Shown here piece by piece: positions 1 through 43,389 of a stretch of DNA of 43,389 nt; position 1 is the first letter of the stretch; every line of letters starts with the position of its first letter. The position numbers were made by a program, and so were the translations under genes. The notes beneath the pieces are model-generated. The model was given only the letters and a program-made list of their open reading frames with translations, was not told the origin of the DNA and ran no database searches. The stretch comes from Hansschlegelia zhihuaiae (GTDB taxonomy: Bacteria; Pseudomonadota; Alphaproteobacteria; Rhizobiales; Methylopilaceae): assembly GCF_004103825.1 (NCBI RefSeq), contig NZ_RYFI01000008.1:67115-110503 (forward strand), written 5' to 3'.

Positions 1-2
1 GG

Positions 3-50
3 CTCGAGCGCATGGCCGAGGAGCTCTCCGAGGGCACGCGACGGGAATAG
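3..50 (+). CDS. zapA: ZapA, C-terminal fragment (cell division)
   Basis: Only the last 15 codons are in the window, reading LERMAEELSEGTRRE before a TAG stop. The charged, helical tail fits the coiled-coil end of ZapA, the FtsZ-bundling protein that stabilises the Z-ring. The main support is position: in alphaproteobacteria zapA commonly lies just upstream of the 6S RNA gene and 5-formyltetrahydrofolate cyclo-ligase, both of which follow here. The fragment is too short for the call to rest on sequence alone. Confidence 0.55.
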   Translation, partial: LERMAEELSEGTRRE

Positions 51-112
51 GTCCGCGAAGGATCGCGCAAACGCCACTGGCGCGGCGCACGTCGCTCGCC
101 TATCTTGTTCCG

Positions 113-276
113 GCGGTGCTGCGGGGTGCGTCAGGACAAATTGAATCCCCGGGCCCTTACGATTCCGAACGGGAGCTGTCCCTGGCCTCGACCGTGGTCT
201 TGGCCAAAACGGCGCCCACCTACTCTGTAGGTGTCCCGGGATCGAACCGTCCAACGGCCATCGTGGCTCCGCGCTC
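113..276 (+). ncRNA. ssrS: 6S RNA
   Basis: 6S RNA binds the sigma70 holoenzyme by imitating an open promoter. Three pairings are visible. A closing stem joins GCGGGG at 121-126 to CTCCGC at 267-272. CCCGGG at 148-153 can pair with CCCGGG at 235-240. A 7-bp hairpin, CACCTAC-TCT-GTAGGTG, sits at 217-233 just before the latter, as in alphaproteobacterial 6S RNAs. TATCTT at 101-106 is a possible -10 box, which would put the start near 113. The location between zapA and the 5-FCL gene is the classic one. Ends are estimated to within about 10 bases. Confidence 0.72.
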
Positions 277-288
277 TGTTTCTCGTCC

Positions 289-894
289 ATGACCCAGCCT
301 TCAGCTCCGCCTGCCGACATCGCCGCCCGCAAGGCGGCGATCCGCAAGGCGACGCTTGGCGCGCGCGCGCTGATCGACGCGGCGACGCGGCTCGAGGCGG
401 GCCGGTCGATCGCCGCGTTCGGCGGCGAGATCGTGGCGCGCGAGAAGCCGGTCCGGGTCTCGCTCTTCGTCTCGGTGAAGGGCGAGATCGACACCGGCCC
501 GTTGGCGGAAAAGCTCGCTCGGGCGGGGGTGCCGCTTTGCCTGCCGGTGATCGTGAAAAAGGGCGAGCCGCTGGTCTTCCGCGACTGGCGGCCGGGCGGC
601 CCGCTCGACGATCGGCCGTTCGGCCTGAAGGAGCCGCCCGAAAGCGCCGCGGAGGTCGTTCCCGATCTGCTCTTCGTGCCGCTCGCCGCCTTCGACTCGG
701 CGGGAGCGCGGTTGGGCTACGGCGGCGGCTTTTACGACCGCACGCTGCTGAAGCTGCGGGCCGTTGGGCCGGCCATGGCGATAGGTCTCGCCTTCGCGGC
801 CCAGGAGGTCGACAAGGTCCCGACGGTGGGCCACGACGTCACGCTCGACGGCGTGTTGACCGAGAAGGGACTGCGTCGAACCGGCGCCGCCTGA
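289..894 (+). CDS. fau: 5-formyltetrahydrofolate cyclo-ligase
   Basis: This 201-residue cytosolic enzyme converts 5-formyltetrahydrofolate to 5,10-methenyltetrahydrofolate using ATP, returning a stored folate to the one-carbon pool. The family signature LGYGGGFYDRTL, which forms the nucleotide and folate pocket, is intact near residues 143-154. A basic N-terminal stretch (ARKAAIRKATLGAR) matches the usual lysine/arginine-rich start of the fold, and the length is normal for the family. It directly follows 6S RNA, the conserved alphaproteobacterial arrangement, so the two may share a transcript. A larger overlapping frame from 231 runs through the RNA and shows no protein-like features. Confidence 0.93.
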   Translation: MTQPSAPPADIAARKAAIRKATLGARALIDAATRLEAGRSIAAFGGEIVAREKPVRVSLFVSVKGEIDTGPLAEKLARAGVPLCLPVIVKKGEPLVFRDWRPGGPLDDRPFGLKEPPESAAEVVPDLLFVPLAAFDSAGARLGYGGGFYDRTLLKLRAVGPAMAIGLAFAAQEVDKVPTVGHDVTLDGVLTEKGLRRTGAA

Positions 895-961
895 CGGGCG
901 AAGACGCCGCGGCGCCCAAGAACCAATTCACGTCCTCGGCGTTCATGAAGGCCGAGCCCAG

Positions 962-1129
962 ATGACCGGGTTCGCGGGGCCAGTCATGTCCGGGAGGTTC
1001 GCCGTGGGCCGTCTGTTCGTCGTCGTCTCGCTCATCGTCAGCACCATCGCGCTCAGCGCCTGCGCCAACACCGTGCGCGGCGTGCGCAACGACATCAGCG
1101 CGACCGGAAAGGCCGCGACCGGACGGTGA
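962..1129 (+). CDS. Small entericidin-like lipoprotein
   Basis: A 55-codon gene encodes a signal peptide and lipobox followed by a very short mature peptide. The hydrophobic core LFVVVSLIVSTIA leads into LSAC, where the cysteine would be lipidated, and the mature part CANTVRGVRNDISATGKAATGR resembles EcnA/EcnB entericidins. These are tiny membrane lipoproteins, some of them toxin/antidote pairs; a toxic role is not shown here. Two starts are possible: ATG at 962 (GAAGG lies about 10 bases upstream) or ATG at 986, which gives a more typical 47-residue precursor. Only one such gene is present rather than a tandem pair. Confidence 0.75.
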   Translation: MTGFAGPVMSGRFAVGRLFVVVSLIVSTIALSACANTVRGVRNDISATGKAATGR

Positions 1130-1202
1130 CGATCGGCTGAGCCTTCGATAGAGACGTCGGGGCGTTCGCGCCTAACGCTCCGGCGCCGCTTCGAGGGATC
1201 TT

Positions 1203-2027
1203 ATGCGTCTGCTGTTTCTTGGTGATGTGGTCGGCCGCGCCGGCCGCGCGGTCGTGATCGAAAAGCTTCCGGCCCTGCGGGAGCGCTGGGAGCTCGATCT
1301 CGTCGTGATCAACGGTGAGAACGCCGCCGGCGGCTTCGGCATCACCGAGCAGATCTACGAGGATCTGCTCGACGCCGGCTGCGACGCCGTCACGCTCGGC
1401 AACCATTCCTTCGACCAGCGCGAGGCGCTGGTGTTCATCGAGCGCGCCGAGCGACTGATCCGCCCGGTCAACTTTCCGAAGGGCACCCCCGGCCGGGGGG
1501 CAGCGCTGATCGAGGCGCGCAACGGCGCGCGGGTGCTGGTCGTCAACGTCATGGGTCAGGTCTACATGGGACCGGCGCTCGACGATCCGTTCCGCGCCGC
1601 GGAGGCGGAGCTCGAGGCCTGCCCGCTCGGCCATGGCTGCGACGCCGCGATCGTCGACTTCCACGCCGAGGCGACGAGCGAGAAGCAGGCCTTCGGCCAT
1701 TTCGCGGACGGAAGGGCGAGCCTCGTGGTCGGCACCCACACCCATACGCCGACCTCCGACCATCGCATCCTGGCGGGCGGCACCGCCTATATGTCGGACG
1801 CCGGCATGTGCGGCGACTACGACAGCGTGCTCGGCATGAAGAAGGACGAGCCCGTCCACCGCTTCCTGGCGAAGCTCCCGTCGGGCCGCTTCGAGCCTTC
1901 GGACGGGGAGGGGACGCTGTCGGGACTCGCGGTGGAATTGGATGAGCGCGGGCTCGCGGCGCGAGTGGCGCCGGTGCGGATCGGCGGCGCCCTGAGCGAG
2001 GCGCGCCCGGAGTTCTGGGAAGGCTGA
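1203..2027 (+). CDS. YmdB/TIGR00282-family metallophosphoesterase
   Basis: This 274-residue protein belongs to the calcineurin-like phosphoesterases related to Bacillus YmdB, a 2',3'-cyclic nucleotide phosphodiesterase. Metal-binding motifs follow in order: the N-terminal GDVVGRAGR with its aspartate, NGENAAGGFG, the GNHSFDQ block, and the C-terminal GTHTHTPTSDHRIL. Length is normal. The physiological substrate in alphaproteobacteria is not settled. In related genomes this gene is generally followed closely by yebC; here about 4.5 kb comes between, including the AT-rich island at 2040-3695 and the oxidoreductase genes. GC content and codon use are typical of the host up to its TGA stop. Confidence 0.9.
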   Translation: MRLLFLGDVVGRAGRAVVIEKLPALRERWELDLVVINGENAAGGFGITEQIYEDLLDAGCDAVTLGNHSFDQREALVFIERAERLIRPVNFPKGTPGRGAALIEARNGARVLVVNVMGQVYMGPALDDPFRAAEAELEACPLGHGCDAAIVDFHAEATSEKQAFGHFADGRASLVVGTHTHTPTSDHRILAGGTAYMSDAGMCGDYDSVLGMKKDEPVHRFLAKLPSGRFEPSDGEGTLSGLAVELDERGLAARVAPVRIGGALSEARPEFWEG

Positions 2028-2118
2028 AGACACCGCTTAGGTTGCAAAATTCTAGCGTACGCCTCATTCTAGAAGGGTCAAAAATACAATCTGAATAGCA
2101 TGGTGGGGAGGGCGCTAA

Positions 2119-3042
2119 ATGAAAGTCGTATCCGTCATCAACTATAAAGGCGGCGTTGGAAAGACCACAGTAACGTGGAACATTGCAGGGGAGCTGGCTT
2201 TCAGAAATTATAAGGTTTTAGCAATAGATCTCGATCCACAGACAAACTTAACATTTTCATTCATACGGCCAGAGGATTGGCAAAAATCCTTTGCTGATAG
2301 CAAGACGATTAAACAATCGTTCGACGCACTATTGTCGAACGACGATTTTGATGTTAATAATCTTATCTATACACCCAATAGAGTTAAAGTAAAATTGAAT
2401 GGCTCTGGTAAGCTCGACATCATTAGTTCTCATTTGGGATTAATAAATGTTGATTTAGAGTTGGCGACGCTGCTATCTGGCGCAAGTTTAAAGCAATCAA
2501 AGAAAAATTTTATTAAGGTACATCGGCGACTGAGGGATAATATTCAGGATATAAATAACGATGATTATGACATTATTCTAATTGATTGTCCTCCAAATTT
2601 TAATATTGTTACAAAGACCGCGATAGTGGCGAGTGATTTTGTGTTGGTTCCCACAAGGCCAGATTTTTTGAGTACACTTGGAATTGATTACTTAATACGA
2701 AATTTGTCAGATCTGGTTAGAGATTATAATGATTACGCTAAGGAGGGTGACGATCATGTGGAGGAAATTAATCCTGCAACAATAGGTGTCGTATTTAATA
2801 TGATACAAGAGAGGTCGGGTCAGCCGATCCAAGCGCAGAACACTTACATTCAGCAGATCCGAAGGCAGAGCGGATTGTATGTGTTCGAAAGGTATATCAA
2901 GAGGAATGACACATTGTTCGCCGGTGCGCCGGAAACTGGGATACCCGTGGTTCTAAACCAGCAAAGTTCAGGAACGTATAAATCTGTAGTCAACAGTCTT
3001 GAAGATGTTGTTGATGAATTCATTGATCAAGTTGGCATATGA
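2119..3042 (+). CDS. ParA/MinD-superfamily ATPase of an AT-rich island
   Basis: This 307-residue protein has the deviant Walker A motif KGGVGKTT at residues 10-17, the A' motif DLDPQTN around 37-43 and the Walker B motif IILIDCPPN around 152-160. That is the full set for a ParA/Soj ATPase, which dimerises on ATP and typically binds DNA or membrane. No N-terminal helix-turn-helix is present, as in small type Ib and chromosomal ParA proteins. A strong GGGGAGGG ribosome site ends about seven bases before ATG. Codon use is AT-rich and unlike all neighbours, indicating recent acquisition. It is followed by one partner gene rather than a recognisable parB, and no parS-like repeats were seen. A partition, defence or regulatory role remains open. 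Confidence 0.85.
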   Translation: MKVVSVINYKGGVGKTTVTWNIAGELAFRNYKVLAIDLDPQTNLTFSFIRPEDWQKSFADSKTIKQSFDALLSNDDFDVNNLIYTPNRVKVKLNGSGKLDIISSHLGLINVDLELATLLSGASLKQSKKNFIKVHRRLRDNIQDINNDDYDIILIDCPPNFNIVTKTAIVASDFVLVPTRPDFLSTLGIDYLIRNLSDLVRDYNDYAKEGDDHVEEINPATIGVVFNMIQERSGQPIQAQNTYIQQIRRQSGLYVFERYIKRNDTLFAGAPETGIPVVLNQQSSGTYKSVVNSLEDVVDEFIDQVGI

Positions 3043-3050
3043 GGTCTGAG

Positions 3051-3491
3051 ATGGCCAACAGGTCGCAAAAATTAACACAGTTGATCAAACAAGTTGCAGA
3101 ACTAATGGAGAGCGGCTCTATCGATGATGTTGACAGTGTTAATCAGCATCTGAAGAATGTACTGAAAGAAAATAGAAAATCATTGAAAGGGCCCGGAGTG
3201 CAAGGCGGCATGCAGGCTCGCATGGACTTAGAGCAGTCGCACAAGACCACAGAACGATTGACGTCTGAGCACCTTGATCAAATCATTGAACGGTTTCGTG
3301 CATACGAAACCAGAGATGATCTTAAATTATACATAAATAAGACCGTGGAGAGAAAGGCAGAATTGGAAAGTATCGCTCGGCGATTGAGGTTGCCTATGAC
3401 GAAATCGGATGACGTTGAGGTTTTGGTGGAAAAGATTATTGATGCGACAATTGGATATAAGCTTAGGTCCCGTGCAATAAGAGGTGATTAA
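3051..3491 (+). CDS. Hypothetical partner of the ParA-like ATPase, SAP-like C-terminus
   Basis: This is a 146-residue protein from ATG 3051, chosen because GAGG lies six bases upstream; an ATG at 3039 overlaps the ATPase stop and has no ribosome site. The first ~50 residues are a charged helical segment (SQKLTQLIKQVAELMESGS). The middle is polar, and the last ~55 residues (AELESIARRLRLPMTKSDD... onward) alternate short helices in a pattern like SAP or Rho-N DNA-binding modules, ending GYKLRSRAIRG. I do not recognise the family. Tight spacing and shared AT-rich codons make it a two-gene operon with the ATPase, so it may be the adaptor that brings the ATPase to DNA. That role is inferred. Confidence 0.75.
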   Translation: MANRSQKLTQLIKQVAELMESGSIDDVDSVNQHLKNVLKENRKSLKGPGVQGGMQARMDLEQSHKTTERLTSEHLDQIIERFRAYETRDDLKLYINKTVERKAELESIARRLRLPMTKSDDVEVLVEKIIDATIGYKLRSRAIRGD

Positions 3492-3526
3492 TGTAGTTTT
3501 ATTATTCTGTATCCGTGTAAATATAT

Positions 3527-3805
3527 TTAGTCTCCTGCTATGACTAGACGGCCAAGTCTTGTGAGCTTGAAGTGCCTTCGCAAAGTGCGTGAATTGTGGC
3601 AAGCAATTGAAACAAATCGATCGGCCATTTCATTTGTGGCGCGTAATACTAAAGAATGGGGGACTCCGAAGACTTTAGAGAAGGAGCGCGTATCGCTAGC
3701 GACGCCCTCGTCGACCGCGAGCAAGATCGCGGCGTCGAGCGGGGCGAGGCCGAGGCGGACGGCGAGCGCGTCGACGCGCGCCAGGAAGGCCTCGGCCTCC
3801 GTCAC
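3527..3805 (-). CDS. Small MarR-like winged-helix protein, mosaic composition
   Basis: This 92-residue protein overlaps the stop of the upstream molybdopterin oxidoreductase by ATGA, so translation is coupled. The order LDAAILLAVDEG, then SFSKVFGVPHSLVLRATNEM, then RRHFKLTRLGR looks like a winged helix-turn-helix of MarR type without dimerisation arms. Codons 1 to about 36 use almost only G/C in third positions, as the neighbours do. From about codon 37 (near 3695) the gene switches to AT-rich codons such as TTA, GTA, AAT and TCA. The reading frame stays open and protein-like across the switch, so the gene seems to be a recombinant whose 3' part arrived with the adjacent island. It may regulate or assist the oxidoreductase. 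Confidence 0.72.
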   Translation of the reverse strand: MTEAEAFLARVDALAVRLGLAPLDAAILLAVDEGVASDTRSFSKVFGVPHSLVLRATNEMADRFVSIACHNSRTLRRHFKLTRLGRLVIAGD

Positions 3806-6096
3806 GCGGCTTCCCTCGGCCGGAAGGTCACGGGCGTCGACTTCGACAAGGGCGTGTCGGACTGCTCCCCGGCGCGCGAGAACGGCACCACGGCGTTGAG
3901 TTCGGGGTAGTAGCCGGCCACGCAGCCGCGCGGGATGTCGTAGGCGACGAGCCGGAAGTCCTCCGCCACCCGCGAGCGGCCGTCCTCATGCGTCCCGACG
4001 ACGTCGACCCGGGCGTTCGGCGCCGCGCCGATCGCCGCGATGTCGTCCGGATGCATGAACACGACGCGGCGCTCGCCATAGACGCCGCGATAGCGGTCGT
4101 CGAGGCCGTAGATCGTGGTGTTGTACTGGTCGTGGCTGCGGAAGGTCTGCAGCACGAACTCTCCGGAACGCCTGCGCGCCGCCTGGTGCTCGATCTCGAG
4201 CGGCAGGGGGGCGGCCGAGAACTCGGCGCGGCCGGACGGCGTCTCCCAGACGCGCTCGGCCGCGGCGTTGCGCAGGCGAAACCCGCGCGGCTGGCGCACG
4301 CGGACGTTGAAGTCCTCGAAGCCCGGAATGACGCGGGCGATACGGTCGCGGATCAGGTCGTGGTCCTCGGCCATCGCGGCCCAGCCGAGGCTCTTGCCGA
4401 GCGTCGCCTCCGCCATCCCCGCGATGATCGCGACCTCGGATTTGAGATGCGGCGAGGCCGGCTTGTTGATGCCGCCGGAGCCGTGGACCATCGACATCGA
4501 GTCCTCGACGGTCACGATCTGGCTCTTGCCGGCGGCGTTGCGGTCGATCTCGGTGCGGCCGAGGCAGGGCAGCAGATAGGCGACCTCGCCGACCGCCATG
4601 TGGCCGAGATTGGGCTTGGTGGCGATCTGCACGGTCAGCCGGCAGCGGCGGAGCGCTTCCGTGACCAACGCGGTGTCGGGGGTCGCGCGGGCGAAATTGC
4701 CGCCGAGCCCAATGAAGGCCTTCGACCGGCCCTCCGCCATCGCCTTGATCGCCGCCACCACGTTGTGGCCGGGGGCGCGGGGAACCGCGATGCCGAACTC
4801 CCGGTCGAGATTGTCGAGCAGCCAGGCGGGCGGGTTCTCGTTGATGCCGACCGTGCGGTCGCCCTGCACGTTGGAATGGCCGCGCACCGGGCAGAGGCCG
4901 GCGCCGGGCCGGCCGATATGGCCGCGCAGCAGCAGCAGGTTCGCGATCTCGCGCACGGTCGCGACCGAATGCTTGTGCTGGGTCACGCCCATCGCCCAGG
5001 TGGCGATGACGCGCTCGGCGCCGAGATAGATCTCGGCGAGCGCCTCGATCTCGGCGCGGTCGAGGCCCGACTGGTCCTCGATCGCGTCCCAGCCCGCCGC
5101 CTCGACCTCCGCGCGCCAGGCCTCAAGGCCGGTCGTGTGCTCGGCGATGAAGGCGTCGTCGAGCAGGCCCGGCCCGCCTTCGGCGCGGTCGGCGGCGTCG
5201 CGCGCGAACACGATTTTCGCCATGCCGCGGATCGCCGCCATGTCGCCGCCGAGTTTCGGCTGGGCGTAATGGCTCGCGACCGGGCGGGAGCCGCCGCGCA
5301 GCATCTCGATCTTGTCCTGCGGGTCGGCGAAGCGCTCCAGGCCGCGCTCGCGCACCGGATTGAGCGCCACAACCTTGGCCCCGCGCTGGGCCGCGCGGCG
5401 GAGGTCGCCCAGCATGCGCGGATGGTTGGTGGCCGGGTTCTGTCCGATCACGAAGATCGCGTCGGCGAGCTCGAAATCCTCGAGCTCGACCGTGCCCTTG
5501 CCGATGCCGATCGACTGAATGAGGCCGATGCCGCTCGCCTCGTGGCACATGTTCGAGCAGTCGGGAAAATTGTTGGTCCCGAAGGCGCGGGCGAACAGCT
5601 GGTAGAGAAAGGCTGCCTCGTTCGAGGCGCGGCCGGAGGTGTAAAACTCGGCCTCGTCGGGGCTCGAAAGCGCGTTGAGCTCGCGGCCGATCTCGGCGAA
5701 GGCCTGGTACCAGCCGACCGCGATGAACCGGTTGCTCGCCGGGTCGTAGCGCATCGGCTGGGTGAGGCGGCCGACATTCTCGAGGTCGTAGTCGGTCCAG
5801 CCTCTGAGCTCAGTCACGGTGTGGCGGGCGAAGAAGGTCGGCGCGGCGCGCTTCTCAGTCGCCTCCCAGGCGACCGCCTTCACGCCGTTCTCGCAAAACT
5901 CGAAGGAGGAGCCGTGCTCGGGATCGCCCCAGGCGCAGCCGGGGCAGTCGAAACCGTCCGGCTGGTTGGCGCTGAGCATCGCCTTCGCGCCGGCCAGCGC
6001 CGACCCGCTCGCCAGCAGATGTTTTCCGCAACTGCGAAGGGCACCCCAGCCGCCGGCGGCCTTGGATTTCTTCAGAGGCGAAGCCGCATCGCTCAT
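3802..6096 (-). CDS. FdhF/YdeP-family molybdopterin oxidoreductase
   Basis: This ~764-residue soluble enzyme is a member of the formate-dehydrogenase-like molybdopterin superfamily, closest to the YdeP subgroup. An N-terminal [4Fe-4S] motif, CPGCAW...FEFCENG, is followed by the molybdopterin core with NFPDCSNMCHEASG, where cysteine rather than selenocysteine sits at the metal site. GQNPATNHPRMLG and a C-terminal MopB-binding domain (TFRSHDQYNTTIYG) follow. No signal peptide is present, so it is cytoplasmic. YdeP proteins have been linked to acid resistance, but their substrate is unknown. ATG at 6096 (MSDAAS) is preferred; a TTG four codons earlier is also open. The downstream 92-residue gene overlaps it. 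Confidence 0.9.
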   Translation of the reverse strand: MSDAASPLKKSKAAGGWGALRSCGKHLLASGSALAGAKAMLSANQPDGFDCPGCAWGDPEHGSSFEFCENGVKAVAWEATEKRAAPTFFARHTVTELRGWTDYDLENVGRLTQPMRYDPASNRFIAVGWYQAFAEIGRELNALSSPDEAEFYTSGRASNEAAFLYQLFARAFGTNNFPDCSNMCHEASGIGLIQSIGIGKGTVELEDFELADAIFVIGQNPATNHPRMLGDLRRAAQRGAKVVALNPVRERGLERFADPQDKIEMLRGGSRPVASHYAQPKLGGDMAAIRGMAKIVFARDAADRAEGGPGLLDDAFIAEHTTGLEAWRAEVEAAGWDAIEDQSGLDRAEIEALAEIYLGAERVIATWAMGVTQHKHSVATVREIANLLLLRGHIGRPGAGLCPVRGHSNVQGDRTVGINENPPAWLLDNLDREFGIAVPRAPGHNVVAAIKAMAEGRSKAFIGLGGNFARATPDTALVTEALRRCRLTVQIATKPNLGHMAVGEVAYLLPCLGRTEIDRNAAGKSQIVTVEDSMSMVHGSGGINKPASPHLKSEVAIIAGMAEATLGKSLGWAAMAEDHDLIRDRIARVIPGFEDFNVRVRQPRGFRLRNAAAERVWETPSGRAEFSAAPLPLEIEHQAARRRSGEFVLQTFRSHDQYNTTIYGLDDRYRGVYGERRVVFMHPDDIAAIGAAPNARVDVVGTHEDGRSRVAEDFRLVAYDIPRGCVAGYYPELNAVVPFSRAGEQSDTPLSKSTPVTFRPREAA

Positions 6097-6543
6097 AGAA
6101 AATCTCAATCAACTATGGACGCGACACATGCGCCGCGACGGAAGAAAAGTGCGGTCGGAATGGCCGGCATGCAATGAAAATGAGTGATCTGCGCCGCTGA
6201 TGCAGCGATCGATTTCGCCTATTGACACTTGAAAAGTGGAATTGGATCAAGCCGAGCTTGATAAGCTATTCCGATCATTTTCTTGGCGAGAGGCTCGCTT
6301 TCGCCTTTCGATCGGCGCGGCTCGGACGGCTGCGAGTTCGAGTCTGATATCGCATTGCAGCATGGGGCCTCTGCGCATTCCGCATGACCCGGGGCCGCCT
6401 TCGTCAGGCGGCGCAAGCGTTTGGCGCCGCTTCCTTTCGCAGGCGCTCGGCTCTATAAGGCCGGCTTTCCAGACAGCGGACGTCCCGCCGCGCGCGCCGA
6501 AGCAGCGACCCGGGGGCGTCCGGAGCAGCCGGAGCCCCGCCCC
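6097..6543. other. Gene-free interval with small palindromes
   Basis: No convincing gene lies between the divergent oxidoreductase and yebC. Three inverted repeats are visible: CACTT-GAA-AAGTG at 6226-6238, AGCTT-GAT-AAGCT at 6255-6267, and a GCCGCC/GGCGGC hairpin with a 7-base loop at 6394-6412. The first two lie 129-171 bases upstream of the oxidoreductase start and could be operators. TTGACA at 6222-6227 is not followed by a good -10 box. Reading frames here are low-complexity or antisense. Confidence 0.35.
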
Positions 6544-7284
6544 GTGGCCGGACATTCGCAGTTCAAGAACATCATGCACCGCAAGGGCCGCCAGGACGCG
6601 GTCCGGGCGAAGCTCTTCTCGAAGCTCGCGCGCGAGATCACGGTGGCGGCCAAGTCCGGGATGCCGGACCCGGACATGAACCCGCGGCTGCGCCTCGCGG
6701 TGAACGCCGCCAAGGCGCAGTCCATGCCGAAGGACAACATCCAGCGCGCGATCAACAAGGCGGCGGGCGGCGACACCGAGAACTATGAGGAGGTGCGCTA
6801 CGAGGGCTACGGCCCCGGCGGCGTCGCCATCATCGTCGAGGCGCTGACCGACAACCGCAACCGCACCGCCTCGGCCGTCCGCTCCTACTTCACGAAGTCC
6901 GGCGGCGCGCTCGGCGAGACCGGCTCGGTCGGCTTCATGTTCAACCGCGTGGGCGAGATCGTCTATCCGGCGAAGGCGGGCTCCGCCGACCAGGTGCTGG
7001 AGGCCGCGATCGAGGCCGGCGCGGAAGACGTCGAGTCGTCCGAGGAAAACCACGTCGTCACCTGCGCCTTCGAGGATCTGAACGAGGTGTCGAAGGCGCT
7101 CGAGGCGTCGCTCGGCGAGGCCGAGAGCGCCAAGGCTGTCTGGCGGCCCAACGTCACGACCGCGCTCGACGAGGACAAGGCCGCATCGCTGATGAAGCTG
7201 CTCGACGCGCTCGACGAGGACGACGACGTCCAGAACGTCCACGGCAATTACGAGATCTCCGACGAGGTTATGGCGAAGCTCTGA
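6544..7284 (+). CDS. yebC: YebC/PmpR-family protein (TACO1 family)
   Basis: This 246-residue protein starts at GTG 6544 with [19 protein letters not shown], the family's near-invariant N-terminus. A GGAG lies upstream. The frame stays open further 5' but that extension is Arg/Pro-rich and not conserved in pattern. [36 protein letters not shown] and [19 protein letters not shown] are typical. YebC proteins act in the cytoplasm as DNA-binding regulators or as translation factors that relieve ribosome stalling. In many alphaproteobacteria it sits upstream of ruvCAB; here the TauE-like and Hsp70-like genes come between. Confidence 0.95.
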
Positions 7285-7301
7285 GGCGCGGGGTCTGCGC
7301 G

Positions 7302-8054
7302 CTACCGCCAGATCCCGTCCCACACCGGAGCCGACAGCGCGGCCGCCAGCAGGATCACGGCATAGGCCGCGCGGCGGTAACCGGCGTCCGTCGCGCCGAC
7401 GAAGCGCCTCGCGCCGAGAAAGATGCCGAGTCCATAGGCCGGCCCGAGCCAGAGCGCGAGCCGCGCCACCTCTGCGGTCAGCAGGCCGGCCCAGAGCAGC
7501 GACGCGAAGGTTGCGGCCGACACCACCGCAAACAGCGCGATCATGTTGGCGCGGATCGTTGCGCGCTCGCCGGGGCCCGCCAGCCAGTAGGCGGCGACCG
7601 GCGCCCCCGAGATCTGGGCGGAGCCGCCGAGCACCCCCGCCACGACCCCGACCCCGAGCGTCGCGGCCATATGCGGGCGGCCTTGATAACGCATGCCGCT
7701 CGCGAGCAGCGCGAGAGTAGCCGTGACCGCGATGGCGATCGCCCATCGCAGAACGACCGGATCGACCACCACCAGGGCGTAGACGCCGACCGGCGTGAAG
7801 GCCGCGGTGGCGAGCGCCATGGGCGCGACCTCGGGCCAGTGGCAGCGCCTGAACGCGCGCAGCGCCATCGGGAACATCAGAGCGGCGTCGATGAGGCAGA
7901 ACACCGGCGTCGCCCGCGCCGGATCGTAGAGCGCCGAGATCAGCGGCACGAAGATCAGCGCGCTGCCGAAGCCCGAAAAGCCGCGCACGACTCCCGAGAG
8001 CAGCGCGATGGCGACGGCGAGGCCAAGCGTGGAATCGACGACGGACTGAAGCAC
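7302..8054 (-). CDS. TauE/SafE-family membrane exporter
   Basis: This ~250-residue polytopic inner-membrane protein has about eight hydrophobic helices. The family pattern GVVRGFSGFGSALIFVPL opens the first repeat, and GVVAGVLGGSAQISGAPVAAYWL opens the second, showing the internal duplication of TauE/SafE carriers. Substrates in the family include sulfite, sulfoacetate and other organosulfur anions; none can be assigned here. GTG at 8054 (VLQSVVDSTLG) is preferred because the frame upstream is Arg-rich and overlaps the region ahead of the neighbouring gene; GTG at 8069 is an alternative. It converges with yebC and diverges from the Hsp70-like gene. Confidence 0.85.
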   Translation of the reverse strand: MLQSVVDSTLGLAVAIALLSGVVRGFSGFGSALIFVPLISALYDPARATPVFCLIDAALMFPMALRAFRRCHWPEVAPMALATAAFTPVGVYALVVVDPVVLRWAIAIAVTATLALLASGMRYQGRPHMAATLGVGVVAGVLGGSAQISGAPVAAYWLAGPGERATIRANMIALFAVVSAATFASLLWAGLLTAEVARLALWLGPAYGLGIFLGARRFVGATDAGYRRAAYAVILLAAALSAPVWDGIWR

Positions 8055-8182
8055 GCGCGGATGTAGCACCGCGCGGCCCGCCGCGATCGAGCTTTTTTGC
8101 AGTCTTGCGCCGCCATTTCCGCGGCGTCGCGCGTCGCTTCGTCCAATCGCCATCGCGCGCGTCCTGGGCGAGGAGCAGCGCC

Positions 8183-9430
8183 ATGACAGCCTGCGGCCTC
8201 GACTTCGGAACATCCAACACAACGCTCGGCGTGATCGACGCCGGCCGGCCTCTGCTCGCGCGGCTGGAAGGCGAGGAGACCACGATCCCGAGCGCGATCT
8301 TCTTCGCGCCGCGAGCCGCGCCCAAGGTCGGACGCGCGGCGATGTCGGCCTATCTCGACGGCGAGGCCGGCCGGCTGATGCGCAGCCTGAAATCGGTGCT
8401 CGGAACCTCGCTGATCGACGAGGCCACCCAGGTCGGGCTCGAGCGGGTCAAGTTCCGTGAGGTCATCGCCCGCTACCTCGCGATCGTGAAGCGCCGCGCC
8501 GAGGCCGCGACCGGCCGGCAGATCGATGCGGTGGTGCATGGCCGCCCGGTCCATTTCGTCGACGGCGACGACGAGGCCGACGCCCGCGCGGAGGAGACGC
8601 TGCGCGGCATCGCGCTCTCGGTCGGCTTCCGCGAGGTGTCGTTCCAGCTCGAGCCCGTGGCGGCCGCCCTCGACTATGAGCGCGGCGTCGCCCGCGAGGA
8701 GCTTGCGCTCATCGCCGACATCGGCGGCGGTACGTCGGACTTTTCCGTCGTGCGCATCGGTCCCGGCCGGCGCAGGCGAGAGGACCGTCGCGGCGACGTG
8801 CTGGCGAATGAAGGCGTGCGGGTCGGCGGCGTCGACTTCGACCGGCGGCTGAGCCTCGGCTCGGTCATGCCGCTGTTCGGCCTCGGCTCGCCGATGAAGC
8901 GGCGCGAGCTCGAGGCGCCCTCGGTCTATTTCCACGACCTCGCCACCTGGTCGAGCATCAATCGGCTCTATGACGGCCGCGCGCTCCGCCAGATCCGCGA
9001 GGTGCGCCGGGAGGCCGCGCGGCCCGAGCTCATCGACCGGCTGATCCGCGCGGTCGAGGACGAGCGCGGCCACGGCCTCGCGGCGGCCGTCGAAAGCGCC
9101 AAGATCCGGGTGTCGGACGGCGAGGAGACGGAGATCGCGCTCGACTGGGCGGATGCCGGCCTGAAGGCGTCGATCCGCCGAGAGGCGTTCGAGCGCCACA
9201 CCGCGGCGCTCGCCGGCAGGATCGCCGAGCGCATCCGCCGCTGCCTCGCCGCCGCGGGACTTGAGGCCGACAGGATCGACGCCGTGTTCCTGACCGGCGG
9301 CTCGACCCGCATCCCGCATGTCCGCGCGGCGATTCTTGGCGAGGTCCCGGACGCCAAGGTCGTCGAGGGCGACATCTTCGGCGCGGTGGGAACCGGGCTC
9401 ACCATCGAGGCCGCCCGCCGCTACGGGTGA
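8183..9430 (+). CDS. YegD-type Hsp70-like ATPase
   Basis: This 415-residue protein has the actin/Hsp70 nucleotide-binding fold and little else, as in E. coli YegD. The phosphate-1 motif [13 protein letters not shown] is at the N-terminus, phosphate-2 appears as [13 protein letters not shown] near residue 183, and the adenosine motif [16 protein letters not shown] lies near the C-terminus. The substrate-binding domain and lid of DnaK are absent, so it is not a standard chaperone, and its client is unknown. GAGGAG about seven bases before ATG 8183 supports this start. The gene lies directly upstream of ruvC in the same direction. Confidence 0.9.
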
Positions 9431-9495
9431 GGCGGCCGAACGCGCCGTCCGTTCCGCTTGTGTTCCGTCAAGGATTGGCCGCTAGTCTGGCCCGG

Positions 9496-10008
9496 ATGAG
9501 CACGCTCCCGATTCGCATCCTCGGCGTCGATCCGGGCCTCCGCCGCACCGGCTGGGGCGTGGTCGCGTCCGAGGGGACGCGCCTGTCGTTCCTGGCCGCT
9601 GGCGTGATCGCGCCGCCGGAGACGCTGCCGCTCGGCCAACGGCTCGCGGCGCTCCACGCCGCGCTGACGGCGGTGATCGTCGAGCATGCGCCGCACGAGG
9701 CGGCGGTCGAGGAGACCTTCGTCAACGCCAACGCCCGGGCCACGCTGAAGCTCGGACAGGCGCGGGGCGTCGCCATGCTGGTTCCGGCGCTCGCTGGGCT
9801 CGACGTCGCCGAATACGCCCCGAACCTCGTGAAGAAGACTGTGGTCGGCGCGGGCCACGCCGAGAAGCGCCAGATCCAGGCGATGATCGCAGTCCTGCTG
9901 CCGAGCGCGCGGGTCGCGGGCGCCGACGCCGCGGACGCGCTCGCGATCGCGATCTGCCACGCTCAGCACCGCGGCGTCCGCGCCCTCGCGCTCAAGGTCT
10001 CGGCATGA
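9496..10008 (+). CDS. ruvC: Crossover junction endodeoxyribonuclease RuvC
   Basis: This 170-residue nuclease resolves Holliday junctions by paired nicks after RuvAB branch migration. Its four acidic catalytic residues are visible: D12 in [13 protein letters not shown]72 in [11 protein letters not shown], and D144 and D147 in [14 protein letters not shown]. The basic segment [16 protein letters not shown] is also typical. Length is normal. ATG 9496 is preferred over upstream codons because [14 protein letters not shown] is the usual start. The stop overlaps the ruvA start as ATGA, so the two are translationally coupled. Confidence 0.97.
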
Positions 10009-10628
10009 TCGGCAAGCTCACCGGCGTCGTCGACTCGGTCGGATCTGACTGGGTCATCCTCGACGTCGGCGGCGTCGGCTATGTCGTGCACTGCTCTTCA
10101 AAGACGCTGTCGCGGCTGCCGAACGCCGGCGAGACCGCGCGGCTCTCAATCGAGACCCATGTGCGCGAGGATCGCATCCAGCTGTTCGGCTTCATGGCCG
10201 ATCTCGAGCGTGAATGGTTCCGCCTGCTCAACACTGTTCAAGGCGTCGGGACCAAGGTGGCGCTCGCGATCTTGTCGACCCTCGACGCGTCCGACCTCGC
10301 GACCGCGATCGCGCTTCAGGACAAGGTCGCGATCGCGCGAGCCCAGGGCGTCGGCCCCAAGGTCGCGGCGCGCATCGCGGCGGAGCTTCGGGACAAAGCC
10401 CCGCTGTTCGCCGACGTCGATCCCGGAACCGCTCGGCTGGCGGGCGAGGTCGCCGAGGCGAAAGGGCAGACGAGCCCCGTGCGTGACGCCGTCTCGGCGC
10501 TCGTCAATCTGGGCTACGCCGCGCCGCAGGCGAGCGCCGCCGTCGCGGCCGCCGCCCGCGCGCTGGACAAGGACGCGACGACCGAGAAGCTGATCCGCGG
10601 CGGGCTGAAGGAGCTCGCGAAATCCTAG
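10005..10628 (+). CDS. ruvA: Holliday junction DNA helicase subunit RuvA
   Basis: This 207-residue protein binds four-way junctions as a tetramer and loads RuvB rings. The N-terminal OB fold starts [29 protein letters not shown]. Two helix-hairpin-helix motifs follow ([13 protein letters not shown] and [16 protein letters not shown]), and the C-terminal domain III, which contacts RuvB, covers roughly residues 155-207. The acidic pin region is present. It overlaps ruvC by four bases. Unusually, ruvB does not follow directly: a reverse-strand gene of about 1.07 kb intervenes, so ruvB needs its own promoter. Confidence 0.97.
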
Positions 10629-11692
10629 GCGCGGGCCGGAAGCAGTCGCTTCCAGAACGGTTTTCGGGTCGCCCTGTCGACGACCTCGCGGGCGAGGTCG
10701 TCGATCTCCGCCCGCTCCGCCGCCGATGCCGCTCCGATGTCGAAGACGTTGCGGGGCCGGCGCGTCGGCGGCACGCGCTCGCGCCAGCCGACGCCCCATA
10801 CCGACCGTGCGAGCCTTTCATCCGCCTTGGCGTAGGCCGCCTCGAGCCGCCCGGCGGTCTCTTCGTCCGGCCCGAAGAACGCCTTCTCGGTCCAGCCGCG
10901 CGCTCTAACCCCTTCTTTGAAGACGCGCGCCAGATGCGGATGCTCGTCGGGGTCGATCCCGCGCTCGGCAAGCGCGCGGCCGACCACGAGGCTGGCGGCG
11001 ATCGCGCGCGAGCCCGGCGTCTCGTTGCGGTAGGGCGCGCCGTCGAAGCCCGAGACGTCGAGATCGCCGCAAGCGATCTCGCCGCAGAACGCCTCGACCA
11101 GCCGCCCCTCGGCGACCTCGTTGAGGGGGCGCACGACGAAGTCGACGCCTTCGGTCTCGAGGATGTGGCGGAACATCCGCCAGTAGGAATAGCGCGGCGG
11201 GGGAGAGGCGACGAGCCGCGCGGCCCAGACGTCGAACTCCTCCGTCAGCCGGAGCTTTTTGGCCTGCTGGGTGTAGGCGGCGTTCAGATAGCCGACATGG
11301 TCGCGCACATAGGCGATGAGCTTCGGCCGGACGCCCCGCCGTTCGAAGAGGCCGAGCATGAAGGCGAGCTGGTCGGCGTCATTGAGATGGTTGCAGAACT
11401 GCTCGCGCGAGACGCAGATGTGGCTGTCCGTTTCCTTGAGACGCCTGTCCAGCCACCGCCAGGGCGCGCTCTGGGGACGTTCCGGATCGCGCTCGATGCT
11501 GAGCGCGCCGGTGAGGGCGAGCGGGCCCGTGACCACGTCGCCATGTCCGAAGTCGCAGACCTCGACGCCGCGCTTGAGCAGCGCGTCACGATAAACGCCC
11601 AGAAACCCCTGGATCGTTTTGCTGCCGGCCTTCGGCGCGCCGATGTGGAGATAGGCGCGGCGCGTCGAGGCCGGGGGCGGAGTGTCCTGCAT
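10625..11692 (-). CDS. Sulfotransferase-like protein between ruvA and ruvB
   Basis: This 355-residue protein begins with [21 protein letters not shown], which matches the 5'-phosphosulfate-binding loop of PAPS-dependent sulfotransferases (a pattern of the type HIGxPKxGSTxIQ). A second element, [11 protein letters not shown] then [21 protein letters not shown], fits the 3'-phosphate-binding region (YVRxxxxxxxSxYxQ style, with N/A in place of the Ser). The rest is poorly conserved. No signal peptide is seen. It could sulfate a surface glycan or small molecule. The gene is antisense to the flanking operon and its stop overlaps the last codons of ruvA by four bases. ATG 11692 is chosen because the frame upstream overlaps the ruvB start. 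Confidence 0.7.
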
Positions 11693-11766
11693 CGCTTCAT
11701 CCGGTTTGCAGAGGACCGGCGAACCCTTATCACGGGCGACGAGCGCCTCCGAGATCGATCGGCCCG

Positions 11767-12801
11767 ATGACCGCAAGCCCCATCCGCGACCCGGACGTCC
11801 GCGATGACGAGCTCGACGCCTCGATTCGCCCCAAGACGCTCGCCGACTTCACCGGGCAGAAACAGGCGCGCGAGAACCTCGCTGTGTTCATTCAGGCGGC
11901 GCGCGCCCGCGGCGAGGCGCTCGACCATGTGCTGCTCGCCGGCCCCCCGGGCCTTGGCAAGACGACGCTCGCCCAGATCGTGGCGCGCGAGCTCGGCGTC
12001 GGCTTCCGCGCGACCTCGGGCCCCGTGATCGCCAAGGCCGGCGATCTGGCTGCGCTGCTCACCAATCTCGAGGAGCGCGACGTCCTCTTCATCGACGAGA
12101 TCCACCGGCTCAACCCGGCCGTCGAGGAGATCCTCTATCCGGCGATGGAGGATTTTCAGCTCGACCTGATCATCGGCGAGGGGCCGGCGGCGCGTTCGGT
12201 CCGGATCGACCTTTCGAAATTCACCCTGATCGGCGCGACCACGCGGGCGGGGCTGCTGACCACCCCCTTGCGCGACCGGTTCGGCATCCCGGTCAGGCTC
12301 AATTTCTACACGGTCGAGGAGCTCGAGCTGATCGTGGCGCGCGGCGCCCGCGTGCTCGGCCTGCCGATGGCGGCCGAGGGCGCGCGAGAAATCGCGCGCC
12401 GCGCGCGCGGCACGCCGCGAATTGCGGGGCGGCTGCTGAGGCGCGTGCGCGATTTCGCCTCCGTCTCGGGCGAGCCCGAGGTGACGCGCGCCTCCGCCGA
12501 CCGCGCGCTGAGGCTGCTCGACGTCGACGATCTCGGCCTCGACGCCATGGACCGACGCTATCTTTCGGCGATCGCCGAGAACTATGGCGGCGGCCCGGTC
12601 GGCGTCGAGACGATGGCCGCCGCGCTCTCCGAACCACGGGACGCCATCGAGGAGATCATCGAGCCTTATCTGCTGCAGCAGGGCTTCCTTCAGCGCACGC
12701 CGCGGGGTCGCGTTTTGACGCAGCGCGCCTACCGGCATCTCGGCCTTGCGACGCCGCCGAACGCCGCCCAGATGCCGCTCTTCGAGGGGGAAGAGGACTG
12801 A
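11767..12801 (+). CDS. ruvB: Holliday junction branch-migration ATPase RuvB
   Basis: This 344-residue AAA+ motor drives branch migration with RuvA. Walker A is GPPGLGKTT at residues 59-67, Walker B with the DEIH box is at 110-113, sensor 1 lies in [21 protein letters not shown], and the arginine finger region and winged-helix domain follow ([34 protein letters not shown]). Length is normal. It diverges from the sulfotransferase-like gene with about 74 bases between the starts, where its promoter must lie. ybgC follows within about 20 bases. Confidence 0.97.
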
Positions 12802-12817
12802 TTCTTTGATCGCCAAC

Positions 12818-13246
12818 GTGACCGACGGCCTCGGCGGCCGCATGGAGGGCGTGCGCCACGTGCTCACGCTGAGGATCTATTACGAGGACACCGACTTCTC
12901 GGGCTTCGTCTACCATGCGAGCTATCTGCGCTTCCTCGAACGCGCACGCACCGAGATCCTCAGGGCGATCGACTTCGACCACCGTCGTCTGTGGGAGGAA
13001 AAGCGCGAGGGCTTCGTCGTGCGCCGGATGACGATCGACTATCTGAAGCCCGCCCAGATGGACGACGTGATCGCCGTCACGACCCAGGCGGAGGATGTGA
13101 AGGCGGCGTCGCTCGTGCTTCGGCAGGTGGTCACGCGCGGCGGCGACATGCTGGTCGCCGCGACCGCGCAATGCGCTTATCTGCGCGCCGGCCGCCCGGC
13201 CCGGATGCCTGAGCGCATGCGCCGCGAGATGCTGCGGACCGAGTGA
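12818..13246 (+). CDS. ybgC: YbgC-type acyl-CoA thioesterase
   Basis: This ~142-residue hotdog-fold enzyme hydrolyses acyl-CoA or acyl-ACP thioesters and by convention starts the tol-pal cluster. The signature YYEDTDFSGFVYHASYLRFLERARTE carries the catalytic aspartate in the usual context. The start is uncertain: GTG 12818 (VTDGLGGRMEG) fits relatives; TTG 12806 has a well-placed GAAGAGGA ribosome site ending eight bases before; ATG 12842 is the first ATG. It follows ruvB closely and is probably co-transcribed with it. The usual neighbour tolQ is separated by about 2.3 kb here. Confidence 0.9.
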   Translation: MTDGLGGRMEGVRHVLTLRIYYEDTDFSGFVYHASYLRFLERARTEILRAIDFDHRRLWEEKREGFVVRRMTIDYLKPAQMDDVIAVTTQAEDVKAASLVLRQVVTRGGDMLVAATAQCAYLRAGRPARMPERMRREMLRTE

Positions 13247-13290
13247 GCTCCTAGAGCCCGTCGGATAAGTTGGTCGACGGTCGAAGGCGG

Positions 13291-13393
13291 GTCGTCATGC
13301 CGGGCGAAGTCCCGGCATCCATTTCCGCCACCGTCGCCGAACTCATCGAAACGCAGAGGAAATGGGTTCCGGGCCTTCGCCCGGAACGACGGC
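13291..13393. repeat. Paired palindromic interspersed repeat
   Basis: Two strong hairpins frame about 50 bases: ATGCCGGG-CGAAGT-CCCGGCAT at 13297-13318 and GTTCCGGGC-CTTC-GCCCGGAAC at 13366-13387. GTCGTC flanks the left hairpin and ACGAC closes the right one. This matches the REP/RIME-like intergenic repeats common in Hyphomicrobiales, with conserved words such as CGTCATGCCGGG and CATCCATTTC. It lies just after ybgC and could act as a transcription or RNA-stability element. No protein-like gene is seen in 13247-13586. Confidence 0.75.
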
Positions 13394-13471
13394 GTCAAAG
13401 CTCAAAGCCGACTCGAAGCGGCTTTCCGGACGGGCTCTTGGAGGCAGGACCGCTCGGACCGAGGCGCGGCC

Positions 13472-13500
13472 GTCATGCCCGGACTTGATCCGGGCATCGA
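13472..13500. repeat. Second palindromic repeat unit
   Basis: A perfect hairpin, ATGCCCGGA-CTTGA-TCCGGGCAT at 13475-13497, is preceded by CGTC. It is a diverged relative of the repeat at 13291-13393. The interval 13247-13586, with ybgC reading in from the left and the protease gene ending at its right, contains these repeats and no gene I can support. Confidence 0.7.
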
Positions 13501-13586
13501 TCGTCTTTCGCGGAGAGACCGATCGTCGGGCCGAGGCCGTCGATGATGCGGCCGTCGCCGTTCGGCAAGTCGGATGCGCTCGGCCC

Positions 13587-14369
13587 TCAGCCGCGGCGCG
13601 CCCGTGCGAGCATCACGCGGAACGAGCGTGAGTCCGGGTCGAGCACCGCCATGAAGACGGTCGAGTTGCAGAGGTTCTTGCGGCGAACGATCGCGATGAT
13701 CACGCCCCAGAGCCCGCCAGACGACACCACCGGGCCGCCGCTGTCGCCGCGGCAGATCGCGCCCGCTGCAGCGCCGAGCGCGACCGCGGTCGGGCCGGCG
13801 GTCACGACCTCCGCCGACACCCGCGCGACGCGGAGCTGCCCGCCCGAGCCCTCGTCTGAAGCGACGCGCAAGCCGGCGCCGAACAGGACCGAGCGCGCCT
13901 TGGCGGCCTCGAGCGGCTGGCGCGCCAGCGCGATCGGCTTGCGGTCGCGGGGCGCGGGCTCGGCGAGCTTGAGGACCGCGAGGTCCGCGCCGAGAAGCTC
14001 CGGTTTCGGATCGTCGGCCGAGGCGCGGCCCGCATAATCCGGATGAATCGCGCCCGACGCCACCTGGATGGTGTGGGAGACGCGGTTGTAGCGGTCGAAG
14101 AACTGCGCCACCACGAGGCTCGGGCCGCCAAGGTCGCTGAGGCAGTGGCCGGCGGTCAGCACGAGCTGTGGGTCGATCAGGACGCCGGTGCAGTTGCCGA
14201 CCTGCGCGCGGTTGCGGCCCGAGGGCGTCAGCGCGGTGATGAACACCGTCGCCCGGGCGACCCGATCGCCGGTCCGTGCGGCCGATCCGCCGACCAGCGC
14301 CGCCGCAGGCGTCGCGGCCACGACCAGGAGCCCGATCGCCGCGACGAGCCGGCGCAAACTCGAATGCAT
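13587..14369 (-). CDS. Secreted trypsin-like serine protease 1
   Basis: This 260-residue S1-family protease has a Sec signal peptide (MHSSLRRLVAAIGLLVVAATPAAA), so it acts in the periplasm or outside. The catalytic triad is complete: H75 in VLTAGHC, D129 in GADLAVLKL and S210 in CRGDSGGPVV. Paired cysteines flank the usual positions. No PDZ domain is present, which separates it from DegP/HtrA. The frame is open upstream to 14507, but that part is not protein-like and ATG 14369 sits exactly before the signal peptide. A similar gene lies about 150 bases upstream on the same strand; the two look like an old tandem duplication. Confidence 0.88.
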   Translation of the reverse strand: MHSSLRRLVAAIGLLVVAATPAAALVGGSAARTGDRVARATVFITALTPSGRNRAQVGNCTGVLIDPQLVLTAGHCLSDLGGPSLVVAQFFDRYNRVSHTIQVASGAIHPDYAGRASADDPKPELLGADLAVLKLAEPAPRDRKPIALARQPLEAAKARSVLFGAGLRVASDEGSGGQLRVARVSAEVVTAGPTAVALGAAAGAICRGDSGGPVVSSGGLWGVIIAIVRRKNLCNSTVFMAVLDPDSRSFRVMLARARRG

Positions 14370-14522
14370 CGAGAGACATCCTGCGTTCAGCCGCTGGCGC
14401 GGCGGAGCCTCGACGAGGCAGGGAGCCGCACCATGGCACGGCGCCGGCTGACCGTAAGGTCTCCAAATGAGGTCGCAGGGACGTGGCGCGCCGCCTGTGT
14501 CCGTCAAGCGACAACCACGCGG

Positions 14523-15305
14523 CTAGCGGCCGAGCCCTGCGCGCATCCGCCGAAACTCCTCGGACGCCGGATCGACCGGGGTGATCGCGATGCGGGGCCC
14601 GCAGCCGCCGCGCGGCTTGAGCACTGCGGCGACCACGCCCCACAGCCGGCCGTCCGTCCCGACCGCCGGTCCTCCGCTGTCGCCGCCGCAGACCGTCTTG
14701 TCCGCGCTGGCGAAGACCACGCGCGCTCCCGACCCCGTCGAGGCGCGGACGGAGGCGAGGGCGACGCGCTTCATCGCGCCCGAACGGCTGGCAGGTCCGG
14801 CGCCGCCGGTTCCGGCCGCTCCGCCAGTCGCTCCCGCCAGCGTGCCGAAGCCGAGCGGCGCTGCGCCCGGGACAGGCGCGGAGAGGCGGATGAGCGCGAG
14901 GTCGGAGGCGATCTCGCGCTGGCGGGTCTCCGGATCGCCGGGCGTCTTGCGCCATCCGACCACATGGGAGGGGTGGCGCGAGAAGGCCGCTGCGATAATC
15001 GGTTGCGGGGCGGGCTTGCCGTCGCGATAGGCGAACACCGCGACCCGCGACGGGTCGGACGCGCCGTCGAGGCAGTGGCCGGAGGTCAGCACGAGGTCCG
15101 GTTCGATCAGAGCGCCGCTGCAGTCCTGGACGCGGGCGCGCCCGCCGCCGATCAGCTCGACCGCCTGCACCGCGACGGCCGCAGCCGCGGCCGCGTCGGC
15201 CGGATCGGCGCGCGCCGCCCCCACGGCCGCGAGCCATGCGACGACAAACGCCGGCGCCGCCCGGCGGATCGTCGAAGTGTCGCGGATGAGTGACAGGTCG
15301 GCCAT
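14523..15305 (-). CDS. Secreted trypsin-like serine protease 2
   Basis: This 260-residue S1-family paralogue of the neighbouring protease has a hydrophobic export segment (residues ~15-33, ending AARA). The triad is H77 in VLTSGHC, D135 in ASDLALIRL and S210 in CGGDSGGPAV. A Gly/Ala-rich loop around residues 158-172 is not shared with protease 1. Both proteins have the same length and motif spacing. The gene diverges from tolQ with about 200 bases between the starts. Neither protease has an assignable substrate, but their placement inside a cell-envelope cluster fits periplasmic quality control or secretion. Confidence 0.87.
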   Translation of the reverse strand: MADLSLIRDTSTIRRAAPAFVVAWLAAVGAARADPADAAAAAAVAVQAVELIGGGRARVQDCSGALIEPDLVLTSGHCLDGASDPSRVAVFAYRDGKPAPQPIIAAAFSRHPSHVVGWRKTPGDPETRQREIASDLALIRLSAPVPGAAPLGFGTLAGATGGAAGTGGAGPASRSGAMKRVALASVRASTGSGARVVFASADKTVCGGDSGGPAVGTDGRLWGVVAAVLKPRGGCGPRIAITPVDPASEEFRRMRAGLGR

Positions 15306-15506
15306 CGTAACGCCGTCTTAACCTTGACAGTCCATGAACGGGAGAGCCCTGCGGGATCGGGTCGAAGTTTCAACACAGTTGCGCGCCAAAGGCGCGGTCG
15401 TTCCGAGCCTTGGGGTCGAAGGACGCGCGCCGGGCGGCCGGTCGCCTGCGCCCCGACGGCGCGGCCGCGGCGACCAAGGCCCGCGCAGACTGGAGACGAC
15501 CAGACG

Positions 15507-16184
15507 ATGCCCACGCCCGACATGTCGCTCTGGGGCCTGTTCCTCCAGGCCGCGCTCGTGGTCAAGCTGGTCATGCTCGGCCTGCTCGCGGCTTCGGTCT
15601 GGTGCTGGGCCATCGTCATCGACAAGCAGCTGCTGTTCTCGCGCACCAAGCGCAACATGGACAAGTTCGAGAAGATCTTCTGGTCCGGCCAGAGCCTCGA
15701 GGAGCTCTACCGTTCGCTGCTCAACCGGCCGAACTCGGCGATGGCGGCGCTGTTCGTGGCCGCGATGCGGGAATGGAAGCGCTCCTATGAGAGCGGCTCG
15801 CGCTCGGTCGCCGGGCTCCAGCAGCGCATCGACAAGGTGCTGGACGTGACCATCGCGCGCGAGGTCGAGCGGCTGGAATCGAAATTGCTGGTGCTTGCGA
15901 CGGTGGGTTCGGCCGGCCCGTTCATCGGCTTGTTCGGCACCGTCTGGGGCATCATGACGTCGTTCCAGTCGATCGCTGCGTCCAAGAACACGTCGCTCGC
16001 GGTCGTCGCGCCGGGCATCGCCGAGGCCTTGTTCGCGACCGCGATCGGCCTGATCGCCGCGATCCCGGCGGTCATCTTCTACAACAAGTTCTCCAATCAG
16101 GTGACGCGCCAGGCGAGCCGGATGGAGGGCTTCGCCGACGAGTTCTCGGCGATCCTGTCTCGCCAGATCGACGAGCGGGGCTAA
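15507..16184 (+). CDS. tolQ: Tol-Pal system proton channel subunit TolQ
   Basis: This 225-residue inner-membrane protein forms, with TolR, the proton-driven motor of the Tol-Pal system. Three membrane segments are visible: residues ~10-33 (LFLQAALVVKLVMLGLLAASVW), a segment at LLVLATVGSAGPFIGLFGTVWGIM and one at FATAIGLIAAIPAVIFYN. The conserved GPFIGLFGTVWGIM and proline-containing third helix match ExbB/TolQ/MotA. The frame stays open upstream, but ATG 15507 before MSLWGLFLQ fits the family, with TGGAGA upstream. tolR follows after six bases. Confidence 0.96.
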   Translation: MPTPDMSLWGLFLQAALVVKLVMLGLLAASVWCWAIVIDKQLLFSRTKRNMDKFEKIFWSGQSLEELYRSLLNRPNSAMAALFVAAMREWKRSYESGSRSVAGLQQRIDKVLDVTIAREVERLESKLLVLATVGSAGPFIGLFGTVWGIMTSFQSIAASKNTSLAVVAPGIAEALFATAIGLIAAIPAVIFYNKFSNQVTRQASRMEGFADEFSAILSRQIDERG

Positions 16185-16190
16185 ACCCAG

Positions 16191-16640
<450 letters not shown>

Positions 16641-16647
16641 CGCCTCG

Positions 16648-17877
16648 ATGAAGGTGCGGCCCGGCATCCTGTTGTCCTCCGGCGCGCATGCGGCGCTGCT
16701 CGCCTATGCGTTCATCGGGCTGAGCTCGGCGAAGCCGTTCGAGGTCGGACCGACCGAGGCGCTGCCGATCGAGATCCTGACGCCGCAGGAATTCGACGCG
16801 ATGACCAAGGGCTCCAAGACCTCGAAGAAGGTCGACGCGCCCAAGCAGAAGGCCGAGCAGGTCGCGGCCGTCGACAGCGACCCGGTCGACGACGACACGC
16901 CTGTCGCGAAGGAGGACGTGAAGGCTCCTCCGCCTCCGCCGGCGCCCGCCCCGGCGCAGGCCGAAGCGCCTCCGAAGCCCGCGCCGAAGCCGGAGCCGGA
17001 CCCCGCCAAGGTCGCGGCCGAGAAGGCCGCGAAGGCCGAGGCCGAGAAGGCCGCCAAGGCGGAAGCCGCCGAAAAGGCCGAGAAAGCCGAGAAGGCCGCG
17101 CAGGAGAAGGCGGCCGCCGAAAAGGCCGCCAAGGTCGCGCAGGAGAAGGCGACCCAGGAAAAGGCCGAGAAGCTCGCCGCTCAGGCCGCCGAGGCGGAAC
17201 GGCTCGCCAAGGCCGAGGCCGCCGAGAAGGCCGCCAAGGAGAAGGCCGAGGCCGAGAAGGCCGCCAAGGCGGAGGCAGAGAAGGCGGCCAAGCTCGCCGC
17301 CGAGAAGGCCGCCAAGGAAAAGGCCGAGAAGCTCGCCAAGGCCGAAGCCGAGAAGGCCGCCAAGGCGAAGGCCGAGGCCGAGAAGGCGAAGGCCGCCGAA
17401 CGCAAGTTCGACCCGTCCAAGATCGCGAGCCTGCTGGGGAACAAGTCGTCCTCGAGCGACAGCGCCCTCAAGGACGTCCGCGATCCCGGCCGCAAGGCCG
17501 CTTCGGCGCGCGAGACCGCGCCGGAGACGACCGCCGGCACCAGCCGCGGCACGGCTGCGAAGCTTTCGATGTCGGAGCGCACGGGCATCGACAACGCGGT
17601 GCGCGAACAGGTCATGCAGTGCTGGAACCCGCCGATCGGCGCCGCCGACGACGGCAGCCTAGCCGTGCGCGTGAAGTTCACCCTCAACGCCGACGGCTCG
17701 CTCGCCGATGGGCCGACGGTCGTGAACTCCTCCTCAAACCCGGCCTTCCGCGCCGCCGCCGGCGCCGCGACGCGCGCGGTCCAGCGCTGCGCGCCGCTCA
17801 AGCTGCCCGCCGAATCCTACGACTATTGGCGGCAGGTCAACATCAACTTCGATCCCAAGGAAATGATGGGCGGATGA
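16648..17877 (+). CDS. tolA: TolA, envelope-spanning protein
   Basis: This 409-residue protein has an N-terminal membrane anchor (residues ~7-27), a proline-rich segment, then about 130 residues of Ala/Lys/Glu repeats ([16 protein letters not shown] type) that form the long periplasmic helix of TolA domain II. The C-terminal domain III ([20 protein letters not shown] onward) contacts TolB and Pal and has two cysteines, in CWNPP and RCAPL, as expected. The proton-motive TolQR motor moves TolA to recruit Pal to the septum. The repeats are nearly identical at DNA level, so length is likely to vary between strains. Confidence 0.93.
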
Positions 17878-17968
17878 CCGCTCTCGCCTTGGCTTCGCCG
17901 CATGGGATCGTCAGAGGGCGCGGGCGACTCGCCCTCGCGCCCATCCACCCTCTTTCCGGAAGAGCTCG

Positions 17969-19276
17969 ATGACGTCCATCGCCATCCGCCTTTTCAGCGC
18001 GACCGTCACGGCGCTCGCGTTGATCTTCGCAGCCCCGGCGTCCGCGCAGGTCTCGATCGACATCAACCAGGGCAACGTCCAGCCGCTCCCGATAGCGATC
18101 CCGGACTTCCTGGCCAATGGCGGCGACCCGCAACTCGCGCGCGACATCGCGAGCGTCATCTCCGCCGACCTCAAGCGCTCCGGCCTATTCGCGCCGATCG
18201 ACCAGAAGGCCTTCATCGAGCGGATCTCGTCCTTCGACGCGCCGCCGCGCTTCGGCGACTGGCGCATCATCAACGCCCAGGCGCTCGTCACCGGCCAGGT
18301 CGTGCGGCAGGGCGACGGCCGCGTCTCGACGCAGTTCCGCCTGTGGGACGTGTTCGCGGGCAACCAGCTCGAGGGCCAGCAGTTCCTGACCGACAAGAAC
18401 TGGCGCCGCGTCGCGCATCTGATCGCCGACATGATCTACGAGCGGCTGACCGGCGAGAAGGGCTATTTCGACACCCGGGTGGTCTACGTCTCCGAGACCG
18501 GTCCCAAGGACAAGCGGGTGAAGCGCCTGGCCATCATGGACCAGGACGGCTTCAACAACCGCTTCATCACCTCCGGCTCCGAGCTGGTGCTGACCCCGCG
18601 CTTCAGCCCGACCAGCCAGGAAATCACCTACATGTCGTTCGGCAACGCGGACCCGCGCGTCTATCTGCTGAACATCGAGACCGGGCAGCGCGAGCAGGTC
18701 GGCAATTTCCCGGGGATGACGTTCTCGCCGCGCTTCACGCCGGACGGCCAGCGCGTCGCCTTCAGCCTCGAGCAGGGCGGCAACTCCTCGATCTACGTGA
18801 TGGACCTCCGCTCGCGCGCCACCACCAAGCTGACCGACTCCGGCGCGATCGACACCTCGCCGTCCTTCTCGCCCGACGGCTCCAAGGTCGTGTTTGAGAG
18901 CGACCGCGGCGGCAACCAGCAGATTTACGTCATGAGCGGCGGCGGCGGGGGCGCGCAGCGCATCTCCTTCGGCGAGGGGCGGTACTCGACGCCTGTCTGG
19001 AGCCCACGCGGAGACCTGATCGCCTTCACCAAGCAGTCCGGCGGCCAGTTCTCGATCGGCGTCATGCGGCCCGACGGAAGCGGCGAGCGCGTCCTGACCT
19101 CGGGCTTCCACAATGAGGGGCCGACCTGGGCGCCGAACGGCCGGGTGCTGATGTTCTTCCGCGACCAGGGCGGCGGCCCGAAGATCTACTCGATCGACAT
19201 CACCGGCCGGAACGAGCAGGTCATCCCGACTCAGGGCTTCGCCTCCGACCCGGCCTGGTCGCCGCCGCTGAATTGA
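17969..19276 (+). CDS. tolB: Tol-Pal system protein TolB
   Basis: This 435-residue periplasmic protein has a signal peptide ([22 protein letters not shown]). Its N-terminal domain contains [25 protein letters not shown], and a six-bladed beta-propeller follows with repeated SPDG/FTPDG motifs ([52 protein letters not shown]). TolB binds Pal and TolA. Length is normal. pal normally follows directly; here a short AT-rich gene with its own promoter sits between them. Confidence 0.95.
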
Positions 19277-19289
19277 GGATCGTTACCTG

Positions 19290-19308
19290 TCTGTAATCAC
19301 CTTACAGA
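19290..19308. repeat. Perfect hairpin after tolB
   Basis: TCTGTAA-TCACC-TTACAGA is a perfect 7-bp inverted repeat starting 14 bases after the tolB stop codon. The stem is too AT-rich and lacks a T-run for a standard intrinsic terminator, so it may be a protein-binding site or mark the left edge of the inserted segment. Confidence 0.5.
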
Positions 19309-19314
19309 TATCAA

Positions 19315-19343
19315 TTGACATCCATCCTTATGGTGACTATGGA
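19315..19343 (+). promoter_or_regulatory. Sigma70-type promoter of the inserted regulator gene
   Basis: TTGACA at 19315-19320 and TATGGA at 19338-19343 are separated by exactly 17 bases. They lie upstream of the 116-residue gene starting at 19378 and overlap the left arm of a long palindrome. This would give the inserted gene transcription independent of tolB. Confidence 0.6.
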
Positions 19344-19368
19344 AGGTTACTATCCATAGCCACTATAA
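19328..19368. promoter_or_regulatory. Operator-like 16-bp inverted repeat
   Basis: Two 16-base arms, 19328-19343 and 19353-19368, match at 14 positions as an inverted repeat around a 9-base centre (core GTGACTATGGA / TCCATAGCCAC). The centre holds a further half-site in direct orientation, GGTTACTAT at 19345-19353, echoing GGTGACTAT at 19332-19340. The left arm covers the -10 box, so a bound protein would block transcription. The downstream gene encodes a helix-turn-helix protein, making autorepression likely. Confidence 0.6.
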
Positions 19369-19377
19369 GGAAAGAGC

Positions 19378-19728
19378 ATGTCGATTTCCTCAAGTGAACG
19401 AGATGCAGCGCGCGCGGCGCTCGGGTTGATTATTTCTGGAGTGGAGCAAACCCTCTCTGGTTTGAACGTACTCAAAGGGCTCCTCGATCCCCCGCCTGAA
19501 GTCGGTGAGGATGCGATTGATCCAAAGAGTCCAAAAAATAAGTACGAAGTTGGCGGCCTTGAGAAGCTCACCGAGCAAGGGGTCGAGGTTTGCTACCGCC
19601 TCTTTGACGCTGGAAAATCTCGCTACGCTGTGGCTTCAGCCATGGGCATCAGCTTTGGCGCTGCTACCCACAGATACCATGCCTGGCAAAAGGCCGGGGG
19701 TGTGGACAGAAAGAAGATGGCTCTTTGA
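19378..19728 (+). CDS. Small helix-turn-helix protein inserted between tolB and pal
   Basis: This 116-residue protein starts at ATG 19378 after a good AAGGAAAG ribosome site. The N-terminal half is helical and acidic (SSSERDAARAALGLIISGVEQ). The C-terminal third, VCYRLFDAGKSRYAVASAMGI followed by SFGAATHRYHAWQKAGG, has the spacing of a helix-turn-helix with the glycine turn at MGIS. I do not recognise the family. Codon use is clearly AT-richer than tolB or pal. Together with the private promoter and palindrome upstream, this marks it as an acquired, self-regulated gene in a normally unbroken essential operon. Its target, beyond its own promoter, is unknown. Confidence 0.78.
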   Translation: MSISSSERDAARAALGLIISGVEQTLSGLNVLKGLLDPPPEVGEDAIDPKSPKNKYEVGGLEKLTEQGVEVCYRLFDAGKSRYAVASAMGISFGAATHRYHAWQKAGGVDRKKMAL

Positions 19729-19938
19729 CGCTGTGGCGCCGCGGACTCACCCCGTCGCCAAACCCCCTTCCGCCGCCATCGGGTCACGATGGCGCCGTCT
19801 TCGCGGGCGATCGCTCGGGCTCGGGGACAGGACTTCGCGGACCGCGAAATCAACCGTTCTTTAAGCCTAACGGAACCTTCGGTTAAGGGGGACGATGCTA
19901 TGCAGGTCGCAACCGACAGTCACAAGGAGTCATCGGGG

Positions 19939-20457
19939 ATGTTGCGTACCATGCGTATCGGCCGCAGCGCCAAGATCGCCGTCGCGCTGTGCGCGGCGCT
20001 TGCTCTCGGCGCTTGCGCCAAGAAGTCCGGAGCCGACGGCCTCGATGGCGCCGGCGGCTACGGAGCGGGCGGCCGCGGAGGCCCTCCCGGCAGCACGCAG
20101 GACTTCGTCGTGAATGTCGGCGATCGCGTCTTCTTCGAAACCGATTCGACAGAGCTCACGTCGACCGCGCGCTCGACGCTCGACAAGCAGGCGTCGTGGC
20201 TCGGCAAATATCCGCGCTACAAGATCCTCGTCGAGGGTCACGCCGACGAGCGCGGCACCCGCGAGTACAACTTCGCGCTCGGCGCCCGCCGCAGCCAGGT
20301 GACCCGCGATTATCTTGCGGCCCGCGGCGTCTCGGCCGGCCGCATGCGCACGACGTCCTACGGCAAGGAGCGTCCGGTCGCGGTGTGCGACGACATCTCC
20401 TGCTGGTCGCAGAACCGCCGCGCCGTCACGGCGCTGAGCGGCGGCGCCGGCTCCTGA
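19939..20457 (+). CDS. pal: Peptidoglycan-associated lipoprotein Pal
   Basis: This 172-residue outer-membrane lipoprotein has the signal peptide and lipobox IAVALCAALALGACAKK; the cysteine is lipidated and anchors it. A Gly-rich linker leads to the OmpA-like peptidoglycan-binding domain with VFFETDSTELTSTARSTLDKQ, VEGHADERGTREYNFALGARR and RVSYGKERP-like elements (TTSYGKERPVAVCDD). AAGGAG about ten bases before ATG 19939 decides the start over ATG 19900. With the regulator gene inserted ahead of it, pal probably relies on a promoter in 19729-19938. Confidence 0.95.
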   Translation: MLRTMRIGRSAKIAVALCAALALGACAKKSGADGLDGAGGYGAGGRGGPPGSTQDFVVNVGDRVFFETDSTELTSTARSTLDKQASWLGKYPRYKILVEGHADERGTREYNFALGARRSQVTRDYLAARGVSAGRMRTTSYGKERPVAVCDDISCWSQNRRAVTALSGGAGS

Positions 20458-20542
20458 CGAAGCATCGGCTCCGGCGTCTTCCTTCCTGCAGGGAAGCCGC
20501 CGGAGCCGGCCCTATTTCGGCCGAACTGGGGAGGTAACCGCC

Positions 20543-21658
20543 TTGTATCGCCTCGCTTATCGGCCGGGACCTCTTCCGCACATGATCGCCTCTTCGCGCT
20601 CTTCGCTCGTCCGACGCCTCGCGCTCGGCGCCGTATTCGCCTGCCTCGCCTCGACGGGCGCGATGGCGCAGTCCTCGGGCTCGGACGACGCGCCGTCATG
20701 GCTCGAGCGCCGTGTCGACGGCCTCGAGCGCGGCCTGGCGTTCTTCGGCAACCGCGACGAGCCGCCGGCGCCTCGCGCCGTGCAGCCCGCGCAGTCCTCG
20801 ATGGCCGACATCGCGGTGAGGCTCGACCGGCTTGAGAACCAGATGCGCCAGCTCAACGGCCGGCTCGAGGAGCTCCAATTCCAGGGCCGGCGCAACGACG
20901 AGCAGCTCAAGCGATTCCAGGGCGACGTCGACTTCCGCCTGCAGGATCTCGAAGGCGGCAAGAGCGGCGGCTCGTCCAGCTCCTCCAAGCCCCCGCGCCG
21001 AAGCGACGCCGGCGACGCGACCGGGACCACGTCGCCGGATCGCGGATCGCGCTCGGCCGACACCGGGCTCGGCGCGCCTCCCGCCACGCTCGGCCAGACC
21101 CGTTCGTCGGGCGGCGGCGACGCCATCGGCGGATTGATCGACGGCGGCCAGGACGACGACCCCAACGCGCCGATGAGCATACGCCCGCCTGGCGTGGGCG
21201 GCGGCGACCGGTATGGCTCTTCGGGCGGCGGCTATGGCGACGGCGACCGGATGGCGTCGCGCGACATGGGTGTGACGGCTGGCTCCGGCGACGCGAGCGA
21301 CCAGTTCGCGCTCGGCGTCGGCTTCGTGCAGCGCCGTGACTACGGTCAGGCCGAGGCGACGTTCCGCGACTTCCTGCGCGCGCATCCGAACGACGCCAAG
21401 GCGGCGGAGGCGCGCTACTGGCTCGGCGAGAGCCTCTATCAGCGCAGGAAATACACCGACGCCGCCGACAGCTTCTTCTCGATCTACAAGGACGCTCCGC
21501 AATCCGCGAAGGCCCCCGAGAGCATGCTGAAGCTCGGCATGTCGCTGAACGGCATGGGCAAAAAGGAGGAGGCCTGCGCGACCATCGCGGAGGCCGGTCG
21601 GAAATATTCCCGCATCAAGGCGCAGTCGGACCGAGAGCTGAAGCGGCTGTCGTGCTGA
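20543..21658 (+). CDS. cpoB: Tol-Pal accessory protein CpoB/YbgF
   Basis: CpoB coordinates peptidoglycan synthesis with outer-membrane constriction. This one is periplasmic, with a signal peptide ending AMAQ. It has a coiled coil (DIAVRLDRLENQMRQLNGRL), a long low-complexity Ser/Gly/Asp linker (residues ~140-245) and C-terminal TPR repeats (FALGVGFVQRRDYGQAEATF, YWLGESLYQRRKYTDAADSF). The TTG start at 20543 has an excellent GGGGAGG eight bases upstream; ATG 20582 (MIASSRSS) has none. It follows pal by about 85 bases. Confidence 0.92.
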   Translation: MYRLAYRPGPLPHMIASSRSSLVRRLALGAVFACLASTGAMAQSSGSDDAPSWLERRVDGLERGLAFFGNRDEPPAPRAVQPAQSSMADIAVRLDRLENQMRQLNGRLEELQFQGRRNDEQLKRFQGDVDFRLQDLEGGKSGGSSSSSKPPRRSDAGDATGTTSPDRGSRSADTGLGAPPATLGQTRSSGGGDAIGGLIDGGQDDDPNAPMSIRPPGVGGGDRYGSSGGGYGDGDRMASRDMGVTAGSGDASDQFALGVGFVQRRDYGQAEATFRDFLRAHPNDAKAAEARYWLGESLYQRRKYTDAADSFFSIYKDAPQSAKAPESMLKLGMSLNGMGKKEEACATIAEAGRKYSRIKAQSDRELKRLSC

Positions 21659-21709
21659 GTCGTCCCGAAGCACGGTCCGCTTCCGTCGGAGCGCAGGGCT
21701 GACGGACCG

Positions 21710-22765
21710 ATGAGCCAGGACGACGTCGAGGACGAGTCCCAGACGAGCGAGGCGCAGCGCAGCGACGCGATCGGCGGCGTCGAGAGCGCCCTCCTTTTCG
21801 AGCGCGCCTTTCCGCGACAGGAACGCATCGTTCTGGCGGTCTCGGGCGGCGCGGATTCGACAGCGCTGCTCGTCCTCGCGGCCGAATGGGCTCAGGGGAG
21901 GGGCGGCCCGTCGCTGTTTGTCGCCACCGTCGACCATGGATTGCGGCCCCAAGCCGCTCAGGAGGCGGAGGCGGTCGCGGCCCTCGCGGCGTCCTACGGC
22001 CTGCCGCATGCGCGGCTCGATGCGCCGCTCACGGGCGGGGCGACCCGAATCGAGGAGACGGCGCGCCGCCTGCGCTATGCGGCGCTCGCGAACCACGCCA
22101 AGGAGATCGGAGCGGACGCGCTCGCGACGGCGCACACCCTGGACGACCAGGCCGAGACCGTCCTGATGCGCCTTGCGGCCGGCAGCGGACCCTCGGGCCT
22201 CGCGGCCATCCGGCAGGAGGTGTCGCGCGACGGCGTCGTCACCATCCGACCCTTCCTCGGCGTTCCCAAGCGGCGGCTCGTCGAGACGCTGCGCGCCCGC
22301 AAGATCGGCTGGGCCGAGGATGCGATGAACGCGGATCTGCGCTTTGCGCGGCCGCGTCTTCGCGCCAGCCGCGAGGCGCTCGAACGCGAGGGGCTGACGG
22401 CCGAGCGGCTCGCGGTTTTCGCCTTCCGCATGCTGCGCGTCAACGCCGCGCTCGACCAGGCCGTCGACGCCGCCTTCGGGGCGCATGTCCGAGCCGAGGG
22501 CGCGACGCTGCGGATCGAGCCGACGGCCTATGGGCTCGCCGACGAGATCAAGCTGCGATTGCTAAGAACCGTGATCGAGAAGGTCGGGGACGCACGGGCG
22601 CGGCTCGACCGGCTGGAGCGGCTCGCCGACCGGATCGTCACCAAACCTTCCGGCGTCGGCACGCTCGCGGGCGCCCGGGTGGAATGGACCTCCGACGGGG
22701 CGATCTCCGTCAGCCCGGCGCCGCCGCGCCGCGCACGTGGCGCGCACGGGCACGGGCCGCTATGA
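21710..22765 (+). CDS. tilS: tRNA(Ile)-lysidine synthase TilS
   Basis: This 351-residue ATP-pyrophosphatase converts the wobble cytidine of tRNA-Ile(CAU) to lysidine, making it read AUA. The PP-loop SGGADS is at residues 45-50, and VDHGLRPQAAQEAEAV and ATAHTLDDQAETVLMRLAAGSG are the family's second and third signatures. The C-terminus is short and lacks an obvious TilS-C domain, as in many alphaproteobacteria. In relatives ftsH usually follows; here a copper chaperone gene does. Confidence 0.94.
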   Translation: MSQDDVEDESQTSEAQRSDAIGGVESALLFERAFPRQERIVLAVSGGADSTALLVLAAEWAQGRGGPSLFVATVDHGLRPQAAQEAEAVAALAASYGLPHARLDAPLTGGATRIEETARRLRYAALANHAKEIGADALATAHTLDDQAETVLMRLAAGSGPSGLAAIRQEVSRDGVVTIRPFLGVPKRRLVETLRARKIGWAEDAMNADLRFARPRLRASREALEREGLTAERLAVFAFRMLRVNAALDQAVDAAFGAHVRAEGATLRIEPTAYGLADEIKLRLLRTVIEKVGDARARLDRLERLADRIVTKPSGVGTLAGARVEWTSDGAISVSPAPPRRARGAHGHGPL

Positions 22766-22821
22766 AGTCGCCGGCCGCGATCCTCCAGGCTGAGGAGGCG
22801 GCCGGTTCCGGAGTGAACGAC

Positions 22822-23307
22822 ATGATCAAGCTACGCTTCATCGCGCCACTGGCGCTCGCGCTGCTCGTCGCGCCCGCCGCGGCCCACGACTACAACGTCG
22901 GCGGCCTGATGATCCGTCACCCCTGGTCGCGCGCCACCGTTCCGGGCGGCAAGGTGGGGGGGGGCTATCTCACCATCATGAACCATGGCGGCGAGGCCGA
23001 TCGGCTTGTGTCCGTCACCGTGCCTTTCGCCGAGAAGGCCGAGATTCACGAGAGCTCGATGGAGGGCGGCGTCGCCAGGATGCGCGAGATCGAGGGCGGA
23101 GTCGCGATCGCCCCCGGCGAGACCGTCGATTTCGCGCCCGGCGGCAAGCATCTGATGTTCGTGGGCCTGACTAAGCCGCTCGCCAAGGGCGAAAAGGTCA
23201 AGGGCGAACTGGTCTTCGAGAAGGCTGGCAAGGTCGAGGTGGAATTCGCAGTCGAGGCGGCGGGAGCCAAGCCGTCGATGGAGGGGATGGACCACAAGGG
23301 CCACTGA
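22822..23307 (+). CDS. Periplasmic copper chaperone PCu(A)C
   Basis: This 161-residue protein has a signal peptide (MIKLRFIAPLALALLVAPAAA) and a cupredoxin-like fold. The Cu(I)-binding pattern is visible as H-x10-M-x22-H-x-M (HESSMEGGVARM ... KHLM). A His/Met tail (SMEGMDHKGH) may add a site. The family delivers copper to the CuA centre of cytochrome c oxidase. GGAG eight bases before ATG 22822 supports this start; an ATG at 22762 overlapping the tilS stop would give a longer N-terminus without a clean signal peptide. Confidence 0.9.
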   Translation: MIKLRFIAPLALALLVAPAAAHDYNVGGLMIRHPWSRATVPGGKVGGGYLTIMNHGGEADRLVSVTVPFAEKAEIHESSMEGGVARMREIEGGVAIAPGETVDFAPGGKHLMFVGLTKPLAKGEKVKGELVFEKAGKVEVEFAVEAAGAKPSMEGMDHKGH

Positions 23308-23351
23308 GCGCGCCCTCGCAAGCCTCGGCCCGATGCCGTAAGCCTCCCGGC

Positions 23352-25193
23352 GTGACCACGACGCCGCCGAGTTCGAATGGATTCGCTCTCGATCCTGCCC
23401 TGCAGGCCGAGAAGATGCGCGTGCTGAAGCAGGCCTTCGGCTTCGACGCCTTCCGGCCCGGCCAGGAACAGGTGATCGACGCGTTGCTGTCGGGCCGCGA
23501 CGTGCTCGCCGTGATGCCCACAGGCGCCGGGAAGTCGCTCTGCTACCAGGCGCCGGCGCTCGTCATGGGCGGGCTCGCCCTCGTGGTCTCGCCGCTGATC
23601 GCGCTGATGGAGGACCAGGTCGCGGGGCTCAGGCTCGACGGGGTGGCGGCGGAGGCGATCCATTCCGGCCGCACGCGCGAGCAGAACGTCGCCTCCTGGC
23701 GCCGCGTCGCCTCCGGCGAGGCGCGCATCCTCTACCTCGCGCCCGAGCGCCTGATGACCGAGCGGATGCTGGCCGCGCTCGCGCGCATGCCGGTGTCGCT
23801 GATCGCGATCGACGAGGCGCACTGCGTCTCGCAATGGGGCCATTCGTTCCGCGCCGAATACCTTACGCTCGGCCGCGCGCGCGAGGCGCTGCCGAAGGCC
23901 CGGATGATCGCGCTGACCGCGACCGCGGACCAGTCGACCCGCGACGACATTCTGGCGAAGCTGTTCGACGGCCGCGCCGAGGCCTTCGTGGCCGGCTTCG
24001 ACCGGCCCAACATCTCGATCGCGGTCGCCGAGAAGCGCGACGCCGGAACGATGATCGAACGCTTCGTCCTGGCCCGGAAGGGCATGAGCGGCGTCGTCTA
24101 CCGGATCTCGCGCAAGAAGGTCGACGAGACGGCCGCGCGCCTGAGGGCGGCGGGCGTCCATGCGCTCGCCTATCACGCCGGCATGGAGGCGGCCGAGCGG
24201 GCGTCCGCACAGGAGACGTTTCTGGCCGAGCCCGGCGTCGTGATGGTCGCGACCGTGGCGTTCGGCATGGGGATCGACAAGTCCGACGTCCGCTACGTGG
24301 TGCATGGCGACGTCCCCGGCAGCCTCGAGGCCTACTACCAGGAGATCGGCCGCGCGGGACGCGACGGCGATCCCGCCGAGGCGCTGATGCTCTATGGCCT
24401 CGAGGACATCCGCACGCGCCGGCGGTTCATCGACGAGCAGGACTCCGTCGCCGAGCGCAAGCGGGTGGAGTCCCGCAGGCTCGACGCGCTGGTCGGCTTC
24501 TGCGAGACGAGCTCGTGCCGGAGGCAGGCGCTGCTCGCCTATTTCGGCGAAGCCTCAAGACCCTGCGGAAATTGCGACGTCTGCCTCGACCCGCCGGAGG
24601 TCGTCGACGGCACCGAGGAGGCGCGGCTGCTGCTGTCGCTCGTCGCCGCCACCGGCCAGCGCTTCGGCGCGGCCCACATCACGGCGCTCGCGGTCGGGCA
24701 TCTCAGCGACACCGTCCAAGCGCGCGGCCATGACCGGCTGCCGGCCTTCGGCCGCGGCGCCGACCGGCCGGCGGCGGAATGGCGGGCGATCCTGCGCCAG
24801 CTCGTCGCCTGCCACGCCCTCGAGGTCGATGTCGGCGCCTATGGCGGCCTTGCGCTGACGGAGAAGGGCGAGCGCATCCTCACAGGCGAGGAGCGGGCGC
24901 TGATCGCGAAGCCCCGGCCGAAGCGCCGCGCCGAGCGGCGGCGGATGGCGGCCGAGCCCGTCGACCATCCGGACGTCGACGGCGCGCTGCTGGCGAGGCT
25001 CAAGGCGCTGCGCCGCGATCTCGCGGTCGCACGCTCCGTGCCAGCCTATGTGGTGTTTGCCGACCGCACCCTGATCGAGATGGCGGCGACGCGTCCGCGC
25101 ACGCCGCAGGAGCTCGCCCGCGTGAAGGGCGTCGGCGCGGCGAAGCTCGAGGCCTTCGGCGAGGCCTTCTTAAGCGTGCTCAACGAGGCCTGA
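23352..25193 (+). CDS. recQ: ATP-dependent DNA helicase RecQ
   Basis: This 613-residue 3'-5' helicase works in the RecF recombination pathway. From a GTG start it has motif 0 (FGFDAFRPGQEQVIDAL), Walker A (MPTGAGKSLCYQ), the DEAH box (AIDEAHCVSQWGHSFR), motif VI (YYQEIGRAGRDG) and a zinc-binding subdomain with cysteines in FCETSSCRR and CGNCDVC. An RQC winged helix and a C-terminal HRDC domain (ALRRDLAVARSVPAYVVFAD onward) complete it. The 3' end overlaps the convergent methyltransferase gene by 14 bases. Confidence 0.96.
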   Translation: MTTTPPSSNGFALDPALQAEKMRVLKQAFGFDAFRPGQEQVIDALLSGRDVLAVMPTGAGKSLCYQAPALVMGGLALVVSPLIALMEDQVAGLRLDGVAAEAIHSGRTREQNVASWRRVASGEARILYLAPERLMTERMLAALARMPVSLIAIDEAHCVSQWGHSFRAEYLTLGRAREALPKARMIALTATADQSTRDDILAKLFDGRAEAFVAGFDRPNISIAVAEKRDAGTMIERFVLARKGMSGVVYRISRKKVDETAARLRAAGVHALAYHAGMEAAERASAQETFLAEPGVVMVATVAFGMGIDKSDVRYVVHGDVPGSLEAYYQEIGRAGRDGDPAEALMLYGLEDIRTRRRFIDEQDSVAERKRVESRRLDALVGFCETSSCRRQALLAYFGEASRPCGNCDVCLDPPEVVDGTEEARLLLSLVAATGQRFGAAHITALAVGHLSDTVQARGHDRLPAFGRGADRPAAEWRAILRQLVACHALEVDVGAYGGLALTEKGERILTGEERALIAKPRPKRRAERRRMAAEPVDHPDVDGALLARLKALRRDLAVARSVPAYVVFADRTLIEMAATRPRTPQELARVKGVGAAKLEAFGEAFLSVLNEA

Positions 25194-26006
25194 CGCCGCC
25201 GCGCGTCATCGCGTAGAGCGCGACGCCGCTCGTGACGGCGACGTTCAGGCTGTCGAACCCCGCCACCATGTCGATCCGCGCCGTGCTCCTCGCGCGCGCC
25301 ATCAGGGCGGTCGGAAGTCCGGGTCCCTCGGCGCCGAGCAGCAGCGCCGTTCTGGGCGCGGGTTCGATCTCGTCGAGCCGCGTTTTCCCGGCGGGACTGA
25401 GCGCGACCGTCCGGAAACCAGCGGCGTCGAGCGCGTCCATCAGCTCCGCCCCAGAGCCGCCGCGCGCGAAGGGCGTGATCAGGCTCGCGCCGACCGAGAC
25501 GCGGATCGCCTTGCGGTAGAGCGGATCGCAGGAGGAGGCGTCGAGCAGCACGGCGTCGGCGCCGAAGGCCGCGGTGTTGCGGAACACGCCGCCGACATTG
25601 TCGTGGTTGGAGACGCCGACCAGCGCGACCACGAGCGCCTCGGGCGGCAGTTCCGAGAGCAGCGCGGCCGCATCCTGGGCCTCGGCGCGGCGGCCGATCG
25701 CGAGCACGCCGCGATGGATATGGAAGCCGACGGCGGCGTCCATCACCGCTTGGGAAGCCGCGTAGAGCGGCGCCTCGGGCGGCAGCGCGCAAAGCAGGTC
25801 GGCGAGCGCCGGCAACCGGCTTTTGGCGATCAGCGCGCTTTCGACGCGGTGGCGGCAACTGGGCCCAAGCAGCAGCCGGAGCACGACCTCACCCTCGGCC
25901 ACGAAGCGTTCGCCCCGGCCCACCACGTCGCGCTCGCGAACCGCCCGATAGGCGGCGATGCGCGGATCGTCGGGATCGTGGATCGCGACCAGGTCTCGCG
26001 CATCCG

Positions 26007-26010
<4 letters not shown>
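25180..26010 (-). CDS. SpoU/TrmH-family RNA 2'-O-methyltransferase
   Basis: This 276-residue methyltransferase has the trefoil-knot fold. All three SPOUT motifs are present: NHDNVGGVFRNTAAFGADAV (motif 1), ALLLGAEGPGLP (motif 2) and SLNVAVTSGVALYAM (motif 3). An N-terminal substrate-binding domain comes first. It methylates ribose in tRNA or rRNA; the position cannot be told from sequence. ATG 26010 overlaps the ABC-F stop as ATGA, so the two are coupled, and its 3' end overlaps recQ by 14 bases on the other strand. Confidence 0.92.
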
Positions 26011-27815
<1,805 letters not shown>

Positions 27816-27870
27816 GCGGCAGGTGATAGAGCGTGGCGATGCGACGCCGCAAGACCGTCGCTCGGCGCCC

Positions 27871-29244
27871 TCAGTGCACCGCGGTCGCGCGCGGCTTCAT
27901 GCCGATCTTCGGCTTTTCCGAGGCGAGTGGCGCGGCGAGGCGGATCGCGCCGCCGTCGAGCTCCTCGATCACCGTGCCGAGCTGGTCCGCATAGGCGTGG
28001 ATCAGCCGCTGCGACAGTCCGCTCTCGGGCAGCCAGCCGGGCGACGGGCCGGCGATCGTGAGAGCCAGACGCCCATCGGCGCCGGCGTCGCCGGTGACGC
28101 TCGCGGTTGCGCTCGCGGTCGCGGCGGCGTTGAGCAGCTCCATGATCAGGAGTGCGAGCGAGACCGCCCGGTCGAGATCGATCTCGCCGGCGTCCTTCGG
28201 GAAATTGGCCGCGACCTCGAAAGTGCGCGCCCCCATCGCCTGACGGGCCTGCGCGGCGACGTCGCGCACCAGTTCGGCGACGTCGACATGGCCGATCTCG
28301 CCCGAGGCGTAAGAGACTTTGTAGGCGGCCGCCATTGCCCGCACCCGATCCTCGGGGGCGCGCAGGATCGCGCTCAGCGTCTCGGGCGCCTCCTGACGCT
28401 GGAGGGCGAGCAGGCTCGCGATCATCTGGAAATTGTTCTTCACGCGATGATGCAGCTCACGCAGCAGCCGGTCGCGGTCGTCGATCGCCGAGGTAAGCGC
28501 CGTCGAGCGGTCCTCGACGCGGCGCGACATCGCCGCGAGGGCGTCGCCGAGCTCGACCAGTTCGTTGGGCGCGCCGCGGAAATCGGTCGACCGCACGGCC
28601 ATGCCGCCGCCGTCGGAGGCGGCGGCGGCGGCCCGCAAGCCGCGGATCCACCGCAGCACGAAACGCTCGATCCCGAACAGCACCAGGCCCACGCAGAGCA
28701 GGATCATCAGGGCCGGCAGCACGAGCGCGAGCAGCAGCCACTGGGTCTTGCTGCGGTTCAGGAGGTCGAAGGGCGAGGCCACGATCGCGACTCGTTCGCC
28801 GCCCCGGATGGGGGCGATCGCGTAGCGATAGGCGCGTCCGTCCGCGCCGCGCCCCTTCAGGAGGCGGCTGTCCTTCTCGATCCTCGACTTAGGCAGGCCG
28901 TCGGCCGGGAGCCATCGATCACCGAAGGGCGTTGCCTCGACGTCCTGAGCGATGAGCTTGCCGTCGGGCGAGACCACCGCCGCGGCGATCTCCGACCGCG
29001 AACCGCGGTCACGGAAGATCGCCTCCTGCATCTGACCGGTGAGCGGAGCGCCCTCGCCGCGGAACCCTCCGGCGCGAGCAGCGACGAGCGCGGCGGCCTG
29101 CACGAGCCGGTCCCGGTCGGCGACGTCGGAAACGTTCGATTGGTTGACGCCGATCGCGACCGCCAGCGCCATCACCGGCAGGTTGGCGGCGACCAGAAGG
29201 AGCGCGATCCGGCTCCTCAGGGTCTTGAACATGGAAATCGCCAT
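27871..29244 (-). CDS. PhyK-like sensor histidine kinase (HWE/HisKA_2)
   Basis: This 457-residue inner-membrane kinase has two transmembrane helices (residues ~13-33 and ~170-193) framing a periplasmic sensor of about 135 residues, then a HAMP-like linker. The phosphoacceptor box LRELHHRVKNNFQMIASLLALQRQ (H near residue 262) is the HisKA_2 type. The ATP-binding domain keeps the asparagine in IMELLNAA but its glycine-rich DxGxG loop is eroded (IAGPSPGW). Such kinases beside ecfG phosphorylate PhyR in the general stress response. It follows ecfG by 28 bases and is probably co-transcribed. Confidence 0.87.
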   Translation of the reverse strand: MAISMFKTLRSRIALLLVAANLPVMALAVAIGVNQSNVSDVADRDRLVQAAALVAARAGGFRGEGAPLTGQMQEAIFRDRGSRSEIAAAVVSPDGKLIAQDVEATPFGDRWLPADGLPKSRIEKDSRLLKGRGADGRAYRYAIAPIRGGERVAIVASPFDLLNRSKTQWLLLALVLPALMILLCVGLVLFGIERFVLRWIRGLRAAAAASDGGGMAVRSTDFRGAPNELVELGDALAAMSRRVEDRSTALTSAIDDRDRLLRELHHRVKNNFQMIASLLALQRQEAPETLSAILRAPEDRVRAMAAAYKVSYASGEIGHVDVAELVRDVAAQARQAMGARTFEVAANFPKDAGEIDLDRAVSLALLIMELLNAAATASATASVTGDAGADGRLALTIAGPSPGWLPESGLSQRLIHAYADQLGTVIEELDGGAIRLAAPLASEKPKIGMKPRATAVH

Positions 29245-29272
29245 GGCGCGCCCGGTCCGTCGGCGCGCGTCG

Positions 29273-29827
29273 TCAAGAATGCGGCGGCGTGCCGAGCGCC
29301 GCGCGGAGCTGTGGCTCGAGCCCGATCTCCCCGACGTCCAGATTGAGGCGTCGCGCCAACGCGTTGCGCGCGCGGTTGACGCGGCTCTTCACAGTCCCCA
29401 CCGCGCAGCCCGCGATCTCTGCAGCCTCTTCGTAGGAGAATTCCGCGGCGCCGATGAGGATCAACGCCTCGCGCTGCTCTTCCGGCAGATCCGCCAGGGC
29501 TTTGCGGAAATCCGCGAGATCCATGTGGCCGTTCTGCTGGGGCGCCACCGCGACGCTTTCGGCAAACACGCTGTCGGTGTCCTGCACCTCGCGCCGCCGC
29601 CGGCGGATGTCCGAGATGTAGACGTTGCGCAAAATCGTGAACAGCCAGGCGCGCATGTTCGTGCCCTCGGTGAAGCTGCCGAGGTTGCGCCAGGCTTTTA
29701 CGAGGGTCTCCTGGACGAGGTCGTCGGCCCGGTCGATCTGTCCGGAAAGCGAGACGGCGAAAGCGCGAAGGCTCGGGATGTGGACCAGAAGCTCATCCCG
29801 AGGCGCCGGAGGTGGCGCCTCGCTCAT
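29273..29827 (-). CDS. ecfG: General stress sigma factor EcfG (ECF15)
   Basis: This 184-residue ECF sigma factor has region 2 (DRADDLVQETLVKAWRNLGSFTEGTNMRAWLF, TILRNVYISDIRRRRREVQ) and region 4 (LPEEQREALILIGAAEFSYEE, AAEIAGCAVGTVKSRVNRAR). It recognises GGAAC...CGTT promoters of the alphaproteobacterial general stress regulon. Its start overlaps the nepR stop as ATGA, fixing sigma and anti-sigma in a coupled unit. Position beside nepR, phyR and a HisKA_2 kinase makes the EcfG assignment firm. Confidence 0.95.
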   Translation of the reverse strand: MSEAPPPAPRDELLVHIPSLRAFAVSLSGQIDRADDLVQETLVKAWRNLGSFTEGTNMRAWLFTILRNVYISDIRRRRREVQDTDSVFAESVAVAPQQNGHMDLADFRKALADLPEEQREALILIGAAEFSYEEAAEIAGCAVGTVKSRVNRARNALARRLNLDVGEIGLEPQLRAALGTPPHS

Positions 29828-30024
29828 CGAGAGCGATTCTGTCGGACGTCGTTCTCTTCGCCGGCGCGCCGCCCCTCGCGGCTGTCCAATTCGGCGAGCA
29901 GTTCGAGAAAGCGGTCCGGCACCGGCTGGTTCAGGATATCGACGTATCCGGCTCTGAGCTGCCGCCCTATGTGAGCCTGCACGTCAGTGTCGAGCTCGGA
30001 GGCCTCGCCCTTACGCTGCGTCAT
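29824..30024 (-). CDS. nepR: Anti-sigma factor NepR
   Basis: This 66-residue protein holds EcfG inactive until phospho-PhyR takes its place. The core DVQAHIGRQLRAGYVDILNQP, followed by VPDRFLELLAELD, matches the two-helix NepR domain, including IGRQLRxxYxxxLxxPVPxRFxxLL. Disordered charged ends are typical. It overlaps ecfG by four bases. The 194 bases upstream to 30218 carry no gene; a partial EcfG-like motif there has the wrong spacing. Confidence 0.95.
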   Translation of the reverse strand: MTQRKGEASELDTDVQAHIGRQLRAGYVDILNQPVPDRFLELLAELDSREGRRAGEENDVRQNRSR

Positions 30025-30218
30025 TCCAAAATCCTTCCGCGGCCTCGTCGCCCGCTTCGGCGAGGCCCGACTTCACCACACCGCCAGCCGATGGTCCGCT
30101 TATGCGACCCCATCGCAGGATGCTGGCATGCCCCGATTGACGATCCGCTAACGATGATCGCCCCCGATTCCACGCGAGCTAAATCGTCGCAGGCCGTCCG
30201 TGCGTCGGGCTGGCGGGA

Positions 30219-30557
30219 TCATCGATGTCCCGCGCCTATCGGCGACGAAGCGCCGAACGGGATGACGGCCCCGCGCGCCGCCGTCGTCGTCTGCGTTTTG
30301 GCATCGTTGACGATCGCCGCTTGCGAAGAAGCCAGCGGCGTCGTCGCGACGAGGCGATCCGCCTTCTTCGTCGCCACAAGCTGGGGCTGTTCTGCGGTCG
30401 TCGCGCCGCCGTCGGACAGCGCCAGGATCGCGGCGGCTGCGGCCACGGCGATCAGCGCCGAGCGCGCCAGGACCGACGGAGAGGCGACCGCCGCCAACGC
30501 CGTCCGAAAGTCGCGCGCCTCGCGCAGATGACCAAGGCCGACATACGCCATGCTCAT
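30219..30557 (-). CDS. Small single-pass membrane protein downstream of dps
   Basis: This 112-residue protein has one hydrophobic helix (SVLARSALIAVAAAAAILALS, about residues 28-48), a charged N-terminus and a Thr/Ala-rich tail. I do not recognise a family. It starts 25 bases after the dps stop with a GAGGG ribosome site, and its opening ATGAGCATG copies that of dps, so the two form a likely operon. Placement within the stress-response locus suggests it is an EcfG-regulated membrane component. Function is unknown. Confidence 0.65.
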   Translation of the reverse strand: MSMAYVGLGHLREARDFRTALAAVASPSVLARSALIAVAAAAAILALSDGGATTAEQPQLVATKKADRLVATTPLASSQAAIVNDAKTQTTTAARGAVIPFGASSPIGAGHR

Positions 30558-30582
30558 GCCCTCCGTTCCTGTTCGCGCCGAG

Positions 30583-31098
30583 TCACTCGGCGACGATCGC
30601 CCTTAGCATCCAGACCGCCTTTTCGTGGAAGGCGAGCCGGTCCGCGAGCAGGTCGTGCGTCACGAAGTCGTCGAACTCTTCCGCCTGGCCCGCGCCTTCG
30701 CGGATCAGGCGCACGAGCGCCTCATGGTCCTCCATGAGCTCCTCCACCATCGACTGGGCCGTCATGCGGCCGCCGAGGGCGAGCGCCTTGTCGAGCCCGA
30801 CCGCGGCCTTGCCCGTTGGAACGGGGAAGCCCAAGGCGCGAATCCGCTCGGCGAGCGCATCAATGGCGCCAAACAGCTCACTATAGTGCTGCTCAGTAAG
30901 CTCATGGATAGGCCGGAATAAAGGACCAACCACGTTCCAGTGGACGACCTGCGAACGCAGCAACGTCCTGTAAGTCTGGACCGTGATGTCGCTCAGAGTC
31001 TCAGCGATGACCTTGCGGTCTTTATCGCGAAGACCTGTCGACGGCTTGACGACGCGCGGCTGTATTTTGAGCGCCGCGGAAACGTTCGACATGCTCAT
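30583..31098 (-). CDS. dps: Dps, DNA-protecting ferritin-like protein
   Basis: This 171-residue protein assembles into 12-mers that oxidise and store iron and shield DNA during stress. The inter-subunit ferroxidase residues lie in VVHWNVVGPLFRPIHELTEQH and AIDALAERIRALG (His, His, Asp and Glu in family positions). The N-terminal tail has several Lys/Arg (RVVKPSTGLRDKDRK) and could bind DNA. It sits between phyR and nepR on the same strand with an EcfG-like promoter upstream at 31169-31193. Confidence 0.95.
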   Translation of the reverse strand: MSMSNVSAALKIQPRVVKPSTGLRDKDRKVIAETLSDITVQTYRTLLRSQVVHWNVVGPLFRPIHELTEQHYSELFGAIDALAERIRALGFPVPTGKAAVGLDKALALGGRMTAQSMVEELMEDHEALVRLIREGAGQAEEFDDFVTHDLLADRLAFHEKAVWMLRAIVAE

Positions 31099-31168
31099 GC
31101 CCTGTCATCGAGGTTTTAAGCCGCCAGCAGATCATTGGCGGCTGTCCGTATTCGGACTTCGCCTCGGT

Positions 31169-31193
31169 AACGCGGCAACGGGCCGAAGGTTTC
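31169..31193 (-). promoter_or_regulatory. Probable EcfG-dependent promoter of dps
   Basis: On the reverse strand GAAAC (31193-31189) and CGTT (31172-31169) are separated by 16 bases. The consensus known for EcfG is GGAAC, 16-17 bases, CGTT, so there is one mismatch. The -10 element ends about 70 bases before the dps ATG at 31098. Dps is a classic target of this sigma factor. Confidence 0.6.
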
Positions 31194-31233
31194 AGTGATC
31201 GAGCCGACTACGTATTAGTACGGAGCCTTCCCG

Positions 31234-32028
31234 TCAGATCGCCACGCGGCCGCCGCTCCGGGCCCTGGCTCCGAAGAACAGCGCCTGGCTGACGATCGCC
31301 TTGACCGTCGAGGTCTGGAACGGCTTGGTGACGAGGAACACCGGCTCAGGCCGCTCGCCCGAGAGCAGCCGTTCCGGGTAGGCGGTGATGAAGATCACCG
31401 GCACCTCGAGATTGGGCAGCATCTCCTGCACCGCCTCGAGGCCCGACGAGCCGTCGGCGAGCTGAATGTCGGCGAGCACCAGTCCCGGCTTCGTGCGCTC
31501 GGCGAGGGCGACCGCCTCCGAATGGGTGCGGGCGGTTCCGACCACCCGGTGCCCGAGCCCTTCGACGAGCTTGGCGAGGTCCATCGCGATGATGGCTTCG
31601 TCCTCGATGATCAGGACGTCGGTCGCGACCTGCTCGGCGATCTCGCGGCCGGCCTCGTCGATCGCCCGCGTGATCTCGGATTCGGACAGTCCCAGGATCC
31701 GTCCGGCCTCTGCCGGCGTGAAGCCTTCCACGGAGACCAGCAGGAAGACCTGCCGCGAGCGCGGCGTGAGCGCCTCGATCGTGCGCTCCGACTGCGCAGC
31801 CTCGACGCCGGTCTCGACGTTGAGCGCCACCGAGGACCAGATGCGTGAGAAAATCCCATAGAGTCCGACACGCGGATCGGCGTCGGCCGGGAAGATGCTC
31901 GGATCTGCGATCAGCGCTTTGAGGACAGCGGCCACATAGGCGTCTCCGCTGTCCTGCCGGCCGGTGAGCGCGCGCGCGTAGCGGCGAAGGAACGGAAGAT
32001 GGGGAGCGATCGTGTCGGCGAGTGCCAT
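31234..32028 (-). CDS. phyR: Stress response regulator PhyR
   Basis: This 264-residue protein has a sigma-factor-like N-terminal domain (residues 1-~125, with ALTPRSRQVFLLVSVEGFTPAEAG resembling region 4) and a C-terminal receiver domain (IIEDEAIIAMDLAKLVEGLGH onward). The acidic pocket is E142/D143, and D187 in VLADIQLADG is the phosphoacceptor; the switch Thr and Lys lie in FITAYPERL and VTKPF. Phosphorylation exposes the sigma-like domain, which captures NepR. It heads the dps–nepR–ecfG–kinase block. Confidence 0.96.
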   Translation of the reverse strand: MALADTIAPHLPFLRRYARALTGRQDSGDAYVAAVLKALIADPSIFPADADPRVGLYGIFSRIWSSVALNVETGVEAAQSERTIEALTPRSRQVFLLVSVEGFTPAEAGRILGLSESEITRAIDEAGREIAEQVATDVLIIEDEAIIAMDLAKLVEGLGHRVVGTARTHSEAVALAERTKPGLVLADIQLADGSSGLEAVQEMLPNLEVPVIFITAYPERLLSGERPEPVFLVTKPFQTSTVKAIVSQALFFGARARSGGRVAI

Positions 32029-32126
32029 GAAGCGAGGTGTCCGGTCGACGTCAGGGACGGAGAGTCAGGCAAATGCTGGCGCAAGATGGCGCGCGGCGGG
32101 CAATGAGCAAGCCTCGGCGGGTGAAG

Positions 32127-32804
32127 TCAACGTTCTTGCGGCTCGCTGGGGATCGTCGCCTCGGCGCGGAACGGCCCGGCGGCCTCGATCGAGAGCCGTC
32201 CTCCCAAACTGCGGACGAGGCTGCTTGCGAGTTGGAGGCCGAGTTCCGTCGCTTCGCTCGGTTTGATCGGCCGCCCGCCCGCGCTTCCGTCCGTCTGCAG
32301 CACCAAGATATGCGTCTCGCCGTCGCCGGACGCCGAGATCGTCACGCGGCCCGACCCGACGCGCCCGGCAAAGCCCTCGCGAACGAGACATATCAGCAGC
32401 TCGGCGATGATCTGGGCGAGGGCGCAGGCGCGGCGCGGCGCGGCGCGCACCTGGTCGCCTTCGATCGAGACGCGGTGAACGAAATCGGGATCGAGCATTG
32501 CGAGCGCCCGTTTCGCGAAGGCCGCGAGATCGGCGGGGCGCGGACCTAGGTCAGTGGGATCGGCGTCGGGGAAGGGATCGAAGGCGGCCGCCTCGAAGCG
32601 GATCCGCATATCCTCGAAGGCGACGCGGCAGGGGCCGGCGGGGAGCCGTCGGCCGAACAGGCCGAGCAGACTGGTCATCGTCTGGGTCTGGTTCCGGAAG
32701 CGGTGCCGCAAGGCCGCAAGGCGCGCGTCGTCCGGCGCGAAGGACGGCTCTGGGAGGTTCGGATCGGCTTCCATCGGATGGGATTTATCGCCTATTCCGC
32801 CCAT
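32127..32804 (-). CDS. Short, degenerate HWE-type histidine kinase
   Basis: This ~225-residue cytosolic protein has a phosphoacceptor-like segment ALRHRFRNQTQTMTSLLGLF, keeping the histidine (about H34) of the HisKA_2 box, and an ATPase-like C-terminus ending LASSLVRSLGGRLSIEAAGP. The N box has lost its asparagine (AELLICLVREGF instead of NEL..NA..HAF), and the DxGxG loop reads QTDGSAGG. It has no sensor or membrane domain. It may act as a phosphotransfer or docking protein for PhyR, which starts about 100 bases downstream. ATG 32774 is an alternative start. Confidence 0.72.
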   Translation of the reverse strand: MGGIGDKSHPMEADPNLPEPSFAPDDARLAALRHRFRNQTQTMTSLLGLFGRRLPAGPCRVAFEDMRIRFEAAAFDPFPDADPTDLGPRPADLAAFAKRALAMLDPDFVHRVSIEGDQVRAAPRRACALAQIIAELLICLVREGFAGRVGSGRVTISASGDGETHILVLQTDGSAGGRPIKPSEATELGLQLASSLVRSLGGRLSIEAAGPFRAEATIPSEPQER

Positions 32805-32807
32805 CTC

Positions 32808-32825
32808 CTATGTGTTTTGACATAG
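32808..32825. promoter_or_regulatory. Perfect inverted repeat before the short kinase gene
   Basis: CTATGT-GTTTTG-ACATAG is a perfect 6-bp inverted repeat whose near edge lies three bases before the kinase ATG (reverse strand) and overlaps its AGGAG. A bound protein or an RNA hairpin here could control expression. It also lies in the region shared with the FNR-like gene that starts at 32907. Confidence 0.4.
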
Positions 32826-32906
32826 CGGCTCGTTCGAAAGTGGTGGAAGTGTGAAGCGAGCTCGATCATGATTGATTGAACGACCCGGTCGGACCGCGCA
32901 CGCTCA

Positions 32907-33635
32907 ATGTACGTACCATGTCCCAGCTGTCCGCTGCGTCGAAAGCCGGCGTTCCGTCAGAAGGGCGAGGAAGAGGTCGCCGTCATCAATTCGATGAAGA
33001 GCGATCATCTGACCCTCGAGGCCGGGTCGGAATTTATTCATCCCGAACAATCCGACGCGGAACTCTACACGCTGTTCGCCGGATGGGCGTTCCGGTACAA
33101 GGAGCTCGGCGATGGGCGGCGACAGATACTTAGCTTCGCGCTGCCCGGCGATCTGATCGGTCTGCAGGCGTCGCTGTTCGAGAAATCTTTCTATGGCGCG
33201 ATCGCGCTGACCGACATCCAGCTCTGCGTCATCCCCCGTCGCAGGATGCTGCGCCTGTTCGAACGCATGCCGGAAATCGCCTACGACGTGACCTGGCTCG
33301 GGGCCCGGTCCGAGGCCCTCGTGGACGAGAACCTCCTGTCCGTCGGCCGACGCGGCGCCGGGGAACGGATCGCCGCGCTGCTGTGCTCGCTCTACAAGCG
33401 CGCCGAGCCCCTCGGCCTGGTCAAGGAGGGCGTCCTCGAACTGCCGTTGACCCAGCAGCACATCGCCGACGCGCTCGGGCTGTCGCTCGTCCACACCAAC
33501 AAGACCCTCGCGAAGCTGCGGTCGCAGGGCCTGTTCACGATCTCGGGGGGACATCTCGTCATCCGCAATTTGCGCGGCCTCAGCCGCTTCGCGCAGCATT
33601 TCGAGGAGGATCTCGCGCCGCGGCCCCTCATCTGA
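32907..33635 (+). CDS. Crp/FNR-family transcription regulator with three FNR-type cysteines
   Basis: This 242-residue regulator has an N-terminal CPSCPLRRKPAF, a cyclic-nucleotide-binding-like beta barrel (AGWAFRYKELGDGRRQILSFA, LPGDLIGLQ), a dimerisation helix and a C-terminal winged helix (LTQQHIADALGLSLVHTNKTL). C5 and C8 align with FNR C20 and C23, and C107 in IQLCVIP aligns with FNR C122; the remaining FNR cluster position is P14. An incomplete set suggests a different cofactor or redox sensing. It diverges from the short HWE kinase. Confidence 0.85.
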   Translation: MYVPCPSCPLRRKPAFRQKGEEEVAVINSMKSDHLTLEAGSEFIHPEQSDAELYTLFAGWAFRYKELGDGRRQILSFALPGDLIGLQASLFEKSFYGAIALTDIQLCVIPRRRMLRLFERMPEIAYDVTWLGARSEALVDENLLSVGRRGAGERIAALLCSLYKRAEPLGLVKEGVLELPLTQQHIADALGLSLVHTNKTLAKLRSQGLFTISGGHLVIRNLRGLSRFAQHFEEDLAPRPLI

Positions 33636-33755
33636 GACTCCGACCCGCGCTCTCGGCCTCGGGACTTGAAGCCTCCCGATGGGCGACGATGTTCGCACTC
33701 GCCCGCCGCCCGCTCGCCGAAGCGCGACGGCCGTTGTTCTGAGGGGACCCATGCG

Positions 33756-34748
33756 ATGACCGTTCTCGTCACCGGCGGCGCCGGCTACATCGGCAGCCAC
33801 ATGACGCTTGCGCTCGTCGACCTCGGCCGTCCCGTGGTCGTGCTGGACGATCTCTCGACCGGATTCCGATCAGCCATTCCGGACGGCGTTCCCTTCGTCG
33901 AAGGCTGCGTCGGCGACGAGGAACTGGTCGGCCGCGTGATCGCCGAGCACGGCGTCGAGGCCATCGTGCATTTCGCAGGGTCTATCGTGGTCCCGGACTC
34001 CGTGACTGATCCGCTCGGCTATTATCTGAACAACACCGTGCGCTCTCGGGCCCTGATCGCGTCGGCTGTCGCGGGAGGCGTCAAGCGTTTCGTGTTCTCC
34101 TCGACTGCGGCGGTCTATGGCGAGGGCTCCTCCGAGCCCCTGACCGAGACGGCGCCGCTCGATCCGGTCTCGCCCTACGGCGCCTCGAAGCTGATGACGG
34201 AACGCATGCTGGCCGACGCCTCGCGCGCCTATGGGCTCGCCTATGCGGCGCTGCGCTATTTCAACGTGGCTGGGGCTGATCCCGAGGGCCGGGCCGGGCA
34301 GTCGAGCGCGCGCGCCACGCATCTTATCAAGGTCGCGTCGCAGGCCGCGGCGGGGCTGCGCGACAAGCTGCAGATGTTCGGCGAGGACTATCCGACGCCC
34401 GACGGCACCTGCGTGCGTGACTACATTCACGTCACGGACCTCGCCAAGGCCCATGTCCTGGCGCTCGACTATCTTGCGGCTGGCGGCGCCAGCCTCGTGG
34501 CGAATTGCGGCTATGGCCGCGGGGCCTCGGTGCGCGAGGTCATCTCCTCGGTGAAGCGCGTCTCCGGCGCCGACTTCCTGGTCGAGCCGGCCCCGCGGCG
34601 CGACGGCGATCCCGCCTCGCTCGTCGCGGATCCCTCGAAGGCGCGCTCGACGCTCGGCTGGACGCCGGACCATGACGACCTCGACGAGATCGTCGGCCAC
34701 GCGCTCGCCTGGGAGAGGCGGCTCGCCGAACGAGGCGCGGCGGCGTGA
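33756..34748 (+). CDS. galE: UDP-glucose 4-epimerase
   Basis: This 330-residue short-chain dehydrogenase interconverts UDP-glucose and UDP-galactose with bound NAD. The Rossmann motif VTGGAGYIGSH opens the protein. The catalytic serine lies in FSSTAAVYG and the YxxxK pair in SPYGASK, with RYFNVAGADPEGR in the substrate-binding part. Length is normal. GAGGGG about eight bases upstream supports ATG 33756. Its last codons overlap the start of the MFS gene (GTGA). The product feeds surface polysaccharide synthesis. Confidence 0.93.
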   Translation: MTVLVTGGAGYIGSHMTLALVDLGRPVVVLDDLSTGFRSAIPDGVPFVEGCVGDEELVGRVIAEHGVEAIVHFAGSIVVPDSVTDPLGYYLNNTVRSRALIASAVAGGVKRFVFSSTAAVYGEGSSEPLTETAPLDPVSPYGASKLMTERMLADASRAYGLAYAALRYFNVAGADPEGRAGQSSARATHLIKVASQAAAGLRDKLQMFGEDYPTPDGTCVRDYIHVTDLAKAHVLALDYLAAGGASLVANCGYGRGASVREVISSVKRVSGADFLVEPAPRRDGDPASLVADPSKARSTLGWTPDHDDLDEIVGHALAWERRLAERGAAA

Positions 34749-36199
34749 CGGCTGACCCGGCCGGCGCCGGGATAGCGCCTGCGCGCGAGATCGACATTCC
34801 GGCCCGGATGGACCGGCTGCCCTGGTCGCGCTTTCACCTGCTCGTCGTGGTGGCGCTCGGCGTCACCTGGGTGCTCGACGGGCTCGAGGTCACCATCGTC
34901 GGCGCTCTGGCTCCCCGACTTCAGGACAAGGACACGCTGGGCCTGGGCGAAGCCGACATCGGCGCGCTCGCCTCGGCGTATCTCGCTGGCGCGGTCGCGG
35001 GCGCGCTCGGCTTCGGTTGGCTGACGGACCGGCTGGGGCGGCGGCTGATCTTCTTCACCACGCTGCTGGTCTATTGCGCGGGCGTGCTGTGCTCGGCCTT
35101 CGCCTGGGACTTCTGGAGCCTCGCGCTGTTCCGCCTGATCACCGGGCTCGGCATCGGCGGCGAATACGCGGCGATCAATTCGGCGATCGACGAACTCATA
35201 CCGGCGCGGCTCCGGGGACGGGTCGCCCTGATCGTCAATGGCAGTTTCTGGGCCGGCGCCGGCGTCGGAGCGATCGCGACGGTCGCGCTGCTCGACACGG
35301 ACCTGTTCGCGGCCGACCTCGGTTGGCGCCTGGGCTTCGCGGTCGGGGCCGCGCTCGGCCTCCTGATCCTGTTCACGCGCCGCTACGTGCCCGAAAGTCC
35401 GCGCTGGCTCGCCTGCCACGACCGCATCCCGGAAGGCGAGGCCGTGACCGCGGAGATCGAACGCACGGTCGAGGCCGAAATCGGCCGGCCGCTCCCTAAG
35501 GCCGTGGGCACGCTGAAGATCCATCCGGCGAAGAGCTTCGGCTTCCGGCTGATCTTCGCCTCGATGCTCGGCGAGCATCGGGGGCGCTCGGCTCTCGTGC
35601 TCGTGCTGATGATCGCGCAGGCCTTCCTCTACAACGCGATCTTCTTCACCTACGGGCTGGTGCTCACGAGATTTTACAGCGTCGAAGCCGGGCATGTCGG
35701 CCTCTACCTCGTGCCATTCGCGATCGGCAACGTGCTCGGTCCGATCGTGCTCGGTCCGCTGTTCGACACCGTCGGCCGACGTAAGATGATCTTCCTGACC
35801 TATAGCGTCTCAGGGGCGCTCCTGCTCCTGACCGGCCTTCTGTTCGCGCAGGGCGCGCTGACCGCGGCGACCCAGACCGCGGCCTGGTGCGTGATCTTCT
35901 TCTTCGCCTCCGCGGCGGCGAGCTCCGCCTATCTCACGGCGAGCGAGGCGTTCCCCCTTGAGGTTCGGGCGCTCGCCATCGCGGCCTTCTACGCGATCGG
36001 CACGGCGCTCGGCGGCGTCGTCGCGCCCTTCGTGTTCGGCGCGCTGATCGGCGCGGGCGACGTTTGGCCGATCTTCGGCGGCTACGCCTTCGCGGCGGCG
36101 CTGATGATCACGGCCGGGGTCGCCGCCCTGCTTTTCGGAGTCGACGCCGAAGGCCGCTCGCTTGAGGAGATCGCGGCGCCGCTGTCGAAGGCCGTCTGA
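34745..36199 (+). CDS. MFS transporter (sugar-porter-like)
   Basis: This 484-residue protein has twelve predicted membrane helices. MFS motif A appears as GWLTDRLGRRLIFF in loop 2-3 and again as GPLFDTVGRRKMIF in loop 8-9. GLGIGGEYAAINSAIDELIPARLRG is a sugar/metabolite:H+ symporter signature, and PESPRWL follows helix 6. The GTG start overlaps the galE stop, so the two are coupled. An aromatic acid or sugar are both possible substrates; the coupling to galE leans toward a sugar. Confidence 0.85.
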   Translation: MTADPAGAGIAPAREIDIPARMDRLPWSRFHLLVVVALGVTWVLDGLEVTIVGALAPRLQDKDTLGLGEADIGALASAYLAGAVAGALGFGWLTDRLGRRLIFFTTLLVYCAGVLCSAFAWDFWSLALFRLITGLGIGGEYAAINSAIDELIPARLRGRVALIVNGSFWAGAGVGAIATVALLDTDLFAADLGWRLGFAVGAALGLLILFTRRYVPESPRWLACHDRIPEGEAVTAEIERTVEAEIGRPLPKAVGTLKIHPAKSFGFRLIFASMLGEHRGRSALVLVLMIAQAFLYNAIFFTYGLVLTRFYSVEAGHVGLYLVPFAIGNVLGPIVLGPLFDTVGRRKMIFLTYSVSGALLLLTGLLFAQGALTAATQTAAWCVIFFFASAAASSAYLTASEAFPLEVRALAIAAFYAIGTALGGVVAPFVFGALIGAGDVWPIFGGYAFAAALMITAGVAALLFGVDAEGRSLEEIAAPLSKAV

Positions 36200-36319
36200 C
36201 GCGCAACCTTCGCCGCATTGCGGGAGTTTGATCGCGGCGGCTATGGGACGAGTCTGGACCCTTTCGCAGCCGCGCCCGCCCACGCTTCGCCGCCGCCCGC
36301 GCGCCAGGAAGGAGGATCG

Positions 36320-37558
36320 ATGACCGACGCCGCGACGTCGCAGCCTCCGGGAGCCGGCCGGAAACCCAAGGCGCCGCGCGACTGGCGGATCGATTTCTGG
36401 CGTGGGCTCGCCATCGTTTTCATCTTCTGGAACCACTCCGTCGACAACGTCATGAGCTGGTTCACGACGAAATATTTTGGGTTGTCCGACTCGGCCGAGC
36501 TGTTCGTCTTTTTGTCGGGCTTCGCCATGGCGAGCATGTTCCTCGCCAAGTTCCTGAGCCGCCCGATGATGGCCGCGCCCTATTCGGTAAGCCGGGCCTT
36601 CACGCTCTACATCCATCACATCACCGCCTTCGTGGTGATCGCGACGCTCGCCTCGGCCTACCGGACTTATGCCGGGTCGAGCGTCATGGAGCGGGACCTG
36701 TTCATCCGCCCGTTCTTCATCGCGACCGAGACGGTGCTGCCGAAGCTCGCGACGCTGCTCTATCTGCCGCCGCTGCTCGACATCCTGCCGCTCTACATCT
36801 TGCTGACGCTGCTGGTCGGACTGCTGTTCTGGGCGTTCCGAGACCGCTGGCGCTACTACGCGGCCTTCGCGGTCGTCGTCTGGCTGATCGCCTGGGCGAC
36901 AGGGATCACCCTGTCGTCCTATCCCGACACGCGGCTCTGGACCTTCAATCCCTTCGCCTGGCAGGCGGTGTTCCTCGCCGGCTTCGTCATGTGCCTCGCG
37001 CGCGAGGAGCCTTGGCTGAGGCGCGTCGTGACCGCGCCGGCGACGCTCGCGCTGTCGATCACCATCGTGATCGTGGGCTTCGTCGCGGCCGCGCCATGGG
37101 CGACGCTTGGGCTGCTTGACTGGCGGCCGCTCTGGATCATCACCGATCACGCCGACAAAACGAACGCCTCGCCGATCCGGCTGATCCATTTCCTCGCACT
37201 CGCCCATCTCGCCACCTGGGCGGTCGCGATCGACAATCCGCTCGGCACGAGCCTGTTCGGACGCTCGATGGTTCTGATCGGGCGGCGAAGCCTGCCGCTG
37301 TTCGTGATCTCGACGGTGTTCGCCGCCATGAGCCACGGCGTGTTCGACTGGTTCGGCAAGTCGTTCGCGGTCCAGGTGATTTATTCGCTCGGCATGGCCG
37401 GCGTGCTGATCGGCCTCGCTTTCGTGGCCGACGCCCTCGACCGTGCGACCAAAGGCGGCCCCGGAGCGCCCGTCTCCTCGCCCGACAAACCCGCGAGCCG
37501 CGCGCCCGGCGGCGGCGCTCAGCCCAGCATGGCGGCGGCGGCTCCGGAGATCCATTGA
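36320..37558 (+). CDS. opgC: OpgC-family membrane acyltransferase
   Basis: This 412-residue inner-membrane protein of the OpgC domain family has about ten helices. The family start IDFWRGLAIVFIFWNHSVDNVM is intact, followed by SDSAELFVFLSGFAMA. OpgC transfers succinyl groups to periplasmic (osmoregulated) glucans, so this gene fits with galE in envelope carbohydrate work. AGGAAGGAGG lies five bases before ATG 36320, an unusually strong ribosome site. The C-terminal 40 residues are disordered and Pro/Ala-rich. Confidence 0.88.
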   Translation: MTDAATSQPPGAGRKPKAPRDWRIDFWRGLAIVFIFWNHSVDNVMSWFTTKYFGLSDSAELFVFLSGFAMASMFLAKFLSRPMMAAPYSVSRAFTLYIHHITAFVVIATLASAYRTYAGSSVMERDLFIRPFFIATETVLPKLATLLYLPPLLDILPLYILLTLLVGLLFWAFRDRWRYYAAFAVVVWLIAWATGITLSSYPDTRLWTFNPFAWQAVFLAGFVMCLAREEPWLRRVVTAPATLALSITIVIVGFVAAAPWATLGLLDWRPLWIITDHADKTNASPIRLIHFLALAHLATWAVAIDNPLGTSLFGRSMVLIGRRSLPLFVISTVFAAMSHGVFDWFGKSFAVQVIYSLGMAGVLIGLAFVADALDRATKGGPGAPVSSPDKPASRAPGGGAQPSMAAAAPEIH

Positions 37559-37566
37559 ACCGGTCC

Positions 37567-37664
37567 GGCGGCCGCCCGGCGCGCTTCCGTCATTGCGCCG
37601 CGGCGAGGTCTTGCGCCTCTCTTCGCAAACGCGAAAAGTGAGCGCCGCCCGGGCGGCCGCCCGG
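37567..37664. repeat. 13-bp direct repeat and small palindrome upstream of pyc
   Basis: GGCGGCCGCCCGG occurs twice, at 37567-37579 and 37652-37664, 85 bases apart. Between them is a perfect palindrome TTCGC-AAAC-GCGAA at 37622-37635, a plausible operator for the pyruvate carboxylase gene starting at 37694. No regulator can be named. Confidence 0.45.
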
Positions 37665-37693
37665 TGCCCGCGTCCCAGAGGCTCCGACCCCCA

Positions 37694-40600
37694 ATGACCG
37701 CCGCGCCCGCCCGCAAGATCAAGAAGCTTCTGGTTGCGAACCGGTCGGAGATCGCGATCCGAGTCTTTCGGGCGGCGGCCGAGCTCGGGATCCGGACGGT
37801 CGCGATCTATGCCGAGGAAGACAAGCTTTCGCTGCATCGCTTCAAGGCGGACGAGGCCTATCAGGTCGGACGCGGGATGGGGCCGCTGGAGGCGTATCTC
37901 GCCATCCCTGAGGTGATGCGGGTCGCGAAGGACGCCGGCGTGGACGCCATCCATCCGGGCTACGGCTTCCTCTCCGAAAGCCCTGAATTCGCCGAGGCCT
38001 GCGCCAAGGCCGGCATCCTGTTCGTCGGGCCGAGTCCCGACACCATGAAGAAGCTCGGCAACAAGGTCGCGGCCCGCAACCTCGCGATCAGCGTCGACGT
38101 GCCGGTGATGCCCGCGACCGAGCCGCTGCCCGACGACGACGCCGAGATCAGCCGGATGGCCGAGAAGATCGGCCTGCCGGTGATGCTGAAGGCATCCTGG
38201 GGCGGGGGCGGGCGCGGCATGCGCGTCATCCGCGACCTCGCCAAGCTCCCAAGCGAGGTGAAGAACGCCAAGCGCGAGGCGAAATCGGCCTTCGGCAAGG
38301 ACGACGTCTATCTCGAGAAGCTTGTCGAGCGTGCCCGCCATGTCGAGGTCCAGATCCTCGGCGACCGGCACGGCAACGCCGTGCATCTGTTCGAACGCGA
38401 CTGCTCGGTGCAGCGTCGCCACCAGAAGGTCGTGGAGCGGGCGCCGGCGCCTTATCTCGACGACGAGCGCCGCAAGACGCTCTGCGAAAGCGCGCTCAGG
38501 ATCGCGACGGCGACCGACTATCTGGCCGCCGGCACCGTCGAATATCTGATGGACGCCGACACCGGCGACTTCTTCTTCATCGAGGTCAATCCGCGCGTCC
38601 AGGTCGAGCACACGGTGACCGAGGTCGTCACCGGCGTCGACATCGTGAAGGCCCAGATCAAGCTCGTGGAAGGCGCGAAGATCGGGACGCCGGAGAGCGG
38701 TGTGCCGAGCCAGGAGGAGCTCCAGCTCAACGGCCATGCGTTGCAGTGCCGCATCACGACGGAGAACCCGGAAGACAATTTCATCCCGGACTACGGCCGC
38801 ATCTCGGCCTATCGCGGAGCGATGGGCTTCGGCATCCGGGTCGATGGCGGCACGGCCTATTCGGGCGCCGTCATCACGCGCTTCTACGACCCGCTGCTCG
38901 AGAAGGTCACGGCCTGGGCGCCGACGCCCGAGGAGGCGTCGAAGCGCATGAGCCGGGCGCTGCGCGAATACCGCATCCGCGGCGTCGCCACCAACCTCGC
39001 CTTCCTCGAAAACGTGGTCGAGCACCCGGTCTTCCTCGCCGGCGAGACGACCACGCGCTTCATCGACGACACCAAGGAGCTGTTCGCCTTCGAGAAGCGG
39101 CAGGACCGCGCGACGAGGCTTCTCACCTATGTGGCCGACGTGACCGTCAACGGCCATCCGGAGACCAAGGGCCGCGCCAGGCCGAAGACGGGCGCGCCGA
39201 CCCCGATCGCGCCGGTCTTCGCGCGGCCGAAGGGCGACGTCCGACCCGGAGCCGATCCCGACGAGGGTCCGGTCACCGGCGAATCCGAGCGGCCGGCGAC
39301 GGTCGGCTCGGGGGAGGGCGAACTGCCGCCCGGCTCCAGGCAGCTGCTGGACAAGCTCGGCCCCAAGAAGTTCGGCGAGTGGATGCGGGCCGAAAAGCGC
39401 GTGCTGGTCACCGACACCACAATGCGCGACGCCCACCAGTCGCTGCTGGCGACCCGCATGCGCACGATCGACATCGCGGGCGTCGCGGGCTCCTACGCGT
39501 CCGGCCTCCCGCAGCTGCTCAGCCTCGAATGTTGGGGGGGCGCGACCTTCGACGTCGCGATGCGCTTCCTGACCGAGGACCCGTGGGAGCGGCTCGCCAA
39601 GATCCGCGAGGGAGCGCCGAATCTCCTGCTGCAATGCCTCGTGCGGGGCTCGAACGGCGTCGGCTACGCCAACTATCCCGACAATGTCGTGGAGAGCTTC
39701 ATCGAGCGGTCCGCCAAGGAAGGCATGGACGTCTTCCGGGTCTTCGACTGCCTGAACTGGATCGAGAACATGCGCGTCACGATCGACGCGGTGAACGAGG
39801 CCGGGAAGCTCTGCGAGGCGTCGATCTGCTACACGGCCGACATGCTCGACCCGAGCCGGGCGAAATACGACCTCAAATACTACGTGTCGCTCGCGAAGGA
39901 GCTCGAGAAGGCCGGCGCCCACGTCCTGTGCGTGAAGGACATGGGAGGGCTGCTGAAGCCCTCTGCCGCGGGCATATTGATCAAGGCGCTCCGCGAAGAG
40001 ATCGCGCTGCCCTTGCATCTGCACACTCATGATACCTCCGGCATCTCGGCCGCGACGCTGCTGGTCGCGATTGAGGCTGGCGCGGACGCCGTCGACGCGG
40101 CCATGGACGCGCTGTCGGGCATGACGTCCCAGCCCTGCCTTGGCTCGATCGTCGCGACGCTTAAGAACGGCGGGCGCGACACCGGGCTCGACCTCGAGGT
40201 GATCCGGGCGATCTCGCTCTATTGGGAGGCGGCGCGCGGGCAATACGCCGCCTTCGAGAGCGACCTGTCGGCGCCCGCGTCCGAGGTGTACCTGCACGAA
40301 ATGCCGGGCGGCCAGTTCACCAACCTCAAGGAGCAGGCGCGCTCCATGGGCCTCGAGAGCCGCTGGTCGGAGGTCGCGCGGACCTATCGCGACGTCAACG
40401 ACATGTTCGGCGACGTCGTGAAGGTCACGCCGACCTCCAAGGTGGTCGGCGACATGGCGCTGGTGATGGTCTCGGCCGGCCTCACGCGGGCGCAGGTGGA
40501 GGACCCGGACGTCGAGGTCTCGTTCCCGGAAAGCGTCGTGCAGCTGATGAAGGGCGAGCTCAGCCAGCCGCCCGGCGGCTTCCCGGAAAAGATCCAGAAG

Positions 40601-41245
40601 AAGGTGCTGAAGGGCGAGGCCCCGCTGACCGAGCGCGCCGGCGCGCTGATGCCGCCGGCCGATTTCGACGCCGTGCGGGCGGAGGTCGAGGGGAAGGTCG
40701 AGCGCAAGGTCTCGGACGTCGAGCTCGCCTCCTACCTCATGTATCCGAAGGTGTTCGTCGAGTTCGCGGCGGCGGAGAAGAAGTACGGTCCCGTCTCGTC
40801 GCTGCCGACGCCGGTTTTCTTCTACGGCGTTCAAGCCGGCGAGGAGATCTCGGTTGAGATCGAGCGTGGCAAGACGCTGGTGATCCGCTGCGTCGGCGTC
40901 GGCGAGACCGACGAGGAGGGCCAGGTCCGCGTGTTCTTCGAGCTGAACGGCCAGCCGCGCGTCATCAAGGTGCCGAACCGCTCCGCCTCGGCGACGCGTG
41001 AGGCGCGCCGCAAGGCCGAGGAAGGCAACCCCTCCCACGTCGCCGCCCCTATGCCCGGCGTGATCTCGACGGTCGCGGTCAAGGAAGGGCAGTCGGTCTC
41101 GGCCGGCGACGTCATCTGCTCGATCGAGGCGATGAAGATGGAGACGGCGCTTCACGCCGAGCGAGACGGGACGGTGAAGGAGGTTCTGGTCTCGCCCGGA
41201 ACGCCGGTCGACGCGAAGGACCTGCTCGTCGTGCTGGGCGAGTAG
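37694..41245 (+). CDS. pyc: Pyruvate carboxylase
   Basis: This 1183-residue biotin enzyme makes oxaloacetate from pyruvate, bicarbonate and ATP, replenishing the TCA cycle. The biotin carboxylase domain starts KIKKLLVANRSEIAIRVFRAA and includes ASWGGGGRGMRV and EVNPRVQVEHTVTE. The carboxyltransferase domain starts near VTDTTMRDAHQSLLATRMRT. The biotinyl lysine is about K1148 in SIEAMKMETALHAERDG. The BC–CT linker has a Pro/Gly-rich stretch around residues 500-545 that makes the protein about 30 residues longer than usual. ATG 37694 is preferred to earlier codons. Confidence 0.95.
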   Translation: MTAAPARKIKKLLVANRSEIAIRVFRAAAELGIRTVAIYAEEDKLSLHRFKADEAYQVGRGMGPLEAYLAIPEVMRVAKDAGVDAIHPGYGFLSESPEFAEACAKAGILFVGPSPDTMKKLGNKVAARNLAISVDVPVMPATEPLPDDDAEISRMAEKIGLPVMLKASWGGGGRGMRVIRDLAKLPSEVKNAKREAKSAFGKDDVYLEKLVERARHVEVQILGDRHGNAVHLFERDCSVQRRHQKVVERAPAPYLDDERRKTLCESALRIATATDYLAAGTVEYLMDADTGDFFFIEVNPRVQVEHTVTEVVTGVDIVKAQIKLVEGAKIGTPESGVPSQEELQLNGHALQCRITTENPEDNFIPDYGRISAYRGAMGFGIRVDGGTAYSGAVITRFYDPLLEKVTAWAPTPEEASKRMSRALREYRIRGVATNLAFLENVVEHPVFLAGETTTRFIDDTKELFAFEKRQDRATRLLTYVADVTVNGHPETKGRARPKTGAPTPIAPVFARPKGDVRPGADPDEGPVTGESERPATVGSGEGELPPGSRQLLDKLGPKKFGEWMRAEKRVLVTDTTMRDAHQSLLATRMRTIDIAGVAGSYASGLPQLLSLECWGGATFDVAMRFLTEDPWERLAKIREGAPNLLLQCLVRGSNGVGYANYPDNVVESFIERSAKEGMDVFRVFDCLNWIENMRVTIDAVNEAGKLCEASICYTADMLDPSRAKYDLKYYVSLAKELEKAGAHVLCVKDMGGLLKPSAAGILIKALREEIALPLHLHTHDTSGISAATLLVAIEAGADAVDAAMDALSGMTSQPCLGSIVATLKNGGRDTGLDLEVIRAISLYWEAARGQYAAFESDLSAPASEVYLHEMPGGQFTNLKEQARSMGLESRWSEVARTYRDVNDMFGDVVKVTPTSKVVGDMALVMVSAGLTRAQVEDPDVEVSFPESVVQLMKGELSQPPGGFPEKIQKKVLKGEAPLTERAGALMPPADFDAVRAEVEGKVERKVSDVELASYLMYPKVFVEFAAAEKKYGPVSSLPTPVFFYGVQAGEEISVEIERGKTLVIRCVGVGETDEEGQVRVFFELNGQPRVIKVPNRSASATREARRKAEEGNPSHVAAPMPGVISTVAVKEGQSVSAGDVICSIEAMKMETALHAERDGTVKEVLVSPGTPVDAKDLLVVLGE

Positions 41246-41293
41246 GCGCCGCCGGACTCCCGCCGAGCGCCGGGAGCCGCTAGTGTCTTCCCC

Positions 41294-41983
41294 ATGTTGG
41301 ATCAGACAAGTCCCGGTCGCCCGCCCGAGGCGCCGCCGCCGCGAGAAGGCGGGTTGCTGCGCGAGGCGCTCCGCCGCGCGCGGATCGAAGCCGCCGAGCA
41401 GACCGACGTGGTGATCGACTTGCGGCAGGCCGAGATCGCCCGTCTCGAGATGCTGAGGGACGAGCTCGCGCCGGTCTTCGCCGAAGTGCCGGCCGAAGTC
41501 GATCTGTTCGACGTCGGCCTCGCGCCGGGCGACCGGCCGCGACTGTTCGTCGACATGGTGTCGTTCGTCGAGATGAGCCGCGACCGGCGCATGTACCGCT
41601 TCATGCGCGACGGCAGGCACGGCCGCGTCTGCGCCGCCGAGAGCGAGAAGACCGCCGCGATCGTCGAGGCGATCACGTCCTATGTCGCGCGCCGGCTGAT
41701 CGAGCGTGAGCGACTGCTCGCAGATGACGACCGGGTGTTCGACTCCAGCTCTTCAAGAACGCACATGCACGAAATGGCCGCACGATCCGAACCAGAGCAG
41801 TCCGCGAGTCCCCCTCCGCCGTCGGCCGCGAGAGCGCCGGCGCCGCCGGCGGCCCCGCCTGCCGGGCGGCCGTGGCTCCGGGCGATCACGATCCTGCTCG
41901 CCTTCATGCTCGGCGGCGCGCTCGGGGCGGCGGTCGTCGGCGGCGTCATCCTCGCGTCCGCCAAGGGCCTGTTGCCGTTCTGA
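41294..41983 (+). CDS. Hypothetical membrane-anchored protein
   Basis: This 229-residue protein has a helical, charged N-terminal domain (ALRRARIEAAEQTDVVIDLRQ, then LEMLRDELAPVFAEVP), a mixed alpha/beta core with RPRLFVDMVSFVEMSRDRRMY and DGRHGRVCAAES, a Ser/Pro/Ala-rich linker (about 165-195) and one C-terminal helix (RAITILLAFMLGGALGAAVVG). I do not recognise the family. The layout is of a cytoplasmic domain tethered to the inner membrane. It follows pyc by about 50 bases and converges with the phosphoesterase gene. Confidence 0.8.
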   Translation: MLDQTSPGRPPEAPPPREGGLLREALRRARIEAAEQTDVVIDLRQAEIARLEMLRDELAPVFAEVPAEVDLFDVGLAPGDRPRLFVDMVSFVEMSRDRRMYRFMRDGRHGRVCAAESEKTAAIVEAITSYVARRLIERERLLADDDRVFDSSSSRTHMHEMAARSEPEQSASPPPPSAARAPAPPAAPPAGRPWLRAITILLAFMLGGALGAAVVGGVILASAKGLLPF

Positions 41984-41994
41984 GCGAGGACGGC

Positions 41995-42876
41995 TCAGGC
42001 CAGCCGGAAGCGGTCGGTTTCGGCGATCTCGCCGTCGCGCGTCAGGCCGCGCGTCACGCCCTCGCACTCCCAGGCGCCGGGACCCCCCGACACGCTATAG
42101 AGGTTGTAGGCCGCAAGCGGTTCGTGGCTGAGCATCCCGGTCGAGCAGGAGGGCACGGCGACAACCGGCACGATGCTTTCGGGCCCTGCGATCTCGGCTC
42201 GGGCGGGCTCGTGATTGTGTCCGTGGAGCACGAGTTCCGCGCCCTCGCGGGCGATCACGTCGCGAAGCTCGGCGGCGTCCCGGAGACGGCGCAGCCACGG
42301 CGTGCCGTCCTCCGCGACCGGGTGATGCACGAGCACGATGCGGAACAGGCCCTCTTCCTTGAGGCTTCGCAGCAGCGGGCCGAGCGCGTCGCGCTGGATG
42401 GGGCCGACGTCGCCGGTCGCCGCGAGCGGCATGGTGGGCACCGCGGAGGAAAGGCCGATCAGCGCGGTGAGACCATGCCGGCGCACGTAAGGAAAGCCGA
42501 CGCGGCCGTCGTCGCTCGACATATGCGCGCCCCAGACCCGCGCCGGGGCGCCGCGGACGTTGCGCACATAGGCGTCGTGATTGCCCGGGATGGCCGCGAC
42601 CTTCTCTGGGGGACCGAGCCGCCCGAGGAACAGCGCGGCGGGCAGGAACTCGCCCTCGAGTCCGAGATTGGTGAGGTCGCCCGTGACCGCGACCGCGTCC
42701 GGCGCCTCGTCGACCAGGTCGGCGACAAGGCGATCGAGCACGTTCATGTCGTGCCAGCGCCGCCGACGGCGCATGTAGTTGATCGCGCCGAGGCCGCGCT
42801 TCGACAGCAGGTCGAAGGCGCTGAAGCTCGGAAGCGGCCCGAGATGGGGATCGGAAAGATGGGCGATGACTGTCAC
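41995..42876 (-). CDS. CpdA-like metallophosphoesterase
   Basis: This 293-residue calcineurin-like phosphoesterase carries all metal motifs: AHLSDPHLG at the N-terminus, VTGDLTNLG, IPGNHDAYV, VLVHHPVAED and LHGHNHEP. The arrangement resembles 3',5'-cAMP phosphodiesterase CpdA and class III phosphodiesterases; the true substrate is unknown. It is cytosolic. It converges with the membrane-anchored hypothetical and diverges from the NUDIX gene with about 100 bases between starts. Confidence 0.9.
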   Translation of the reverse strand: MTVIAHLSDPHLGPLPSFSAFDLLSKRGLGAINYMRRRRRWHDMNVLDRLVADLVDEAPDAVAVTGDLTNLGLEGEFLPAALFLGRLGPPEKVAAIPGNHDAYVRNVRGAPARVWGAHMSSDDGRVGFPYVRRHGLTALIGLSSAVPTMPLAATGDVGPIQRDALGPLLRSLKEEGLFRIVLVHHPVAEDGTPWLRRLRDAAELRDVIAREGAELVLHGHNHEPARAEIAGPESIVPVVAVPSCSTGMLSHEPLAAYNLYSVSGGPGAWECEGVTRGLTRDGEIAETDRFRLA

Positions 42877-42978
42877 GCGGGCTCATATAGCGGCGCTGCG
42901 GCGGCGCGCCCATCGCTTTCGGGCGGCCATCGACGCGGTTCCGGGTCGAGCCGCCCTCCGGAGGCCGAGATCGTAGGC

Positions 42979-43389
42979 ATGGTGAAGTCGAAGCTGCTGC
43001 GCGCCGCGCTGGCGCGATGGGGACGCGCCACCCGCGGCATGACGCTCGGCGTGCGGGCGCTCGCGGCCGACGAGGCGGGCCGGGTGATGCTGGTCCGCCA
43101 TGGTTACGCGCCCGGCTGGCACCTGCCCGGCGGCGCGGTCGAGGTGGGCGAGACCGCAGAGATCGCGGCTGTCCGCGAGCTTCTGGAGGAGACGGGCCTC
43201 GAAGCGCTGGGCCGGCCGGTGCTGGTCGGCCTCTACTTCAACCGGTCCTATGGCGGGCGGGACCACGTCGCGCTGTTTCGTATCGAACGCTTCGAGCGCC
43301 GGCCGGAGCCTGCTCCGAACCGCGAAATCGCGGAGCGCGGCTGGTTCGCGCCCGATACGCTGCCGGAGGGCGTGACGGCCGCGACCCGC
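42979..43389 (+). CDS. NUDIX hydrolase, N-terminal part
   Basis: The gene runs off the window end after 137 codons. The NUDIX box is complete: GAVEVGETAEIAAVRELLEET fits G-x5-E-x7-RE-U-x-EE-x-GU, with the metal-binding glutamates in RELLEE. A basic N-terminus (MVKSKLLRAALARWGRATRG) precedes GMTLGVRALAADEAGRVMLV. NUDIX enzymes cleave nucleoside diphosphates linked to other groups; the substrate cannot be told. Only a few dozen residues should be missing at the C-terminus. Confidence 0.85.
   Translation, partial: MVKSKLLRAALARWGRATRGMTLGVRALAADEAGRVMLVRHGYAPGWHLPGGAVEVGETAEIAAVRELLEETGLEALGRPVLVGLYFNRSYGGRDHVALFRIERFERRPEPAPNREIAERGWFAPDTLPEGVTAATR

What the first reader, a model, noticed from the sequence alone, without database searches (positions are those of the whole stretch)
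2040..3695. Two-gene ParA plus SAP-like cassette in a compositional island
About 1.65 kb of AT-rich DNA interrupts a GC-rich core region. It holds exactly two genes in tight succession: a complete ParA-type ATPase and a small protein with a helical N-terminus and a SAP/Rho-N-like C-terminus. No ParB, parS, integrase or replication gene is present, so a plasmid partition remnant is not an obvious explanation. A NTPase with a DNA-binding adaptor, moved as a unit into a core locus, could be an uncharacterised defence, silencing or positioning system.
Basis: partly seen in the sequence, partly recalled or inferred. Interest (0 to 1): 0.75.

Follow-up and report, generated by a model that had tools for sequence, protein, structure and literature searches.

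The report
Widespread ParA two-gene cassette, probably defence
A pair of neighbouring genes, a ParA-type DNA-surfing motor and a small helper protein that nearly always comes with it, moves between very different microbes and in E. coli sits mostly in a known virus-defence slot of prophages, so it is probably an undescribed defence module.

Summary
Window 2119-3042 (+) encodes a complete ParA-type ATPase. 3039-3491 (+), with a likely start at 3051, encodes a 146-150 aa partner. GC is about 0.40 inside a GC-rich region.

The pair is not lineage-specific. ParA relatives (44-71% identity) lie in 80 fetched loci carrying 18 phylum labels, one archaeal. In 77 of 80 the partner lies directly downstream; two of the three exceptions are contig ends. 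Most partners match no curated family; two short Micromonospora members pass the Pfam Rho_N cut-off. No ParB, recurrent parS-like repeat or recurrent third gene was found.

The pair occurs in at least 8 of 5,426 complete E. coli genomes. Six copies lie in the P2-prophage gpA-gpQ slot, a published anti-phage hotspot; two lie beside an integrase at tRNA-Asn. A broken copy follows Qat defence genes on a Vibrio plasmid. Other copies are not visibly enriched near known defence genes.

Best reading: a mobile ParA-plus-adaptor module, most likely anti-phage or anti-mobile-element (0.58). Rivals: prophage stabilisation, positioning of an unknown cargo. A single-gene ParA-fold anti-phage protein (GiPD474) is in print; I found no report of this pair. 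No function was tested.

The parts
2119..3042 (+). ParA-type (deviant Walker A) ATPase, 307 aa
   Evidence: AAA_31 3.7e-39; 12 Walker/switch residues checked, each identical in 51 of 51 aligned rows; AlphaFold2 model pLDDT 88.6, best PDB matches ParA 8ray, Soj 2bek, McdA 6non
3039..3491 (+). small all-helical partner, 150 aa (likely start ATG 3051, 146 aa): N-terminal two-helix hairpin, poorly ordered linker (about residues 50-70), C-terminal four-helix domain ending in the family motif KIIxxTxGxRLRSxAIxG
   Evidence: ORF; alignment A1 of 57; model pLDDT 86.5; partner HMM hits directly downstream of ParA in 77 of 80 loci
2028..2118 (+). leader between the ymdB stop and parA; by eye a GGGGAGG ribosome-site-like stretch before ATG 2119 and two copies of ATTCTAG, of unknown meaning
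   Evidence: sequence read by eye; no repeat recurring across loci
2028..3526 (.). low-GC island = the inserted cassette between ymdB and a native minus-strand gene
   Evidence: composition; empty or differently filled site in same-genus genomes

Best explanation
It is a horizontally moving two-gene module made of a ParA/Soj-type ATPase and a dedicated adaptor protein, and its most likely role is to protect the host (or a resident prophage) against invading phages or other mobile DNA. Shown: the genes are linked, both look to be under purifying selection, ParA keeps the canonical Walker and switch residues that I checked, the pair is spread sporadically over many phyla, and in E. coli it occupies mostly an established anti-phage slot. 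Inferred: ATP-bound ParA dimers coat nucleoid DNA. The partner contacts ParA through its helical hairpin or its conserved Arg/Lys-rich C-terminal tail, and contacts nucleic acid or a phage-made complex through its C-terminal helix-loop-helix domain. On infection the partner is loaded on the incoming target and triggers ParA turnover, so that the target is captured, moved or kept from its replication or packaging site.
For: Pair conserved in 77 of 80 loci with 18 phylum labels. No third gene family recurs in more than 6 loci among 688 flank proteins. Cassette GC below flank GC in 65 of 77 loci, and in 29 of 29 where flank GC exceeds 0.55. Sporadic: 1 of 385 class genomes, the window's own, at E<=1e-40; partner profile 1 of 385. 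E. coli: 8 of 5,426 genomes; 6 of 8 between the replication endonuclease and portal genes of P2-type prophages, the hotspot described in PMC9122126 (section 10 read) and PMC9519451 (passages). The same slot in 11 other E. coli prophages that I picked from 40 listed rows holds, among others, retron Ec67, another reverse transcriptase, two DUF262 genes and a PIN-domain gene. A viral contig (L124) carries the pair beside P2 portal/terminase genes; so does L126, but that one is nearly identical to the E. coli copies and its ParA is broken. A broken copy starts 61 bases after qatD. ParA dN/dS 0.016 and partner 0.075 for E. coli against Rahnella (rough). A ParA-fold prophage protein, GiPD474, has anti-phage activity (PMC12724215; abstract and sections 8, 10, 12 read).
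Against: No phage assay of this pair is known to me. PADLOC scans of the nearest flank genes (136 proteins) show no clear excess of plausible defence genes over outer flank genes (104 proteins); only 25 of 204 near-set families were displayed. ParA is more conserved (mean pairwise identity 0.55 against 0.26 for the partner) than I would expect of a phage-facing component. About a quarter of P2-like phages carry a putative partition system in the same slot (PMC9122126), so the slot alone does not prove defence. Several of the 11 other slots hold genes of unknown role. The partner's nucleic-acid-binding role rests on weak Rho_N/SAP similarity.
Confidence: 0.58

Rival explanations
1. Stability or partition module of mobile elements: the pair helps an excised prophage or integrative element to segregate, the partner acting as an unusual centromere-binding protein.
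For: ParA fold closest to ParA 8ray and Soj; the E. coli copies lie in prophages or beside an integrase, in one case in an element with a MobQ relaxase; P2-like phages often carry a putative partition system in the same slot; 5 of 77 upstream stretches hold an inverted repeat with arms of 10 or more bases.
Against: Partner has no ParB or other centromere-binding family and is modelled as all helix, without a strand. No repeat is shared between loci. No plasmid among 72,556 carries the family at E<=1e-30; the one plasmid copy seen is broken. No integrase or replication gene family recurs in more than 3 loci of the flank set.
Confidence: 0.15
2. Nucleoid-based positioning system in the manner of McdAB: the partner links ParA to a cellular cargo encoded elsewhere; no defence role.
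For: ParA plus a small adaptor is the layout of McdAB-type systems (recalled; abstract starts listed); McdA is among the structural neighbours; Walker and switch residues all kept; ParA very conserved.
Against: No recurrent cargo gene beside it. Sporadic presence over 18 phylum labels, in 8 of 5,426 E. coli and in 1 of 385 class genomes does not fit service to a core cargo.
Confidence: 0.15
3. Xenogeneic silencer or transcription regulator: ParA spreads on DNA and the SAP-like partner targets AT-rich or foreign DNA.
For: AT-rich cassette; Rho_N/SAP-like domain in two members; nonspecific DNA binding is usual for ParA proteins (recalled).
Against: No known silencer domain. AT-rich composition is common to newly gained genes (recalled). 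No shared sequence upstream.
Confidence: 0.05

Closest known systems
GiPD474, Gifsy-1 prophage anti-phage protein (PMC12724215; abstract and sections 8, 10, 12 read)
   Same: AAA_31 / ParA-MinD-fold ATPase, prophage-borne, spread by transfer; reported by its authors to restrict tailed phages in Salmonella and E. coli
   Different: single gene, Walker motif at residues 29-34 and an extra domain of unknown function, beside CII/Cro/repressor genes; no partner is mentioned in the sections read. I did not obtain its sequence, so common ancestry beyond the ATPase fold was not tested. A solitary immunity-region ParA of phage ST160 (357 aa) is only 25% identical to the window ParA over 257 aligned columns.
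ParABS chromosome/plasmid partition (Soj-Spo0J, TP228 ParF-ParG, pNOB8 ParA)
   Same: ParA ATPase with signature lysine and switch residues; best PDB matches include 8ray ParA and Soj 2bek
   Different: no ParB/ParG relative found, no recurrent repeats, not on plasmids at E<=1e-30
McdAB carboxysome positioning
   Same: ParA-type ATPase plus a small adaptor gene beside it (layout of McdAB recalled)
   Different: no cargo gene beside it and a sporadic multi-phylum spread
Rho N-terminal / SAP helix-loop-helix domains (Pfam PF07498, PF02037)
   Same: two Micromonospora partners pass the Rho_N cut-off, one of them also the SAP cut-off
   Different: 0 of 57 aligned partners hit either family at E<=0.01; hhalign against 28 Rho N-termini of the window's order was not significant (probability 1.8%)
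P2 gpA-gpQ hotspot anti-phage systems (old/tin, retrons and others; PMC9122126, PMC9519451)
   Same: same prophage slot, short autonomous cassette
   Different: in the other loci no phage gene family recurs in more than 3; activity not shown

Membership tests
ParABS partition system | ParA ATPase with deviant Walker A and signature lysine | tested here: met
   K10, G11, G12, G14, K15, T16, D37, D39, Q41, D156, P158, P159 identical in 51 of 51 rows
ParABS partition system | ParB-type CTPase or small ribbon-helix-helix centromere-binding partner | tested here: not met
   no family above its cut-off for the window partner; none of the 10 families hit by any of 57 members is ParB-like; model all helical, no strand
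ParABS partition system | parS-like repeats next to the genes | tested here: inconclusive
   77 pairs (window, 2 E. coli, 74 loci): 4 or more copies of any 9-mer in 1; longest inverted-repeat arm 6.7 on average against 5.9 after shuffling, with arms of 10-16 in 5; no 8-mer in more than 9. Shuffles kept base composition only; lone sites could be missed.
ParABS partition system | carried by an autonomous replicon | tested here: not met
   0 of 72,556 plasmid records at E<=1e-30; one broken copy on pMBL287; 8 of 8 E. coli copies chromosomal
McdAB-type positioning system | ParA-type ATPase with an adjacent small adaptor | tested here: met
   77 of 80 loci
McdAB-type positioning system | linked cargo gene | tested here: not met
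   largest recurrent flank cluster in 6 loci, ABC-transporter-like by eye, at varied distances
Anti-phage defence system | located in a known defence hotspot | tested here: met
   6 of 8 E. coli copies in the P2 gpA-gpQ slot (hotspot)
Anti-phage defence system | enriched beside known defence genes genome-wide | tested here: inconclusive
   nearest flanks (136 proteins) against outer flanks (104): no clear excess; only the top 25 of 204 near-set families were shown
Anti-phage defence system | reduces phage plating when expressed | not testable with these tools
   needs an experiment
GiPD474-type protein | single ParA-fold gene acting alone | tested here: not met
   partner present in 77 of 80 loci
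GiPD474-type protein | sequence membership | not tested
   I did not obtain the GiPD474 sequence
Rho_N/SAP domain (partner C-terminus) | match above the Pfam gathering score | tested here: inconclusive
   met in 2 of 10 partners scanned (both Micromonospora); 0 of 57; hhalign not significant

The most novel reading that the evidence does not exclude
A two-component immune system, spread over bacteria and at least one archaeon, that uses a ParA motor gliding on the nucleoid and a loading adaptor to find, capture or relocate invading DNA or phage assemblies: spatial immunity rather than cutting, signalling or cell suicide.
Probability: 0.3. Interest if true: 0.9.

Novelty: new variant of a known kind. 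Interest (0 to 1): 0.7.

Why it matters
ParA ATPases are known for segregating plasmids, chromosomes and organelles. A very conserved, mobile ParA-plus-adaptor pair with no ParB, no recurrent centromere-like repeat and no fixed cargo, found under 18 phylum labels and in an established prophage defence slot of E. coli, suggests either a new anti-phage mechanism based on positioning or a new class of cargo system. Because natural E. coli and Rahnella copies exist, it can be tested directly in laboratory strains. With GiPD474 it would point to ParA-fold ATPases as a wider class of defence proteins.

Tried and rejected
Partner homologues by direct search failed: 150 relatives gave only the window plus one weak hit at E 0.004 inside a 590-aa frame, taken as chance; genome contigs, plasmids and phages gave none. 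The way in was the conserved ParA.

Fold searches of the partner: no PDB match at E<=0.001 and none in BFVD (best a 65-aa phage protein, E 0.024). The PDB sequence profile search gave only marginal hits (best E 0.013). The second aligner library was not available.

PADLOC PDC-M28B hits to ParA (51 of 51) were rejected: in the window protein the matched stretch is residues 6-43, around the Walker A motif. PADLOC flank hits named GajB and DndA/SspA look like housekeeping UvrD and IscS (my reading of flank sequences) and were not counted as defence; a hit to IetA and hits of two proteins to mads_8 were left undecided.

Direct link to Rho N-termini by hhalign: probability 1.8%; the Rho profile was shallow and 28 of 30 fetched loci gave a usable N-terminus.

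Weaker plasmid matches exist: 571 plasmid records match the window ParA at E<=1e-10, all under 60% identity, taken as ordinary ParA proteins except pMBL287. A 107-base match to an Acinetobacter plasmid ATPase gene was not followed up. Absence from plasmids is not used as evidence for an anti-plasmid role, since the collection is small for so rare a gene.

Rows dropped: L015 and L062 (near copies) from the tree, the co-divergence test and the flank scans; L072 (no partner) from partner analyses; L053 and L068 (contig ends) lack a partner. A1 uses 57 and A2 51 rows.

Full report
What is there. The window holds 5-formyltetrahydrofolate cyclo-ligase (289-894), YmdB (1203-2027), then the island, then a native 92-aa gene on the minus strand (3527-3805), an FdhF/YdeP oxidoreductase (3802-6108, minus) and YebC, whose frame ends at 7284. 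The island holds two genes: ParA (2119-3042) and a partner (3039-3491), overlapping as ATGA. The invariant methionine of the alignment (M5) suggests that the partner starts at 3051. GC is 0.36-0.44 inside and 0.64-0.74 in most windows outside.

Where it ends. All 12 other same-genus genomes searched have the small minus-strand gene, and none of the 149 other relatives searched has a convincing partner. In the six same-genus genomes read at the site, ymdB and that gene are separated by other small ORFs or almost nothing. In three others ymdB is next to yebC and the oxidoreductase lies elsewhere. So the cassette went into an already variable gap, and its right end is near 3491-3526, not 3695.

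The family. A scan of genomes of 84,980 species with the ParA found 138 relatives by an exact-peptide prefilter; the best 80 were kept (44-71% identity, nearly all full length). In 77 of 80 a partner profile hits directly downstream on the same strand. The profile was built from 57 rows that include most of these loci. Hits not used in the profile include 13 long Bacillota partners, the Lutibacter, Nostoc and Micromonospora partners, the E. coli partners and the four viral-contig partners. L053 and L068 end at a contig edge; L072 truly lacks a partner. With the first possible start codon, the partner begins between 56 bases before and 21 bases after the ParA stop. Partners are about 125-165 aa in most loci. 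In 15 loci (13 Bacillota, Lutibacter, Nostoc) they are 186-246 aa and the profile matches two or three stretches in each. They are short in one Bacteroidales genome (89 aa) and in Micromonospora (76-86 aa), where essentially only the C-terminal domain remains.

Spread. The ParA tree of 79 rows (quick method) carries 18 phylum labels, including the archaeon Methanolobus. It needs 27 phylum changes where 17 is the minimum and shuffled labels need 47.5. The label is thus partly clustered, yet transfer or repeated loss across phyla is needed; some loci are metagenome bins. The window ParA groups with Mesorhizobium, Skermanella and Jiella (SH-aLRT 99), and its own genus lacks the partner in the 12 other genomes searched. 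In the class sample 1 of 385 genomes (the window's own) has the ParA at E<=1e-40 and 1 of 385 has the partner profile. Cassette GC is lower than flank GC in 65 of 77 loci and in 29 of 29 loci with flank GC above 0.55 (median difference 0.126).

Coupling and selection. ParA and partner distances correlate over 60 gene pairs (Spearman 0.40, 0 of 999 permutations as high); mean pairwise identity is 0.55 for ParA and 0.26 for the partner. For E. coli against Rahnella, dN/dS is 0.016 for ParA and 0.075 for the partner; partner values in two other comparisons are 0.114 and 0.079. dS is high everywhere (1.7 or more, and saturated for ParA in those two), so these values are rough, but they point to purifying selection on both.

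The proteins. ParA: 12 Walker and switch residues checked are identical in 51 of 51 rows. The model (pLDDT 88.6) matches ParA 8ray, Soj and McdA best. Partner: the model (pLDDT 86.5) has a helix pair (2-49), a poorly ordered linker (blocks 51-70 average about 52) and a confident C-terminal domain of four helices (76-148). The C-terminus carries the family motif KIIxxTxGxRLRSxAIxG. No solved structure or Pfam family fits it well. Two Micromonospora partners pass the Rho_N cut-off (1.1e-7 and 4e-7) and one also the SAP cut-off. The helix-loop-helix at 106-148 agrees with that by eye, but a profile comparison with Rho N-termini was not significant. The SAP-like label is therefore plausible, not established.

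Repeats. Over 77 pairs no 8-mer next to the genes is shared by more than 9, and only one has a 9-mer four or more times; but inverted-repeat arms are slightly longer than after shuffling (6.7 against 5.9) and reach 10-16 bases in five. A centromere-like site is thus not seen as a family feature and not fully excluded.

Surroundings. Among 688 flank proteins no gene family recurs in more than 6 loci, so nothing but the partner travels regularly with ParA. The nearest flanks are a wide mix of ordinary genes (25 of 153 families shown). PADLOC on 136 nearest flank proteins shows a few plausible defence genes (two D12-type methyltransferases, a DNA cytosine methylase profile, a DRT2 reverse transcriptase) and housekeeping look-alikes. 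104 outer flank proteins show a similar handful, including a type IV restriction enzyme and a type I restriction enzyme. Only 25 of 204 near-set families were displayed. There is no visible enrichment.

E. coli and phages. A DNA search with the Rahnella pair found it in 8 of 5,426 complete E. coli genomes, all chromosomal; more diverged copies could be missed. All eight were read: six between the replication endonuclease and portal genes of P2-family prophages, and two next to an integrase at tRNA-Asn, with a MobQ relaxase in the strain where that part was read. The P2 portal gene itself matches in 1,264 genomes, so the pair is rare in that slot. Eleven other slots, picked by me from 40 listed rows, hold other cassettes, among them retron Ec67, a reverse transcriptase, DUF262 and PIN genes, and several genes of unknown role. 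In strain 17MR471 the pair sits where CFT073 has a TIGR02391 gene, after the same two upstream proteins. Two IMG/VR contigs (L124, L126) show the P2 neighbourhood; L126 is nearly identical to the E. coli copies and its ParA is broken. Four family members with partner were found among 67 ParA relatives in viral contigs. No phage record matches the window ParA at E<=1e-20 and no plasmid record at E<=1e-30. A broken copy starts 61 bases after qatD on a Vibrio plasmid.

Literature. PMC9122126 (section 10 read) and PMC9519451 (passages) describe the gpA-gpQ slot as an anti-phage hotspot. The first also says that around a fourth of P2-like phages carry a putative plasmid partitioning system there, which is a serious rival reading; none of the 11 slots that I read showed one by annotation. 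Neither main text contains the word ParA. PMC12724215 (abstract and sections 8, 10, 12 read) reports GiPD474, a single ParA-fold prophage protein that restricts tailed phages by an unknown route. DefensePredictor (PMC13092281; passages only) does not mention ParA in its main text. My searches for this pair found no report of it; supplements and most subscription journals were not searchable.

Verdict. The conserved mobile pair is solid. That it is not an ordinary ParABS system is well supported. That it is a defence system is the best single reading (0.58), resting on the E. coli slot, the Qat neighbour, the mode of spread and the GiPD474 precedent, and weakened by the lack of general defence-island enrichment and the partition rival. 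The mechanism is inference from ParA biology.

Noticed in passing
window 2028-3530, and the same site in same-genus genomes (L091-L094, L099, L100): The ymdB-downstream gap is a variable spot: L100 holds what looks by eye like a cold-shock gene plus another small gene, others hold other small ORFs, L099 almost nothing.
   Followed up: partly
window 3527-3805 (-): Native 92-aa gene just before the FdhF/YdeP gene, found in 12 of 12 other same-genus genomes searched but in none of the 8 other genomes of the order; its 3' half is unusually AT-rich in the window.
   Followed up: partly
L072 6001-8100: A family ParA without its partner in a Desulfobacterales bin; the DNA after it encodes an unrelated protein and then what looks by eye like a P-loop ATPase.
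   Followed up: partly
L241 (Salmonella phage ST160) 2495-3565: A solitary 357-aa ParA-like gene in the immunity region near CII, Cro and repressor genes, with no partner; its place resembles that described for GiPD474.
   Followed up: partly
L195 536-2212: The E. coli AF16 P2 prophage that carries the pair also has a SNIPE-associated-domain gene between integrase and repressor, so one prophage holds two candidate defence loci.
   Followed up: no
L190 7923-8428: The broken ParA copy on Vibrio plasmid pMBL287 lies directly after the Qat defence genes and is followed by an unrelated gene instead of a partner.
   Followed up: yes
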